A DNA stretch of 64,000 nucleotides from Holosporales bacterium (GTDB lineage: Bacteria; Pseudomonadota; Alphaproteobacteria; Holosporales; Holosporaceae). Location of the stretch: the NCBI GenBank assembly GCA_947461445.1, contig CANHKV010000001.1:1-64000 (forward strand), written 5' to 3'. The notes under the pieces are model-generated. The model searched no databases and had not been told where the DNA came from. It worked only from the letters and a program-made list of their open reading frames with translations. Positions 1-64,000 of the stretch are shown here, piece after piece. The position numbers and the translations under genes were made by a program. Numbering within the stretch: the first letter of the stretch is position 1; each line of letters begins with the position of its first letter.

Positions 1-65
1 CTGTTTTGTTTTTGTTTTGTTAAAACCCTAACCCAGTATCCCTGAAAAAATCGTAAAAAGAAATA

Positions 66-120
66 GGGGAATCCAAGCCACGTTTGGCTTTTCCCCCTTG
101 GCTGAAAAGACCGAGAGGTC
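66..120. other. Possible structured leader (two hairpins)
   Basis: Two inverted repeats lie upstream of the first gene. Bases 66-71 pair with 91-96 and 75-79 pair with 86-90 around a 6-nt loop, with a 3-nt bulge. A second small hairpin at 109-120 closes a GAGA tetraloop with GACC/GGTC. Read on the minus strand the first hairpin is followed by a T-rich stretch (about 50-62), so it could end a minus-strand transcript. Read on the plus strand it could be a 5' leader. I recognise no known RNA family here. Confidence 0.25.
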
Positions 121-235
121 AAAGACATGAACAGTCCTCCATGACAAGAGATGTTGATGTGTAATTGTTAAAGCACATTTGTATTTAAGGGGATCAAAGC
201 CCTACACTATTGGGAAAAGATCCTGCAGAAAAGCC

Positions 236-796
236 ATGGATGATTGTATGTTATTGTGTTGTTGGCAGGTTTTAATAAACCGTGGATGGTGTAATTTTAC
301 GTTGGACCAGGTGCACCATGATTATCCCCAGTATACTCTTCAGGAACTAGAATCCTTTTTTCCCACACCATATCATGTGGTTACCGCCTATAGCCAATCT
401 CAGGTGCCAACTATACCTGTGCCAGATTGTCAGGATGAGCACGATTTGAACGAAGCGTTGTTTCAATCGGTCATTAGTGTGATCGAGTTTTGGTGGCCAT
501 ATCGTGACATCATGATGTACGCCATTTTGGATATGCCTCTGAATGTCATGATGGATTATTACGCTCCTGTGGGGTGGTGGATGCATCAGTATTGGACGGC
601 ATATCCCAGAAAAAGTGTCGACTTTTTTGGGTTATTGGGGGTTGGGTCCAGATTGATGATTATCCTTTCGTTGGGGCTGTATGTTTGGATTTTTCCTTAT
701 GCCCTGACCCACAGCCTAGAAGAAACTTGGGTCCGTTTGGATCAATCGTGCACAACTCTGGTAAATTTTTTGAAAAAAGCAGACCCAGACCTTTGA
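236..796 (+). CDS. TetR/COQ9-like protein
   Basis: The product is about 186 residues from ATG 236; a TTG at 179 in the same frame would add 19 residues. The first 50 residues resemble the helical N-terminus of TetR/COQ9-family proteins: a helix, a Gly-Trp turn (RGWCNFTLDQV), then a recognition-like helix ending in an FFPTPY motif. The remainder is Trp- and Met-rich, with an amphipathic or membrane-interactive C-terminal stretch (LSLGLYVWIFPYAL). COQ9 proteins bind lipids and help ubiquinone synthesis, and TetR proteins are DNA-binding repressors; the rest of the sequence does not decide between them. There is no operon partner inside the window. No convincing Shine-Dalgarno precedes either start, so the start is uncertain. 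Confidence 0.5.
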   Translation: MDDCMLLCCWQVLINRGWCNFTLDQVHHDYPQYTLQELESFFPTPYHVVTAYSQSQVPTIPVPDCQDEHDLNEALFQSVISVIEFWWPYRDIMMYAILDMPLNVMMDYYAPVGWWMHQYWTAYPRKSVDFFGLLGVGSRLMIILSLGLYVWIFPYALTHSLEETWVRLDQSCTTLVNFLKKADPDL

Positions 797-850
797 TTTT
801 TATGATTTTTTTGATATGGTTAGAAAAATTTAAATAGTGTTAACAAAAGA

Positions 851-1552
851 ATGAGTGCTAAAACATGCTTTATTCAAAAATTTGTCTCCATCGGCTTTTG
901 GATTTTTCCCCTTTTTTATTCTGTATTTGCAGTGGATGATGGTGAAAGCTTAGAGGAGTCTTTGAATAAAATTTATTCTCAAAGTGAATCTCAAAGTGAA
1001 AACCAAGAACAAAACAAGATTTTTGTCCATACAGAGCCCCTAACGACCCCCCCTCCTCTATCTCCTTATTATTTTTTGCCCTCAAAAACAGAATGCGTTT
1101 CAATTACGGATGAAGATGGTGCAAAAATAGACGATTCAATTACGGATGAAGATGGTGCAAAAATAGAGCTTGCAAAAATAGAGCTTGTAAAAATAAGGCT
1201 TGCAAAAATAAAGCTTATCAATGAATGTTTGATTGTTATAGATAAAATACCAGTCATTGAATTAAAAGTCGATTATTTGTGTGACAAAATTACAGTAGAA
1301 GATTTGATCAGTCTTTCCCAAAACCATAAGATACCGGTAGAAAATTTGATCAGTCTTGCCCAAAACCATAAGATACCAGTAGAAAATTTGATCAGTCTTT
1401 CCCAAAACCATAAGATACCAGTAGAAAACTTGATCAGTCTTGCCCAAAACTATAAGATACCAGTAGAAAACTTGATCAGTCTTGCCCAAAAACATGAGAT
1501 ACCAGTAGAAGATTTGATCAGTCTTGACAAAGAAAGTGGGATGCCTTTCTAG
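851..1552 (+). CDS. Exported protein with 14-residue tandem repeats
   Basis: The protein has 233 residues and a clear signal peptide (hydrophobic FVSIGFWIFPLFYSVFA, likely cleaved before VDDGE). Residues 30-55 are Ser/Glu/Gln-rich. Around residues 90-120 there is a duplicated ITDEDGAKI block, followed by short KIxLA-type repeats. From about residue 140 to the end come six copies of a 14-residue unit of the type KIPVENLISLAQNH. At DNA level these are near-identical 42-bp units, and the most divergent copies are at the two ends. No catalytic motif or known domain is visible. Such units could form a coiled or solenoid-like surface, but that is inference. No operon partner is seen; dapD converges from the other side, 27 bp away. 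Confidence 0.75.
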   Translation: MSAKTCFIQKFVSIGFWIFPLFYSVFAVDDGESLEESLNKIYSQSESQSENQEQNKIFVHTEPLTTPPPLSPYYFLPSKTECVSITDEDGAKIDDSITDEDGAKIELAKIELVKIRLAKIKLINECLIVIDKIPVIELKVDYLCDKITVEDLISLSQNHKIPVENLISLAQNHKIPVENLISLSQNHKIPVENLISLAQNYKIPVENLISLAQKHEIPVEDLISLDKESGMPF

Positions 1553-1579
1553 TCAATACAAACGTATCCCAAAAAATAC

Positions 1580-2464
1580 TTAACTCCGTAAAGCATCCGT
1601 CAGTGCTGTTTTTGTTGAATCTCCCGGTTCTCTGGTTTTGGCAACGATGGCACACGCAATGGACAGTCCGTAATGGCCAGAAGAATAGGTTCCAGGAATG
1701 ATGACGGAATAGTCTGGAATGGGTCCTGTCAGGTGTTTTCCTGTAGCGCGATCAATGACTTTTGTGCCGCTGGTTAATACAACCCCAGCAGCCAAGATGG
1801 TGCCCTTTCCAAGGTGAACGCCCTCGACCACCTGGCACCCCGCACCAACAAATACATCGTCCTCGATGATGACAGGAAGGGCTTGTAACGGTTCCAGAGT
1901 GCCGCCAATGGTCACATTGGCAGAAATGTGGCATCGTTCCCCGATAAAAGCACACGATCCAATGTGCGCGCCTCCATCAATCATGGTTTTATGACCAATG
2001 TGTGCTCCCATATTGATAAAACTTGGCATGATAATACAGGATTGTCCCAAATAGGCGCCTTGGCGAATAAACGCACCAGGTACCACACGAATTCCATCAT
2101 TTTTCCATGTCGCTTGCCTCTGGAGCAACGGGATTTTATCCCACCACAATGGTGAAAATCCCTGCTCTTCCGCATTAAAAAAACGAAATACCATTAAAAT
2201 GGCTTGCTTTAAGGCAATGTTCACCGACCATGATGTGTCATTGTGGGTACTGGATGCAACAGGGCGTTGCACCACACATAAGGATCCATTGGTTAAACCA
2301 TCCAGAGCCTTTTCAAGGCAAGACTTTGCATACACTGCATCCACAGGTTCACCGTTTTCTGTGGCAACCCATAAGTTGGAAAGATCCGACATCAAGGAAT
2401 CGTAATCGGATGATCCCGGCGTCATCACACCCAGGGTTTCTTGCTGTAATCTGTTGTTTGTCAT
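1580..2464 (-). CDS. dapD: Tetrahydrodipicolinate N-succinyltransferase
   Basis: DapD transfers a succinyl group from succinyl-CoA to tetrahydrodipicolinate in the succinylase route to meso-DAP and lysine, in the cytoplasm. The 294-residue product has an N-terminal helical part with the WWDKIPLL motif, then a left-handed beta-helix of hexapeptide repeats from about residue 120. Family landmarks are visible: RVVPGAFIRQGAYLG, MPSFINMGAHIG, IGGTLEPLQALP, VEGVHLGKGTILAAG and the DRATGK stretch. The start ATG overlaps the murJ stop by 4 nt (ATGA), so the two are translationally coupled. Length and motifs suit an active enzyme. Together with lysC in this window it supplies DAP for peptidoglycan. 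Confidence 0.93.
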   Translation of the reverse strand: MTNNRLQQETLGVMTPGSSDYDSLMSDLSNLWVATENGEPVDAVYAKSCLEKALDGLTNGSLCVVQRPVASSTHNDTSWSVNIALKQAILMVFRFFNAEEQGFSPLWWDKIPLLQRQATWKNDGIRVVPGAFIRQGAYLGQSCIIMPSFINMGAHIGHKTMIDGGAHIGSCAFIGERCHISANVTIGGTLEPLQALPVIIEDDVFVGAGCQVVEGVHLGKGTILAAGVVLTSGTKVIDRATGKHLTGPIPDYSVIIPGTYSSGHYGLSIACAIVAKTREPGDSTKTALTDALRS

Positions 2465-4011
2465 GACTTTTTTCTCCTAAAATATTGGGCCAAGGTGTAC
2501 ATTGTTTCCGGAGAACATACCCCCATTTTCCATAATCCCACCAAAAACGTTATACCACAGGTTCCAGTGAACAGGGCAACACCCCCTATTTTACCCCATA
2601 AAGAGAATCCCTCAAAGGGGCCGAAAACAGCCTTCAAGATAAAGGTTACAGAAAAAACGGCGGCAGCACTGATCACGCCTGCTCCTGTTGCTTTTAGGAA
2701 AAACACTTGTAATGATTTTGGAAAATCCCAACCATCCCGTCCCATTAAACGCACAACCAAGAAAATGGCATACCCCCAAGACGCGATACAGGCAGCCAAG
2801 GCCAGTGCCAAATGCTGCAGAACATCCACCAATACCAGAGCCGAAATGACATCAATGATCGCCGAGATGATGCCACCGATTAATGGAGTAAACATGTCTC
2901 TGGCCGCAAAAAATCGTGCAGTAAAAATTTTAATGACGATATAAGCTGGAACACCCAGCGCATAAATCTTGACAATGTTGGATATGGATATCAATTGGGC
3001 GATGGATAATTTGCCGCTGCCAAACAGGGTGATCACAATGGGAAAAGAGCATACGCTCATTAAAATTAACGAAGGTACCGTCACGATCCACGCAAAACGT
3101 AAGGCCTGGGAAAACACCGCATCCGCAGACTCCTGATCATTGTCTTTAATTTTTTCCGCCAACATGGGTAATAAAACAGAGCTCAGCGCAATGCCAATAA
3201 TGCTGAGGGGAAATTGATACAGCCGATCGGCATATTGTAAGTAGGATAAACTGCCCACAGGAAGACGAGAGCTGAGATAAAGAGGTACAATAATGGTGTT
3301 AATTTGCACCGTAGACACACTGAGCAGACCAGGAAGAAATTTTTTCAAGAATTGCTTAATGTCGGGTGTCCATTTTGGCCAGCATGGTGTAATAAAATAA
3401 CCCCCTTTCCACGAACTGTATACAATAAATGCCGTCTGTATCATGCCCGACAGCAAAACCCCCCAAGAAAACAGCAAACCCGTTTCGCATGTGAATCCAG
3501 ACAAGCAACTGACAAATAAAATGATTGTGATATTTCCAATGGCTTGGGATATGGCTAGCGCTGAAAATCGACCATGGGCATTCAGGATGCTGCCAAAAAA
3601 GGACACAACCGAAATGAAAAAGATGTACGGAAAAACGATGGGGCCAAATTGCTGAACATAACCCAGAGTGGCAGGGTGGGCATCCGTAAGAACCCATTGT
3701 GATAATGGGGCATAATACCGCTCTATGCCCAAGGTCAAACAGCCCAAGGCCAATAACAACATGGATAAAACCATTCCTGCAAACACCTTGTTCTTTTGTG
3801 TATGGGCATATGCGGGTAAAAAGCTGACGTGAAAAGCACCCTCGGCAAAAATTCTCCTAAAAAAAGACGGTATTTTAATGGCAATGTTGATGGCGTCGCT
3901 GATGGCGTTGGCGCCAATCAAGTGGGCGAGCAATAAGTCGCGCATGTATCCTGTGATGCGGCCCAACAAAGTCAAACTGCTGACAGAAAAAACAGACTTT
4001 AAAAGAGACAT
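2461..4011 (-). CDS. murJ: Lipid II flippase MurJ (MviN)
   Basis: MurJ flips the peptidoglycan precursor lipid II across the inner membrane. The 516-residue product is almost entirely hydrophobic, with about 14 predicted transmembrane helices, the usual MurJ count. Its N-terminus has the family pattern: LGRITGYMRDLLLAHLIGA, followed by RRIFAEGAFHVSFLPAY (the RxxxAEGAF signature). Length is normal for the family. The gene is followed directly by dapD with a 4-nt overlap, giving a small cell-wall operon. The 274 bp upstream contain no clear gene. MurJ acts between precursor synthesis and PBP1A, which is also in this window. Confidence 0.95.
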   Translation of the reverse strand: MSLLKSVFSVSSLTLLGRITGYMRDLLLAHLIGANAISDAINIAIKIPSFFRRIFAEGAFHVSFLPAYAHTQKNKVFAGMVLSMLLLALGCLTLGIERYYAPLSQWVLTDAHPATLGYVQQFGPIVFPYIFFISVVSFFGSILNAHGRFSALAISQAIGNITIILFVSCLSGFTCETGLLFSWGVLLSGMIQTAFIVYSSWKGGYFITPCWPKWTPDIKQFLKKFLPGLLSVSTVQINTIIVPLYLSSRLPVGSLSYLQYADRLYQFPLSIIGIALSSVLLPMLAEKIKDNDQESADAVFSQALRFAWIVTVPSLILMSVCSFPIVITLFGSGKLSIAQLISISNIVKIYALGVPAYIVIKIFTARFFAARDMFTPLIGGIISAIIDVISALVLVDVLQHLALALAACIASWGYAIFLVVRLMGRDGWDFPKSLQVFFLKATGAGVISAAAVFSVTFILKAVFGPFEGFSLWGKIGGVALFTGTCGITFLVGLWKMGVCSPETMYTLAQYFRRKKS

Positions 4012-4285
4012 CAGAGGAGTCCTTGGTTGGGGTTATGGCATTGCGGGCGTGTCGGGGTACGTCTGTGCTAAAATCCCTGGCCAAAATGGGGGGAGTAAAA
4101 TCCATTGCAATAGGCGATGCATGATTGCGATTTTTCCATGGTGCATGTGGTTGAAAATGCTGTGCATTCTTTCTCTTTGATTACCCTGCAAGATCATCTG
4201 ATGGAATGCATAGCACAAGAATATAACCCCACACAGGCAGGCATTTTGAATCTTTAACACCATATGCCATCAACAGTGATGATTT
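4012..4285. other. Gap between murJ and the Kef antiporter gene; doubtful small ORF
   Basis: These 274 bp hold the murJ promoter region. A 46-codon plus-strand reading frame runs from ATG 4117 to TAA 4257 and ends in LITLQDHLMECIAQEY followed by a short tail. Its composition looks protein-like, but there is no good Shine-Dalgarno (a G-rich run sits about 22 nt upstream) and I cannot match it to a family. An antisense frame on the minus strand (4033-4263) is Pro/His-rich and less convincing. It may be a remnant of a lost gene. Confidence 0.2.
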
Positions 4286-5911
4286 TCACAGACGTTCTCC
4301 GAAAAAAACAGGTTTGGATGGAAAGTGGGCCATTTTCTGAGAGTATTCCTTGGAAAAACCCAGGCACTGCAGCGTCATGGATGCCATCTGCATGCCCGAT
4401 TCGATGGATTCAGGTACCACAAGGTGTGCGCCAAGGCCCATAAATGGTGTGGTTTCTTGATAATCGCGCACCTGAACGCATACGGAAAGATCTGGAAATT
4501 TTCGACGCAATGCCCGTACGATATCCGCCGATGTTGCGATATGGCCAAAGGTGATGAGAAATACTTTTGCCTCATAAATTTTGATGCGTTTTAAAAACTC
4601 AATATCCCGCGCATCGCCCAAAATGGTGGGATAATTGTTTTCGTTTGCCCGATCCAATGCCGATTGATCGTAATCCATAATCACAAAAGAAATGAAATTG
4701 TGTTCTAAAATTCGTGCAATGGTTTCGCCAATGTGACCAAATCCAGCAATGACAACGGCTTGACGGTGCGCCGTGGACTCACATCCCTTTTTCGGGGTCA
4801 ACATGGTCTTGCATACCAAAAACAACATGGGCGTAATCACCATGGATGCCAAGCCCATTAACAACAATCCATCGGTTGTTTCTCCACCCAATACCGGTTT
4901 TAATGATGGCACCAGCATGAACAGAAATTCGCTGCACCCCCCCATCAATAAGCCCAAAGATAAACCACCCTGCATTTTAAACCACCACGCGCATGCCATA
5001 ACCACGCCTACTTTTATGGCGCTGATGCCAATTAATCCGCCTATAATCCAGCCCAAAGAATGGACAGGGGGCCATGCGTGGATTTCCAGTCCCATCACAA
5101 TGAAAAATAGGGCCAAAAACAAGGTGCGAAACGGATGCAATTCAATGCTGATTTGGTGACGCCAATGGGTGCCTGCCATGGCAATACCTGCAATAAATGC
5201 CCCCAATTCGCTGGATAAATGGAACCATTCGGTTAAAAAGCTGAATCCCAATAAGGATAATACAACAAAAGTCGTAATGTACTCGCTGTACCGATACAGG
5301 CCCAGGGCTTTTTCAGTCACAGTCGTTAATAAAAACCCCAAACCAGCCGACAAGACCAAGCCAAAAACCCCTTTTCCCACGGCCGCCCAAGGATCGCTGT
5401 TTCCCACCGCAGATAACCCCATCATCATGAACAACCCAATGGCCACAATGTCTTGAAACAGTAAAATAGAGAGCGCCGTACGACCTGATTGGGTGGTCAG
5501 TTCATAGCGTTCAGACAACAATTGCACCACCACAGCCGTAGACGAAAAAGACAGCGCAATGGATAAAATAAAAGCCGTTTGCCAGGGCATAAAAAACTGC
5601 GTGACGGCGAATAACAGACTGCTGGTGGCCACCACTTGAACCAGACCAAATCCAAAAATGTACCGTTTCAGGGCGCGTATGCGATGAAATGGGATTTCCA
5701 GACCCACAGTAAACAAAAATAATAACAAGCCAACCTGGCCCAAAATGGTTAAAAAAGCGGTCTGTTTAAAGAATTTAAACCCCAGAGGTCCCAAAACAAT
5801 TCCAGAAACCAGATACCCAATGGCAATGCTGATGTGTGTTTTTTTGCAAATCACAAAGGATCCCAAAACCGTGGCCAACAAGGCTAAAAACGTCAATAAT
5901 TCTTGGGACAT
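4286..5911 (-). CDS. Kef/CPA2-type cation:proton antiporter with RCK domain
   Basis: The 541-residue inner-membrane protein belongs to the monovalent cation:proton antiporter-2 family. Residues 1-380 hold about 12-13 membrane helices with CPA2 landmarks: GYLVSGIVLGPLG, LSFSSTAVVVQLL and the functional LFQDIVAIG aspartate. A cytoplasmic RCK/TrkA-N domain follows from about residue 390, with a Rossmann GFGHIGETIA glycine motif and the acidic MDYD nucleotide-binding end, then a GDARD segment. Layout and length fit KefB/KefC or YbaL-like K+ or Na+/H+ antiporters; the sequence does not fix the ion. A C-terminal TrkA-C domain seems absent. It is transcribed alone. Confidence 0.88.
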   Translation of the reverse strand: MSQELLTFLALLATVLGSFVICKKTHISIAIGYLVSGIVLGPLGFKFFKQTAFLTILGQVGLLLFLFTVGLEIPFHRIRALKRYIFGFGLVQVVATSSLLFAVTQFFMPWQTAFILSIALSFSSTAVVVQLLSERYELTTQSGRTALSILLFQDIVAIGLFMMMGLSAVGNSDPWAAVGKGVFGLVLSAGLGFLLTTVTEKALGLYRYSEYITTFVVLSLLGFSFLTEWFHLSSELGAFIAGIAMAGTHWRHQISIELHPFRTLFLALFFIVMGLEIHAWPPVHSLGWIIGGLIGISAIKVGVVMACAWWFKMQGGLSLGLLMGGCSEFLFMLVPSLKPVLGGETTDGLLLMGLASMVITPMLFLVCKTMLTPKKGCESTAHRQAVVIAGFGHIGETIARILEHNFISFVIMDYDQSALDRANENNYPTILGDARDIEFLKRIKIYEAKVFLITFGHIATSADIVRALRRKFPDLSVCVQVRDYQETTPFMGLGAHLVVPESIESGMQMASMTLQCLGFSKEYSQKMAHFPSKPVFFGERL

Positions 5912-5971
5912 GGCGCAATGGAAAACAACTTTAATCCATTGTATATCAGATGGGTGGTTATAAAAAGGGAC

Positions 5972-5997
5972 AAAACAGGTTTTATTAGTCTGTTTTT
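5972..5997 (-). terminator. AT-rich hairpin downstream of tRNA-Val
   Basis: AAAACAG (5972-5978) and CTGTTTT (5990-5996) form a perfect 7-bp stem with an 11-nt loop. The site lies 3' of tRNA-Val on the minus strand. A shorter AGG-AAAA-CCT hairpin followed by TTTT lies between it and the tRNA and could serve equally well as terminator. Confidence 0.35.
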
Positions 5998-6061
5998 AAA
6001 AGAGGTTTTCCTGTTTTTTTATCAAATTTTATCCACTTTTATCATAATTTTTTATGACGTG

Positions 6062-6136
6062 TGGTAGGCGATGACGGGATTGAACCATCGACCCTCTCGG
6101 TGTAAACGAGATGCTCTGCCGCTGAGCTAATCGCCC
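6062..6136 (-). tRNA. tRNA-Val (anticodon UAC)
   Basis: On the minus strand a 75-nt cloverleaf can be folded. The acceptor arm starts GGGCGAT and pairs with ATCGCCT, with a G-U pair at 1-72. The D arm is GCTC/GAGC. The anticodon stem TCTCG/CGAGA encloses loop TTTACAC, giving anticodon TAC. The T arm contains GGTTCAATCC. The discriminator A and the CCA end are encoded. All parts are standard, so function is likely. It decodes GUA and probably other Val codons. Confidence 0.95.
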
Positions 6137-6291
6137 CTTCAATTAAAATGTACCACAGGCCCGTCTGTGGCGCAAGGGTGGTTTAAATGATCAATATCTC
6201 GTCATCCAAGGGTTGAAAAAATAGGGGTTGAAAAAATTTTAACTATAATTTATTTTAATAAAGTCAAAAAAGTTTAATTAAGGATTTAGTA

Positions 6292-7173
6292 ATGAAAGTT
6301 AGTTTATTGTTAAGGTTATTGCTTGTTGCTCCTTTTCTGTGTGGCACGCTGGATTCAGCCCAAGCACTCCGTACAAGAGAATTAAAGAATGTACAGCTGA
6401 ACCCTGAAGGATCTTGGAAAGATTGGAACAAATTTTTTAGTCTCAGAATAGAAATGAGCATTGAACAACAATTAGAATTTTTTAAAGATCAAGAAAAAAT
6501 TCTTATAGAAACCATAAAAAATGTGCCTACAGAACTTTTTAACAACGCGCTGATCCATGGGCTAAAAGATTTGGCTTTAGATTTTCAGCCATCGAAACAA
6601 ATATCAACCAAATATTGTTTTTTAAAAAATATTGATCGTAGTAATCAAATAATATCTGATTTTTTATGGAATACTTCTGTTCATTCTCATAAAGATTTCA
6701 ATGATTGTGATGAGGGTCGTGAGGATCGTGAGAAAGATTGCTCTGATTACCTTGAGGCTTGTGGCAGTGCCGTAAAAGTTGAAGATTTAAAAGGCATAAA
6801 GTGCGACGCAGATTTTGTAAAAAATCTGTTGGAAAAATGTTCAGAAAAAATAACACATAAAAAACGCAATAAAAATGTTGCAATTAAACTTGAAATGTTT
6901 AAAGATTTTCTTTTATTGGCAAAAAAATTGATGGATGCCTGTGAAGCAAAAAGTGGGCTCAAGCTCTCTGAGACTGTAAAGCCTGAAAAAACTATCGTAA
7001 AAGAAGAGCAGACTAAAAGAATTCGCGAGCTCGCTGAGCCTATAAATCCTGAAGAATTGAGCAAAATTGAACACGATATCCCCAAAAGAAAAAGGGATAA
7101 AAAGAATGAAGAAAAAAAACTTATTTTTTTTGAAAAACGCAATAAAATTGACCATAATACAAACATTGAATAA
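6292..7173 (+). CDS. Exported helical protein, unknown function
   Basis: The 293-residue protein starts at ATG 6292 with an AAGGA Shine-Dalgarno about 10 nt upstream. Residues 1-25 form a signal peptide (LLLRLLLVAPFLCG, cleavage probably after SAQA). The mature part is AT-rich in codon use, Lys/Glu-rich and predicted to be mainly helical. A central Cys-containing stretch (residues 138-185) has about six cysteines that could form disulphides in the periplasm. The C-terminal 50 residues are highly basic (KRKRDKKNEEKK). No known domain is recognised. It lies in an accessory patch beside degenerate Cys-rich repeats and another small exported protein, so a host-interaction role is possible but unproven. 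Confidence 0.65.
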   Translation: MKVSLLLRLLLVAPFLCGTLDSAQALRTRELKNVQLNPEGSWKDWNKFFSLRIEMSIEQQLEFFKDQEKILIETIKNVPTELFNNALIHGLKDLALDFQPSKQISTKYCFLKNIDRSNQIISDFLWNTSVHSHKDFNDCDEGREDREKDCSDYLEACGSAVKVEDLKGIKCDADFVKNLLEKCSEKITHKKRNKNVAIKLEMFKDFLLLAKKLMDACEAKSGLKLSETVKPEKTIVKEEQTKRIRELAEPINPEELSKIEHDIPKRKRDKKNEEKKLIFFEKRNKIDHNTNIE

Positions 7174-7212
7174 TATTGTCGAAACAACACAATGCAGACC
7201 TATTTCTGTGAC

Positions 7213-7336
7213 AAGGTCTGCATGTGGTTCAACAATGGGTATTTATGATAAGGGGTGTTACAGTCCGTGTGTTCTGGCACAGACTTTGTGCTCTGATGGT
7301 GCCAGTACGGAACACCCGGTGTGATGCATCACGGGG
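7213..7336 (+). repeat. Cys-rich ORF-derived repeat, copy 1
   Basis: About 124 bp match a second copy at 8046-8183 with scattered substitutions and small indels. In copy 1 an open frame reads through the repeat and ends at TGA 7324. It encodes SACGSTMGIYDKG, then CYSPCVLAQTLC, then SDGASTEHPV. Differences in copy 2 are partly conservative at protein level (TL to SV, S to F), which points to a coding origin. The last bases contain a perfect 12-bp palindrome, GTGATGCATCAC. The frame continues upstream in a different frame from the 6292 gene and has no obvious start of its own, so this is probably the 3' remnant of a lost gene. Confidence 0.6.
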
Positions 7337-7480
7337 CCCTTGTATTCCCATAAAAAAAGGTGTCCCCATTCATTCAATCGCGAGGCAAAAGACAGCATAC
7401 AGCATTATGCAGTATTAAACTGATTTTTAATTTTTTAAATATATAGTAATTTCTAACAATTTAAAAAAATGAGATTGCAT

Positions 7481-7849
7481 ATGAAAAAGTTTAGTATTGC
7501 TATGTTGGTTTTGGCACTGCCATATATTGTTTCTGCTGATCCTGAAGACGATTTGCGTCATATTATAGATAAAATACATCTCGATTGTAATACAAAAATA
7601 AACAACGAAAGGCCTTTTAATTTAGAAAAAGCCAGACAATATCATGAGGAGATGCGTTCTCAAATAAGACACAAGATAGACGATATGCTGGCTAAATACC
7701 CAGGATATCCAGGCTTTTACCGTGTGGATTCAGAGTTTAATTCTAACCAAATGCTGTATACTAAAGAGGACTTTGACAAAGCAAAAACAGCTAATGAAGT
7801 TAACATTATTATGGAGCAGGAAGCTGAAAATATTGGAGCAGAAAGCTGA
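7481..7849 (+). CDS. Small exported protein, unknown function
   Basis: The 122-residue protein starts at ATG 7481; an in-frame ATG at 7469 would add four residues. A textbook signal peptide (KKFSIAMLVLALPYIVSA) is cleaved before DPEDD. The mature part of about 100 residues is charged and helical, with a single Cys and a YPGYPGFY stretch. The stop codon falls inside a 22-bp tandem repeat. Codon use is AT-rich like the 6292 gene, from which it is separated by a Cys-rich repeat. No family is recognised. It is probably periplasmic or secreted. Confidence 0.6.
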   Translation: MKKFSIAMLVLALPYIVSADPEDDLRHIIDKIHLDCNTKINNERPFNLEKARQYHEEMRSQIRHKIDDMLAKYPGYPGFYRVDSEFNSNQMLYTKEDFDKAKTANEVNIIMEQEAENIGAES

Positions 7850-7877
7850 AAATATTGGAGCAGAAAGCTGAATATTC
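7814..7877 (+). repeat. 22-bp tandem repeat over a stop codon
   Basis: Three units of a GAGCAGAAAGCTGAAAATATTG type start at 7814, 7836 and 7858; the third loses an A and then diverges. The unit is not a multiple of three, so the second copy is read in another frame and supplies the TGA stop of the upstream gene. Extra copies would therefore leave the protein unchanged. Confidence 0.85.
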
Positions 7878-7934
7878 TTCTGGAATAAAATATCGATGCA
7901 TATATATAGATATAGCCCACCCGTCATAATAGGA

Positions 7935-7965
7935 CAATCATAGACTTTTTATGGGTCTATGATTG
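7935..7965 (+). terminator. Hairpin downstream of the 7481 gene
   Basis: A perfect 11-bp inverted repeat (CAATCATAGAC / GTCTATGATTG) encloses a 9-nt loop and is followed by TGTTCATTTT. It lies 86 nt after the stop codon of the small exported protein and probably ends that transcript. Confidence 0.6.
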
Positions 7966-8045
7966 TGTTCATTTTAAGCCTGGATTTGTCCCATCAGAAC
8001 ATCTTGTTCATGAGTGCAGAAAAATGTGCAACAATGACATATCAA

Positions 8046-8183
8046 GGTCTGCATGTGGTTGAACAACGGGTATTAATTGCTATTTTTATGATAAGGGGCA
8101 TTGCAGTCTGATCGTGTGTTCTGGCACAGAGTGTGTGCTTTGATGGTGCCAGTACGGAACACCCGGTGTGATGCATCACGGGG
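8046..8183 (+). repeat. Cys-rich ORF-derived repeat, copy 2 (frameshifted)
   Basis: This copy aligns with 7213-7336 from AAGGTCTGCATGTGG to the final CATCACGGGG. It carries an in-frame TGA early (after SACG), an insertion of about 9 nt, and a 4-nt TGAT insertion that breaks the frame before CVLAQSVC. After that point it again encodes FDGASTEHPV and the same stop. Related coding sequence can also be read just upstream (MCNNDISRSACG against QCRPISVTRSACG in copy 1). It is a decayed paralogue of copy 1. Confidence 0.6.
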
Positions 8184-8186
8184 TCA

Positions 8187-8493
8187 TAATAAAGTGGAAA
8201 ACATAAAGCGCATGCTCCTTGGTCGGTGTTGTCTGTGGATGGTAAAACAGGGCCAGTGTGCTAAAACCCCGTTTTAATGGCGTAAATAAGCATTGGTTAA
8301 TGGGATTATATTGAAAAGCCAAATGGTCTTGGGGCAATGGATCAACAGGTTCTGGCCCATGGGTGTGTCAAGCTGCCAATTGGAATCGGTTTCCATTTTC
8401 CATTGATCCATCCTATGGACCGTTGTGGCTGCGTCATGAAAAAGAATGGCGTCAGAGAAAGCTTTTAATCAGGTGTGTCTTAGCAGCATCCAA
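8187..8493 (-). pseudogene. Multiply frameshifted gene remnant after hscB
   Basis: Three minus-strand frames each give protein-like segments that join only by frameshifts. Next to hscB comes LDAAKTHLIKSFL, then LKAFSDAILFHDAATTV through WKMETDSNWQL, then HTHGPEPVDPLPQDHLAF, QYNPINQCLFTPLKRGF and a final segment ending FHFIMTP. The last stop lies inside the adjacent Cys-rich repeat. I do not recognise the family. It does not look like HscA, the Hsp70 gene often found after hscB. At about 100 codons it is either a truncated or a small lost protein. Confidence 0.5.
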
Positions 8494-8498
8494 TAGGT

Positions 8499-9062
8499 TC
8501 ATTGTTTTTTATGATTGCTGGTAACTTTGATCCACCAATAGGCACGTTGTGCGGCCTCAATGTTGCCCATGTGCACTGCACTGGAAAATGTTTGACATGC
8601 GCTGTTCAAGTCTTGGGCCTCTGGGTGATGTCCGTGTTCGTACCAATCCAAAAGAATGTCAAAAAGATCTGGGAAATCTGGAATGGGCCAATGTCCACCC
8701 AGTTGTAATATATGGGCTGCGCGTGTTTCTGGTTGTTTTAAAAGGGCATACGCCTGATTACAGCGCACAGAATTTTGGGCAGCCAGCTGTTTTGCCGTTT
8801 CAGAAATCCACTGATCGGGATGAATCAGAGCTTGGATCTCTTCGTAACGCTGATCCAGTGTGCTCAAGCACACATCAAAAATGGTTGGCAAGCCGAATAA
8901 TGAAAACGCGTTAAAGAGACCATTTGTTGACCCAGAAGTATCCTCAGCGCACAAAGATGGCTGGGATTGTTGGGCCACACAGGCTGATGACGGGGGCAAT
9001 GCAGAGGTCCGTGACTCGGGGTCAGCCCATGACAATGGTTCAGACATATAAGGTTCAAACAT
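8499..9062 (-). CDS. hscB: Fe-S cluster co-chaperone HscB (J-domain)
   Basis: HscB brings IscU to the Hsp70 HscA and stimulates its ATPase during Fe-S cluster transfer. From ATG 9062 the protein has 187 residues. The J-domain begins at about residue 50 (FSLFGLPTIFDV), has the HPD tripeptide in LIHPDQWIS and continues through NQAYALLKQPETRAAHIL. The C-terminal three-helix IscU-binding part ends in RAYWWIKV. The N-terminal extension of about 50 residues before the J-domain is Ser/Pro-rich and unusual; it contains Cys residues but no clear metal site. ATG 9047 is an alternative start. The gene overlaps the end of iscA slightly, and no hscA follows. Confidence 0.85.
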   Translation of the reverse strand: MFEPYMSEPLSWADPESRTSALPPSSACVAQQSQPSLCAEDTSGSTNGLFNAFSLFGLPTIFDVCLSTLDQRYEEIQALIHPDQWISETAKQLAAQNSVRCNQAYALLKQPETRAAHILQLGGHWPIPDFPDLFDILLDWYEHGHHPEAQDLNSACQTFSSAVHMGNIEAAQRAYWWIKVTSNHKKQ

Positions 9063-9384
9063 GAAACGATGCTCCACAACCGCACGATCCCTTTTCCTGG
9101 GGATTTCTGAATACAAAACCACGACGTGTCGATGTTTCTTGAAAATCCATTTCCGTACCAATTAAAAACAGCAAGGCCTTGTTGTGTACATACAGAAAAT
9201 ACTGGTCTGTAATGGCGATTTTTTCTTCTTCTGCATTGGGTTCATCCACATATTCCAAAACATAACTTAGACCAGAACATCCCCTGGTACGTAAACGAAT
9301 GCGCACACCGTGTTCTGGCCGGAGTTCCAACAATCGCAGCAATTCTGATAATGCGCTGGGCGTTACGCGGATGGCGGCTGACAT
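9055..9384 (-). CDS. iscA: A-type Fe-S carrier (IscA/HesB family)
   Basis: The 109-residue protein starts at ATG 9384 (MSAAIRVTPSAL). It belongs to the A-type carriers that bind iron or Fe-S clusters and pass them to apoproteins in the cytoplasm. The three conserved cysteines are present: one in RTRGCSGLSY and two in the C-terminal GSCGCGASF motif. Length is normal. The start overlaps the end of iscU by 22 nt, and the gene runs into hscB, so the order iscU-iscA-hscB forms a tight operon. Sequence alone does not separate IscA from SufA or ErpA; the context favours IscA. Confidence 0.9.
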   Translation of the reverse strand: MSAAIRVTPSALSELLRLLELRPEHGVRIRLRTRGCSGLSYVLEYVDEPNAEEEKIAITDQYFLYVHNKALLFLIGTEMDFQETSTRRGFVFRNPQEKGSCGCGASFHV

Positions 9385-9761
9385 GATTGCTTGGTCTGAT
9401 AATCGGCGATGGCAGAACGAATGGCATCCTCGGCCAACATGGAGCAATGCATTTTTACAGGCGGTAACGACAGTTGGGATGCAATATCGGTATTTTTAAT
9501 GGTGCTGGCTTGGTCCAAGGTACGGCCATGCAACAACTCTGTGGCCAACGATGCCGAAGCAATGGCAGAACCACATCCAAATGTTTTGAATTTTGCGGCG
9601 GTAATGACGCCCATTTTGTCGACCAAAATTTGTAATTTCATGACATCGCCACAGGCCGGCGCCCCAACCATTGCCGTACCTACATTGGGGTCTTTTGCAT
9701 CAAGAGTACCAACGTTTCTGGGGTTTTCAAAGTGATCAATGACGTCTTGTTTATAAGCCAT
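9363..9761 (-). CDS. iscU: Fe-S cluster scaffold IscU
   Basis: IscU is the scaffold on which IscS-derived sulphur and iron form [2Fe-2S] clusters. The 132-residue product starts at ATG 9761 (MAYKQDVIDHFENPRNVG), the classic IscU N-terminus; upstream in-frame codons are probably untranslated. The cluster ligands are visible: Cys in GAPACGDVMKL with its adjacent Asp, Cys in FGCGSAIASAS, and Cys in PPVKMHCSMLAEDA with the LPPVK motif that HscA binds. It is first in the iscU-iscA-hscB operon. No iscS, iscR or fdx lies in this window. Confidence 0.95.
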   Translation of the reverse strand: MAYKQDVIDHFENPRNVGTLDAKDPNVGTAMVGAPACGDVMKLQILVDKMGVITAAKFKTFGCGSAIASASLATELLHGRTLDQASTIKNTDIASQLSLPPVKMHCSMLAEDAIRSAIADYQTKQSCQPPSA

Positions 9762-9939
9762 GATGTGTATTAACGCTGAGAAGATATCTTCCATCCTAGC
9801 ACTATTTTTTCAAAGGAGAAAACATTTTCTTGAATCATTAAAAAAAGAGGCTTGTTTTCCACCATAACGGTGATTTTGTTGCGTATGCCGTGCCAAATAT
9901 CGTATTCTGAAAAGAGATCTGATTTTAAAAGGAAATATA

Positions 9940-11499
9940 ATGAAGAACAATATATGTGGTCAGGAAAAAGATGGTGTTTTTTCGTCTGATTTTTCTTTAG
10001 AGCTGACCCAAAACAGTCCGGACCAGGCGTTTCAAATGGTTGGAATTTTTAAAGATGGAACCCTGACGTGTCAAGCCACGCATGCTTGGGTTGCGATTTT
10101 AAAGGAAACCTTTGGATTGGCTGGATTACAAGAGGGAAGGGCGGTTTTGGTTTCCCCTAATGTGATTGCGGTGTCTGTTGGATCACCAAAAACCCGAACA
10201 GAATGGCAGGAATTGGGCGCAAAATTATTGCAACATGTGCCATCGAATCGCGAGGGTGCCCTGATGGTGGATGCTCTGGATCAGGAAAATATGTTGAATG
10301 TGGCCTATGGCTGCGAAATGGGATCTTGGCGATTTAACCATTATCGAACCAAAGCCAGACCCGCGCCGGCCCGCTGTGTAAAAGCCTATGTTGTTCATCC
10401 TGCGGCCAACGAAGCAGAGGTCAAAAAACAGCGTCTGATGGACCACCACTTGGTGCAATCGGTGCATTGGGCACGGGATATGGCCAATCAGCCAGGCAAT
10501 ATCATTTATCCGGAAACTTTTGCTCAGCGGGTTAAAGATTTTAACAAACTGGGGATCAACGTCGAGGTGCTGGAGGAAAACCAATTAACAGGATGGGGGG
10601 CTCTGTTGGGTGTATCCCAAGGCAGCGCCCAATCCGCACGGGTGGTGGTGGCGTCTTGGCAGGGGGCAGGCAAGGACGATCCTGTTGTGGCGTTGGTGGG
10701 CAAAGGAGTGACTTTTGACAGCGGCGGATTATCGTTAAAGCCAGCCAACAGTATGGAAGAAATGAAGTTGGATAAAACGGGTGCGGTGGTCGTATCTGGT
10801 GTCGTGCGTGCTTTGGCCTTGCAAAAAGCCCCTGTTAATGTAGTGGCCGTATTGGCGCTGGTTGAAAATATGCCATCGGATCGGGCACAAAGACCAGGCG
10901 ATATTGTGACGTCCTTGTCTGGTCAAACCATAGAAGTTCTGAACACGGATGCCGAAGGTCGATTGATTTTGGCCGATGCCTTAACCTATACCCAAACCAG
11001 ATTTAATCCGGCCATTATTGTGGATGTGGCCACATTGACAGGTGCCGTTATTGTGGCATTGGGTTCGGCGTACGCTGGGTTGTTTACCCACGATGATGCC
11101 TTGGCGCAGCAGTTAATTGACGCAGGCGAAAAAACGGGCGAAGCCTTGTGGAGACTGCCCATGCATAAAAAATATGACGAGGCCATGAACAGCGATTGTG
11201 CCGATATGAAAAATATTTCAGGATCTGGTGTGGGGGCAGGTTCTGCAACAGCTGCTGCTTTTTTGGGTCGTTTTGTGAATGCAAATCAAGCATGGGCCCA
11301 TTTGGATATTGCGGGTGTGGATATGGCCAGCAAAGCCACACCGTTACATCCAAGGGGTGGGATCGCCTTTGGTGTTCAGCTGTTGAGTGAATTTACCCAT
11401 CAGGCCTTTCAGAGTCAATTTGTACACACCGCTTTGGGTCAAAAAGAGGGGAAAATCCAGGCCAAAAAGCAAAAGAACTTTGAACATCCTCTTGCATAA
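9940..11499 (+). CDS. pepA: Leucyl aminopeptidase (M17 family)
   Basis: PepA is a cytoplasmic two-metal aminopeptidase that removes N-terminal residues from peptides. The 519-residue protein has an N-terminal macro-like domain (1-170) and a C-terminal M17 catalytic domain. Visible landmarks are VGKGVTFDSGGLSLKP (metal-binding Lys and Asp), MEEMKLDKTGAVVV and the family signature NTDAEGRLILADAL. Length is typical. The start follows an AAAAGGAAAT Shine-Dalgarno. The groES gene lies 88 bp downstream behind its own CIRCE element, so pepA is probably a separate transcription unit. The last 20 residues are Lys/Gln-rich and look variable. Confidence 0.94.
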   Translation: MKNNICGQEKDGVFSSDFSLELTQNSPDQAFQMVGIFKDGTLTCQATHAWVAILKETFGLAGLQEGRAVLVSPNVIAVSVGSPKTRTEWQELGAKLLQHVPSNREGALMVDALDQENMLNVAYGCEMGSWRFNHYRTKARPAPARCVKAYVVHPAANEAEVKKQRLMDHHLVQSVHWARDMANQPGNIIYPETFAQRVKDFNKLGINVEVLEENQLTGWGALLGVSQGSAQSARVVVASWQGAGKDDPVVALVGKGVTFDSGGLSLKPANSMEEMKLDKTGAVVVSGVVRALALQKAPVNVVAVLALVENMPSDRAQRPGDIVTSLSGQTIEVLNTDAEGRLILADALTYTQTRFNPAIIVDVATLTGAVIVALGSAYAGLFTHDDALAQQLIDAGEKTGEALWRLPMHKKYDEAMNSDCADMKNISGSGVGAGSATAAAFLGRFVNANQAWAHLDIAGVDMASKATPLHPRGGIAFGVQLLSEFTHQAFQSQFVHTALGQKEGKIQAKKQKNFEHPLA

Positions 11500-11529
11500 A
11501 GGGGGTCTGTGTGTTAAAAATAAACAAAA

Positions 11530-11556
11530 TTAGCAATCGACTTTATAGTCTGCTAA
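11530..11556 (+). promoter_or_regulatory. CIRCE element (HrcA operator) for groESL
   Basis: TTAGCAATC-N9-GTCTGCTAA matches the CIRCE consensus TTAGCACTC-N9-GAGTGCTAA. The outer six bases of each arm and the spacing are exact; the mismatches are in the inner arms. It sits 31 nt before the groES start. This indicates HrcA repression of groES-groEL relieved by heat shock. No hrcA gene is visible in the window. Confidence 0.85.
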
Positions 11557-11587
11557 TTTATCATCTTACTGAAAAGGAGACTCAATA

Positions 11588-11902
11588 ATGTCCAATTTTT
11601 CTCTCTCGTTGCGCCCGTTGCACGACCGTGTTGTGATTCAAAGATTAGAGAGCGATGAAGTGACGGCAGGCGGATTGATCATTCCCGATACGGCCAAGGA
11701 AAAGCCCATCAAGGGGAAGGTTCTCGCCATCGGCCCAGGTTCCCGTAATGATGCTGGTCAATTGACACCAATGGATATCAAGGTCGGCGATTGCGTTTTG
11801 TTTGGAAAGTGGTCTGGAACGGAAAGTAAAGTGGATGGTGTGGATATCGTCATCATGAAAGAATCTGATATTTTAGCTGTTTTTGCGCCCGCCGCATCAT
11901 AA
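11588..11902 (+). CDS. groES: Co-chaperonin GroES
   Basis: GroES forms the heptameric lid of the GroEL folding chamber. The 104-residue protein has the family sequence throughout: [14 protein letters not shown], then the mobile loop [15 protein letters not shown], then [14 protein letters not shown] and the C-terminal ESDILAV. A strong AAAAGGAGA Shine-Dalgarno lies 8 nt before ATG. A CIRCE operator is just upstream and groEL follows after 58 bp, the classic bicistronic arrangement. Confidence 0.97.
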
Positions 11903-11960
11903 AACAGGATATTGTTTTCCGAATGCATTGAATCAATTGTTTTAATTAGGAGAAATAATC

Positions 11961-13655
11961 ATGGCAGCAAAAGACATTCGTTTTAAAGATTCTCAAGGCA
12001 GCTTTTTGCGCGGGATTAATATTCTGGCTGATGCCGTTAAATCCACATTGGGTCCACGTGGACGAAATGTGATTTTCGAAAGAGCCTATGGGGCACCACG
12101 TGTGACCAAGGATGGCGTTACGGTGGCCAAGGAAATTGAGTTATCGGATCGTTTTGAGAATATGGGCGCTCAGATGGTGCGCGAAGTGGCTTCTAAAACC
12201 GCTGATTCAGCCGGAGACGGTACAACCACAGCCACGGTTTTGGCCCAAGCCTTGATCCTAGAAGGTGTAAAAGGCATTGGTTCGGGTATGAATCGTATAG
12301 AAATCAAGCGTGGTATGGATAAGGCTGTTGAATTGTTGATTGAACAATTGCATAAAAACAGTGTGATGATCAAAGGGGATGCGCAAAAAATTTCTCAAGT
12401 TGCCACCATTTCTGCCAACAGTGATCCGGATATTGGATCAATCGTGGCCGAAGCCATGCAGCGTGTGGGTGACGAAGGGGTTATTACCGTAGAAGAAGCC
12501 AAATCTTTGTCCACTGAACTGGATGTGGTGGAGGGAATGCAGTTTGATCGTGGATATATTTCCTCTTATTTCTGCACAAATTCTGAAAAAATGATTTGCG
12601 AGTTGGAAAATCCTTATATTTTATTGTGTGATAAAAAAATCAGTTCGCTGCAAACCATTGCGTCTATTTTGGAAGAATTGGTGCGTAAAGGGGCATCGTG
12701 CTTGGTTATTGCCGAAGACGTGGAGGGCGAAGCGCTGGCCACATTAATCATCAATAAAATTCGCATTGGGTTAAAGGTTGTCGCTGTTAAGGCTCCTGGA
12801 TTTGGCGATCGTCGCAAAGCAATTTTGGAAGATATTGCTGTATTAACCGGTGGCCGCGTGATTTCCGAAGAAGTGGGTATGACATTAGACAAAGTCCATC
12901 TTACGGATTTAGGCAGAGCAAAGCGTGTGGTGATTGATCGCGACAGCACCACCATTGTCGAGGGTGGTTTGGGCAGTACAAAAGAAGTGATTGCAGGTCG
13001 CTGTAATCTGATTCGTCGTCAAATCGAGGATACAACTTCCGATTATGATCGTGAAAAATTGCAAGAACGTTTGGCCAAATTGGTCGGTGGTGTGGCTGTT
13101 ATTCGTGTAGGTGGAGCCACAGAAGCCGAAGTTAAAGAGAAAAAAGATCGCGTGGATGATGCGGCTCATGCCACCCGTGCAGCGGTTGAAGAAGGCATTG
13201 TGGCGGGTGGTGGTGTGGCATTGTTGTATGCTGGAAAAGCACTAAGTGCCTATATTACAGATGTGACAAATCCTGGCCAGCCCCAAGAGCGTGCAGACTT
13301 TTCCAATGATTATATTTTTGGTATGCGTTGCGTGTTAAAGGCTCTGCAAGCACCGGCCTGTCAAATTGCTGAAAATGCAGGAAAAGAAGGCGCCGTTATT
13401 GTCCAAAAATTACTGGAACAAAACAGTATGAATTATGGATATAATGCCCACAAAGATGTGTATGGCGATATGGTGGAAATGGGTGTGATTGATCCGAAAA
13501 AAGTGGTGCGTCTGGCATTACAGAATGCAGGATCCATTGCAGGCTTATTCATCACCACAGAGGTTATGATCAGCGAAAAACCATCCAAAGAAGCGGCAGC
13601 ACCCCATGCGGGCATGGGCGGCGGAATGGGTGGAATGGGTGGAATGGATTTTTAA
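11961..13655 (+). CDS. groEL: Chaperonin GroEL
   Basis: GroEL is the 14-mer Hsp60 chaperonin that encloses and folds proteins with GroES. The 564-residue product is full length. Landmarks include [12 protein letters not shown] near residue 30, the ATP-binding [14 protein letters not shown] near residue 85, the apical-domain [17 protein letters not shown], and [22 protein letters not shown] near residue 400. The tail ends in the usual Gly/Met repeats ([11 protein letters not shown]). A RBS (TAGGAGAAA) precedes ATG. It is co-transcribed with groES under CIRCE control and followed by a strong hairpin. Confidence 0.98.
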
Positions 13656-13704
13656 ATCCTCTGACCCAAGGTCCAGCATGGGATGGACTCTGATGGAATG
13701 CGCG

Positions 13705-13731
13705 GGGGGATAGACTTACAGCCTATCCCCC
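13705..13731 (+). terminator. Hairpin downstream of groEL
   Basis: A perfect 9-bp GC-rich inverted repeat, GGGGGATAG (13705-13713) and CTATCCCCC (13723-13731), has a 9-nt loop and starts about 50 nt after groEL. No T-run follows, so it may be a transcript-stabilising or weak terminator structure. Confidence 0.55.
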
Positions 13732-13931
13732 TGGCACAGTATTGGCTGGGGGTCTATATTATTTTAAAATCATCTCTTTGATTCCTTGCTTTTCGCTTCC
13801 CTTTCCTGTGACCATGACGAATGGCTGTAAAATGTCAGATAAAATCCTTTATCCCTATTGGGAAAAATCGTGAAAAGGCGTACACTGTTCTTTAATACGT
13901 TGCATTGCCCAATCCTTAAACAAGGCTGTTC

Positions 13932-14900
13932 ATGATATTACATCAATTTCCTATTCGTACATTAAAAGTATTCTATAAATTTTTTTATAGGGCAATGACC
14001 CCGATTCTTGGGGGTTTTGTGGTCTTTCTTTTCGGAATTTTTTCTGTCCAGCACGGAAAAAGCAGTCCAGAAGAAACGGCCAAGAATGGATCCATGACCC
14101 ATCATCCTGGGAACCAATCGCTGGACATACGGGGTCAGAGCGTGGAAAAAGGAGACATAGGAATCCTTTTTATCAGTGGAAAAGATGTTGATTTGGTTAT
14201 AGAAGGGCAAAAGTCCAATGAAAACAAAATCAATCTGAACACCAATGCCATCACCCAACTGGGGAAAAAGAAAACCAGCTTAAAATTGTCAGGGCAACAC
14301 CACCAAAGGTTGCAGGGTAAAATACTGGTTCCTTCTGGAATGCGCGTGGTCATAGAGGGCGGTTCAGTGCACGTCACCATTCAGGGGTTTGGGGGTGAAT
14401 TATCTGTTGCGGCTGGGACAGCTCGGATTTTTGGACAAGGAAAACTGTCACGATTTACTTTGGTTGCGGGGGATTCGTCTGTGAAATTGCATGGGTTGAT
14501 GGGGCAAACACAGATGCACTGTGGTAAGGGAGATATTCAGCTTGGATTTATTCGTGAATCTTATGAAAACATTAACGATCTGGTCATACCCACAGAACAC
14601 AATGAATCTGGTGAAAACAAATACATATCATCGGGATTACGATTGCATTATCCGGCGGTAAAAATCAATATTAATTTGGCCAGTGGTCAAGCCACCGTAT
14701 TTTTTCCAAAGGATTTAGGGGTGAATTATCCAAAAGAAAGTCCAAACTTGAAATCACTGTTCGTTCGCCATCAATCCAAACGTGCGCCGTATCGTATTTT
14801 TCCTTATATTTCTGGTGCAGCATCATTGACGTTGCGCAATGATGAAAACCGGGCGGCTGAAAACCACAGGCCAATACTGAATAATGGGTTGGTGGGTTAA
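13932..14900 (+). CDS. Exported or anchored protein with DUF4097-like beta repeats
   Basis: The 322-residue protein starts at ATG 13932 with a basic N-terminus and one hydrophobic segment (MTPILGGFVVFLFGIFSV, about residues 19-36), which acts as signal or anchor. From about residue 70 the sequence alternates short beta strands and Gly turns: GDIGILFISGKDVDL, GKILVPSGMRVVIEGGSVHV, LSVAAGTARIFGQG, FTLVAGDSSVKLHG and GKGDIQLGF. This pattern resembles the DUF4097/GIN-type putative adhesin beta-solenoid, but the match is by eye only. The mature part would be periplasmic. It stands alone between groEL and fabZ. Confidence 0.6.
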   Translation: MILHQFPIRTLKVFYKFFYRAMTPILGGFVVFLFGIFSVQHGKSSPEETAKNGSMTHHPGNQSLDIRGQSVEKGDIGILFISGKDVDLVIEGQKSNENKINLNTNAITQLGKKKTSLKLSGQHHQRLQGKILVPSGMRVVIEGGSVHVTIQGFGGELSVAAGTARIFGQGKLSRFTLVAGDSSVKLHGLMGQTQMHCGKGDIQLGFIRESYENINDLVIPTEHNESGENKYISSGLRLHYPAVKININLASGQATVFFPKDLGVNYPKESPNLKSLFVRHQSKRAPYRIFPYISGAASLTLRNDENRAAENHRPILNNGLVG

Positions 14901-15042
14901 CGGGCGATCAAATCAATCGTTTTCATTGAACTTTTTAAAAATGTTGGAATTCAGGGGGTAAAAAGTATCAAAAAGGTATGGTCAGATCAGATTCCTGTGG
15001 GTAAAATAAGGTATGTTTGGTTCAATACATTGGGGTTAGATC

Positions 15043-15549
15043 ATGATTGACGGGCGCATTTCTGCACATATTCAGCCAGCAGGCGTTCCAGAAACCTTGA
15101 CAACCGAACGCATTATGCGTCTTTTGCCCCATCGGTATCCCATGCTGTTGTTGGATCGATTGGAAAAAATCATTGCGAATGAATCGGCCGTTGGCATTAA
15201 AAATGTGACCATTAACGAACCCTTTTTTAATGGACATTTTCCAGGTCATCCCGTTATGCCTGGTGTTTTGATCGTAGAAGCCATGGCCCAGACGGCCGCG
15301 GCATTGGTGATGTACTCTTTGGGTATTGAACATCAAGAAACGCTGGTCTATTTCATGTCCATTTCCGAAGCACGATTTCGCATCCCCGTTGTGCCTGGTG
15401 ATACCTTGCATCTGCACGTAGAAAAACGTCAGCAAAGAGGGATGGTGTGGCGTTTTTATGGTCAGGCCATTGTATCTGGAAAAATTATGGCCGAAGCCAC
15501 CTATACGGCTCAGATTTCTAGTAAGAACCCTCTTTTATCTTCTGTATAG
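15043..15549 (+). CDS. fabZ: (3R)-hydroxyacyl-ACP dehydratase FabZ
   Basis: FabZ dehydrates 3-hydroxyacyl-ACP to trans-2-enoyl-ACP in fatty-acid elongation, as a hot-dog-fold enzyme in the cytoplasm. The 168-residue product carries the family signatures [14 protein letters not shown], the active-site His in [14 protein letters not shown] and the catalytic Glu in [13 protein letters not shown]. The N-terminus is about 15 residues longer than usual. In many alphaproteobacteria fabZ sits in the lpxD-fabZ-lpxA cluster; here it stands alone between the 13932 gene and a noncoding repeat. Lipid A genes are not in this window. Confidence 0.94.
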
Positions 15550-15697
15550 TCGTTCTTAACGCCTCTGTTGGACCATCGATTGATCCATATGCATTATTTT
15601 TGAAAACGCATTTTCTGTTTTTTGACTCTGTTTCCGAATGCGTTGAAAAGCGTTCCTTTACAGCACCATCCTACAGACATGGTTTAAGGAGTAACAC

Positions 15698-16069
15698 CCC
15701 CACACGGGTCTGTCAAAATGAATGCGCACCATACCATAATCAATCACGGGATGTTGCATTTCAGAATCAGGGAAAAAGCATGTCGAAGACGAAAAAATCT
15801 CGAGGCCCCGAACATGCGGCATCCAGCTGGACACAGAAGTGGCATGAGCCCCACCATTAAAATCCCCACACAGGTTTGTCAAAATGAATGCACACCATAC
15901 CATCATCAATCATGGGATGTTGCATTTCAGAATCAGAGAAAAAGCATGTCGAAGCCGAAAAAACCTCGAGGCCCCTAGCAGTAAAACAGTCCTGCACACC
16001 CCGAGGCCCCGAACATGCGGCATCCAGATGGACACAGAAGTAGCATGAGCCCCACCCATTAAAATCCCC
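15698..16069. repeat. Two-copy intergenic direct repeat
   Basis: A unit of about 166 bp (15698-15863) starting CCCCACACGGGTCTGTC is repeated at 15864-16069. Copy 2 carries an extra segment of about 35-40 bp near 15976-16010, beginning TAGCAGTAAAACAG and ending in a second CGAGGCCCCG. Both copies share an A part (to CTCGAGGCCCC) and a B part (GAACATGCGGCATCCAG to TTAAAATCCCC). Both strands have fairly long open frames through the repeat, but they lack recognisable protein character, so I treat it as noncoding. It fills the gap between fabZ and the convergent PBP1A gene. Confidence 0.85.
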
Positions 16070-16079
16070 TGAGATCCCC

Positions 16080-18266
16080 TTAATCATCAGAATATGCGGC
16101 ATCCTCGTCATCATCATCCTCATCCTCGTCATCGTCCTCATCGTTAAGAGATTCCGTGGCTAATTTTTTCTGACTTTCGGATAAGACACCTACTTTTTCA
16201 CTGGATTTTATACTGCTATTAACCGCTTCATCCTCGTCATCATCCTCGTCATCGTTATCATCGTCGTCATCATCGTCATTGATGTTGTCTTTTGTCACAT
16301 CGCTGGATATGCGTTTCCCAGGTTTACCCAGCAATGCGAACTTGGATTCATTAGGGTGCCCGTCATCTTCTTCCCAGGCCGGATTTTTGGGATCCTTTAA
16401 GTATTCAGACAGAACCATGTTGAAACTTTTCCACAGATGCAGGGATGGTGATCCATTGGATAAATGGGGCATGCCTTTTTCATTGTCGCAACCCGTCCAT
16501 ACCCCTGTGACATATTTGGGGGTCATGGCAATAAACCACAAATCGCGATCCAGGTTGCCTTTGTTTGAAGTACCCGATTTGCCCATTAAGGGCATGGTTC
16601 CAAAATTGGCCAAACGCCCCGTTCCTGATACAAAAACTTGACGCAACATGCTTTTCATCTCGTCAACCACATCTTCCTCTAGTACAGCCTCTGTATCCGT
16701 ATTTTTATGACGGTATAAACATTTATTTTGTCGATTGTGCACTGCGGCAATGCCATAAGGTTTAACGGAATGCCCATGGTTCAAAATCACTGAAAAAGCA
16801 CCCGTCATTTCCAGTAAATTCACACCCGATGTTCCCAGCGCCAAGGTATAGTTTTGTGATTGTGTTGGAATAGGTGATTGGATGCCCAGCTTTCTGGCCA
16901 TACGAATGATTTTGGGAACGCCAATACGAACGGCCAAACGAATGGCCACGGCATTGACAGATTTGGAAAAGGCATTGATTAAACTGATGGACCCCGTAGA
17001 TGTGTATCGAAAGTTTTTTGCAGTCCATTTTCCAAAACTGATGGGTCGATCATCAATGCGTGAACTTGGTCTGTAACCGGCTTCCAGTGCAGCCAAATAA
17101 ACGAAATATTTAAAGGTTGATCCCGATTGACGCAAGGCTTGGGTTGCCCTGTTGTACGAATCGCCTTTGCTTACACCCCCCACCATGGCCTGGACTGCCC
17201 CCTGAGCATTCATGGATACCAGCGCCATTTGATCGGCTTTCCAGACTTTTCCATATATATCCATGACTCTTTTTGCTTGACGTTCTGCAATGCGTTGAAC
17301 ATTCAGATCCAGGGTGGTGGTCACCCGCAGATCTTGGGAATGGGTGTCCACGACTTCTTGCAGTTCATCCATGATCCAGTTGGTAAAATAACGCCCAGAA
17401 GTTTGGCGGGCACTGTTGGCCAGCGATGAGGGCATGGCCATGGCGGCTAGGGCCTCTTGTTCAGAAATGAACTCTGCCTTGACCATGGCATCCAAGACTT
17501 TTTTAGCTCGAACTTCGGAACGGGCTTGATTGCGGGCGGGCGAATACAAGGATGGGGCTTGTAACAACCCCATTAACAGGGCGGCTTCGTATAAATTGAG
17601 TTCTTGAGCCGATCGACCAAAATATTTTAACGCCGCCGCATCTAGACCCCATGTTCCTGGCCCCATGTATACTCTGTTCAAATGCATGGTTAAAATTTGG
17701 CTTTTTGTAAAGCGGCGCTCGATTTGAATGGCCATCAACAATTCTGAAATTTTACGGTGCAAAGAGCGGTCAGCGTGAGAATAGACTTTTTTGCTCTGTA
17801 AAAAGTTTTTTGCCAATTGTTGGGTGATGGTGCTGCCCCCCTGGACAACGCGGCCTGCCTTTAAGTTGACGAAAAATGCACGAAAAATCCCAACGGGATC
17901 CACTCCACTGTGCTGATAAAATCGGCGATCCTCGATGGCCAGCAATGCGTTTATCACGTGGGATGGTAATTTGTCCGCATCAATGGGTTTTCCATAAAAA
18001 TCTCCATAACTGGCCAATGGCGTGCCGTGAATATCAAAAATTTCAATGCTGGGTCGCCGAGACAATTCTACCAATCCATCAATATTGGGTAAATCCGAAC
18101 CAAACCATAATATAACGCTTGCTAAAAAAAGGGCCCCCCAAATGGCCATTAAAAACAACCATTTTAAAATGGATGTTAGTTTGAAATAACGTTGCTTTGG
18201 CTTTTTTTGATGGCCAGATCGATTTTTTGGCGAAGATGGACGAGGCGATTTACGAGAGTACGACAA
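16080..18266 (-). CDS. mrcA: Penicillin-binding protein 1A with acidic tail
   Basis: This bifunctional class A PBP polymerises lipid II glycan and cross-links stem peptides in the periplasm. The 728-residue protein has a basic cytoplasmic N-terminus, a membrane anchor at residues 31-55, and a GT51 glycosyltransferase domain with EDRRFYQHSGVD (112-123) and GGSTITQQLAKN (143-154). The transpeptidase domain has SGSTFK (catalytic Ser), SKSVN and GKSGTSNKG. The final 75 or so residues are an extreme Asp/Glu tail in two runs, separated by a Ser/Lys linker and encoded by TCATC-type microsatellites. The tail is not part of the family fold. The large OB-like insert of some PBP1A proteins seems absent. 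Confidence 0.92.
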   Translation of the reverse strand: MSYSRKSPRPSSPKNRSGHQKKPKQRYFKLTSILKWLFLMAIWGALFLASVILWFGSDLPNIDGLVELSRRPSIEIFDIHGTPLASYGDFYGKPIDADKLPSHVINALLAIEDRRFYQHSGVDPVGIFRAFFVNLKAGRVVQGGSTITQQLAKNFLQSKKVYSHADRSLHRKISELLMAIQIERRFTKSQILTMHLNRVYMGPGTWGLDAAALKYFGRSAQELNLYEAALLMGLLQAPSLYSPARNQARSEVRAKKVLDAMVKAEFISEQEALAAMAMPSSLANSARQTSGRYFTNWIMDELQEVVDTHSQDLRVTTTLDLNVQRIAERQAKRVMDIYGKVWKADQMALVSMNAQGAVQAMVGGVSKGDSYNRATQALRQSGSTFKYFVYLAALEAGYRPSSRIDDRPISFGKWTAKNFRYTSTGSISLINAFSKSVNAVAIRLAVRIGVPKIIRMARKLGIQSPIPTQSQNYTLALGTSGVNLLEMTGAFSVILNHGHSVKPYGIAAVHNRQNKCLYRHKNTDTEAVLEEDVVDEMKSMLRQVFVSGTGRLANFGTMPLMGKSGTSNKGNLDRDLWFIAMTPKYVTGVWTGCDNEKGMPHLSNGSPSLHLWKSFNMVLSEYLKDPKNPAWEEDDGHPNESKFALLGKPGKRISSDVTKDNINDDDDDDDNDDEDDDEDEAVNSSIKSSEKVGVLSESQKKLATESLNDEDDDEDEDDDDEDAAYSDD

Positions 18267-18425
18267 CAGGAAAAGTGGGCATTTTGATGATCCCTATTTG
18301 CTTACTTTATCACACAAAACGTTGTGGTTGCCACGGATCCTGGGGATTTTTTAAAAAAAAAGATTGTTGTCCAAATACTTTTTGTGGTACAAAGGTGTTC
18401 AAGATTCTTTTTCAAATAGATACAA

Positions 18426-19115
18426 ATGCTTATTCGCCAGTTTGCTCGTCATGAGCATGCCATCCGAGAGGTTTCCTTTATTTCTCACGTTTCTCCTTCG
18501 GCTGATGGATCGTGTGTCATCAAGTCTGGAAACACCCACATTTTATGTACAGCGTGTTTGGATATGAATGCCACGGGTTTGCATGTTGAATTTGGTCAAT
18601 TGCCTGGTTCAGAACATCCGCGACGTTCCAGAAACGATGCGCGTAATACCTTTGAAGTTCAAAGCATTGAAAACACAGTGTATCAAAGTTTGTCATTGAT
18701 GCTGGATGTCGATGTATTAAGCAAAGTCGGATTGTTCATTGATTGTGACGTTTTACAATCAGAAGGCAGCCTGAAAACGGCGTGTGTTTCCGGCGGATAT
18801 GTGGCCATGGCGTTGGCGTTAAAAAAGTGGACGGGATCAGCCCTGTTTCCTAAAATGCCTTTGATTAGCCAGGTGGCCGGCATTTCGTGTGGATTTATCA
18901 AGGGGCGCATGGTTTTGGATCTGGATCATCAAGAAGCCGTACAAGCCGATGTTGTTGGCGATTTTGTGTTTAGTTCTGATAATCAAGTGGTTAGTGTGGA
19001 TGTTCGTGCGAAACAGTATGCTGTACCGTTCGAGCAAATTCGGGATATGGAGAACATGGCGGTTCGTGGGGTGGCTCAAATTTTATTGGCACAAAAACAG
19101 TGCCTGAATGCGTGA
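18426..19115 (+). CDS. rph: RNase PH-like protein, probably inactive
   Basis: The 229-residue product is co-linear with RNase PH, the phosphorolytic 3' exoribonuclease that trims tRNA. Family marks remain: SCVIKSGNTHILCTA, VEFGQLPGSEHPRRSR, IDCDVLQSEGSLKTA and ISCGFIKGRMVLDLDH. Key residues are changed. The Arg-rich phosphate-binding RLIARALR region reads ENTVYQSL, the GGTRTA motif reads EGSLKTA, and the metal-site acids after CDLEYVED are replaced (DLDHQEAVQADVV). The reading frame is intact, so the fold may be kept with activity lost or altered. The alignment to the E. coli sequence is from memory. Confidence 0.8.
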   Translation: MLIRQFARHEHAIREVSFISHVSPSADGSCVIKSGNTHILCTACLDMNATGLHVEFGQLPGSEHPRRSRNDARNTFEVQSIENTVYQSLSLMLDVDVLSKVGLFIDCDVLQSEGSLKTACVSGGYVAMALALKKWTGSALFPKMPLISQVAGISCGFIKGRMVLDLDHQEAVQADVVGDFVFSSDNQVVSVDVRAKQYAVPFEQIRDMENMAVRGVAQILLAQKQCLNA

Positions 19116-19231
19116 TTTCTGTTGAAGGTGGGGGGGGCTGATACGCTAGGGATACATTCCGTTATGAAAAAGGTCCGATTGGCCTTTAGTGGCAGGTGCC
19201 CGGATTATTTTTAAAATCTGCCTGAGCAGAG

Positions 19232-19259
19232 AAAACAGAGGATGTTATGCCTCTGTTTT
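19232..19259. terminator. Bidirectional terminator hairpin
   Basis: AAAACAGAGG (19232-19241) and CCTCTGTTTT (19250-19259) form a perfect 10-bp stem with an 8-nt loop between two convergent genes. The A-stem-T arrangement suits Rho-independent termination in both directions. Confidence 0.85.
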
Positions 19260-19269
19260 ATGCCATATC

Positions 19270-19992
19270 CTATTTAGGATTGCGGTTCCAGTTTTGTCCT
19301 CTGTTCAAAACAAAAACAGGTGGGTTAGATGCCCCATCACCAGAAATGTTAAAATCACCTCTGACTATTCCCACCAGCAAGGTCAGCGTTAAGAAAAAGA
19401 TATGGGATAGGCCAGAGCTGTACAAACAGGCGATGTCCAATTGATTTTTGGTTACTCCTCTGTTTTCCCAATGATTGTTTTCAAAACCCATCATCAAAAA
19501 GCGTTTTTCTGCTTTGTAAGACAATGCAAAAGAAAAAACACCCAAAAACAGGGCCCACATCACACCAAATAACAGAATGCCCACGGGGCTGTTATCCTGG
19601 ATGGCGCCATAGGTCGGATCGAAAAACCCGTAATAGGATGTTTTGATTAAATAATAGGCTGGAAAAGAAAGGAAAAACCCTAGCAGGGTAGAAATTAGTG
19701 TGGAGCTTAGAACATTTTTGAACAGATCGAACAATGTCAATGCGGGAATACGCCATCGAATGATCAGACAGCATATCAGCGTCATTAATCCGTAAAAAAG
19801 GGCATAACCTGGGAAAAAAAACACATAGCCCGAATGTGTGGACAATTCCTTAAAGTGTAAAAACGTCCACCATCCCCAAATGGGCGTTAAGTTGGCGTGC
19901 ACTGGAAGAATGGCAAAAAGATTCAGCAAAAAAGCCCAGAACAGAGCGGATGATGTGCTACGGGGTGTTCTGGGGCTATCTTGTTTGATCAT
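19270..19992 (-). CDS. Multi-pass membrane protein, unknown function
   Basis: From ATG 19992 the product has 240 residues; an in-frame ATG at 20022 would add ten. About five to six hydrophobic segments are visible, including SALFWAFLLNLFAILPVHA, YALFYGLMTLICCLIIRW, TLISTLLGFFLSFPAYYLI, GILLFGVMWALFLGVFSFAL and HIFFLTLTLLVGIVRG. The C-terminus is short and polar. No family signature is recognised. It is probably an inner-membrane protein, and it converges with rph on a shared terminator. The weak 20041 ORF and tRNA-Pro lie upstream on the same strand. Confidence 0.65.
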   Translation of the reverse strand: MIKQDSPRTPRSTSSALFWAFLLNLFAILPVHANLTPIWGWWTFLHFKELSTHSGYVFFFPGYALFYGLMTLICCLIIRWRIPALTLFDLFKNVLSSTLISTLLGFFLSFPAYYLIKTSYYGFFDPTYGAIQDNSPVGILLFGVMWALFLGVFSFALSYKAEKRFLMMGFENNHWENRGVTKNQLDIACLYSSGLSHIFFLTLTLLVGIVRGDFNISGDGASNPPVFVLNRGQNWNRNPK

Positions 19993-20040
19993 TGCATGCA
20001 AAACGTAAACAAAGAAGCCCAATCATGCCATGAGGAGGGT

Positions 20041-20349
20041 TTAAAAAGCCCTTTTAATGGTTTTTCCACACCACCGCCTAAAAATGAAGCCACCGCCTGA
20101 AAACGAGATGGAAAAATAATGTCTGAAGGTAAGACGCAGGAACAATGATTCTTGATGGGGGGCAACATCCCTTAAAAATCTGAAGATTGTTGATTGGCGG
20201 TACCACACCGTGGGTTTTTCCACAAGATTGATGGGTGGAAGCCACAAGGGTGAAGGAAACGGGGACAGGTACACACCATTCATTTCGATGGGGATGTGCA
20301 ATGTTCCATGCCCAGGAAAAATCTGGGTTTTCTTATCCATTTTTTCCAT
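20041..20349 (-). CDS. Doubtful small ORF
   Basis: This is a 102-codon minus-strand frame between tRNA-Pro and a membrane-protein gene. The sequence is Pro/Phe/Arg-rich, has no signal peptide or recognisable motif, and has no strong Shine-Dalgarno. Its last part lies over a short GCCACCGCCT direct duplication (about 20070-20100). It could be a decayed or spurious frame. Confidence 0.2.
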   Translation of the reverse strand: MEKMDKKTQIFPGHGTLHIPIEMNGVYLSPFPSPLWLPPINLVEKPTVWYRQSTIFRFLRDVAPHQESLFLRLTFRHYFSISFSGGGFIFRRWCGKTIKRAF

Positions 20350-20437
20350 TCAACCCGTAAGCATGGGGATAGGATGACCATAGATCTGACCTTTGGTCCG
20401 TCAATGGTTTAATATGGGCATTAAGAATATCGTTATG

Positions 20438-20515
<78 letters not shown>

Positions 20516-20680
20516 ATACGGAAAAAACGAATTCCTTTTTCATCATACATGCTTTTTTTAAAAAGGGCTAGAGGCGTTTTTTTCCATCTTTGCACCGGGT
20601 AGAAAAAGTGGAAAAACGGCGATTGACGCCCACAGGGTTCTTATCGTTAAATAGGGAGTCTAAATATTTCGGTTCGTATT

Positions 20681-21742
20681 ATGTCGCTTGCTCTGGTTCA
20701 AAATGAACAATCTAATGCCCATTTTTCCCAAGTATCCACCATTGTGGACAGCCGTTCGCCTCTGTTTATCCGCAATCCAGTGTACAAGCCATTCAAGTAT
20801 CCTTGGGCATACACCGCATGGTTAACCCAACAGCGAACCCACTGGTTGCCAGACGAGGTCCCCATGGGCGATGACATTAAGGATTGGAATCACAGGTTGA
20901 GTGTTCCAGAGCGCAATTTATTAACCCAGATCTTTCGATTTTTTACCCAGATGGATGTAGAAGTCGGCAGCTGTTATTTAAATTATTATTGCCAAATATT
21001 TCAACCCACCGAAGTTAAAATGATGTTGGCGGCCTTTGCGAATATTGAAACGGTGCATATCGCGGCCTACTCTCATTTGCTGGACAGCTTGGGCATTCCG
21101 GAAATCGAATACAGCGCGTTTTTCAAGTACAAAGAAATGAAAGACAAGTGGGAATATATGCAGCAGTTTCAAAGCGACGATCATTCCATCAAGGCATTGG
21201 CGTTAACCATTGCGGCCTATGGTGCCTTTACCGAGGGATTACAACTGTTTGCATCCTTTGCCATGCTGTTGAACTTTCCTCGATTCAATAAAATGAGGGG
21301 GATGGGACAAATTGTAACCTGGTCTGTACGCGACGAAACGCTGCACATTCATTCTGTGATCAAGCTGTTTAGAACCATCATATCAGAGCACCCTACATTA
21401 TGGACACCAGGTCTGCAGGCTCAAATTTTGAACATTGCGCAAACGATGGTAGAGCATGAAGATGCCTTTATTGATTTGGCTTTTGAAATGGGTGGGGTAG
21501 AAGGCCTGACCATTGAAGACATGAAGCGGTATATCCGATATATTGCCGATCGTCGTTTGGAACAATTGGGTATGCCTGTGTTTTATCATATTGAAAAAAA
21601 TCCACTATCCTGGATGGATGACATGTTGGGTGGAATCGAATTTACCAATTTCTTTGAATCACGCGCCACAGAATATTCCAAATCAGCCACCGAAGGAAAC
21701 TGGGAGGATGTTTTTTCATCAGAAGCATCAATAGAGATATAA
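20681..21742 (+). CDS. nrdB: Ribonucleotide reductase small subunit (class I)
   Basis: NrdB holds the diferric-tyrosyl radical cofactor used by NrdA to reduce ribonucleotides. The 353-residue protein has the ferritin-like fold. Ligand motifs are visible: an Asp/Glu site in FFTQMDVEV, ANIETVHIAAYSHLLDSLG with Glu, His and the radical Tyr at the usual spacing, a further Glu in GAFTEGLQL, and VRDETLHIHSV. The closest resemblance from memory is to the small subunits of Rickettsia and other alphaproteobacteria. nrdA is not in the window. The tmk gene starts 4 nt downstream, so the two are co-transcribed and both serve dNTP supply. Confidence 0.93.
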   Translation: MSLALVQNEQSNAHFSQVSTIVDSRSPLFIRNPVYKPFKYPWAYTAWLTQQRTHWLPDEVPMGDDIKDWNHRLSVPERNLLTQIFRFFTQMDVEVGSCYLNYYCQIFQPTEVKMMLAAFANIETVHIAAYSHLLDSLGIPEIEYSAFFKYKEMKDKWEYMQQFQSDDHSIKALALTIAAYGAFTEGLQLFASFAMLLNFPRFNKMRGMGQIVTWSVRDETLHIHSVIKLFRTIISEHPTLWTPGLQAQILNIAQTMVEHEDAFIDLAFEMGGVEGLTIEDMKRYIRYIADRRLEQLGMPVFYHIEKNPLSWMDDMLGGIEFTNFFESRATEYSKSATEGNWEDVFSSEASIEI

Positions 21743-21746
21743 TCCA

Positions 21747-22436
21747 ATGGAAAACACGGCAAACAGGGTGCAAAAAGCCCATTCCCAATACGGAAACAAC
21801 CCGACGCCAGCACGGGGAAAGTTTTTGGTTTTAGAGGGTGGAGAAGGGGTGGGTAAAAGCACCCAATTGCAATGTTTGGCAGCCTATTTGCATGGTCAAA
21901 ACATTCCATACCTGTTGACCCGTGAACCCGGAGGCACACCATTGGCAGAGCAATTACGCGCTGTGATTGTAGGGGAAGACGTGGACGAAATGGAAGAAAT
22001 GTTGATGATTTTGGCCGCCAGACGTCATCATATTCGCATGGTTATCCAACCCGCCTTGGATTCTGGGATGTGGGTGTTGTGCGATCGCTTTATCGATTCC
22101 AGTTTGGTTTATCAGGGCATCGTTGGGGGATTAGACTTGGATCTTATTCAAAGGTGGCACCGTATGGCGGGATGTATTTTACTTCCCGATCATACCTTTA
22201 TATTACAGCTGGATTGTGCGCTGGCCAGGCATAGACGTCTGGAAAATCCATTGACATGCAATAAGTTTGATCAAAGGGGCATAGATTTTCATCAAAAAAT
22301 TTACAAGGGTTACGAAGAAATTGCCAAGCAAAACCCAGATACCTGTACTCTTGTTCCAGCAGACGGTACACCAGAACAAGTGGCCGCCATTTTGTTTGAT
22401 CGTGCCCGTGCCCTGTTTGGCTTGAATGGGGATTGA
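21747..22436 (+). CDS. tmk: Thymidylate kinase
   Basis: Tmk phosphorylates dTMP to dTDP. The 229-residue product has a P-loop EGGEGVGKST at about residue 34, the DR(E/Q) region TREPGGTPLAEQLR typical of the family, and CDRFIDSSLVYQG. The N-terminal 26 residues before the P-loop strand exceed the usual length, so a later start is possible, though no better-placed ATG is seen. The gene follows nrdB by 4 nt. Just after the stop a GC-rich hairpin (22431-22465) overlaps the end of the gene and may stop transcription. Confidence 0.93.
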   Translation: MENTANRVQKAHSQYGNNPTPARGKFLVLEGGEGVGKSTQLQCLAAYLHGQNIPYLLTREPGGTPLAEQLRAVIVGEDVDEMEEMLMILAARRHHIRMVIQPALDSGMWVLCDRFIDSSLVYQGIVGGLDLDLIQRWHRMAGCILLPDHTFILQLDCALARHRRLENPLTCNKFDQRGIDFHQKIYKGYEEIAKQNPDTCTLVPADGTPEQVAAILFDRARALFGLNGD

Positions 22437-23312
22437 GGGGGCAAATGGGAAGTCGCCCCACAATCATTGCTCTCATCATTCGTGTGGTTAGGCTGGCGAG
22501 ACGCCTTTTCGTGTTAACGGCATTGGATGGGGTACGTTAGATGGGGCTGTGTTACACACCATTGTCCTTTTTTGATAAAAAGATAATCTGCAGGATGTTT
22601 TATAAAATTTTTGTTTTTTTTCCTTGTTCTATGCCTTTTTCTGTCTATGAATTCCAATGAATATGGACTTAATCCTCTAGGTTCTCATCGGTCATCCTGA
22701 GGAATGTGTATATACGAAGAGGGGGGAGACACTGGAAAAAAGGAGAGTAGTTTTGTCGCAAAATGGGCGAAAAAAGATCTGAAGAAGGAGGTATTCAGAG
22801 GAGAAACAGACGGACTAGGGAAAGGATCAATGCTGGATGGAGAAAAAGAGTGGAGAGAAACGTCATCACAGGGCGAAGAGGCCGAAAAATGAGGGTAACG
22901 TGCATAGAGAGTGCCGTTTTTTCGCGATCGCCCTGTAGGCCAACACGGTTCATCATTATTTTCAATCAAAAATTCTGAATTATTTTGCAATTCTGTGCAA
23001 AAAGATGACCACAGCGCATTTTTAGATCCACAGCGTGGATGAATACGAGACATGAGAGTTTACGTTCCGCTCTGACAGTATTCCCTTCATAACAAACCAA
23101 GCGGACCTAAAAGTCAACCACTTTTTTCATGTTAAAATCCACAGCTGAAAATAATCAGAGATATAAACCAAGAACATATTGTCCAACGGTCCGACAATGG
23201 GCCACGGCATGGGTAATGCGGTGACAAATATTTGTAAACTTTTTATAAACAGATGGTGAGAAAAGACCTTGACGGCAAGGGGTTGAACATTCCATTCTAC
23301 AATCAGAATACC
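22437..23312. other. About 0.9 kb without a convincing gene
   Basis: No family can be recognised in this stretch. The plus strand at 22700-22900 is strongly purine-rich. The antisense frame at 22685-23053 (minus, 122 codons) reads as Ser/Pro/Phe-rich sequence (SLHSFSPSSIDPFPSPS) without domain or signal peptide, and is probably a composition artefact or a decayed repeat. The segment TCATCCTGAGGAA near 22686 recalls dispersed intergenic repeats in other bacteria. I see no tRNA, RNase P or tmRNA pattern. The region also carries the bamE promoter. Confidence 0.4.
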
Positions 23313-23336
23313 ATGTGGCAACATTCAAAACGCATA

Positions 23337-23837
23337 ATGAAAATACGATGCACTCTTCTTAAAACCACTTTGGGATTTAAACATCATATCAACAGCGTCC
23401 TTTTTTCGGCATGTTTGGCCACAGCCGGTTTGCTGTTGTCATCCTGTCAGCGCGTTGATGTGTATCATGGACATTTTATCAAAGATTGTGATATACAAAC
23501 CCTTTGTGTGGGCAACACAACCAAGGCGCAAGTCATTCAAAAATTAGGTACACCCACGACCATTTTATCCTATGATCCCCATACGCTGTACTACCTCAGC
23601 CATGTGGTGTATACCAAGCCCGTATTGGCCACCAAGCCTGTGTCATGTAAATGTTTTGCCTTGACCTTTTCCAAATCAGGGGTTTTGTTGAATGTTTTCA
23701 CATCCACAAAGATTAATCCTGTGGTTTTTTCAAAAGAAAGCACGCCTTTGCCATCGGGACATCAAGAAGGATTTTGGCAACAAGTTGTGCGCTCTTTGGA
23801 ACAATCACCACCCACAACCACCATTTCTCCTGCTTAA
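23337..23837 (+). CDS. bamE: Outer-membrane assembly lipoprotein BamE (SmpA/OmlA)
   Basis: BamE is a lipoprotein of the BAM complex that inserts outer-membrane proteins. From ATG 23337 the product has 166 residues; ATGs at 23313 and 23253 are further upstream. A lipobox LLLSSC sits at about residue 37 after an unusually long n-region. The SmpA/OmlA pattern follows: GNTTKAQVIQKLGTPTTI, then LYYLSHV and the FSKSGVL strand. In place of the usual conserved Tyr/Phe strands it has a CKC insertion. Lgt in this window would add its lipid. The gene appears to stand alone. Confidence 0.82.
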   Translation: MKIRCTLLKTTLGFKHHINSVLFSACLATAGLLLSSCQRVDVYHGHFIKDCDIQTLCVGNTTKAQVIQKLGTPTTILSYDPHTLYYLSHVVYTKPVLATKPVSCKCFALTFSKSGVLLNVFTSTKINPVVFSKESTPLPSGHQEGFWQQVVRSLEQSPPTTTISPA

Positions 23838-23911
23838 TCTGTGGGGTATGGCCGTTTTTAGGGAAGGGCAGACAAGACACCAATGACGGTATTCTGCACC
23901 AAGGGATTGGG

Positions 23912-24763
23912 TCAAAAAGAGCTCAGTTGTAACCACAAGATCAAAAAACCCAAAAGCACACGGTATAGGGTAAAGGGTAAGGTGGACTCTTTTTTAGACA
24001 GGTAAAGCATGACTTTTATCATGGGCCAACTGCATAAAAAGGTCAAAAGAGAGGTTTGAACAAAGGTTAGAAATCCCATATTGATGATTTCTGGCCAAGA
24101 TTGGACAACGCTGGCACCGATGATGGGAATGCCCATAACAAAGCTGTATCGGCAGGTGCTGTCCAAAGAATACCCCAAGAATCGTCCTGCAGTCAGTGTA
24201 ATACCCAATCGACTGACCCCCGAACAGCCTGCAGCCAAAGCTTGGGTAAAGCCTATGATCAAAGAGTGCCGTTGGGAAAATTGCCAAGGCTCCAAATGAA
24301 CACGTTTGTTTTGCCACCGATTGGCGCACTCTAACAACAAAGCAAAAACAATAGAAATCACGCTCATGGCCGTTAATGAGGGATTCCATGTTGAAAAAAA
24401 CCACTTTTTACAGCCATATAACAGAATCATCCCCATGCTTAATCCTAAACCAGCGGCGATCATGGTCATGAAAAAAGCCTTCTCGTTCTCGCAATGATGA
24501 TGATCCTCTAACAAGGTTCCTGATGGATGTTTTTTCTGAAAAACTGTGGCCAGACCTCCACGAAACAGTGCCCCAATGTCCTGTCTGAACATCAGACATA
24601 GAGCCAAAAATGAGCCGCTGTGCAAGGTGGCCGCCATGGCTTTTGACGGAACAATGGCCTGGTTCATCCCGTAGGATAACAAAACAAAATGAAAAGAAGA
24701 ACTGACAGGAAAAGCCTCGCTGATTCCCTGAACCAGCGCACACAGTACGGAATAGGTCACCAT
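23912..24763 (-). CDS. uppP: Undecaprenyl-diphosphatase (BacA/UppP)
   Basis: UppP dephosphorylates undecaprenyl diphosphate to recycle the carrier lipid for peptidoglycan synthesis. The 283-residue integral membrane protein has the two family motifs: ALVQGISEAFPVSSSFH near the N-terminus (usual QGxTEFLPVSSSGH) and GCSGVSRLGITLTAGRFLG (usual PGxSRSGxT). Two small changes are seen: the Gly-His of the first motif reads Phe-His, and the Pro before GxSR is replaced. About eight hydrophobic helices are present. It is transcribed alone and converges with bamE. Confidence 0.88.
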   Translation of the reverse strand: MVTYSVLCALVQGISEAFPVSSSFHFVLLSYGMNQAIVPSKAMAATLHSGSFLALCLMFRQDIGALFRGGLATVFQKKHPSGTLLEDHHHCENEKAFFMTMIAAGLGLSMGMILLYGCKKWFFSTWNPSLTAMSVISIVFALLLECANRWQNKRVHLEPWQFSQRHSLIIGFTQALAAGCSGVSRLGITLTAGRFLGYSLDSTCRYSFVMGIPIIGASVVQSWPEIINMGFLTFVQTSLLTFLCSWPMIKVMLYLSKKESTLPFTLYRVLLGFLILWLQLSSF

Positions 24764-24938
24764 GGTTTATTCAAGATGGGCGTGCAAGGTATAATACCAG
24801 TTTTGTTTTTTGAACAAAAGACAGGGCAAAAATTTTTACAATGTTTTCCTAATCTTTTTTAAACATTTTCCTAATGAGGGATATTCTTGTAATGCAGAAT
24901 CCAGCCACAGCCAGATTTCCAGAACACACCTTTAGATT

Positions 24939-25631
24939 TTATCGAGAAACTTTGGCGATGGTGACGGCATGAATAGAACAAACACTGACCTGTTGCAAGG
25001 CAGACGCGCATGCGTTCAGGGTGGCACCTGTGGTAAACACATCATCGATCAGCAAAATACGTTTGTTGGCCAGTTCTGGTTTGGCTGAAAAGGCCCCCAT
25101 GACATTATCTTGACGCTGTTGAGGAGAAAAGCGGCCTTGGGATGGGGCACCCAGTGGACGCTCTAGGCTGCTTAATTTGACGGGAATGCTGCAGAGTTTT
25201 CCGATTTCTGTGGCCAACAGGGCGCATTGGTTAAAGCCACGTCGTCTTAAACGATCATGGTGCAATGGAACGGGAATAATGCAATCGACCATGTGTTCCA
25301 AAGCCAGCGGTAACAGCCAATGGGCCAATAATTTAGCCAGATGACGCTGGCGGCCGTGTTTTAATGCAAAAATAACACGCCTGGAAACCGGTCCATATTC
25401 CCACAAGGATCTGTGCTTGTGAAACACTGGTGTATCCATTCGACATCCGTGGCATAGGGTGCTGTGACTGGAAACGCCCGGATTACCACACAATGGGCAA
25501 TACGGGGCCGTGATAAAGCGTAATGTCATCCAACAGGGGCAACAAAATCCAGAGGTATCCATGCAGGTCTGGCATCCTGGGCACAGGTGCGGCAAAATAA
25601 AATCTAGAAATGCGCCCATACAGACTGACAT
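24939..25631 (-). CDS. comF: ComF family phosphoribosyltransferase-like protein
   Basis: ComF-type proteins carry an N-terminal zinc-ribbon-like region and a type I phosphoribosyltransferase fold; in naturally competent bacteria they aid DNA uptake. The 230-residue product has many Cys pairs in the first 65 residues (CPGCQTCMD, CPLCGNPG, CHGCRMD). These are followed by IPVPLHHDRLRRRGFNQ and the PRPP-loop LLIDDVFTTGATLNACA, which is the most diagnostic motif. Length is normal. It starts divergently from the DUF167 gene. Whether the organism takes up DNA cannot be judged here. Confidence 0.9.
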   Translation of the reverse strand: MSVCMGAFLDFILPHLCPGCQTCMDTSGFCCPCWMTLRFITAPYCPLCGNPGVSSHSTLCHGCRMDTPVFHKHRSLWEYGPVSRRVIFALKHGRQRHLAKLLAHWLLPLALEHMVDCIIPVPLHHDRLRRRGFNQCALLATEIGKLCSIPVKLSSLERPLGAPSQGRFSPQQRQDNVMGAFSAKPELANKRILLIDDVFTTGATLNACASALQQVSVCSIHAVTIAKVSR

Positions 25632-25735
25632 TTGATGGTGAGATTGAGTGTATCATACGCGCAGCCCAGGATACAGACAGGGATAAAACAGAGGATATAA
25701 TAGATGAGCAGCATATTGTCAGGAAAAATAGTGTA

Positions 25736-25987
25736 ATGCAACCAAAACAAGTTAAAATTCGTGTGACACCAGGGGCGCGCGCAGAGCGCATCGTCGCTCA
25801 TTTCGATTCCTTGAATCAAGAAGTACTGTGTGTTTATGTCACTGCACGTGCACACAATGACAAAGCCAACCAGGCTGTGATCAAGGCGCTCTCTGCATAT
25901 TGGTCTATCCCTCAATCCTATATACGCATCAAACATGGGTTAAGAAGTCGAGATAAAATGATTCTGGTTCATCAAGTCCAGAAATGA
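25736..25987 (+). CDS. DUF167/YggU family protein
   Basis: This is an 83-residue small conserved protein of unknown function (UPF0235). ATG 25736 is chosen because the family begins with a short strand like QVKIRVTPGARAERI, and an AGGA lies about 12 nt upstream; frames extending further upstream overlap comF. Family marks are the PGAR motif, VYVTARAHNDKANQAVIKALS and the final strand with a GLRSRDKMILV Lys-rich turn. It is divergent from comF. The 3' end overlaps a doubtful antisense frame. Confidence 0.88.
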   Translation: MQPKQVKIRVTPGARAERIVAHFDSLNQEVLCVYVTARAHNDKANQAVIKALSAYWSIPQSYIRIKHGLRSRDKMILVHQVQK

Positions 25988-26192
25988 ATACGCCCTGGGA
26001 TAGGTAAACAAGCAATCTGCAGCATAGAAGGTTGGGGGCCTGGATCTGGGGGGAAAACCACTCCTGACATTCTGGCTGATGCAGGGCGTAAAGCCTCTTA
26101 ATCGTGTCCAAAGCACCGTGCAATAAGATGCCTTGAAGGTCGTGGTGAGACAACGCCGCCATGTGCATGTCTGGGCTGTGTGATGCCATCAC
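25929..26192 (-). CDS. Doubtful small ORF downstream of bolA
   Basis: This is an 87-codon minus-strand frame beginning 42 nt after bolA. Residues 10-40 look helical and protein-like (MAALSHHDLQGILLHG), but no family is recognised and the last 59 nt are antisense to the DUF167 gene. It might be a real small downstream gene of the bolA transcript or a remnant. Confidence 0.28.
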   Translation of the reverse strand: MMASHSPDMHMAALSHHDLQGILLHGALDTIKRLYALHQPECQEWFSPQIQAPNLLCCRLLVYLSQGVFISGLDEPESFYLDFLTHV

Positions 26193-26233
26193 ATCATCAG
26201 ATGTCCTGGATAACCGGTAAACCCATTGCCATA

Positions 26234-26578
26234 TTATCGAGCACCATCAGAAGACTGGGTGAGGGATTCCGATCGGGTGCGCAATGCCAAGGCGTGAATT
26301 TGGTTGTGTCGCATGTGATCCAGTGCGGCATAAACCATTTGATGGCACGCCATTCGAGATTTTTGGGCAAAAACCCCGCTGATGATGGTGACGGACAGAT
26401 GCTGATCATCGCCTCGGGTATCGGTAACCGTAATGTCAGCCTGGGGAAAGGCTGTACTTAATTTTTGATGAATCCAATGGACATTAGACAGGGTTTCTTC
26501 TGTGGATGGTTTTATGTCTTGATCCGCAGATGGGGTGTCCAAAAGAGGCTCTATAAGAGTGTGGGAAAAGCAAGTCAT
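26234..26578 (-). CDS. bolA: BolA family protein
   Basis: BolA-type proteins work with monothiol glutaredoxins in Fe-S/iron homeostasis and stress responses. The 114-residue protein has the alpha-beta BolA fold: HWIHQKLSTAFPQADITVTD, then HLSVTIISGVFAQKSRMACHQMVYAAL and the conserved C-terminal His strand IHALALRT. An N-terminal tail of about 30 residues and a 13-residue C-terminal tail exceed the core. A good GGAGAA ribosome site lies 5 nt before ATG. The PurC-like gene lies 46 bp upstream on the same strand. Fe-S genes iscU-iscA-hscB are elsewhere in the window. Confidence 0.85.
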   Translation of the reverse strand: MTCFSHTLIEPLLDTPSADQDIKPSTEETLSNVHWIHQKLSTAFPQADITVTDTRGDDQHLSVTIISGVFAQKSRMACHQMVYAALDHMRHNQIHALALRTRSESLTQSSDGAR

Positions 26579-26624
26579 ACCTATTCTCCAATATTATGGT
26601 TCCGACAATGGATGGTATATGGGT

Positions 26625-27545
26625 TTAAGGGCGAGTGATGGGAAACAATAGAACATTTTTTGGCCAATGGTGTTCGTTTTGGGGCGAGGCATTGGAATCT
26701 GGATTAACCTGGGGACCAATGGGTAAGGTATGGTCTGTACTGGTTTGTTCCGGTTGTTCCTCAAGATTTTCCAGGCCATTTTCCACGATATTTTCTGTTT
26801 GTAAAATTTCCGCTTGTAAAGGCATATTTTCCCCAGAAGCAGAGGCGTACACGCCCAATCGTCTGGCCAATACACTGTACACGGTCAATGGGGCTGATTC
26901 AGATTCAGGATCTGGAGAAATATGCCATGTTTCTCCGGTGCGTAAATCTTTAACCAAGAAGTGCTCTGGCGCCAAGGATCCAGCCACCACAAAGGGACTC
27001 TCAAAGGATCGAGCCAGCGTCAATTCCAACTGGATCAAGGCCAAGTCCCAGGCCGCAAACAACCCTTGCAGACCATGGGTGGTGCGCAAGGCCAGAGCAT
27101 GAATTTCATCGATTTCGTCTTGGTCCAACCATCCCATGGCCATCAAAAAATCATCATTGATGTGGTATTTAGAAGACGGCGCAATGTATTCCACCAACGG
27201 GGGATCGAAAATGGTATGTTCTGGTATATCAAAATCTTTGGACAAGTCCATACTGGCGCAAGAGTGAATCCGCAGGGTAAAGGGAAGGGCATAGGTATCC
27301 TGCACCAGAGACTCTCGCATGTTGCGTGTGCCCAGAAAATGGTTGGGAATGCCAATCTGGGTTAGTTTTGAAAATAAAAATGCAGAAATGCGTTGGGAAA
27401 AAGCACCTTTTCCATGAATCTCTGTGGTCTTTTCTGTGGCCACACTGTGCCAAGTGTCGCTAAAAAAATGCACCAATTGGCCAGGATTTTCGCCTTCGTA
27501 AACGGTGTGTCCGGGCGATTGTACAATGATTTTTTTGTAGGTCAA
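26625..27545 (-). CDS. PurC-like protein (SAICAR synthase family), divergent
   Basis: The 306-residue product is co-linear with PurC, which joins aspartate to CAIR in purine synthesis. Retained marks are HTVYEGENPGQLVHFF, GKGAFSQRISAFLFSKL, the IGIPNHFL strand and FLMAMGWLDQDEIDEI. Catalytic parts are changed: the ATP-loop RGKAK is QSPGH, the RNxAAGS motif is RIHSCASMD, VDFKLEFG is IQLELTLAR, and the GDExSPD motif is AGSLAPEHF. About 70 residues of Glu/Pro-rich tail are added. The start is TTG 27545, since an in-frame stop lies just upstream. No other pur genes are nearby. It probably has a changed function or none in purine synthesis. Confidence 0.7.
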   Translation of the reverse strand: MTYKKIIVQSPGHTVYEGENPGQLVHFFSDTWHSVATEKTTEIHGKGAFSQRISAFLFSKLTQIGIPNHFLGTRNMRESLVQDTYALPFTLRIHSCASMDLSKDFDIPEHTIFDPPLVEYIAPSSKYHINDDFLMAMGWLDQDEIDEIHALALRTTHGLQGLFAAWDLALIQLELTLARSFESPFVVAGSLAPEHFLVKDLRTGETWHISPDPESESAPLTVYSVLARRLGVYASASGENMPLQAEILQTENIVENGLENLEEQPEQTSTDHTLPIGPQVNPDSNASPQNEHHWPKNVLLFPITRP

Positions 27546-27878
27546 CAGAATGTCTGAACGTATCCCTTTTTTTTATCATAATAAAAAAACCATTCAAATG
27601 CAATTTATTTTCATGGTATTGTGCGTTTTTTAAAAATCTTTTTTGGGTGAGACTGATGTACAGTTGTTTTTTTGTTGTAAACCCCAAGCCCTGGAAATGC
27701 CAGCAGTTTGCCAGAAAAACCAAGGGTAAAATTCTTGGTCTAGATACTTTTTTATGTTGATCAGAACGTTTTGTTTCTATGTTATTTGATCTTTCGTGTA
27801 AAAAACAGAAACTTTTTATTGCATTCTCTGTGGCAATGGTGTAAGAATGAGTAGGAAATTTATAAATAAAGGAATAAT
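27546..27878. other. mucR upstream region
   Basis: This 333-bp AT-rich gap separates the PurC-like gene from mucR, which are divergent, so it must hold both promoters. AGGAATAAT just before ATG 27879 is a plausible ribosome site for mucR. A minus-strand frame running through it has no protein character. No clear operator or hairpin is seen; MucR proteins often autoregulate through AT-rich sites, which this region could supply. Confidence 0.4.
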
Positions 27879-28388
27879 ATGAATGCTCGTTTATGGGAAA
27901 ATAAGGAAAACGTAAAGGATAAAGAGCATATCTTAGAAGCTCTTGGTCGTATCGTTGCTTCTTATGTTGCACGCAATGAAATGCAGCCCGCAGAGGTGTC
28001 TGGTTTTGTGCAACAAATTTTCTCAACCTTGTGCAACCTGCATCACACCCCCAATGTACGTTCTTTGCCCCAGGCCCCTGTGGACATTGAAAAATCCATC
28101 ACATCAGAATATTTGGTGTGCCTTGAAGATGGAAAGCGTTTAAAAATGTTGAAAAGACATTTGCGCACATCCTATGGATTGACCCCAGAGCAATATCGTG
28201 AAAGATGGTCGTTGCCCATGGATTATCCTATGGTTGCACCAAATTATGCGAAAAAACGCAGTGCGTTGGCTAAAAATAACGGATTGGGAACCTCACGTTC
28301 CAGGGCTTATCAGCAAAACTCAGCCGTCAGCATGACGGGTAAAGAAGCCGATGTGTCAGAGATTCGTTCGTCTGTAGCAGGTTTTTAA
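27879..28388 (+). CDS. mucR: MucR/Ros family transcriptional regulator
   Basis: The 169-residue protein belongs to the MucR/Ros family of alphaproteobacterial zinc-finger silencers that control envelope, virulence and motility genes. The helical N-terminal oligomerisation part (about 10-55) is followed by the DNA-binding region EYLVCLEDGKRLKMLKRHL, then LTPEQYRERWSLPMDYPMVAP, and a basic tail. Of the C2H2 zinc ligands, the first Cys and first His are kept, but the second Cys is Asp and the second His position reads Ser-Tyr. Asp is common in MucR; loss of the last His is less usual. It is transcribed alone. Confidence 0.92.
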   Translation: MNARLWENKENVKDKEHILEALGRIVASYVARNEMQPAEVSGFVQQIFSTLCNLHHTPNVRSLPQAPVDIEKSITSEYLVCLEDGKRLKMLKRHLRTSYGLTPEQYRERWSLPMDYPMVAPNYAKKRSALAKNNGLGTSRSRAYQQNSAVSMTGKEADVSEIRSSVAGF

Positions 28389-28400
28389 ACCTGCATGCTC

Positions 28401-28416
28401 CCGATGGTTTCATCGG
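28401..28416 (+). terminator. Small hairpin after mucR
   Basis: CCGATG-GTTT-CATCGG forms a perfect 6-bp stem with a 4-nt loop 12 nt after the mucR stop. Only a few Ts follow, so termination strength is uncertain. Confidence 0.4.
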
Positions 28417-28557
28417 TTGTGCTAAGAGTATAGGGTAAAAAGCATAAAGCGTGCCTGCTGAATACTTTTCCCTGCTCTTGACGCATATTCCCATTATTTT
28501 ACCATCCTTGCCCCAATGGGCAGAACCATGTGATGGCAGTTCTGGCCTGATTTTTCA

Positions 28558-29358
28558 TCAAAGCCCATGGGGAAAGGCCAGAGGATTGGGGTTGTACAAT
28601 CCAGGAATGCCGTAATCAACGTGGGTTAAATATAATCCATGGGCAGGTGCAGTGGTGGCGCGATTTCTGGGTATTTCAGTGTGTGTTTCGGGTGCCAGTA
28701 AATAGGATAAATGCGTACAATCCCATTGTTCTTTGCCCAACGCCACCAGTGCCCCCACCATCATGCGGACTTGTCGATGTAAAAAAGAGCGACTTTTGGC
28801 ATAAATAATGATGTAATCGTGTCGGGACTCTAAGGTTAATTGGTCCAATGTTTTCCATGGGCTGGGGCTTTGACAATCGCGATGTCGAAAATAGGAAAAA
28901 TCATGATGTCCCTGCAGCACCGCACACCCCCTTAGCATGGCGTCTTGATTCAGGGGTACCGCAATCCACCAGGCACGTTTTTCCAGCAAAGCGCTGGCAC
29001 TGGGCCGATTCAAAATCCAATACTCATAAGAGCGAGAAAGGGCAGAAAATCGTGCATGAAAAGGAGGAGGTGTTTCTTGGGCCTGAAGAATTTTTATGGG
29101 GATATCTTTCAAGTAAAAATTGATGCCGCGACGCAATGAATCCACAGACCAAGGGCGAGACAGATCCATGTGCACCACTTGTCCCAGCGCATGCACACCG
29201 CTGTCGGTTCTTCCTGCAGCATACAGGGTGATTTTTTCACCCGTCAAAGATAATATGGCGCTTTGCAGACTGGTTTGCACAGAGGGCGCATCTTTTTGCC
29301 ATTGCCATCCTGAAAAAAAGGACCCATCATATTCCAGGATCAGCGCATATCGATACAT
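28558..29358 (-). CDS. truA: tRNA pseudouridine(38-40) synthase TruA
   Basis: TruA isomerises uridines 38-40 in the anticodon arm of many tRNAs. The 266-residue product has the family start RYALILEYDGSFFSGWQWQ, the catalytic Asp in AGRTDSGVHALGQ, RSRSFLHRQVRMMVGALV (normally FLxxMVR) and the C-terminal LAPxxGLYL-like motif APAHGLYLTHV. Length is normal. It is divergent from folC, and the start codons of the two genes overlap by 2 bp, so both share one short promoter region inside each other's 5' ends. Confidence 0.95.
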   Translation of the reverse strand: MYRYALILEYDGSFFSGWQWQKDAPSVQTSLQSAILSLTGEKITLYAAGRTDSGVHALGQVVHMDLSRPWSVDSLRRGINFYLKDIPIKILQAQETPPPFHARFSALSRSYEYWILNRPSASALLEKRAWWIAVPLNQDAMLRGCAVLQGHHDFSYFRHRDCQSPSPWKTLDQLTLESRHDYIIIYAKSRSFLHRQVRMMVGALVALGKEQWDCTHLSYLLAPETHTEIPRNRATTAPAHGLYLTHVDYGIPGLYNPNPLAFPHGL

Positions 29359-30673
29359 GATTACCCTTGACCTCCTATTGTCGCAATTTCAGGGCTGTGA
29401 AATCGGACATTCTTTTGAAACAATTACACGGCTTTTAGGGTATTTTGACAACCCCCAACATCGTCTTCCCCCCATTATTCATATTGCAGGAACCAATGGT
29501 AAGGGCTCTGTGGCCGCGTTTATTTCTGCCGTACTGCACCGTGCGGGGTACAGGGTTCATCGGTTAACATCCCCTCATTTATGCTGTATGACAGAGCGCA
29601 TTATGCTGGCCAACAAGACGGTTGATGAGGCCGTCATGGCATCCATTCTGTGGGAAATAATCCAATGGACAGAGGGAAAAATTGCTTTTTCAGAGGCTGT
29701 AACCGCCACGGCTTTGCACTTATTTGCCTCGGTTCCAGCCGATATAGTGGTACTAGAGGTGGGGATAGGGGGATTGCATGATGGAACCAATGTGGTGTCG
29801 GGGGTATGCATCAGCATCATTACGCCTATTTCCTTTGACCATCTGGATCGATTGGGGCGGACATTGCCCCATATTGCGGTTCAAAAAAGTGGCATTATGC
29901 GCCAGGATGTGCCCTGTATTTCCGCCCCGCAAGTCTCGTGTGTTCGTGATGTTTTGATCAAGAGTGCTGAAGAAAAAGGGACCCCTTTATATCTGGGCGA
30001 AAGGGATTGGTTTTTTGAACCAAAAGGGCGTGGTGTTCATATTCAGTACGGTCAAAATCTGTTGGATTGTGACCATTTTTTCCCCTTGGGGCTGGCGGGT
30101 CAACATCAATGTATGAATGCTGCTGTTGCGGTGATGGCTTTAAAGGTGCAACGTGCCTTGAATATACCCCGTTGGGCCATAGGCCATGGATTGGCCCACG
30201 TGGTTTGGCCGGGTCGTTTACAGCGCCTTGTTGTTGAAAAGGGGATAAAGGCGTTCGAGGATGAAATGTGGGTCGATGGGGCGCACAACGAAGGCGGATT
30301 GGCTGTGTTGGCCCAGCACATTCGTTCCGCAGGGTGGGCTGATGGAGAGGAAAAGCCATTGGTGGTGGTTTTTGGGAAATTACCAGGAAAAAATTTGGAC
30401 TCTGTTTGGTCCACATTGGCTCCTTTGGCCCAATATATTTGCGTCATTGAATCCTGGGGCCATTCCACAGGTACCCCATGGTCTGTGATGCAACAGGGCT
30501 GTATTGAGTCGGGGTATGATGGGGGTGCGGTTCATGTTTTTGCCACATTGGATGATTTTATGCTTGCGGTAAAGGGTAAAAAGTGGGGTGCTGAACCCAA
30601 GAGATTTCTGATTTGTGGATCTTTGGGGTTGGTCGGTTGTGTTTTAAACAAGGTGCAGGCTGGATTGGTGTGA
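29357..30673 (+). CDS. folC: Folylpolyglutamate/dihydrofolate synthase FolC
   Basis: FolC adds glutamate to dihydropteroate and/or folates. ATG 29357 gives a 438-residue protein, the family length; in-frame upstream ATGs lie inside antisense truA and are not needed. The ATP-binding loop GTNGKGSVAAF is at about residue 48, followed by RLTSPHLCCMTERI. VLEVGIGGLHDGTNVV, SFDHLDRLG and the IAVQKSGIMR motif follow in order. The Mur-ligase C-terminal domain has WVDGAHNEGGLAVLA. In many bacteria folC lies next to accD; here truA and rseP flank it. Confidence 0.95.
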   Translation: MITLDLLLSQFQGCEIGHSFETITRLLGYFDNPQHRLPPIIHIAGTNGKGSVAAFISAVLHRAGYRVHRLTSPHLCCMTERIMLANKTVDEAVMASILWEIIQWTEGKIAFSEAVTATALHLFASVPADIVVLEVGIGGLHDGTNVVSGVCISIITPISFDHLDRLGRTLPHIAVQKSGIMRQDVPCISAPQVSCVRDVLIKSAEEKGTPLYLGERDWFFEPKGRGVHIQYGQNLLDCDHFFPLGLAGQHQCMNAAVAVMALKVQRALNIPRWAIGHGLAHVVWPGRLQRLVVEKGIKAFEDEMWVDGAHNEGGLAVLAQHIRSAGWADGEEKPLVVVFGKLPGKNLDSVWSTLAPLAQYICVIESWGHSTGTPWSVMQQGCIESGYDGGAVHVFATLDDFMLAVKGKKWGAEPKRFLICGSLGLVGCVLNKVQAGLV

Positions 30674-30841
30674 TGGGGGATGGAGACATCGTGGCAAAAT
30701 TTTTCAAAACCATAACCAGCGCCTCTGGATTTTTTGGCTACACATTAGGAGAGGTTGCCCCATACTGGGCCATGATTTCTACTGTTTTTTGATTATTTGT
30801 GTGGTATGTTGGACCATAGAAAAATCTGTTTAGCCCCTGTT

Positions 30842-31918
30842 ATGATATCTTTTTTAATGTCGGTATTGGCCTTTGTTGTGGTGTTGTCTCCCTTGGTTTT
30901 TGTGCATGAACTGGGGCATTATTGGGCTGCAAAAGCATGTGGCGTTCATGTAGAGCGTTTTTCTATTGGGTTTGGACCAAAGATATTTTCTTGGAAAGAC
31001 AAGAGCGGAACAGAGTGGATTTTTTCATGGATTTTGTTGGGTGGGTACGTACAAATGTTGGGTGATGCCAATGTGGCCAGCAGTGTATCCAAAGAAACAA
31101 GCCAAACCGATCATGGACGTACCATGGCAGGCAAAACCCATCTGCAGCGCATTATGATTGCCGCAGCCGGTCCTGCTGTGAATTATGTGGTGGCTTTTGC
31201 CATGTTTGTGGCCTTATTTGTGGCGTTTGGACAACCGTATCACCGCCCCATCATTGGCACGGTTCTTCCCACATCTCAAGCTTATTTGGCAGGAATCAGG
31301 CAGGGAGATCGGATAAATCATATAAAAGGGGCAAAAAACAAGATTGCTACGTTTGAGGATGTGTTAAAGGTTTTGGAAAAAACGCCTGCTACACAACCGT
31401 TAGATGTATTTGTAACGCGTGGTGATCAAGATCTGAATCTGACCATTATGCCCGCAGAAAAGGCATCCGGCGTATGGTTGGGTAAATTAAAGTGCGCACC
31501 AGACAAAAATGCGCGGTTTTATTGGAAAAAATCCTTTATGAGAGCCATTGCTGAAACCCTTGATATGCTGAATCCTGTGCGTATGTTTAAATCTTTGCGC
31601 CTAGATTCCATGGGTGGGCCCATTTCCATTGCGCACCAAGCTGGCAGTGTATTGCAAGAAGGCGTGCTTCCTGTTCTGTTTTTGATGGCCAGTTTATCCT
31701 TGGGTTTAGGGTTTTTCAATTTATTGCCTCTGCCCGTATTGGATGGGGGATTAATTATGATGGAAGGAATAGAATGCATCATGGGCAGAAAATTATCTGA
31801 TGGCCTGCGTCAAGGCATTTCCATTGCAGCGTTCGGCGTTTTAGCCATTTTATTGGTGTTTTTGTCCTGGTCTGATTTGGGAAAAATTCCTGCTGTGGCG
31901 GCGCTGTTATCTCGATAA
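30842..31918 (+). CDS. rseP: Site-2 protease RseP
   Basis: RseP is an inner-membrane zinc protease that cleaves anti-sigma factors and leftover signal peptides. The start ATG 30842 gives 358 residues and places the first membrane helix at the N-terminus. HELGH is at residues 22-26, followed by RFSIGFGPKIFSW. One PDZ-like domain (about 115-210, YLAGIRQGDRINHI) follows, then the second metal motif LPVLDGGLIMMEGIE in a C-terminal helix. Members such as E. coli RseP have two PDZ domains; here the region seems shorter. In alphaproteobacteria it usually sits between dxr and bamA, which are not seen here. Confidence 0.9.
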   Translation: MISFLMSVLAFVVVLSPLVFVHELGHYWAAKACGVHVERFSIGFGPKIFSWKDKSGTEWIFSWILLGGYVQMLGDANVASSVSKETSQTDHGRTMAGKTHLQRIMIAAAGPAVNYVVAFAMFVALFVAFGQPYHRPIIGTVLPTSQAYLAGIRQGDRINHIKGAKNKIATFEDVLKVLEKTPATQPLDVFVTRGDQDLNLTIMPAEKASGVWLGKLKCAPDKNARFYWKKSFMRAIAETLDMLNPVRMFKSLRLDSMGGPISIAHQAGSVLQEGVLPVLFLMASLSLGLGFFNLLPLPVLDGGLIMMEGIECIMGRKLSDGLRQGISIAAFGVLAILLVFLSWSDLGKIPAVAALLSR

Positions 31919-32053
31919 ATGGGGAAAATATTTGGAACATAGGGGGGAACAGGAAAAAAAGCTTTTCAGGGTGTCCATGATGCTGGCGCTCTGATTGCCT
32001 TTTTTCAGCACTTGATAAACAATCAGTGCATCAGTTATTCATTTTTTGATTCC

Positions 32054-33367
32054 ATGACCCCGCCTGTGAACACACTTGGTCACACCCCCACTGTATCGTC
32101 GAAAAAGTTGCGGCATGTGGTGACCTCTTGCATGATTGGCAATGCTTTGGAATGGTACGATTTTGCCCTGTATGGATATTTTGGTGTGATGATCAGTCGA
32201 TTGATGTTCCCACCAGATCAAACGCCTGTTGGGTTGTTATTAAAGAGTTATGCGGTCTTTTTTCTGGGCTTTATTATGCGGCCTTTGGGGGCGGTTCTTT
32301 TTGGGTACATAGGGGATCGACATGGACGAAAAAAAGCCTTGATGTGGTCCATTTATTGTATGGCCATTCCCACAACGTTGATTGGTTTATTGCCAACGTA
32401 TGAGCAGGTTGGGCCGTGGTCCGCGGTGATTTTAATTGTGTTACGACTGTTCCAAGGATTGTCCATGGGGGGAGAATTTACGGGATCCATGATTTTTGTT
32501 GTGGAACATGCTCCGGAAGGAAAAAAGGGGCTGTGGGGCAGTTGGTCATCGCTGAGCGTGTTAATTGGGTTGTTGCTGGGTTCGGTTTTGGGCATGCTGA
32601 TTGATGGAGTACTGACACCCGATCAGGTTCAATCATGGGGATGGAGATTGCCATTTCTGCTCAGTTTTGCCGGCAGTTGGGTTGGCTCTGCTTTACGTAA
32701 ATTGACGGACGATCCGGACCAGGTAAAGGGTGAAGAAAAAGATCAGCATGTGGTGCATAAAAAATCTATGTTTTTAGGACATTTGTTTACCCATTACTGG
32801 AAGGATATGCTGCGCGTGGTGGTGATTGATGTGGTGGTGGCTGTGGGGTTTTTTCTGGTCACCATTTATGCCATGACCTATGTACAAAATTATGGTCAGG
32901 TGGGGTATCATTTTTCGGCCAATACTTTGAGCATGCTGGCCTTTGCTTGTGCCATTCCTGTTTCAGGGTTGTTGAGTGATCGATGGGGCGCCATTACGGT
33001 GATGCAGCGATGGATTTTCTTGCTCTGTCTCATCAGCGTGCCGTGTTTTTGGGGATTAAACAGTGAAATATTTGGGGTTGTTTTGGTCTCGCATTGCCTA
33101 TTGTCGGCGGTAATGGGGTGTATTTTTGGACCTGTTCCATCATTAATGGTCTCTATTTTTCCCAGACAGGTGCGCTATTCTGGTGTGTCCATTGCGCATA
33201 ATATCAGCATGGCCATATTTGGAGGCAGTGCACCAGAGGTCGCCACTTATTTAATTGATCGTACATCCAATTTTTTAATGCCTGGTATATTTTTAGCTAC
33301 AGCTGGCGTAATATCCTGGTATGGTCTGGCCAATTTAAAACGATCGAGGACAGAAAAAATGGCTTGA
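32054..33367 (+). CDS. MFS transporter, MHS (ProP/KgtP-like) subfamily
   Basis: The 437-residue protein (from ATG 32054) is a 12-helix proton symporter of the metabolite:H+ symporter branch. The diagnostic N-terminus is GNALEWYDFALYGYF, followed by the MFS loop GDRHGRKKALMWS and GLSMGGEFTGS. A second half begins near residue 245. MHS members carry proline/betaine, 2-oxoglutarate, citrate or shikimate; the substrate cannot be read from the sequence. Host-associated bacteria often carry several such carriers. It lies upstream of lysC with a 71-bp gap. Confidence 0.88.
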   Translation: MTPPVNTLGHTPTVSSKKLRHVVTSCMIGNALEWYDFALYGYFGVMISRLMFPPDQTPVGLLLKSYAVFFLGFIMRPLGAVLFGYIGDRHGRKKALMWSIYCMAIPTTLIGLLPTYEQVGPWSAVILIVLRLFQGLSMGGEFTGSMIFVVEHAPEGKKGLWGSWSSLSVLIGLLLGSVLGMLIDGVLTPDQVQSWGWRLPFLLSFAGSWVGSALRKLTDDPDQVKGEEKDQHVVHKKSMFLGHLFTHYWKDMLRVVVIDVVVAVGFFLVTIYAMTYVQNYGQVGYHFSANTLSMLAFACAIPVSGLLSDRWGAITVMQRWIFLLCLISVPCFWGLNSEIFGVVLVSHCLLSAVMGCIFGPVPSLMVSIFPRQVRYSGVSIAHNISMAIFGGSAPEVATYLIDRTSNFLMPGIFLATAGVISWYGLANLKRSRTEKMA

Positions 33368-33438
33368 AAAAAGGGGATGGTGGAGTCATTCATTGGAAGT
33401 TGAAAATTCACAAGAACCTAAAAAACGAGGAATCGTGT

Positions 33439-34545
33439 ATGCAGATTGTGGTGAAAAAGTTTGGAGGAACATCATTAGCCAATGTGGATGGCATTCATCA
33501 TGTGGCCAATGTCATACATCAATCGCAACAAAAACACCCGGCCTGTGTCGTGGTGGTTTCTGCCATGGCGGGGACAACGAACAATCTGAAGTATTGGTGT
33601 GATGAATTAAGCGGATCTTTGGGGCCCAACCCCGATCAAGATATGGTTTTATCATCAGGCGAAATGATCACCGCCGGTTTATTGTCCCTTGCTCTGCAGG
33701 CCAGAGGCGTACCCGCACGGGCGTGGACGGGTTGGCAAGTCCCCATCGTGACAAACGAAGATTGGGGGCGCTGTGATGGTGTTTTTACAGGATCAGCCGC
33801 CTTGCTGTCCGATCTTTCCTCTGGCATTGTTCCCGTGGTGTGTGGGTTTCAGGGCGTGACGCCTGGGGGGCGCATTACCACTTTGGGCAGGGGGGGGTCG
33901 GACACCACAGCGGTTATTCTGGCGGCAGCATTAAAGGCAAAGGTATGTGAAATTTTTACCGATGTTCAGGGGGTTTATACGGCCGATCCAGCCTATGTTC
34001 CTGGTGCGCGTGCTTATGACGATGTATCATACGACGCCATGTTAACACTCAGTCAGTTTGGGGCAAAAGTATTGCACGCCAATGCGATTATTTGGGCTAA
34101 AAATCACGGCATTCCTTTGCATGTTTTATCCACGGCGAAACCTGATCATTCTGGAACGTGGGTTAGGGAAAATGCGAAACAGGTCTGTGGGATTGTGTAT
34201 AAACCGGTGCTCAGTTGGCGTATGAATTCTTTACCGGATCAAAAACAAGAAATAACCGGTTTACCTATTATTGATCGAGCAGTATCGGCAAAAGGATTCC
34301 ACTTTTTAACGTGGGTTGATGATTATCATCAGGTGAAATCCCAATGGCCAGATGCCGTATGTTCTGATCCAAAAATGTTGGTCAGTTTAATTGGGAATTC
34401 CAGCAGCTCTGCCCAAGCCGCCTTACGGAATCCTCCGAGCATTCCCATAGAGCATTGCGTGCGGCAACCAGGTATTTTGGGTGTGATGGTTGAGCAGCAA
34501 CACGCCTATGATATGATACGGCATGTTCACACACATTTGGTATGA
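33439..34545 (+). CDS. lysC: Aspartate kinase, short regulatory part
   Basis: Aspartate kinase phosphorylates Asp, the first step to DAP, lysine, threonine and methionine. ATG 33439 follows a GAGG site and gives the classic start QIVVKKFGGTSLANVDGI. Kinase marks are VVVSAMAGTTNNL, SSGEMITAGLLSLAL, GRGGSDTTAVILAAALKA, CEIFTDVQGVYTADP and LSQFGAKVLH. After residue 240 only about 125 residues remain, and these resemble the two usual ACT domains weakly. At 368 residues it is shorter than the usual 400-450. Feedback control may be weak or lost. The FabK-like gene follows after 19 nt. Confidence 0.88.
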   Translation: MQIVVKKFGGTSLANVDGIHHVANVIHQSQQKHPACVVVVSAMAGTTNNLKYWCDELSGSLGPNPDQDMVLSSGEMITAGLLSLALQARGVPARAWTGWQVPIVTNEDWGRCDGVFTGSAALLSDLSSGIVPVVCGFQGVTPGGRITTLGRGGSDTTAVILAAALKAKVCEIFTDVQGVYTADPAYVPGARAYDDVSYDAMLTLSQFGAKVLHANAIIWAKNHGIPLHVLSTAKPDHSGTWVRENAKQVCGIVYKPVLSWRMNSLPDQKQEITGLPIIDRAVSAKGFHFLTWVDDYHQVKSQWPDAVCSDPKMLVSLIGNSSSSAQAALRNPPSIPIEHCVRQPGILGVMVEQQHAYDMIRHVHTHLV

Positions 34546-34564
34546 TATGGTCAACGGGGAATAT

Positions 34565-35632
34565 ATGGGCCAATTGGATCGATTTTGGTCCAAAGGGTTG
34601 GCTTTTTTAGGCTGTCGTTACAGTATTTTAGGTGGTGCCATGACATGGATTTCGAACCATACATTGGTTTCTGCCTTGTCCCGAGCAGGTGGTTTTGGGG
34701 TTTTGGCGGGAGGATCGTTATCACCAACGGCATTGCGTACAGAAATAGAACTGACCCAAAAAACGATTCAGGGGTATCCCTTTGGGGTTAATTTGATCAT
34801 TTTTCATCCACAAATCGATGCATTAATTCAGGTCTGCGGAGAAATGGGCGTCACCCATGTATTTTTAGGTGGTGGAATGCCCTCTCAACCCGTTATTGAT
34901 ACCTTGCATCAATACAACATTCGCGTGATTGGGTTTGCTCCATCGGCATTACTGGCGCGACGTATGGTGCGCATGGGAGTTGATGCTTTGATTATCGAGG
35001 GACATGAAGCCGGCGGTCATGTGGGGCCTGTATCCACCCATGTTTTGGCTCAAGAAATTTTGCCCATTGTGGATGTTCCTCTTTTTGTGGCTGGGGGCAT
35101 TGGGGATGGTCGATCCATCATGACCTATTTGTTGATGGGGGCATCTGGATGCCAATTGGGTACACGGTTTGTGTGTGCCAGTGAATCGTGTGCCCATGAT
35201 GCGTTCAAGCAGGCTTTTATCAGGGCTGCGGCCAGGGATGCGACCTTATCGCCGCAATTGGATCCAGCATTCCCCATTATTCCCGTCAGAGGATTGGAAA
35301 ATGAGGGAAAAAAACGATTTATGGCCTATCAGGCAGAGGTCATAGCCGCATACAAGCGCAACGAGTGTTCCAAAGAAAAAGCGCAAATGGATATTGAAAT
35401 GTTTTGGGCAGGGGCATTGCGGCGTGCCGTTATGGATGGTGATGTGGCAAATGGATCGGTTATGGCGGGTCAAAGTGTGGGTATGGTAACAAAAATTGAA
35501 CCCTGTCACAGCATTATTCATTCGCTGGTGAGCCAAGCTGTGGACCATCTGCAAGGATTACAGCATCATTTTTCCCAAGATGGGGAGGCACGCAAGGCTG
35601 AAGAAAAGGTGGCTTGTGTTTTGGTACGCTAA
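34565..35632 (+). CDS. FMN-dependent enoyl-ACP reductase (FabK) or nitronate monooxygenase
   Basis: The 355-residue TIM-barrel flavoprotein is of the 2-nitropropane dioxygenase/FabK family. Start ATG 34565 has a GGGGA site 4 nt upstream. Visible elements are CRYSILGGAMTWIS, SRAGGFGVLAGGS, PFGVNL, VDALIIEGHEAGGHVG (the EGxEAGGHxG FMN motif with its catalytic His), VPLFVAGGIGDG and LGASGCQLGTRFV-like residues. FabK reduces enoyl-ACP in fatty-acid synthesis and would act with fabZ and fabH of this window; nitronate oxidation cannot be excluded. No fabI is visible here. It is probably co-transcribed with lysC. Confidence 0.8.
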   Translation: MGQLDRFWSKGLAFLGCRYSILGGAMTWISNHTLVSALSRAGGFGVLAGGSLSPTALRTEIELTQKTIQGYPFGVNLIIFHPQIDALIQVCGEMGVTHVFLGGGMPSQPVIDTLHQYNIRVIGFAPSALLARRMVRMGVDALIIEGHEAGGHVGPVSTHVLAQEILPIVDVPLFVAGGIGDGRSIMTYLLMGASGCQLGTRFVCASESCAHDAFKQAFIRAAARDATLSPQLDPAFPIIPVRGLENEGKKRFMAYQAEVIAAYKRNECSKEKAQMDIEMFWAGALRRAVMDGDVANGSVMAGQSVGMVTKIEPCHSIIHSLVSQAVDHLQGLQHHFSQDGEARKAEEKVACVLVR

Positions 35633-35793
35633 AGGATGAGCGGGGTAATGATGTGGTGACATAAAAGCGATGATGCCAAGGGAGCGCGTGATGATGGTGC
35701 TGTGGGGCCTGTTCACGTCATGGCGCAACTGGACCAAAAGCGTTCAAAGCAGTACACTCCTTTGAAAACATCATGTAAAAAAAGGGTTCACAG

Positions 35794-36570
35794 ATGAGTT
35801 GGTTTCCAGATCCCGTTGCATTTTCCATAGGACCATGCGCCATTCGATGGTATGGATTGGCCTATGTTTTCGGAATGCTTTTTTCCTGGATGTATGGACG
35901 CCGGTGTATTCAAAAGGGTTATTTCCCAGCCATTTCTGTTGCACATTGGGATGGTTTGATGAATCGGTTAATGTTGGGCATCGTGATTGGGGGCAGGCTG
36001 GGGTATTTTCTATTGTATTCCCCTGAAACATTTTGGACTGATCCTTTGGAAATCGTTCAAATTTGGCACCCAGGCATGGCCTTTCATGGAGGGTTACTGG
36101 GGGGAGTATTGGCCATTATTCTGTATGCCCGTGGGCAAAAAGTCTCGACTTTGTCCTTATTCGATGTGGTGGCCGTTTCGGCACCTATTGGTCTTTTTTT
36201 GGGGCGTATCGCTAATTTTATTAACCAAGAACATTGTGGAAAACCCACAGACGTTGCCTGGGGGGTGACTTTTCCCATACTGCCTGATGGCCCCAGGCAT
36301 CCATCGCAATTGTACGAGGCGGGATTAGAAGGTGTGATCTTGCTGTTTATTTTGATGGGATTTATGAGGGTGTATCGGTCTATGAAACCGGGTCAATTGG
36401 GGGGGCTGTTCTTGATCTGTTACGGCATAATGCGTTTGTTCACGGAATCCTTTCGTATGCCAGAGGGGGTATTCCATGCCATAACGTTGGCCCAATATTA
36501 TTCCATACCCGTAATCGGTGTTGGGTTATGGCTGTGGTTCTGGCGTGGGAAAAAAGCATGTTTTTTTTAA
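35794..36570 (+). CDS. lgt: Prolipoprotein diacylglyceryl transferase
   Basis: Lgt moves diacylglyceryl from phosphatidylglycerol to the lipobox Cys of prolipoproteins such as BamE. The 258-residue membrane protein has seven hydrophobic segments, the HPGMAFHGGLLGGVLA region with its conserved His, and GRIANFINQEHCGKPTD, which corresponds to the signature GRIGNFINxExxGRPT with Gly to Ala. PRHPSQLYEAGLEG follows. The C-terminus has the usual EsFR motif (TESFRMPEG). Start ATG follows a GGGTTC region without a strong ribosome site. It is transcribed ahead of tolC. Confidence 0.95.
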   Translation: MSWFPDPVAFSIGPCAIRWYGLAYVFGMLFSWMYGRRCIQKGYFPAISVAHWDGLMNRLMLGIVIGGRLGYFLLYSPETFWTDPLEIVQIWHPGMAFHGGLLGGVLAIILYARGQKVSTLSLFDVVAVSAPIGLFLGRIANFINQEHCGKPTDVAWGVTFPILPDGPRHPSQLYEAGLEGVILLFILMGFMRVYRSMKPGQLGGLFLICYGIMRLFTESFRMPEGVFHAITLAQYYSIPVIGVGLWLWFWRGKKACFF

Positions 36571-36646
36571 AGTCTGTTTTGTTTCCCTGACTGTCCAAAT
36601 GATAATTTTTGTACTAATATAAGGAAAATAATAAATTTTTTCTGAC

Positions 36647-38647
36647 GTGATTCGCAATTCAAAGATATTGGCCTGGACAATCTCGTCTCTTTTTTTGACT
36701 CCTCTGTCCATTTTTTCAAAAGCAAAAGAGCAAAAGCCTCCCAAAGGAAAAAATAAGCCCGTTTCAAAAGAGGCTGCAGAGAATCAAACCAATGGGGTTA
36801 CCACCATTACTGATGCCTATCAAATGGCCTATACAAACAACCTAGAGATTCAATTACAATTTAATGAGTTAAAAACAGCACAAGAAGAATGTTTTAGGGT
36901 ACGGGCAGAATGGTTTCCCAATATTAATGTGGGTGCATCAGTAAACAGCAGTCCATCAAGAACCTTGTCGCTTAACAATGTGGGCAGCGTGCAGAATGTG
37001 CAAGAACAGTATTATTCTTCGCAAAATAAAAGCCGATCCGGGGAACTGAATTTTACCATTGGTCAAAATTTATATAATGGTGGTGCCACCACAGCAAGAA
37101 ATCAGGCTGCTCTGGAGCTGTATCGCACCACGTGGTGTGATTTTAAAGGCAAGGTACAAAATGTTTTCACCAATGTGTTGGACGCATTTGTAGATATGGC
37201 CGTAGCCAGGGAATTTTATTTGGTTGTGAAAATGAGAGAAAAAAGCTTGGGTATTGTGCGAGAGGTGGCTAGAAACAGGGCTATGGTTGGAGATCAGCGT
37301 ATGGTCGAGGTTTCTCTGGCCAATGCCCAATGTATTCGTACGAGCATTGACGCCAATAATGCGAAACAAGAATATATGGACAGAAAAATAATCCTAGAAA
37401 ATTTAATAGGGTTTCCGGTATCCGAGGACATAGAGTTTCCTGTGCCCATAGCTGTGGATTTATATTCCGTACAGTCTTTTATTGATCTGTGTTTAAAAAA
37501 CAATCCCTTGTGTCAAAGGGCCTTGCATGCAGAGCGTTATGCGCGCTGTAATGCCAATGTAGCTGGGGCAACTTTTTTACCTTCGGTGGAATTGAATGTT
37601 AGAGGGAGCTTGAGCGACCAGGATCAATGGCAAGACAATAGTGGGTTTATTCGAGACAATATTTTTATATCTTCTGCTGCAGGGTATAACGCGTCCATCA
37701 ATGCCAGCATGCCTATTTTTGACGGTGGGGCACGCAGTGCCGATTATCGCAAAGCAGAATTGGTTTGTAAAAAAACACGTTTAGAGTCAGAGGCGCAAAA
37801 GCGTGATTTGATCGGAAGAATTAAGTCCACCATGGTTGCCTATCGATTGGCCTTGCAAAACGTTGTTTCTGCCAGAGAAGGGTTGAAAGAGCAGGGCGTA
37901 GCATTTTCTGCAGCCAGAGAAGAATATTCTTTGGGTGCCACCAGCTTGGTCGATCTTTTGTCCTTAGAAGAAGCCTATGTGGGCGCCATTCGATCTTTGA
38001 TTCAAGCATTGTCCAGTTTGGTAAAATTATCTTACCAGTTGAAATCTTTACAAGGCCAACTGACCCCAGATATGGCCCATGTAAAGGGTAAAAATTATGA
38101 TATTTTGGCCTATCGCAAAGCATTTTCCATGGCTCTGTTTTCTTTGGGCAATAAACAATCTAAAACGTCTTTGTACAATAACAAAAAATATGTTGGCCAA
38201 GTTTCATTAAAAAATCCAGAATATATTGACTCTGTTGGCAGTGTATTGCTGAAAAAAACCAATACTGGTCAGGGATTTCTTAACATGAAAAGTGCTTTAA
38301 AAGAAGCCATAACCTGGTATCCAGCTGAAGGATTAGCCATTCAGGAAAATTCTGATTCTGTTGTTGACGATCGAGAAACAGATGTCAGCGATGCAGAGCT
38401 AGAGGCTGTGATGAATAAATCTTTGGATGAGTTGTCTTTGAATTTGGATAAAAATTCCTTTGTGGGTGACGAATCAGAAGGTGGCAAAACCAGTGCATCA
38501 GGAACGGATTTGGTCAAAAACAAAGCAAAAAACAAATCGGTGAACAACGCAAAAATGAATACCAAGGTCCAGTCCAACCTAGGGGACAAAAAATCAGAAA
38601 AATTAGGTTCGAATAAGGTAAAAAATAATAAAAATAATAAGGATTGA
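36647..38647 (+). CDS. tolC: TolC-family outer-membrane channel with long tail
   Basis: TolC-type trimers form the outer-membrane duct of type I secretion and efflux pumps. The 666-residue product starts at GTG 36647 with a signal peptide (LAWTISSLFLTPLSIFS). Residues 55-480 have two OEP repeats: ITDAYQMAYTNNLEIQ with the alpha-barrel Asn-Pro-like spacing, NVGASVNSS, FTIGQNLYNGGATTA, ASMPIFDGGARSADYR and LGATSLVDLLSLEE. Family members are about 450-500 residues; the last 180 or so here are a low-complexity Lys/Asn/Ser/Asp-rich extension. A DUF2497/PopZ-type gene follows, an order known in alphaproteobacteria. Confidence 0.88.
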   Translation: MIRNSKILAWTISSLFLTPLSIFSKAKEQKPPKGKNKPVSKEAAENQTNGVTTITDAYQMAYTNNLEIQLQFNELKTAQEECFRVRAEWFPNINVGASVNSSPSRTLSLNNVGSVQNVQEQYYSSQNKSRSGELNFTIGQNLYNGGATTARNQAALELYRTTWCDFKGKVQNVFTNVLDAFVDMAVAREFYLVVKMREKSLGIVREVARNRAMVGDQRMVEVSLANAQCIRTSIDANNAKQEYMDRKIILENLIGFPVSEDIEFPVPIAVDLYSVQSFIDLCLKNNPLCQRALHAERYARCNANVAGATFLPSVELNVRGSLSDQDQWQDNSGFIRDNIFISSAAGYNASINASMPIFDGGARSADYRKAELVCKKTRLESEAQKRDLIGRIKSTMVAYRLALQNVVSAREGLKEQGVAFSAAREEYSLGATSLVDLLSLEEAYVGAIRSLIQALSSLVKLSYQLKSLQGQLTPDMAHVKGKNYDILAYRKAFSMALFSLGNKQSKTSLYNNKKYVGQVSLKNPEYIDSVGSVLLKKTNTGQGFLNMKSALKEAITWYPAEGLAIQENSDSVVDDRETDVSDAELEAVMNKSLDELSLNLDKNSFVGDESEGGKTSASGTDLVKNKAKNKSVNNAKMNTKVQSNLGDKKSEKLGSNKVKNNKNNKD

Positions 38648-38912
38648 ATGATAAAGTAAAAGAGGCGAGAAAATCATCAGGGTTGATGTCGTGCGTCATG
38701 AGCCCATGCCTGTACAGTGTGTAAAACGAACCGGGTAGGACAAAAAAGGTGTCAAAAAGTTTCATTAAATGGCACGGCAGGTAAAAACAGTGAACAGGGG
38801 GTTTTAGAAAAACTCAGAAAATGAATAAAGTATCAGAGGGTGTCTTGGGTTGTGTCACAGGTTCAGGCCATCTTTCAGACGATGAGTTGTTTTTCAAAAG
38901 GAGTATGGTCTC

Positions 38913-39647
38913 ATGGTATCTAGACCCACGCATAAACCCATTCCCATTCCATTGTCTGTTCCAGTAGAAGACAGTGAACCCTTTGATTCTGTGGATGATT
39001 TATTGGCGTCTATTCGTGAGTTGGTTTCTCCTGGTGCTGTGGATATCATTGATTTAAACAGGCCGGTACAATCCGATCTCTCCCCATCTCGTCCTGTACA
39101 GGCGCGGATGCATGCCCAAACGGGCACGGTACACCCTGGGACAGAGACTGACGCTTTGGGTGAATCCATCACAGCCCCAGAACATTTGGATTCATCCTGC
39201 CATTTGGGTGAATCAGAGGTGTTCTCATCCAAAGTTCTTACACCACACAAGGAGGCAAAACACTATTTATCAGAAAAAACCCTGTCAGAAAGCTCAAAAG
39301 TTCTTTCGTCCTTAATGAGTGCATTAGAAGAACCGGAACACCGTCTGGATGCTCATACAGATTCCTCTGCCCAAGACTTTCAGAAACCTATACGCCCTCA
39401 TAACAGAGATGATGGACGAATGAACGGTCTGCGTGTGGAAGATTTGGTGGCACAATGTTTAAAAGCGCCTTTGGGCCAATGGATTGGGCAAAATGATGCA
39501 GTGATTTCACAGCATGTTAAAACCATCATTGAGCAGCATATCACAGAGTTGCTGCACCGGTGGTTGGATGCCCATTTGCCTGAATTGATCAAGGCCTCTG
39601 TGGACCAGCATTTGGATGCATTGATTCAGAGTGTTCGCAAACAATAG
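38913..39647 (+). CDS. popZ: PopZ-like polar organising protein (DUF2497)
   Basis: PopZ forms a polar hub that anchors ParB-parS centromeres in alphaproteobacteria such as Caulobacter. The 244-residue protein has the two conserved ends: an N-terminal partner-binding helix SVDDLLASIRELV (about 26-38) and a C-terminal oligomerisation region from about residue 175 with VEDLVAQCLKAPLGQWI and ELLHRWLDAHLPELIK. The middle is Ser/Pro/Glu/His-rich and probably disordered, as in PopZ. Position right after tolC matches the alphaproteobacterial order, where valS often follows; here pheS on the other strand follows. Assignment rests on both motifs plus context. Confidence 0.82.
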   Translation: MVSRPTHKPIPIPLSVPVEDSEPFDSVDDLLASIRELVSPGAVDIIDLNRPVQSDLSPSRPVQARMHAQTGTVHPGTETDALGESITAPEHLDSSCHLGESEVFSSKVLTPHKEAKHYLSEKTLSESSKVLSSLMSALEEPEHRLDAHTDSSAQDFQKPIRPHNRDDGRMNGLRVEDLVAQCLKAPLGQWIGQNDAVISQHVKTIIEQHITELLHRWLDAHLPELIKASVDQHLDALIQSVRKQ

Positions 39648-39726
39648 CCCTCAAGGTCGGCCTTTGGTTGTCATGTTTTCTTTTGCTGTGCCGACAGGGA
39701 GATGTACAAATTAGAGCAGGGGCAAT

Positions 39727-39748
39727 AGGATGAGACGAATCTCATCCT
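39727..39748. terminator. Shared hairpin between popZ and pheS
   Basis: AGGATGAGA-CGAA-TCTCATCCT is a perfect 9-bp stem with a 4-nt loop in the gap of two convergent genes. On the plus strand it is followed after a few bases by a TGTGTTTTT run, so termination of popZ is likely; it may also stop pheS transcripts. Confidence 0.75.
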
Positions 39749-39761
39749 AGGACCTGTGTTT

Positions 39762-40769
39762 TTACAGTGCTGAAAATCCAAAATGACTCAACCAACGTTG
39801 ATCGTTCTGAAACAAATGGCGAATGTCTTCGATGCCATATTTTAACATGGCCAGACGCTCCAGTCCCATGCCGGCGGCAAATCCAGATAACGCATCGCTT
39901 TGTCCACAGGCACGAAAAACTTTTGGATTAACCATGCCACAGCCCAAAATTTCTAACCAGTTTGCCCCTGAACCCAAATCGAGGCGGCCATTTTTATGCT
40001 GATAAGCGATATCGACCTCTGCCGATGGTGACGTAAAGGGAAAAAAGCTGGGACGAAAACGCATGGTGACCGAGCGACCAAAAAAATGATTCAAAAAAGC
40101 GGATAAACAGCCTTTTAGATGCCCCATATGAATATTGGGTTCCACCACCAAACATTCCACTTGATGAAACATAGGGCTGTGGGTACGATCATGATCCGCC
40201 CGATATACGCGACCTGGTGAAATAATGCGCAAAGGTAAAGATTCTGTGGTCAGCGCTCTGATTTGCACAGGTGACGTTTGGGTGCGCAAAACATATCCCT
40301 TTGGCATATAAAAAGTATCTTGCATGGCGCGTGCAGGGTGATCGGGTGGAACATTCAGGGCATCAAAATTATTAAATTCGGTTTCAATATCCGGACCACG
40401 ACGTAAGGAAAATCCCATCATGGAAAAAATATCCACCACTTCATGTAAGACTTGGTGAATGGGGTGCCCCTTGCCGACGCCGCCTAGGCCCGTGGGAATA
40501 CTGATGTCTATTTTTTCCTGTTCCAGGGCATCAGACCACCGCTTTTCTTCTAGGATATGGTTTTGGGATTCTATGGCTGCCAACAGGGTTGCTTTCCATT
40601 GATTTAATGCCACGGATTGGGTTTTTCGCTCCTCTGGATCCAATGTCCCCAAAGCCTTTAATGCTGCCGTTAATGAACCGTTTTTACCAAATACAGCACC
40701 GCGCAGGGCGGATAATTCATCCATGTTTATAACATTTTTAATATCATATAGAATGGATTCGTAATTCAT
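39762..40769 (-). CDS. pheS: Phenylalanyl-tRNA synthetase alpha subunit
   Basis: PheS charges tRNA-Phe as an alpha2-beta2 enzyme with PheT. The 335-residue protein has an N-terminal coiled coil (1-85) then the class II core: HPIHQVLHEVVDIFSMMGF, NFDALNVPPDHPARAMQDTF, VLRTQTSPVQI, RVYRADHDRTHSPMFHQVE and, at motif 3, GMGLERLAMLKYGI with the conserved Arg. DLGSGANWLEILGCGMVNPKV is also typical. Length is normal. pheT usually follows pheS but is not here; the downstream neighbour is the convergent popZ. Confidence 0.96.
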   Translation of the reverse strand: MNYESILYDIKNVINMDELSALRGAVFGKNGSLTAALKALGTLDPEERKTQSVALNQWKATLLAAIESQNHILEEKRWSDALEQEKIDISIPTGLGGVGKGHPIHQVLHEVVDIFSMMGFSLRRGPDIETEFNNFDALNVPPDHPARAMQDTFYMPKGYVLRTQTSPVQIRALTTESLPLRIISPGRVYRADHDRTHSPMFHQVECLVVEPNIHMGHLKGCLSAFLNHFFGRSVTMRFRPSFFPFTSPSAEVDIAYQHKNGRLDLGSGANWLEILGCGMVNPKVFRACGQSDALSGFAAGMGLERLAMLKYGIEDIRHLFQNDQRWLSHFGFSAL

Positions 40770-40785
40770 AAAACAGGCCGTAAAA

Positions 40786-41919
40786 ATGTTCTATCTGTCC
40801 ACCATCATAGACAATTTTGTCCAAAAAATCATCCTTATTTTCTGTTTTACGGCCATTTGTTTTTGTGCAAAAACCATTGACGCTGTGGAGTTCACGGAAA
40901 ACCCCAAACACCATTCTGGGAACAACGATTGGAATTGTGTTGAGACAGCCCTTAAAGACGTAAATCTGCAATATAAAATTACTCCTCACTCAAAATTGGG
41001 CCCTGTGTACACAGTGATTCCCCGTTTTGGTTCGTTGTCTTGCCATATTTTTGATCCCAGTAACGAAAACAAAGTGGAACCAGACGATCTAATAAAGAAC
41101 AGAGAAACCATCACAGACATCATTATGCATCATACGGGATGTGACCTGGGTCAAACACTGAAAATATTTTCCAATGGGGAGTCTCCGTTTGTTAATGCTC
41201 ATTTTATCGTTACAGAAACGGGAGACATTATTCAAATGGTCGATCCAAAATATGTGGCACGACATGCGGGAATTAGTGAATTTCGAGGAAAAAAATTCTA
41301 CAATCTTTGCAGCATTGGCATCGAAATGGTTAATACAGGTTTTGAAATTAATGGGGCCAGTAAAAATGTAAAAATGACAGAAATTGCAAAATTAACAGAA
41401 TACCCAAAAAATCAAACGGAATCTGTTTTTAATTTGATTAAATTTTTATGTGGTGAGTACGGAATAAAAGACAATATCTTTGCTCATGGCGATGTGGCTC
41501 CCACCAGAAAATGGGATCCCACCAGTACGTTCCCCTGGAACGACCTTTTTAGTCAGGAATTTGGTATGGGTGTATCCGATGATCAAATCAAGGAGGCTAG
41601 GCAAATCTTGGGCCAAAAGATGTGTCTGCGTTCAGAATGCGGAAAGAGATGTTTTGATCAGACTTTTTATGCCTTGTTACGGTGCTTTGGATATACTGTA
41701 CTAGACAATGCTGTATCCAAGGATATCAATGAATATAAAAATGACGTACATAACCCCGTTATGGCGTTTCTTGCTCATTTTTCACGCAATGGTCAAGATA
41801 TTGAAAAATTACGCGAACCTTTGGTGTTTACCGATTTGTGCCATCTGTATGCTTTGTGTAAAAAATACCCAACAGGAAACAATCCAAATATTGATGCGCT
41901 GATAAAATCTTGCGAATAA
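40786..41919 (+). CDS. N-acetylmuramoyl-L-alanine amidase (Amidase_2, AmiD-like)
   Basis: The 377-residue exported enzyme should cleave the muramoyl-L-alanine bond of peptidoglycan or anhydro-muropeptides. A hydrophobic N-terminus (IILIFCFTAICFCA) acts as signal. The Amidase_2 domain runs from about residue 105 to 265 and has zinc-site motifs: TDIIMHHTG (His), NAHFIVTETGDIIQMVD, SIGIEMVN and FAHGDVAPTRKWDP (His and Asp). An extra C-terminal domain of about 100 residues contains GYTVLDNAVS and AFLAHFSRNG, resembling a small wall-binding region. It is followed by a paralogue 80 bp downstream and divergent from pheS. Confidence 0.85.
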   Translation: MFYLSTIIDNFVQKIILIFCFTAICFCAKTIDAVEFTENPKHHSGNNDWNCVETALKDVNLQYKITPHSKLGPVYTVIPRFGSLSCHIFDPSNENKVEPDDLIKNRETITDIIMHHTGCDLGQTLKIFSNGESPFVNAHFIVTETGDIIQMVDPKYVARHAGISEFRGKKFYNLCSIGIEMVNTGFEINGASKNVKMTEIAKLTEYPKNQTESVFNLIKFLCGEYGIKDNIFAHGDVAPTRKWDPTSTFPWNDLFSQEFGMGVSDDQIKEARQILGQKMCLRSECGKRCFDQTFYALLRCFGYTVLDNAVSKDINEYKNDVHNPVMAFLAHFSRNGQDIEKLREPLVFTDLCHLYALCKKYPTGNNPNIDALIKSCE

Positions 41920-41999
41920 AATTCTGATTTTTATTAACACTTTTTTGTTGAAATGTATTTAAATTAGTATTATTAATATGGGTTTATTTTGCAATCTTT

Positions 42000-42824
42000 T
42001 TGTTAAACATTATTTTTGTGTGTTGTTTGTGGTTTTGTGCGGCTGTGAACGCCGATTTTAAAAAGGATGTGTATGCCAAAACAGGGATTACATTAAAAGA
42101 TTTGGGAAAAAATCAGTATCAATTCGTGCCCTTTGAGGAAAAGCGGGCCCATAGAAATCATTATTTTATGCGACCAGAGGGGCAAACAGTCACCACAATT
42201 CTTTTGCATGATACCGTTGGCGGGGTGTTTTCCGCATTAAACAAGTTTTCCGATGGAAAAGAGCCCCCATTAAACGCCCATTATGTTATAACAAAAAAAG
42301 ATGGTCAGGTTCCTGCAGGATTGGTCATTGAAATGGTGCCACCGCCATTGATGGCCCAACATGCTTGGCCCAGTTGGTTTCGTGGAAAAGATGATGCGAA
42401 TCAATATGCCATTGGTATTGAATTGGTGGGAAAAGGATTTGTGGATCAAGGCAGAAAACGTTATTTTTATGCCTATGATCCTATGCAAATCAAGGCATTG
42501 GCTGTTTTGCTGGCCCGTTTGGTTAAAGAATATGCCATTCGTCCAGAAAATATTCTTTCTCATGCCGACGTATCGCCCCAACGGAAATACGATGTCACCA
42601 TTCTTTTTCCCTGGCGCGCATTGTATGAAAAATATGGGTTAGGCATGGGATTGGATGGGGACGAACGTACCATACAACGCATCATGAAAAAGTTTCCAGT
42701 ATCCCTTGCTCTTCCCGAAAAATTCAATGAGGCATTTTTTCAAAATATGTTGACGTTGTTGGGGTATGATACCCGTTTTGCTGATGATTATGATGCATCT
42801 GCTGGGGAAAAAAGGGCCAAGTGA
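42000..42824 (+). CDS. Second Amidase_2 paralogue, cut by in-frame TGA
   Basis: The 274-residue product is paralogous to the preceding amidase. It starts at TTG 42000 with a signal peptide (LNIIFVCCLWFCAAVNA). An ATG at 41978 in another frame gives a similar leader, which hints at a small indel near the T-run. Amidase motifs: TTILLHDTVGG, NAHYVITKKDGQ, YAIGIELVG and LSHADVSPQRKYDV. The catalytic domain is complete. The stop TGA at 42822-42824 interrupts the C-terminal domain; the same frame continues after it with AFYAHYSRNGQ, which matches the upstream paralogue. Confidence 0.8.
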   Translation: MLNIIFVCCLWFCAAVNADFKKDVYAKTGITLKDLGKNQYQFVPFEEKRAHRNHYFMRPEGQTVTTILLHDTVGGVFSALNKFSDGKEPPLNAHYVITKKDGQVPAGLVIEMVPPPLMAQHAWPSWFRGKDDANQYAIGIELVGKGFVDQGRKRYFYAYDPMQIKALAVLLARLVKEYAIRPENILSHADVSPQRKYDVTILFPWRALYEKYGLGMGLDGDERTIQRIMKKFPVSLALPEKFNEAFFQNMLTLLGYDTRFADDYDASAGEKRAK

Positions 42825-43031
42825 GCCAATGTGTATCAGGCCTTTTACGCCCATTATTCCCGCAATGGTCAGGCCTGGTTATGGCGGGGAAAACCTGATT
42901 CCCGCGATTGTTTTTGGGCTTTTGCTTTGTGGGCTAAATATTTTGGAAAAAATATTAAAAAGGAGACAAAAAAAGAAAATGGACTGGTGGATTCATGGGG
43001 ATCTGTTCCTGTCAGAGAATTTGTGATATAG
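42825..43031 (+). pseudogene. Severed C-terminal part of the second amidase
   Basis: Directly after TGA 42822-42824, the same reading frame stays open for 68 codons to TAG 43031. Its start reads ANVYQAFYAHYSRNGQAW, matching AFLAHFSRNGQ in the C-terminal domain of the upstream paralogue, and its middle has FWAFALWAKYFGKN. No independent ribosome site is seen. It is therefore the detached tail of the amidase gene, unless the TGA is read through. Confidence 0.75.
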
Positions 43032-43137
43032 CTGAATCTGAAACATTATAAAACAGAACCCTTTACATTTTTTTCAAATTTTTCAATGATTATGGGGAAT
43101 GTAAGGCAGATTCACATCAAAACGGAGAATTTTAACG

Positions 43138-43677
43138 ATGAAACATTATATTTGGCTGAGTGTGTTATTGGCAATGGGCGTTGTTCAAGCTGCTGATGCG
43201 GCTAAGGCAGAAGAAAAAGTGGAAGCATCAACAGACGCCCCCGCAGCAGAAGATAATACAGACGCCCCCGCAGCAGAAGAGAGTGCAGAGGCCCCAGCAG
43301 CAGACGACGAAGCCGCATCAGGAGCCATTTCTGCCGATGCTGGAGAAGAAAGCAATTCAGAAGGAGATTCATCCAAAAAGTCCAAAAAATCTAAAAAGTC
43401 AAAAAGAAAAGGTAAAAAAGGTAAAAAAGGGAAAAAGAGCAGAAAAAGTCTCAAAAATAAAAATCACAGAAAAGGTCACAAGGGTGGAAGCAAAGTCTCT
43501 GCCCCCAGCAGCAGCGTATTGAATGCCTATATGAATCGTGTTCAGAATGGTGAAATGTACAGCAATGCCTCCGGTACCAGCATGACCGCAACCGTATCTG
43601 ATCAAGGTGGATGTGCCACAGGCAAGTGTGGTTTGGCCATAGCAGAACAAAGTGCCACACCAGAGGCCATGGCATAA
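43138..43677 (+). CDS. Exported Ala/Glu- and Lys-rich protein
   Basis: The 179-residue protein has a signal peptide (MKHYIWLSVLLAMGVVQA). Three regions follow: an acidic Ala/Pro/Asp repeat part (25-75, TDAPAAED-type units), a Lys/Ser/Gly-rich basic block (80-115) made of KKSKKSKK and GKKGKKGKK units, and a less biased C-terminus with two Cys in GGCATGKCG. A good ribosome site (GGAGA) precedes ATG. The charge arrangement, acidic then strongly basic, could bind polyanions such as wall teichuronates, LPS or nucleic acid; this is inference. It follows two amidase genes and has its own strong terminator. Confidence 0.7.
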   Translation: MKHYIWLSVLLAMGVVQAADAAKAEEKVEASTDAPAAEDNTDAPAAEESAEAPAADDEAASGAISADAGEESNSEGDSSKKSKKSKKSKRKGKKGKKGKKSRKSLKNKNHRKGHKGGSKVSAPSSSVLNAYMNRVQNGEMYSNASGTSMTATVSDQGGCATGKCGLAIAEQSATPEAMA

Positions 43678-43701
43678 CATACCTGGGTATGGCAATCAAA
43701 T

Positions 43702-43727
43702 AGAGGGCGGTTTTCTGCCCTCTTTTT
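43702..43727 (+). terminator. Rho-independent terminator
   Basis: AGAGGGC (43702-43708) pairs with GCCCTCT (43717-43723) around an 8-nt loop and is followed by TTTT. It lies 25 nt after the Lys-rich protein gene. The following roughly 270 bp up to rlmH contain no gene that I can see. Confidence 0.9.
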
Positions 43728-44000
43728 AATCTAATGGTGCCAATCAGATTAACGTATTAACCGATACTGCATTCAGTGTCTTTGCCAAAACCAATTATTG
43801 AAAAATACCAAATCTTTACAAGAAAAAAATCTGTTATTGGTATAATTTTTTGGATTAATCATTGGGCAACAGATGACACCATCGTTTTTAACAAAAAAGA
43901 GCCTGATCCAGCCCCTTCAAGATGCATGGGTGCTACCCATTTAAAATAAGACTTAAAATCAGGTATTCTGGATACCAGTTTCTGTTCCATAATCATAAAA

Positions 44001-44423
44001 ATGGCCAAGACCATACGAATTTATGCGGGAGGACGCATTAAAAACAGCGTTTTTCAAGACGCTTATGACGATTATCACAAACGCATTCGCCATTGGTCTG
44101 TGGAATTAACAGAGCTCAGCGACAAGCAGTTCCAAACCCTGTTGCCCAAAAACGAGCTGTGGATTGCATTGGATGAGCGTGGACAATCCTGGAATAGTGC
44201 TGAATTTTCTCACCACATGACACAATGGATACAGGGCCCATTGGTTCCATGTTTTATCATTGGCCCCAGTGATGGGCTGCCCCCCTGTATTCGCAGGCTG
44301 TGCTCTGTTGTGTTATCCTTTTCACCCATGACGTGGCCACACTTGATGGCGCGCGTTTTACTCATAGAGCAAGTGTATCGTGCGCAGCAGCGTACCTTGA
44401 ACCATCCGTACAGTTTTGTCTAA
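44001..44423 (+). CDS. rlmH: 23S rRNA pseudouridine(1915) methyltransferase RlmH
   Basis: RlmH is a SPOUT methyltransferase that makes m3-pseudouridine in helix 69 of 23S rRNA. The 140-residue product has the trefoil-knot SAM motifs: ELWIALDERGQSWNSAEF, FIIGPSDGLPP (usually IGGxxG, with the second Gly as Pro-Ser) and LSFSPMTWPHLMARVLLIEQVYRA, ending in NHPYSFV near the usual NHPYHR. Length is slightly short. It is transcribed on its own ahead of mutL. In many alphaproteobacteria rlmH follows rsfS, which is not here. Confidence 0.9.
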   Translation: MAKTIRIYAGGRIKNSVFQDAYDDYHKRIRHWSVELTELSDKQFQTLLPKNELWIALDERGQSWNSAEFSHHMTQWIQGPLVPCFIIGPSDGLPPCIRRLCSVVLSFSPMTWPHLMARVLLIEQVYRAQQRTLNHPYSFV

Positions 44424-44611
44424 ACAGGAATATTTCCCAGCATGGCCCAGTGGTGTTCCCCAATGGTACAAGGGGTGCATACCGACATGGCCTAAGGTTT
44501 TGTTAAAAAAGAATAAAATTTTATATTTTTTTATGATAAAATACAGCCAAATGGTACAGCAGTAAAACCCCATGCCAATCCAGGCGTGTGCTCTGTTTGA
44601 CGTGATAAAGC

Positions 44612-46600
44612 ATGATACGTCTGTTAGATTCCCATCTGATTAATCAAATTTCTGCAGGCGAAGTGGTGGAACGTCCTGCATCCGTATTAAAAGAGTTGAT
44701 TGAAAATGCTCTGGATGCGGGATCAAAACACATTACCATACGGTGGCGCCATGGTGGGCAGAGTATGCTAGAGGTCGAAGACGATGGGGCGGGCATTGTT
44801 CAAGATGAAATGCGTTTGGCACTGGCCCGACATGCCACATCAAAATTACGCATTCCAGAGGATTTATCGGCCATTTCTACCTTTGGATTTCGTGGAGAAG
44901 CCTTGGCGGCCATGGCGGCGGTGGCTAGGGTGTGTTTGACCAGCCGGGGTCAGGATCAAGAGCATGCCTGGTCGTTGTCGGTACATGGGGGACAAGAAAT
45001 TGAATTTTTACCATCCAATCGCCCTTGTGGAACATCGGTTCAAGTTCACGATTTGTTTTTTGCCACACCGGCACGTTTAAAATTTTTACGCTCTGAATCT
45101 GTGGAAAAACAGCACTTGTGGGATGTCGTGCATAAAATGATTGTGTCTCATCCAGACGTGGCGTTTTCCGTCCACAGCGATTCCCGCAGTATGGAATATG
45201 GCATAGGTATGGAAAAAAGACTTCATGATATTTTTGGCTCTTCTTTTCTGCAAAATTCTTTTTATGTGGATGCGCAACGTCATTCCTATGGGTTACATGG
45301 ATGGATTGGCTTACCAACCCATCATCGCGCCACGCCCGATCGGCAATTTTATTGCGTCAATGCACGCGCGGTTAAAGATAAATTTCTTGGGTCTGCGTTG
45401 CGTATTGCCTTTGGGGACACCATGCCAAAGGGGCGACATCCTGTGGGCGCCTTGTTTTTAACCTTGCCGTTATCGGATGTGGATGTGAATGTCCATCCGG
45501 CCAAAACAGAGGTGCGATTTTTGGATACCCGCTTTGTTCACGGATTTATAACGGGTGTGTTAAAGCAAGAAATTTGGAAAAATGGCCTGCGTGCATCCAC
45601 GTGGGGTGATGGGGTTGATAGAGCAAAACAAGGCTCTGGCCAAGAAAGCATTGGGGATGCTGTGGTGCAGAAACAGGCTGAACCATTAGGCTTGTCCGCC
45701 ATTGCTTCTGGTTTTTCACCCTATATTTCTCGTTTTGCATCCCCAGTGTATAACCCCTCAATGGCCAGAGAAGATCCTTATTTTACTCCAAAAACCCTAC
45801 AGAATCCGGTCCAGAATTCTGGGGGTATACGGGGTGAGCATGCACCCATTTCTCTATCCCGTCCCCTTATGCCCGAGGATCTGGGCAGGCTGTTCCCAAA
45901 ATCGAATCAACAGGGGCTTGAACAATCCCCTGATGCCGTGGTGGATGGACAAAAGAATGGTTCTGCCCACCAAACGTTGTTTGCCTCTGGGTCAGTACAC
46001 GGCCAAAATGAGGGACCGATTTTTGTGGATTTGGGCCAAGCCATCATGCAAATTCAAGACAGCTATATTGTGGCACGTGTTGATGCGGGGTTGGTTTTGG
46101 TCGACCCCCATGCCGCCCACGAGCGCATTGTTTTTGAATCCATGAAAATAGAATGGGCCAATGATGTGGGGCATATTAGCCCATTTTTATTGCCACCTCA
46201 GTGGTCGTTAACGCCCACAGAGCAGGATCACATGCAGGATATTCAAGAAAAAATGGCATGCTTGGGGTTTCAGTACGATTTAATGCCCGGGCAATGTCGA
46301 TTAAAAACGATACCCATGATTTTTCAGGGTTATCAGCCAGAAGATTTGGTTCGCCAATTGGTCGACCATGTTCATCAAGATGATTCGGTTCAAGACGTGG
46401 TTTTACGTTGGCGCAACGATATGATGGCCAATTGGGCCTGTCGTCAGAGTATAAAATTAGGCCAATCCATGACCATAGAATCCATGAATATTCTGTTGCG
46501 TCGTTTGGAACGTACCCCCCACGGCGCACAATGCAACCATGGGCGTTGTGTGTACCGTATTTTCAGGGCTAAAGATTTAAACCGTTTGTTTGATCGGTAA
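44612..46600 (+). CDS. mutL: DNA mismatch repair protein MutL
   Basis: MutL links MutS to downstream repair. The 662-residue protein has the GHKL ATPase (1-330): ISAGEVVERPASVLKELIENALDAG, EVEDDGAGI and TFGFRGEALAAMA. A variable linker covers about 335-465. The C-terminal dimerisation domain carries endonuclease-type motifs: DPHAAHERIVFE, equivalent to DQHA(X)2E(X)4E with Gln to Pro, then ACR (WACRQSIK), CNHGRC in place of CPHGRP, and FRA. An endonuclease-active MutL is likely, as in bacteria that lack MutH. mutS is not in this window. Confidence 0.95.
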   Translation: MIRLLDSHLINQISAGEVVERPASVLKELIENALDAGSKHITIRWRHGGQSMLEVEDDGAGIVQDEMRLALARHATSKLRIPEDLSAISTFGFRGEALAAMAAVARVCLTSRGQDQEHAWSLSVHGGQEIEFLPSNRPCGTSVQVHDLFFATPARLKFLRSESVEKQHLWDVVHKMIVSHPDVAFSVHSDSRSMEYGIGMEKRLHDIFGSSFLQNSFYVDAQRHSYGLHGWIGLPTHHRATPDRQFYCVNARAVKDKFLGSALRIAFGDTMPKGRHPVGALFLTLPLSDVDVNVHPAKTEVRFLDTRFVHGFITGVLKQEIWKNGLRASTWGDGVDRAKQGSGQESIGDAVVQKQAEPLGLSAIASGFSPYISRFASPVYNPSMAREDPYFTPKTLQNPVQNSGGIRGEHAPISLSRPLMPEDLGRLFPKSNQQGLEQSPDAVVDGQKNGSAHQTLFASGSVHGQNEGPIFVDLGQAIMQIQDSYIVARVDAGLVLVDPHAAHERIVFESMKIEWANDVGHISPFLLPPQWSLTPTEQDHMQDIQEKMACLGFQYDLMPGQCRLKTIPMIFQGYQPEDLVRQLVDHVHQDDSVQDVVLRWRNDMMANWACRQSIKLGQSMTIESMNILLRRLERTPHGAQCNHGRCVYRIFRAKDLNRLFDR

Positions 46601-46695
46601 ATCCCCCCATTGGTTCGCTCCCATTTTTAAGAGGTTTAGAAATCATTAAGTCTGTGGTATGGTGGTTTCTATATGGCTATTGAATAAAATGGTGT

Positions 46696-47754
46696 ATGAA
46701 TTTACCAGAATCGTTGTCAGAATCGTTGCCTGAATCTCTGTCAGTATCAGAGCCGGAATCTGGAATACTGCCCCATCAACACCCATCTGGGGCATCCAAT
46801 CTCAGCATCCAAGACATGAAGGATATGTTGGCACAGATGTGGGTCATTCGCAGATTCGAAGAAAAATGTGGTGAAATTTACACCGCTGGAAAAATCGCTG
46901 GGTTTTGTCATTTGTGTATCGGTCAAGAAGCCATATCCGTGGGGGCATCCAAGGCCATGGGACCAAAAGACACCATGATTACGGCCTATCGATCTCATGG
47001 ACAAGCCTTGGCGCGCGGTTTAACCCCCTTTCAAGTCATGGCGGAATTAATGGGTAAAGAGGGGGGCAGTTCCAAGGGAAAAGGCGGGTCTATGCACCTG
47101 TTTCACACAGAGCGTCTGTTTTATGGGGGGCATGGCATTGTGGGCGCCCAAACGGCATTGGGAACTGGGTTGGCTTTTGCCCATCAGTACAACAATGATG
47201 GCGGGGTGTGCATGACTTTTTTGGGCGATGGTGCCAGCAACCAGGGGCAATTTTTTGAATCCATGAACATGGCGTCTTTATGGAATTTACCTGTTTTATA
47301 CATCATTGAAAACAATGGATACAGCATGGGAACGGCGGTTTCGCGCGCATGCAGTGGCGGACCATTGCATCAACGGGGGTTGCCTTTTGGTATTCCTGGC
47401 TCGTTGGTCAAGGGGGATGATGTGGTGCAATTGTATGATGTATTTACAACCATGCTGGAAACCATTCGTACCACCAGTCGTCCCATGCTGCTAGAAATTG
47501 ATACCTATCGTTTCAAGGGGCATTCCATGTCGGATCCGGGAAAATATCGTACGCGAAAAGAGCTGGACGAGGCACGATCTAATCGTGATCCATTGTTGGT
47601 TTTATCTCATTATTTAAAAGAACGGGGTGAAAGCGATGACGATTTAGCCCAATTTGATCATCACGCCAAAGAATGCATAGAGCAGGCCTTTGCCATGGCT
47701 GATGCTGCACCAGAACCCAGTACAACCAGCCTATGGGAGGATATTTTACGATGA
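46696..47754 (+). CDS. pdhA: Pyruvate dehydrogenase E1 alpha subunit
   Basis: PdhA with PdhB forms the thiamine-dependent E1 that decarboxylates pyruvate. The 352-residue protein has an odd N-terminus (residues 2-25) with repeats of LPESLSES type before the normal fold. Core marks: [46 protein letters not shown] and the TPP motif [12 protein letters not shown] continuing to IIENN. The phosphorylation-loop-like RYRTRKEL region follows. It overlaps pdhB by 4 nt (ATGA), so the two are coupled. E2 (pdhC) and E3 are not within the window. Confidence 0.95.
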
Positions 47755-48749
47755 CTGTTTTACAAGCCACCACCACGTTAACAGTGCGCAAAGCATTGTA
47801 CGAAGCCATGGCCGAATCCATGCGTGCTGATCCACGGGTTTTTTTAATGGGAGAAGAGGTGGCTCAATACCAGGGAGCTTATAAAATCAGTCAAGGCATG
47901 TTGGAAGAATTTGGTCCAAAGCGTGTGATTGATACGCCCATTTCTGAATACGGATTTGCGGGCATTGGTGTGGGGGCAGCCTTTCACGGACTGTATCCCA
48001 TTGTGGAATTTATGAGCTTTAATTTTGCCATGCAGGCCATCGATCACATCATTAATTCTGCTGCAAAAACCTTGTATATGTCGGGTGGAACCATTACATG
48101 CCCCATCGTGTTTCGCGGTCCAAATGGCGCAGCAGCCCGGGTGGCGGCTCAACATTCCCAATGTTATGCCAGCTGGTATGCCCATTGTCCAGGATTGCGT
48201 GTGGTGGCGCCATATGATGCGCAAAGTGCCAAAGGGTTATTAAAGGCCGCCATTGCCGATCCAAACCCCGTGATTTTTCTGGAAAATGAAATACTGTATG
48301 GAAAATCTTTTCCGGTGTATGAAACCCATGAACCCATGTCCTTGGACAAAGCCATTATTCAGCGAAAGGGCCATGATGTGACAGTGGTGGCCTTTTCCTT
48401 GATGGTCGAGGTTGCGTTGCAAGCAGCAGAAGTTTTAGAGACAGAGGGCATTGATGTAGAAGTTGTGGATTTATGTGTGTTGCGTCCCTGGGACCAAGAA
48501 ACCATTTTAAAATCAGTGCATAAAACCCATCGATTGGTGACATTAGAGGAAGGGTGGCCCGTTTGTGGTATTGGATCAGAAATCATTGCGCACGTTACGG
48601 ATCATCGTTTTGATGATTTAGATGCGCCTCCCGTTCGTGTCACAGGCTTGGATGTGCCCATGTCTTATGCAGCCAATCACGAGCGCATGTCGCTGCCTTG
48701 TGTGCAACAGGTTGTCCAGGCGGTACGCAGCGTGATGGGCAGAGGTTAG
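47751..48749 (+). CDS. pdhB: Pyruvate dehydrogenase E1 beta subunit
   Basis: PdhB completes the alpha2-beta2 E1 that feeds acetyl-CoA synthesis. The 332-residue product (ATG 47751) begins with [19 protein letters not shown] and [18 protein letters not shown], then [18 protein letters not shown]. The transketolase C-terminal domain has [33 protein letters not shown] and [11 protein letters not shown]. Unlike some alphaproteobacterial PdhB proteins, no lipoyl domain is fused at the N-terminus. The start overlaps the pdhA stop. A long hairpin lies between it and the convergent YqaA-like gene. Confidence 0.95.
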
Positions 48750-48945
48750 GGGGCTCTGCAAAGCATTTTCACGGGGTTGGGAGTCATCCTGAATGTGTGG
48801 CACCAGCCCATATCATTGTCTTTTATCCTATGGCAAAATCGGATGACACAGCCCCCCAGCAAACGGGTTCATCAGGGGGGGCAACAATGAGCAGCCAATG
48901 GGATTTCTATTGTTTTGATGCAGTTTAACGGTTTCCAATTCAAAC

Positions 48946-48980
48946 CCCTTGATAGGAAATTATTGTGATCCTATCAAGGG
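48946..48980. terminator. Long inverted repeat between pdhB and yqaA
   Basis: CCCTTGATAGG (48946-48956) and CCTATCAAGGG (48970-48980) form a perfect 11-bp stem with a 13-nt loop, between two convergent genes. No T-run follows, so it may act with Rho or protect the 3' ends of both transcripts. The 200 bp between it and pdhB show no gene. Confidence 0.6.
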
Positions 48981-48999
48981 CACCACAGGAAGCATTAAA

Positions 49000-49710
49000 T
49001 CAATGGGTTTTTAAGATTTTTATTAAAAAAGCCAAAAAACATCCTAATATCATGATCATAAAAAAACCATGCTTAATCCAATGTTGATACCGATTCAGGA
49101 TTTTCTGGGCCTGTTCTTGATACCGATGGATAATCACGGCCAATATGCCGAAACGAATGCCTCTGGCCAGCAAAGACGTGGCAAAAAAGGTTAAAAATGA
49201 AAACTGAGTCACACCAGAAATCAGCGCCATAAGTTTGTAAGGCACAGGGGAAAATCCCTTGGCAATAATGGCCCAGGCGCCCCAACGCTGCATCAATTCT
49301 TGAACGGTTAAAAAAACCTGTTCTCCACCGAATAATGGCAATACAGCAGCCCCCCAACGGTCATAAAACCAAAACCCAATGCCATAGGTGATGCACCCCC
49401 CCAGTGTGGAAAGAATGGCGCAGAGGGCCGCTAAAGCCCAGACTTTTTTAGGCTTTTTCAAGGCTTGCACAATGAAAAAGGGGTCAGGAGGAATGGGGAA
49501 AACACAACTTTCCAAAATGATAATGCTGTAAAACAATAGGCTGTAATAGAACCCATAGGACCGCGAAGGGGGCTGATGGACATCAGACAGCTGTGGCAAG
49601 ACGGATTCTAGGTTGTTGCAAATCAAGCGGTCATTTTTTTGTGCATCAACACAATGTGGCCCAGGGTTATGATCTGACAAGACAAGATCCCCAGGTAAAC
49701 CCCGCCCCAA
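49000..49710 (-). CDS. YqaA/DedA-like membrane protein
   Basis: The protein belongs to the SNARE-associated (DedA/VTT) superfamily, YqaA branch, whose members are small inner-membrane proteins linked to lipid or carrier handling. ATG 49710 would give 236 residues, but the first 35-40 are uncharacteristic and overlap fabH; a TTG near 49599 may be nearer the true start. Helices include FYYSLLFYSIIILESCVFPIPPDPF, ALAALCAILSTLGGCITYGIG and KGFSPVPYKLMALISGVTQFSFLTFF, which is the most typical YqaA segment, with LLARGIRFGILA after it. Confidence 0.82.
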   Translation of the reverse strand: MGRGLPGDLVLSDHNPGPHCVDAQKNDRLICNNLESVLPQLSDVHQPPSRSYGFYYSLLFYSIIILESCVFPIPPDPFFIVQALKKPKKVWALAALCAILSTLGGCITYGIGFWFYDRWGAAVLPLFGGEQVFLTVQELMQRWGAWAIIAKGFSPVPYKLMALISGVTQFSFLTFFATSLLARGIRFGILAVIIHRYQEQAQKILNRYQHWIKHGFFMIMILGCFLAFLIKILKTH

Positions 49711-50653
49711 AGGCCTGTAACAGAATCAATTGCCCTGGTTTTATGGTGTTGTTTTGGCGTGCTTTCCACCATGTTAAGGGAATGGATGCAGCAGACGTAT
49801 TGGCATGCATATCGCCTGTATACAACATTTTCCTATGATCAATGTTCATATCCGTGCACATGCGGTCCAAAATTCTTTTGTTTGCTTGGTGGGGAATAAT
49901 CCAATCCACATCAGCCAGATCAATGCTTTTTTCGGCTAACAGCGTATGGGTCGACGAAATCAATTGGGACACCGCTTCACGAAAAACGGCCTGACCATCC
50001 ATGACAATAACCCCCATGGGGTGATCAGCAGAAGGCGTCGTAACGTACAGGTCATGCAATGCTTTTCCATTTTTACCATCTGAAAACAAACAGTGACCAA
50101 TGATTCCACGATCACTGGATGCTGTGCGCGACAAGATAACGGCTCCTGCCCCATCACCAAACAGAATGGCCGTAGAGCGATCTTGCCAATTTAACAATCG
50201 CGTCATGGATTCGCTGCCTATAACCAGGGCATGATTCTTGTTTGATTGCATCAAATAGGATTCCGCCATGATGAGGGCAAATAAGAACCCACTGCACGCG
50301 GCATTCATATCAAAAGCAACGGCATGTTTTGAGCCCAGACCATCCAGAACAATGGTGGCTGTAGAGGGAAAAGCTTGATCTGGCGTTGATGTGGCCACAA
50401 TAATCAAGTCCAGGTCAGCACCATCCATATGGGCGTCGTGCAATGCCGATCGTGCGGCTGCAATGCCCATATCGCTGGTGGTTTCGTTCTCGCTGGCTCT
50501 GTGGCGCTGGGTAATTCCTGTGCGGGTGCGTATCCATGCGTCATCGGTGTTTAAATGGAATTCAGAGGATAATTGATCGTTATGAATGATGGTTTTCGGC
50601 AGATATCCTCCTACACCTGTGACCATACACCGTTGATTAGGATGTGAAGACAT
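49667..50653 (-). CDS. fabH: 3-oxoacyl-ACP synthase III (FabH)
   Basis: FabH condenses acetyl-CoA with malonyl-ACP to start fatty-acid synthesis. The 328-residue thiolase-fold enzyme has the catalytic Cys at about residue 120 in DMNAACSGFLFAL, His in WIIPHQANKRIL and Asn in MHANTSAASIPL. The N-terminus is canonical (VTGVGGYLPKTI, then DDAWIRTRTGI). The gene often follows plsX and precedes ihfA in proteobacteria; neither is here. It lies upstream of the YqaA-like gene on the same strand. fabZ and the FabK-like gene give it a partial fatty-acid pathway in this window. Confidence 0.95.
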   Translation of the reverse strand: MSSHPNQRCMVTGVGGYLPKTIIHNDQLSSEFHLNTDDAWIRTRTGITQRHRASENETTSDMGIAAARSALHDAHMDGADLDLIIVATSTPDQAFPSTATIVLDGLGSKHAVAFDMNAACSGFLFALIMAESYLMQSNKNHALVIGSESMTRLLNWQDRSTAILFGDGAGAVILSRTASSDRGIIGHCLFSDGKNGKALHDLYVTTPSADHPMGVIVMDGQAVFREAVSQLISSTHTLLAEKSIDLADVDWIIPHQANKRILDRMCTDMNIDHRKMLYTGDMHANTSAASIPLTWWKARQNNTIKPGQLILLQAFGAGFTWGSCLVRS

Positions 50654-50862
50654 TACAGAGTTATCCTGGTGTATAGATTCTTTCCAGTCTTCATAAGTGA
50701 TTTTTTCGGATCAATGTTTCCTTAGCATAAGCCAAATAGGATAATTTCTGCAAGAAGCCCCTATTCAGAATAATGGGAAACCTTTTGGGATACGGTACTA
50801 AAAGAGAGCTTTTTAAAACAATCCAGTTATAACCAAATAAAAGATATGGCTTGGTTGAAATC

Positions 50863-52293
50863 ATGATTTTGCGACTGTCTCTTGATCCAAAAAGTGGCCC
50901 CATTGGTGTGGCTTTGGGTTGGTTGGCTGTGATTTTGGGGATGTGCATGGGGGGGCATGGTCTTTGGGCCTGGATTCTTAAAGAGGGGATGGTTTATGCC
51001 TTTGCGTTCAGTGCATTAATGTCCGTAACCATTGGTGGGACAGCTGTTTTGGCATTTTCCAGCAAGCGCATCAGTGCCTTTTCCATGGGGCAAAGTTTCT
51101 TTTTGACCTTGGCCTTGTGGGTGGTTGTTTCCGTTTTATCTGCGTTACCCATTTACTTTTCTCCTATAAAACCCTCATTGGTGGATGCATTGTTTGAATC
51201 GGTTTCGGCATTGACGACGACAGGGTTAAGTTTGTTTGCAGAAAAGAGTTATGCGGAAACGAGTTTAAAATTTTGGGTGGTTTTTTTACAGTGGTTGGGT
51301 GGATTTGGCATTGTGATGACGGCCGTTATTTTATTGCCGGTATTGCGTATGGGCAGCGGGCAGTTAATGAGCGCAGAATCATCGGATCAATCAGAAAAAA
51401 TTGCACCCCGATCGGCCACAATGGCCACATATGTGTTGCTGGTGTATGGTCTGTTAACGGTGTGTGTGGGGTTATGTTTAAAATATTTCAGTGGCTTGCC
51501 CTGGTGGGACAGCATGACGTACGCCATAGCCAGCGTGTCAACGGGCGGCATTTCTATGTCCCAGTACAAGGTTTTGGATTTATCCGTGGGAACAAAAACC
51601 ATTTTATCCATGGGCATGCTGATGGGCAGTATAACATTGATTTTATTTGTACCCTTTTTTCGTGGAAAGTGGCGTGTTTTGCTCAAAGACGATCAAGTGA
51701 TTGGTATGTTCAAAATGCTGATGGTTACCTGTATTGGTGTGGCATTTTGGCATAAAAGCAGACCTCTGATTGATTCGGTTTTTATGAGTATATCGGCCGT
51801 ATCGGGGACTGGTTTTCCTTCGGAATCTATTTTTCACTTTGGCGGATTATTTTGGATTGTGACATTGATTGGGGGGTGCAGTGGGTCTGCATCTGGCGGA
51901 ATCAAGATTTTTAGATTGCAAATCATGTACCGTATGGCCAAAAATCATATTAATCGTATGCTGAATCCGTCTGGATTTTACCCCACGGTTTATAATGGAG
52001 AACGCCTAGGTAACACACAGGTTGATGCGGTTATGGCGGTGGTGTTTTTTTACCTGTTGGGGTGGATTTTGGCAACAACAGCATTAACATTGTGCGGTCA
52101 CACCTTGAACGATGCGTTTACGTTGGCGTCCAGTACATTAACCAACTCTGGATTGCCCTTGGGCCAATGGGCCGATCATGCCAATGATTTTTCATCGGCC
52201 AGTAAATGGATTTCCATGCTGACCATGTTAAGTGGTCGATTCGAATGTGTGACGTTGGTTGGGGCATTTCTTGCCCTGTTTCGATCGAAATGA
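50863..52293 (+). CDS. trkH: Trk-type potassium transporter subunit TrkH
   Basis: TrkH is the membrane pore of the Trk K+ uptake system, gated by the cytoplasmic TrkA. ATG 50863 gives 476 residues; TTG 50851 would add four. Four membrane-pore-membrane units are visible by their filter-like motifs: SVSALTTTGLSLF, ASVSTGGISM, AVSGTGFPSE and LTNSGLPLG, the selectivity filter region being TTGLS, STGGI, SGTGF and TNSG. Length matches the TrkH/KtrB family. trkA is not seen in the window. The gene is single. Confidence 0.93.
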   Translation: MILRLSLDPKSGPIGVALGWLAVILGMCMGGHGLWAWILKEGMVYAFAFSALMSVTIGGTAVLAFSSKRISAFSMGQSFFLTLALWVVVSVLSALPIYFSPIKPSLVDALFESVSALTTTGLSLFAEKSYAETSLKFWVVFLQWLGGFGIVMTAVILLPVLRMGSGQLMSAESSDQSEKIAPRSATMATYVLLVYGLLTVCVGLCLKYFSGLPWWDSMTYAIASVSTGGISMSQYKVLDLSVGTKTILSMGMLMGSITLILFVPFFRGKWRVLLKDDQVIGMFKMLMVTCIGVAFWHKSRPLIDSVFMSISAVSGTGFPSESIFHFGGLFWIVTLIGGCSGSASGGIKIFRLQIMYRMAKNHINRMLNPSGFYPTVYNGERLGNTQVDAVMAVVFFYLLGWILATTALTLCGHTLNDAFTLASSTLTNSGLPLGQWADHANDFSSASKWISMLTMLSGRFECVTLVGAFLALFRSK

Positions 52294-52391
52294 AATGGAT
52301 AAAACACTGGATTCCAAGGATTTTTAATCTTGTCATTTCGGTTTATTTTCTGTACAGTGTGATGAAAGTCCAGAAAGCCCATTAGGACCTG

Positions 52392-64000: not shown

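Follow-up and report, generated by a model that had tools for sequence, protein, structure and literature searches.

A probable recent nonsense truncation of the second of two tandem AmiD-type amidases in a reduced Holosporales genome

The window, that is, the whole stretch of 64,000 nucleotides analyzed here, carries two tandem AmiD-type peptidoglycan amidase genes (Table 1). Both products matched the Pfam family PF01510 (Amidase_2), with E-values of 9e-23 for the first and 5e-17 for the second, and the match of the AmiD-type amidase reached 62.8 bits against a curated cut-off of 26. A sequence-only reading of the locus had recognized the two as adjacent Amidase_2 paralogues, which these matches confirm. 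It had placed them at 41978-43031, an interval that holds the second amidase; the first lies upstream of it. Across the whole 835-kb genome (a draft of 18 contigs, 98% complete), these two tandem genes were the only Amidase_2 matches. The second amidase consists of a predicted signal peptide, a full Amidase_2 domain, and a stump of a C-terminal domain.

Table 1. Features of the tandem amidase locus, in window positions
Feature	Position	Strand	Evidence
First AmiD-type amidase, 377 aa, catalytic and C-terminal domains intact	40786..41919	+	PF01510, E 9e-23
ATG in the wrong frame for the second amidase	41978..41980	+	Three-genome alignment, translations
Truncated second AmiD-type amidase, 274 aa if read from the conserved TTG	42000..42824	+	
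Stretch of the second amidase with predicted zinc ligands and active-site Glu	42207..42593	+	Alignment of 26 relatives
Remnant (helix 1, beginning of helix 2) of the C-terminal wall-binding domain	42717..42821	+	AlphaFold models
In-frame TGA of the second amidase; Trp codon in both congeners	42822..42824	+	
Orphaned tail: 68 codons (42825-43028) for the remainder of helix 2 plus helix 3, followed by TAG (43029-43031)	42825..43031	+	

We regard the host as a reduced, 'Candidatus Finniella'-like member of the Holosporales. Finniella, a genus within Candidatus Paracaedibacteraceae, comprises cytoplasmic symbionts whose hosts are cercozoans and ciliates. The described genome of F. inopinata is 1.8 Mb (PMC11909080), and the 0.8-Mb genomes considered here are at most relatives of that species. 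Both other genomes in the genus, G001 and G002, were used for comparison; their identity to the window genome is 85 to 87%, and the comparison within the genus thus covers three genomes with one assembly each.

Several observations were made around the pair and elsewhere. A secreted-looking protein of 179 residues is encoded at 43138-43677, with an alanine/acid-rich N-terminal half and a lysine-rich middle. It is fast-evolving among the congeners, and the intergenic stretch ahead of its gene (43032-43137) is nearly invariant. At L037:126-899 (G001 contig 15) we found a divergent third amidase-like protein, the C-terminal end of which carries a tandemly repeated unit of about 20 residues (LTQQDSSVLSSGIETIPD); L035, the window genome's copy, has this unit just once.

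The catalytic domain of the second amidase is complete. Predicted zinc ligands are His70 (42207-42209), His188 (42561-42563), and Asp198 (42591-42593), and the predicted active-site residue is Glu141 (42420-42422). These roles were assigned through homology to AmiD, in which the Escherichia coli equivalents of the ligands are H50, H166, and D176 (PMC5543032). An alignment of 26 relatives showed no variation at any of the four residues, in agreement with the earlier view that the catalytic motifs remain intact.

Where does translation of this enzyme begin? The ATG at 41978 had been described as frame-shifted relative to the enzyme, and the translations bear this out. An in-frame ATG of G002 aligns to ATA 41976 of the window; such an ATG is likewise missing from G001, yet its second amidase is full-length. 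A TTG at 42000 is in frame and conserved in all three genomes, and the leader read from it, MLNIIFVCCLWFCAAVNA, is plausible. Translation may truly begin at the TTG in all three genomes; otherwise, the ATG is peculiar to G002 or was lost twice. Only 16 of the 49 long ATG-first open reading frames (ORFs) have a Shine-Dalgarno-like motif, so its absence at the second amidase says little. Decay had been suspected at both ends of the gene. The 3' part of this suspicion stands, but the 5' part is weak, given that the ATG-less G001 gene is whole and the TTG is shared by all three genomes.

Among solved structures, E. coli AmiD (2bh7/3d2y) ranks as the best relative, both by sequence (E 1e-21) and by fold over both domains. 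The likeness to E. coli AmiD (PDB 2bh7, 2wkx, 3d2y, 3d2z) extends to the Amidase_2 catalytic domain with its conserved His, His, Asp, and Glu, to a C-terminal three-helix domain with the AF..HF / G..D / KY pattern, and to export, which is predicted here. However, E. coli AmiD is an outer-membrane lipoprotein with a lipobox, whereas none was evident by eye in the leader MLNIIFVCCLWFCAAVNA-DF; the second amidase is therefore probably not an outer-membrane lipoprotein. The window enzyme also has DVT where DPG follows the RK motif in AmiD, and its second copy is without most of the C-terminal domain. Wolbachia, a reduced intracellular alphaproteobacterium, has an AmiD homologue with a signal peptide but no lipobox (PMC5543032). 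This AmiD is functional in wMel, whereas its gene has become a pseudogene in wBm, so decay of an AmiD gene in endosymbionts is a known event (PMC5543032); the present case differs in having a tandem pair, of which different members decay in different species. AmpDh2 and AmpDh3 of Pseudomonas aeruginosa (PDB 4bol, 4bxj) share the fold and the two-domain layout (Foldseek E 1e-16 to 1e-17). Their sequence similarity is below that of AmiD. AmpD is a cytoplasmic recycling enzyme without a signal peptide. Its catalytic domain (PDB 1j3g) is homologous, and the truncated copy resembles it in having no complete wall-binding domain, but the score of 61 bits is far under the NCBIfam AmpD cut-off of 143.

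Our alignments revealed that the codons after the in-frame TGA match the C terminus of the first amidase, for example, NVYQAFYAHYSRNGQ versus NPVMAFLAHFSRNGQ, as the sequence-only reading had proposed. The tail, which encodes peptides such as ANVYQAFYAHYSR, is 76% identical to its counterpart in G002, and the TAG that follows it is common to G001. We rejected the open length past the TGA as evidence in itself, since 67-codon open stretches are common here: they occur at 18% of random positions (any frame) and past the stop of 8 of 89 long ORFs. The evidence for the tail is thus its homology. The C-terminal AF..HF motif is widespread among distant relatives, which indicates that the tail is ancestral.

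In both G001 and G002, a tryptophan codon occupies the position of the TGA and the frame continues through the tail, within DNA that is nearly identical across the three genomes around this site. The TGA is therefore derived, and parsimony places a Trp-to-stop substitution on the branch of the window genome. The comparison with close relatives also shows that the tail is not always absent. The G002 enzyme ends at its own TAG, a few residues short of the common stop, so the extreme C terminus is dispensable; this TAG, however, lies well downstream of the site at which the window has its TGA.

What does the truncation remove? The AlphaFold model of the full-length G002 enzyme has C-terminal helices at residues 252 to 262, 276 to 295, and 309 to 335, and it matches AmiD over both domains (TM 0.78, 260 alignment columns, 257-residue target). 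The TGA corresponds to residue 283 of G002, within the second of the three predicted helices. In the model of the truncated protein, the stump has pLDDT values of 43 to 79, and the catalytic core is mostly at or above 90. The tail was aligned by hhalign through to the end of AmiD. A Pfam search returned no match to a peptidoglycan-binding family, even for the whole relatives. A complete C-terminal helical wall-binding domain is present in the first window copy and in the G001 and G002 relatives, and the second window copy is cut within helix 2. The second gene thus appears to have lost about the last fifth of the enzyme to a single-codon stop mutation, recently. Of the two explanations offered earlier for the TGA, loss of a wall-binding tail by nonsense mutation gains support from the tryptophan codon and intact tail of the congeners and from the match to the AmiD C-terminal domain.

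The other explanation, that the TGA is read through, found no support. Such readthrough, either programmed or with UGA meaning tryptophan or selenocysteine, would yield a long and a short form; a change from Trp to TGA is what one would expect where UGA codes for tryptophan, and the tail is still under constraint. However, release factor 2 is present (474 bits; found in the window genome and nine relatives). TGA terminates 40 of the 108 non-overlapping ORFs of contig C1, to which our statistics were confined, and among the 557 codons aligned there to a tryptophan of G002 genes, 528 are TGG, 3 are TAG, and only 1 is TGA, namely, the one at 42822. We therefore rejected recoding of UGA as tryptophan, and likewise as selenocysteine, because a search for SelB gave no match above the cut-off. 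A programmed signal would be conserved across relatives together with its tail, unlike this stop, which both congeners replace by a tryptophan codon. The leaky stop context is UGA-C, whereas the base after this TGA is G. We consider readthrough very improbable.

Could the mutation be old? The dN/dS values between genomes were alike for the tail (0.21 to 0.37) and the body (0.17 to 0.31). On the branch of the window genome, the tail has 7 synonymous and 9 nonsynonymous changes; the latter are fewer than expected under neutrality (binomial P 0.04) and do not differ from other branches. This purifying-type pattern suggests that constraint lasted until recently, so that either the mutation is recent or the TGA is an error of the consensus. 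The nonsense mutation is probably recent, although fewer than 20 changes in the tail speak to this only weakly. If the TGA reflected a mistake in sequencing or assembly, or a minority allele, the gene would be whole in the living population. The still conserved tail, the draft state of the assembly, and the reliance on three genomes with one assembly each would all fit an error, as would the switching of identity between the two relatives across the locus. However, the TGA stems from one substitution within unique coding sequence rather than from an indel in a homopolymer, and the gene body is otherwise unbroken; the switching is equally what ordinary recombination would give. On balance, we hold an error to be unlikely.

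The switching spans 41020-42700 along the amidase pair. Identity to G002 is 97 to 100% over about 41,100-42,100, against a contig median of 89%, and the stretch 42,370-42,640 is closer to G001 (91 to 97%). Interspecies recombination or an assembly of mixed strains may underlie this mosaic. A few other genes of contig C1 also have derived in-frame stops, in both directions, which is the usual background for a reduced genome. At locus L042, two TAG codons (contig C1 93720 and 93789; Trp48 and Gln70) interrupt a gene whose G002 counterpart is an intact 319-residue ORF. This gene is probably a further pseudogene.

The reading that we prefer, and with good confidence, is that one of two redundant AmiD-type amidases was recently truncated by a nonsense mutation, in other words, ordinary gene decay. 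The first amidase is 90% identical to the intact copy in G002, which keeps both genes. In G001, numerous stops and frameshifts have destroyed the first amidase, whereas the second is whole. On these sequences, the decay of the paralogues is reciprocal: the window genome is hit in the second copy and G001 in the first. The two copies thus appear to be interchangeable. Murein synthesis genes are present (MurA and penicillin-binding transpeptidases), and a cell-separation amidase of the Amidase_3 type was found in none of the five genomes examined, so these bacteria probably depend on at least one enzyme of the AmiD type.

According to this explanation by gene decay, a Trp-to-UGA nonsense substitution struck the downstream member of two tandem genes for putatively exported AmiD-type N-acetylmuramoyl-L-alanine amidases, and translation would stop within helix 2 of the three-helix peptidoglycan-binding domain at the C terminus. 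The product is predicted to be exported and to retain its entire zinc amidase catalytic domain, without a functional wall-binding domain. It may be a soluble enzyme with residual activity and reduced wall affinity, or the gene may be an early pseudogene. The truncation would be tolerated because the intact neighbor covers the function, as the mirror image in G001 and the retention of both genes in G002 suggest.

Alternatively, the shortened amidase could be a favored, stable form, freed for soluble muropeptides and dividing labor with its intact neighbor. The cut leaves the catalytic domain, ligands, and leader intact, and AmpD, of the same family, is a catalytic domain alone (187-residue entry 1j3g). 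The ratio of nonsynonymous to synonymous changes in the body, 15:6 on the branch of the window genome versus 55:65 on the others (P 0.035), would fit adaptation or relaxation; we do not lean on this excess, which is confounded by the local recombination or mosaic. The cut, however, falls in mid-helix and leaves a half-folded stump, and the reciprocal loss in G001 resembles plain redundancy. We thus find a favored short form improbable. Equally doubtful, if not slightly more so, is that this UGA-shortened amidase is stable, functional, and released from the wall, which would give the cell one anchored and one free AmiD-type amidase where no Amidase_3 was found.

The truncation reveals no new mechanism. 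It provides a small, clean example of ongoing gene loss, in which a duplicated wall amidase is being lost as different copies in different species. It also brings AmiD-type enzymes into the picture of wall remodeling in a lineage that has wall synthesis genes but yielded no Amidase_3.
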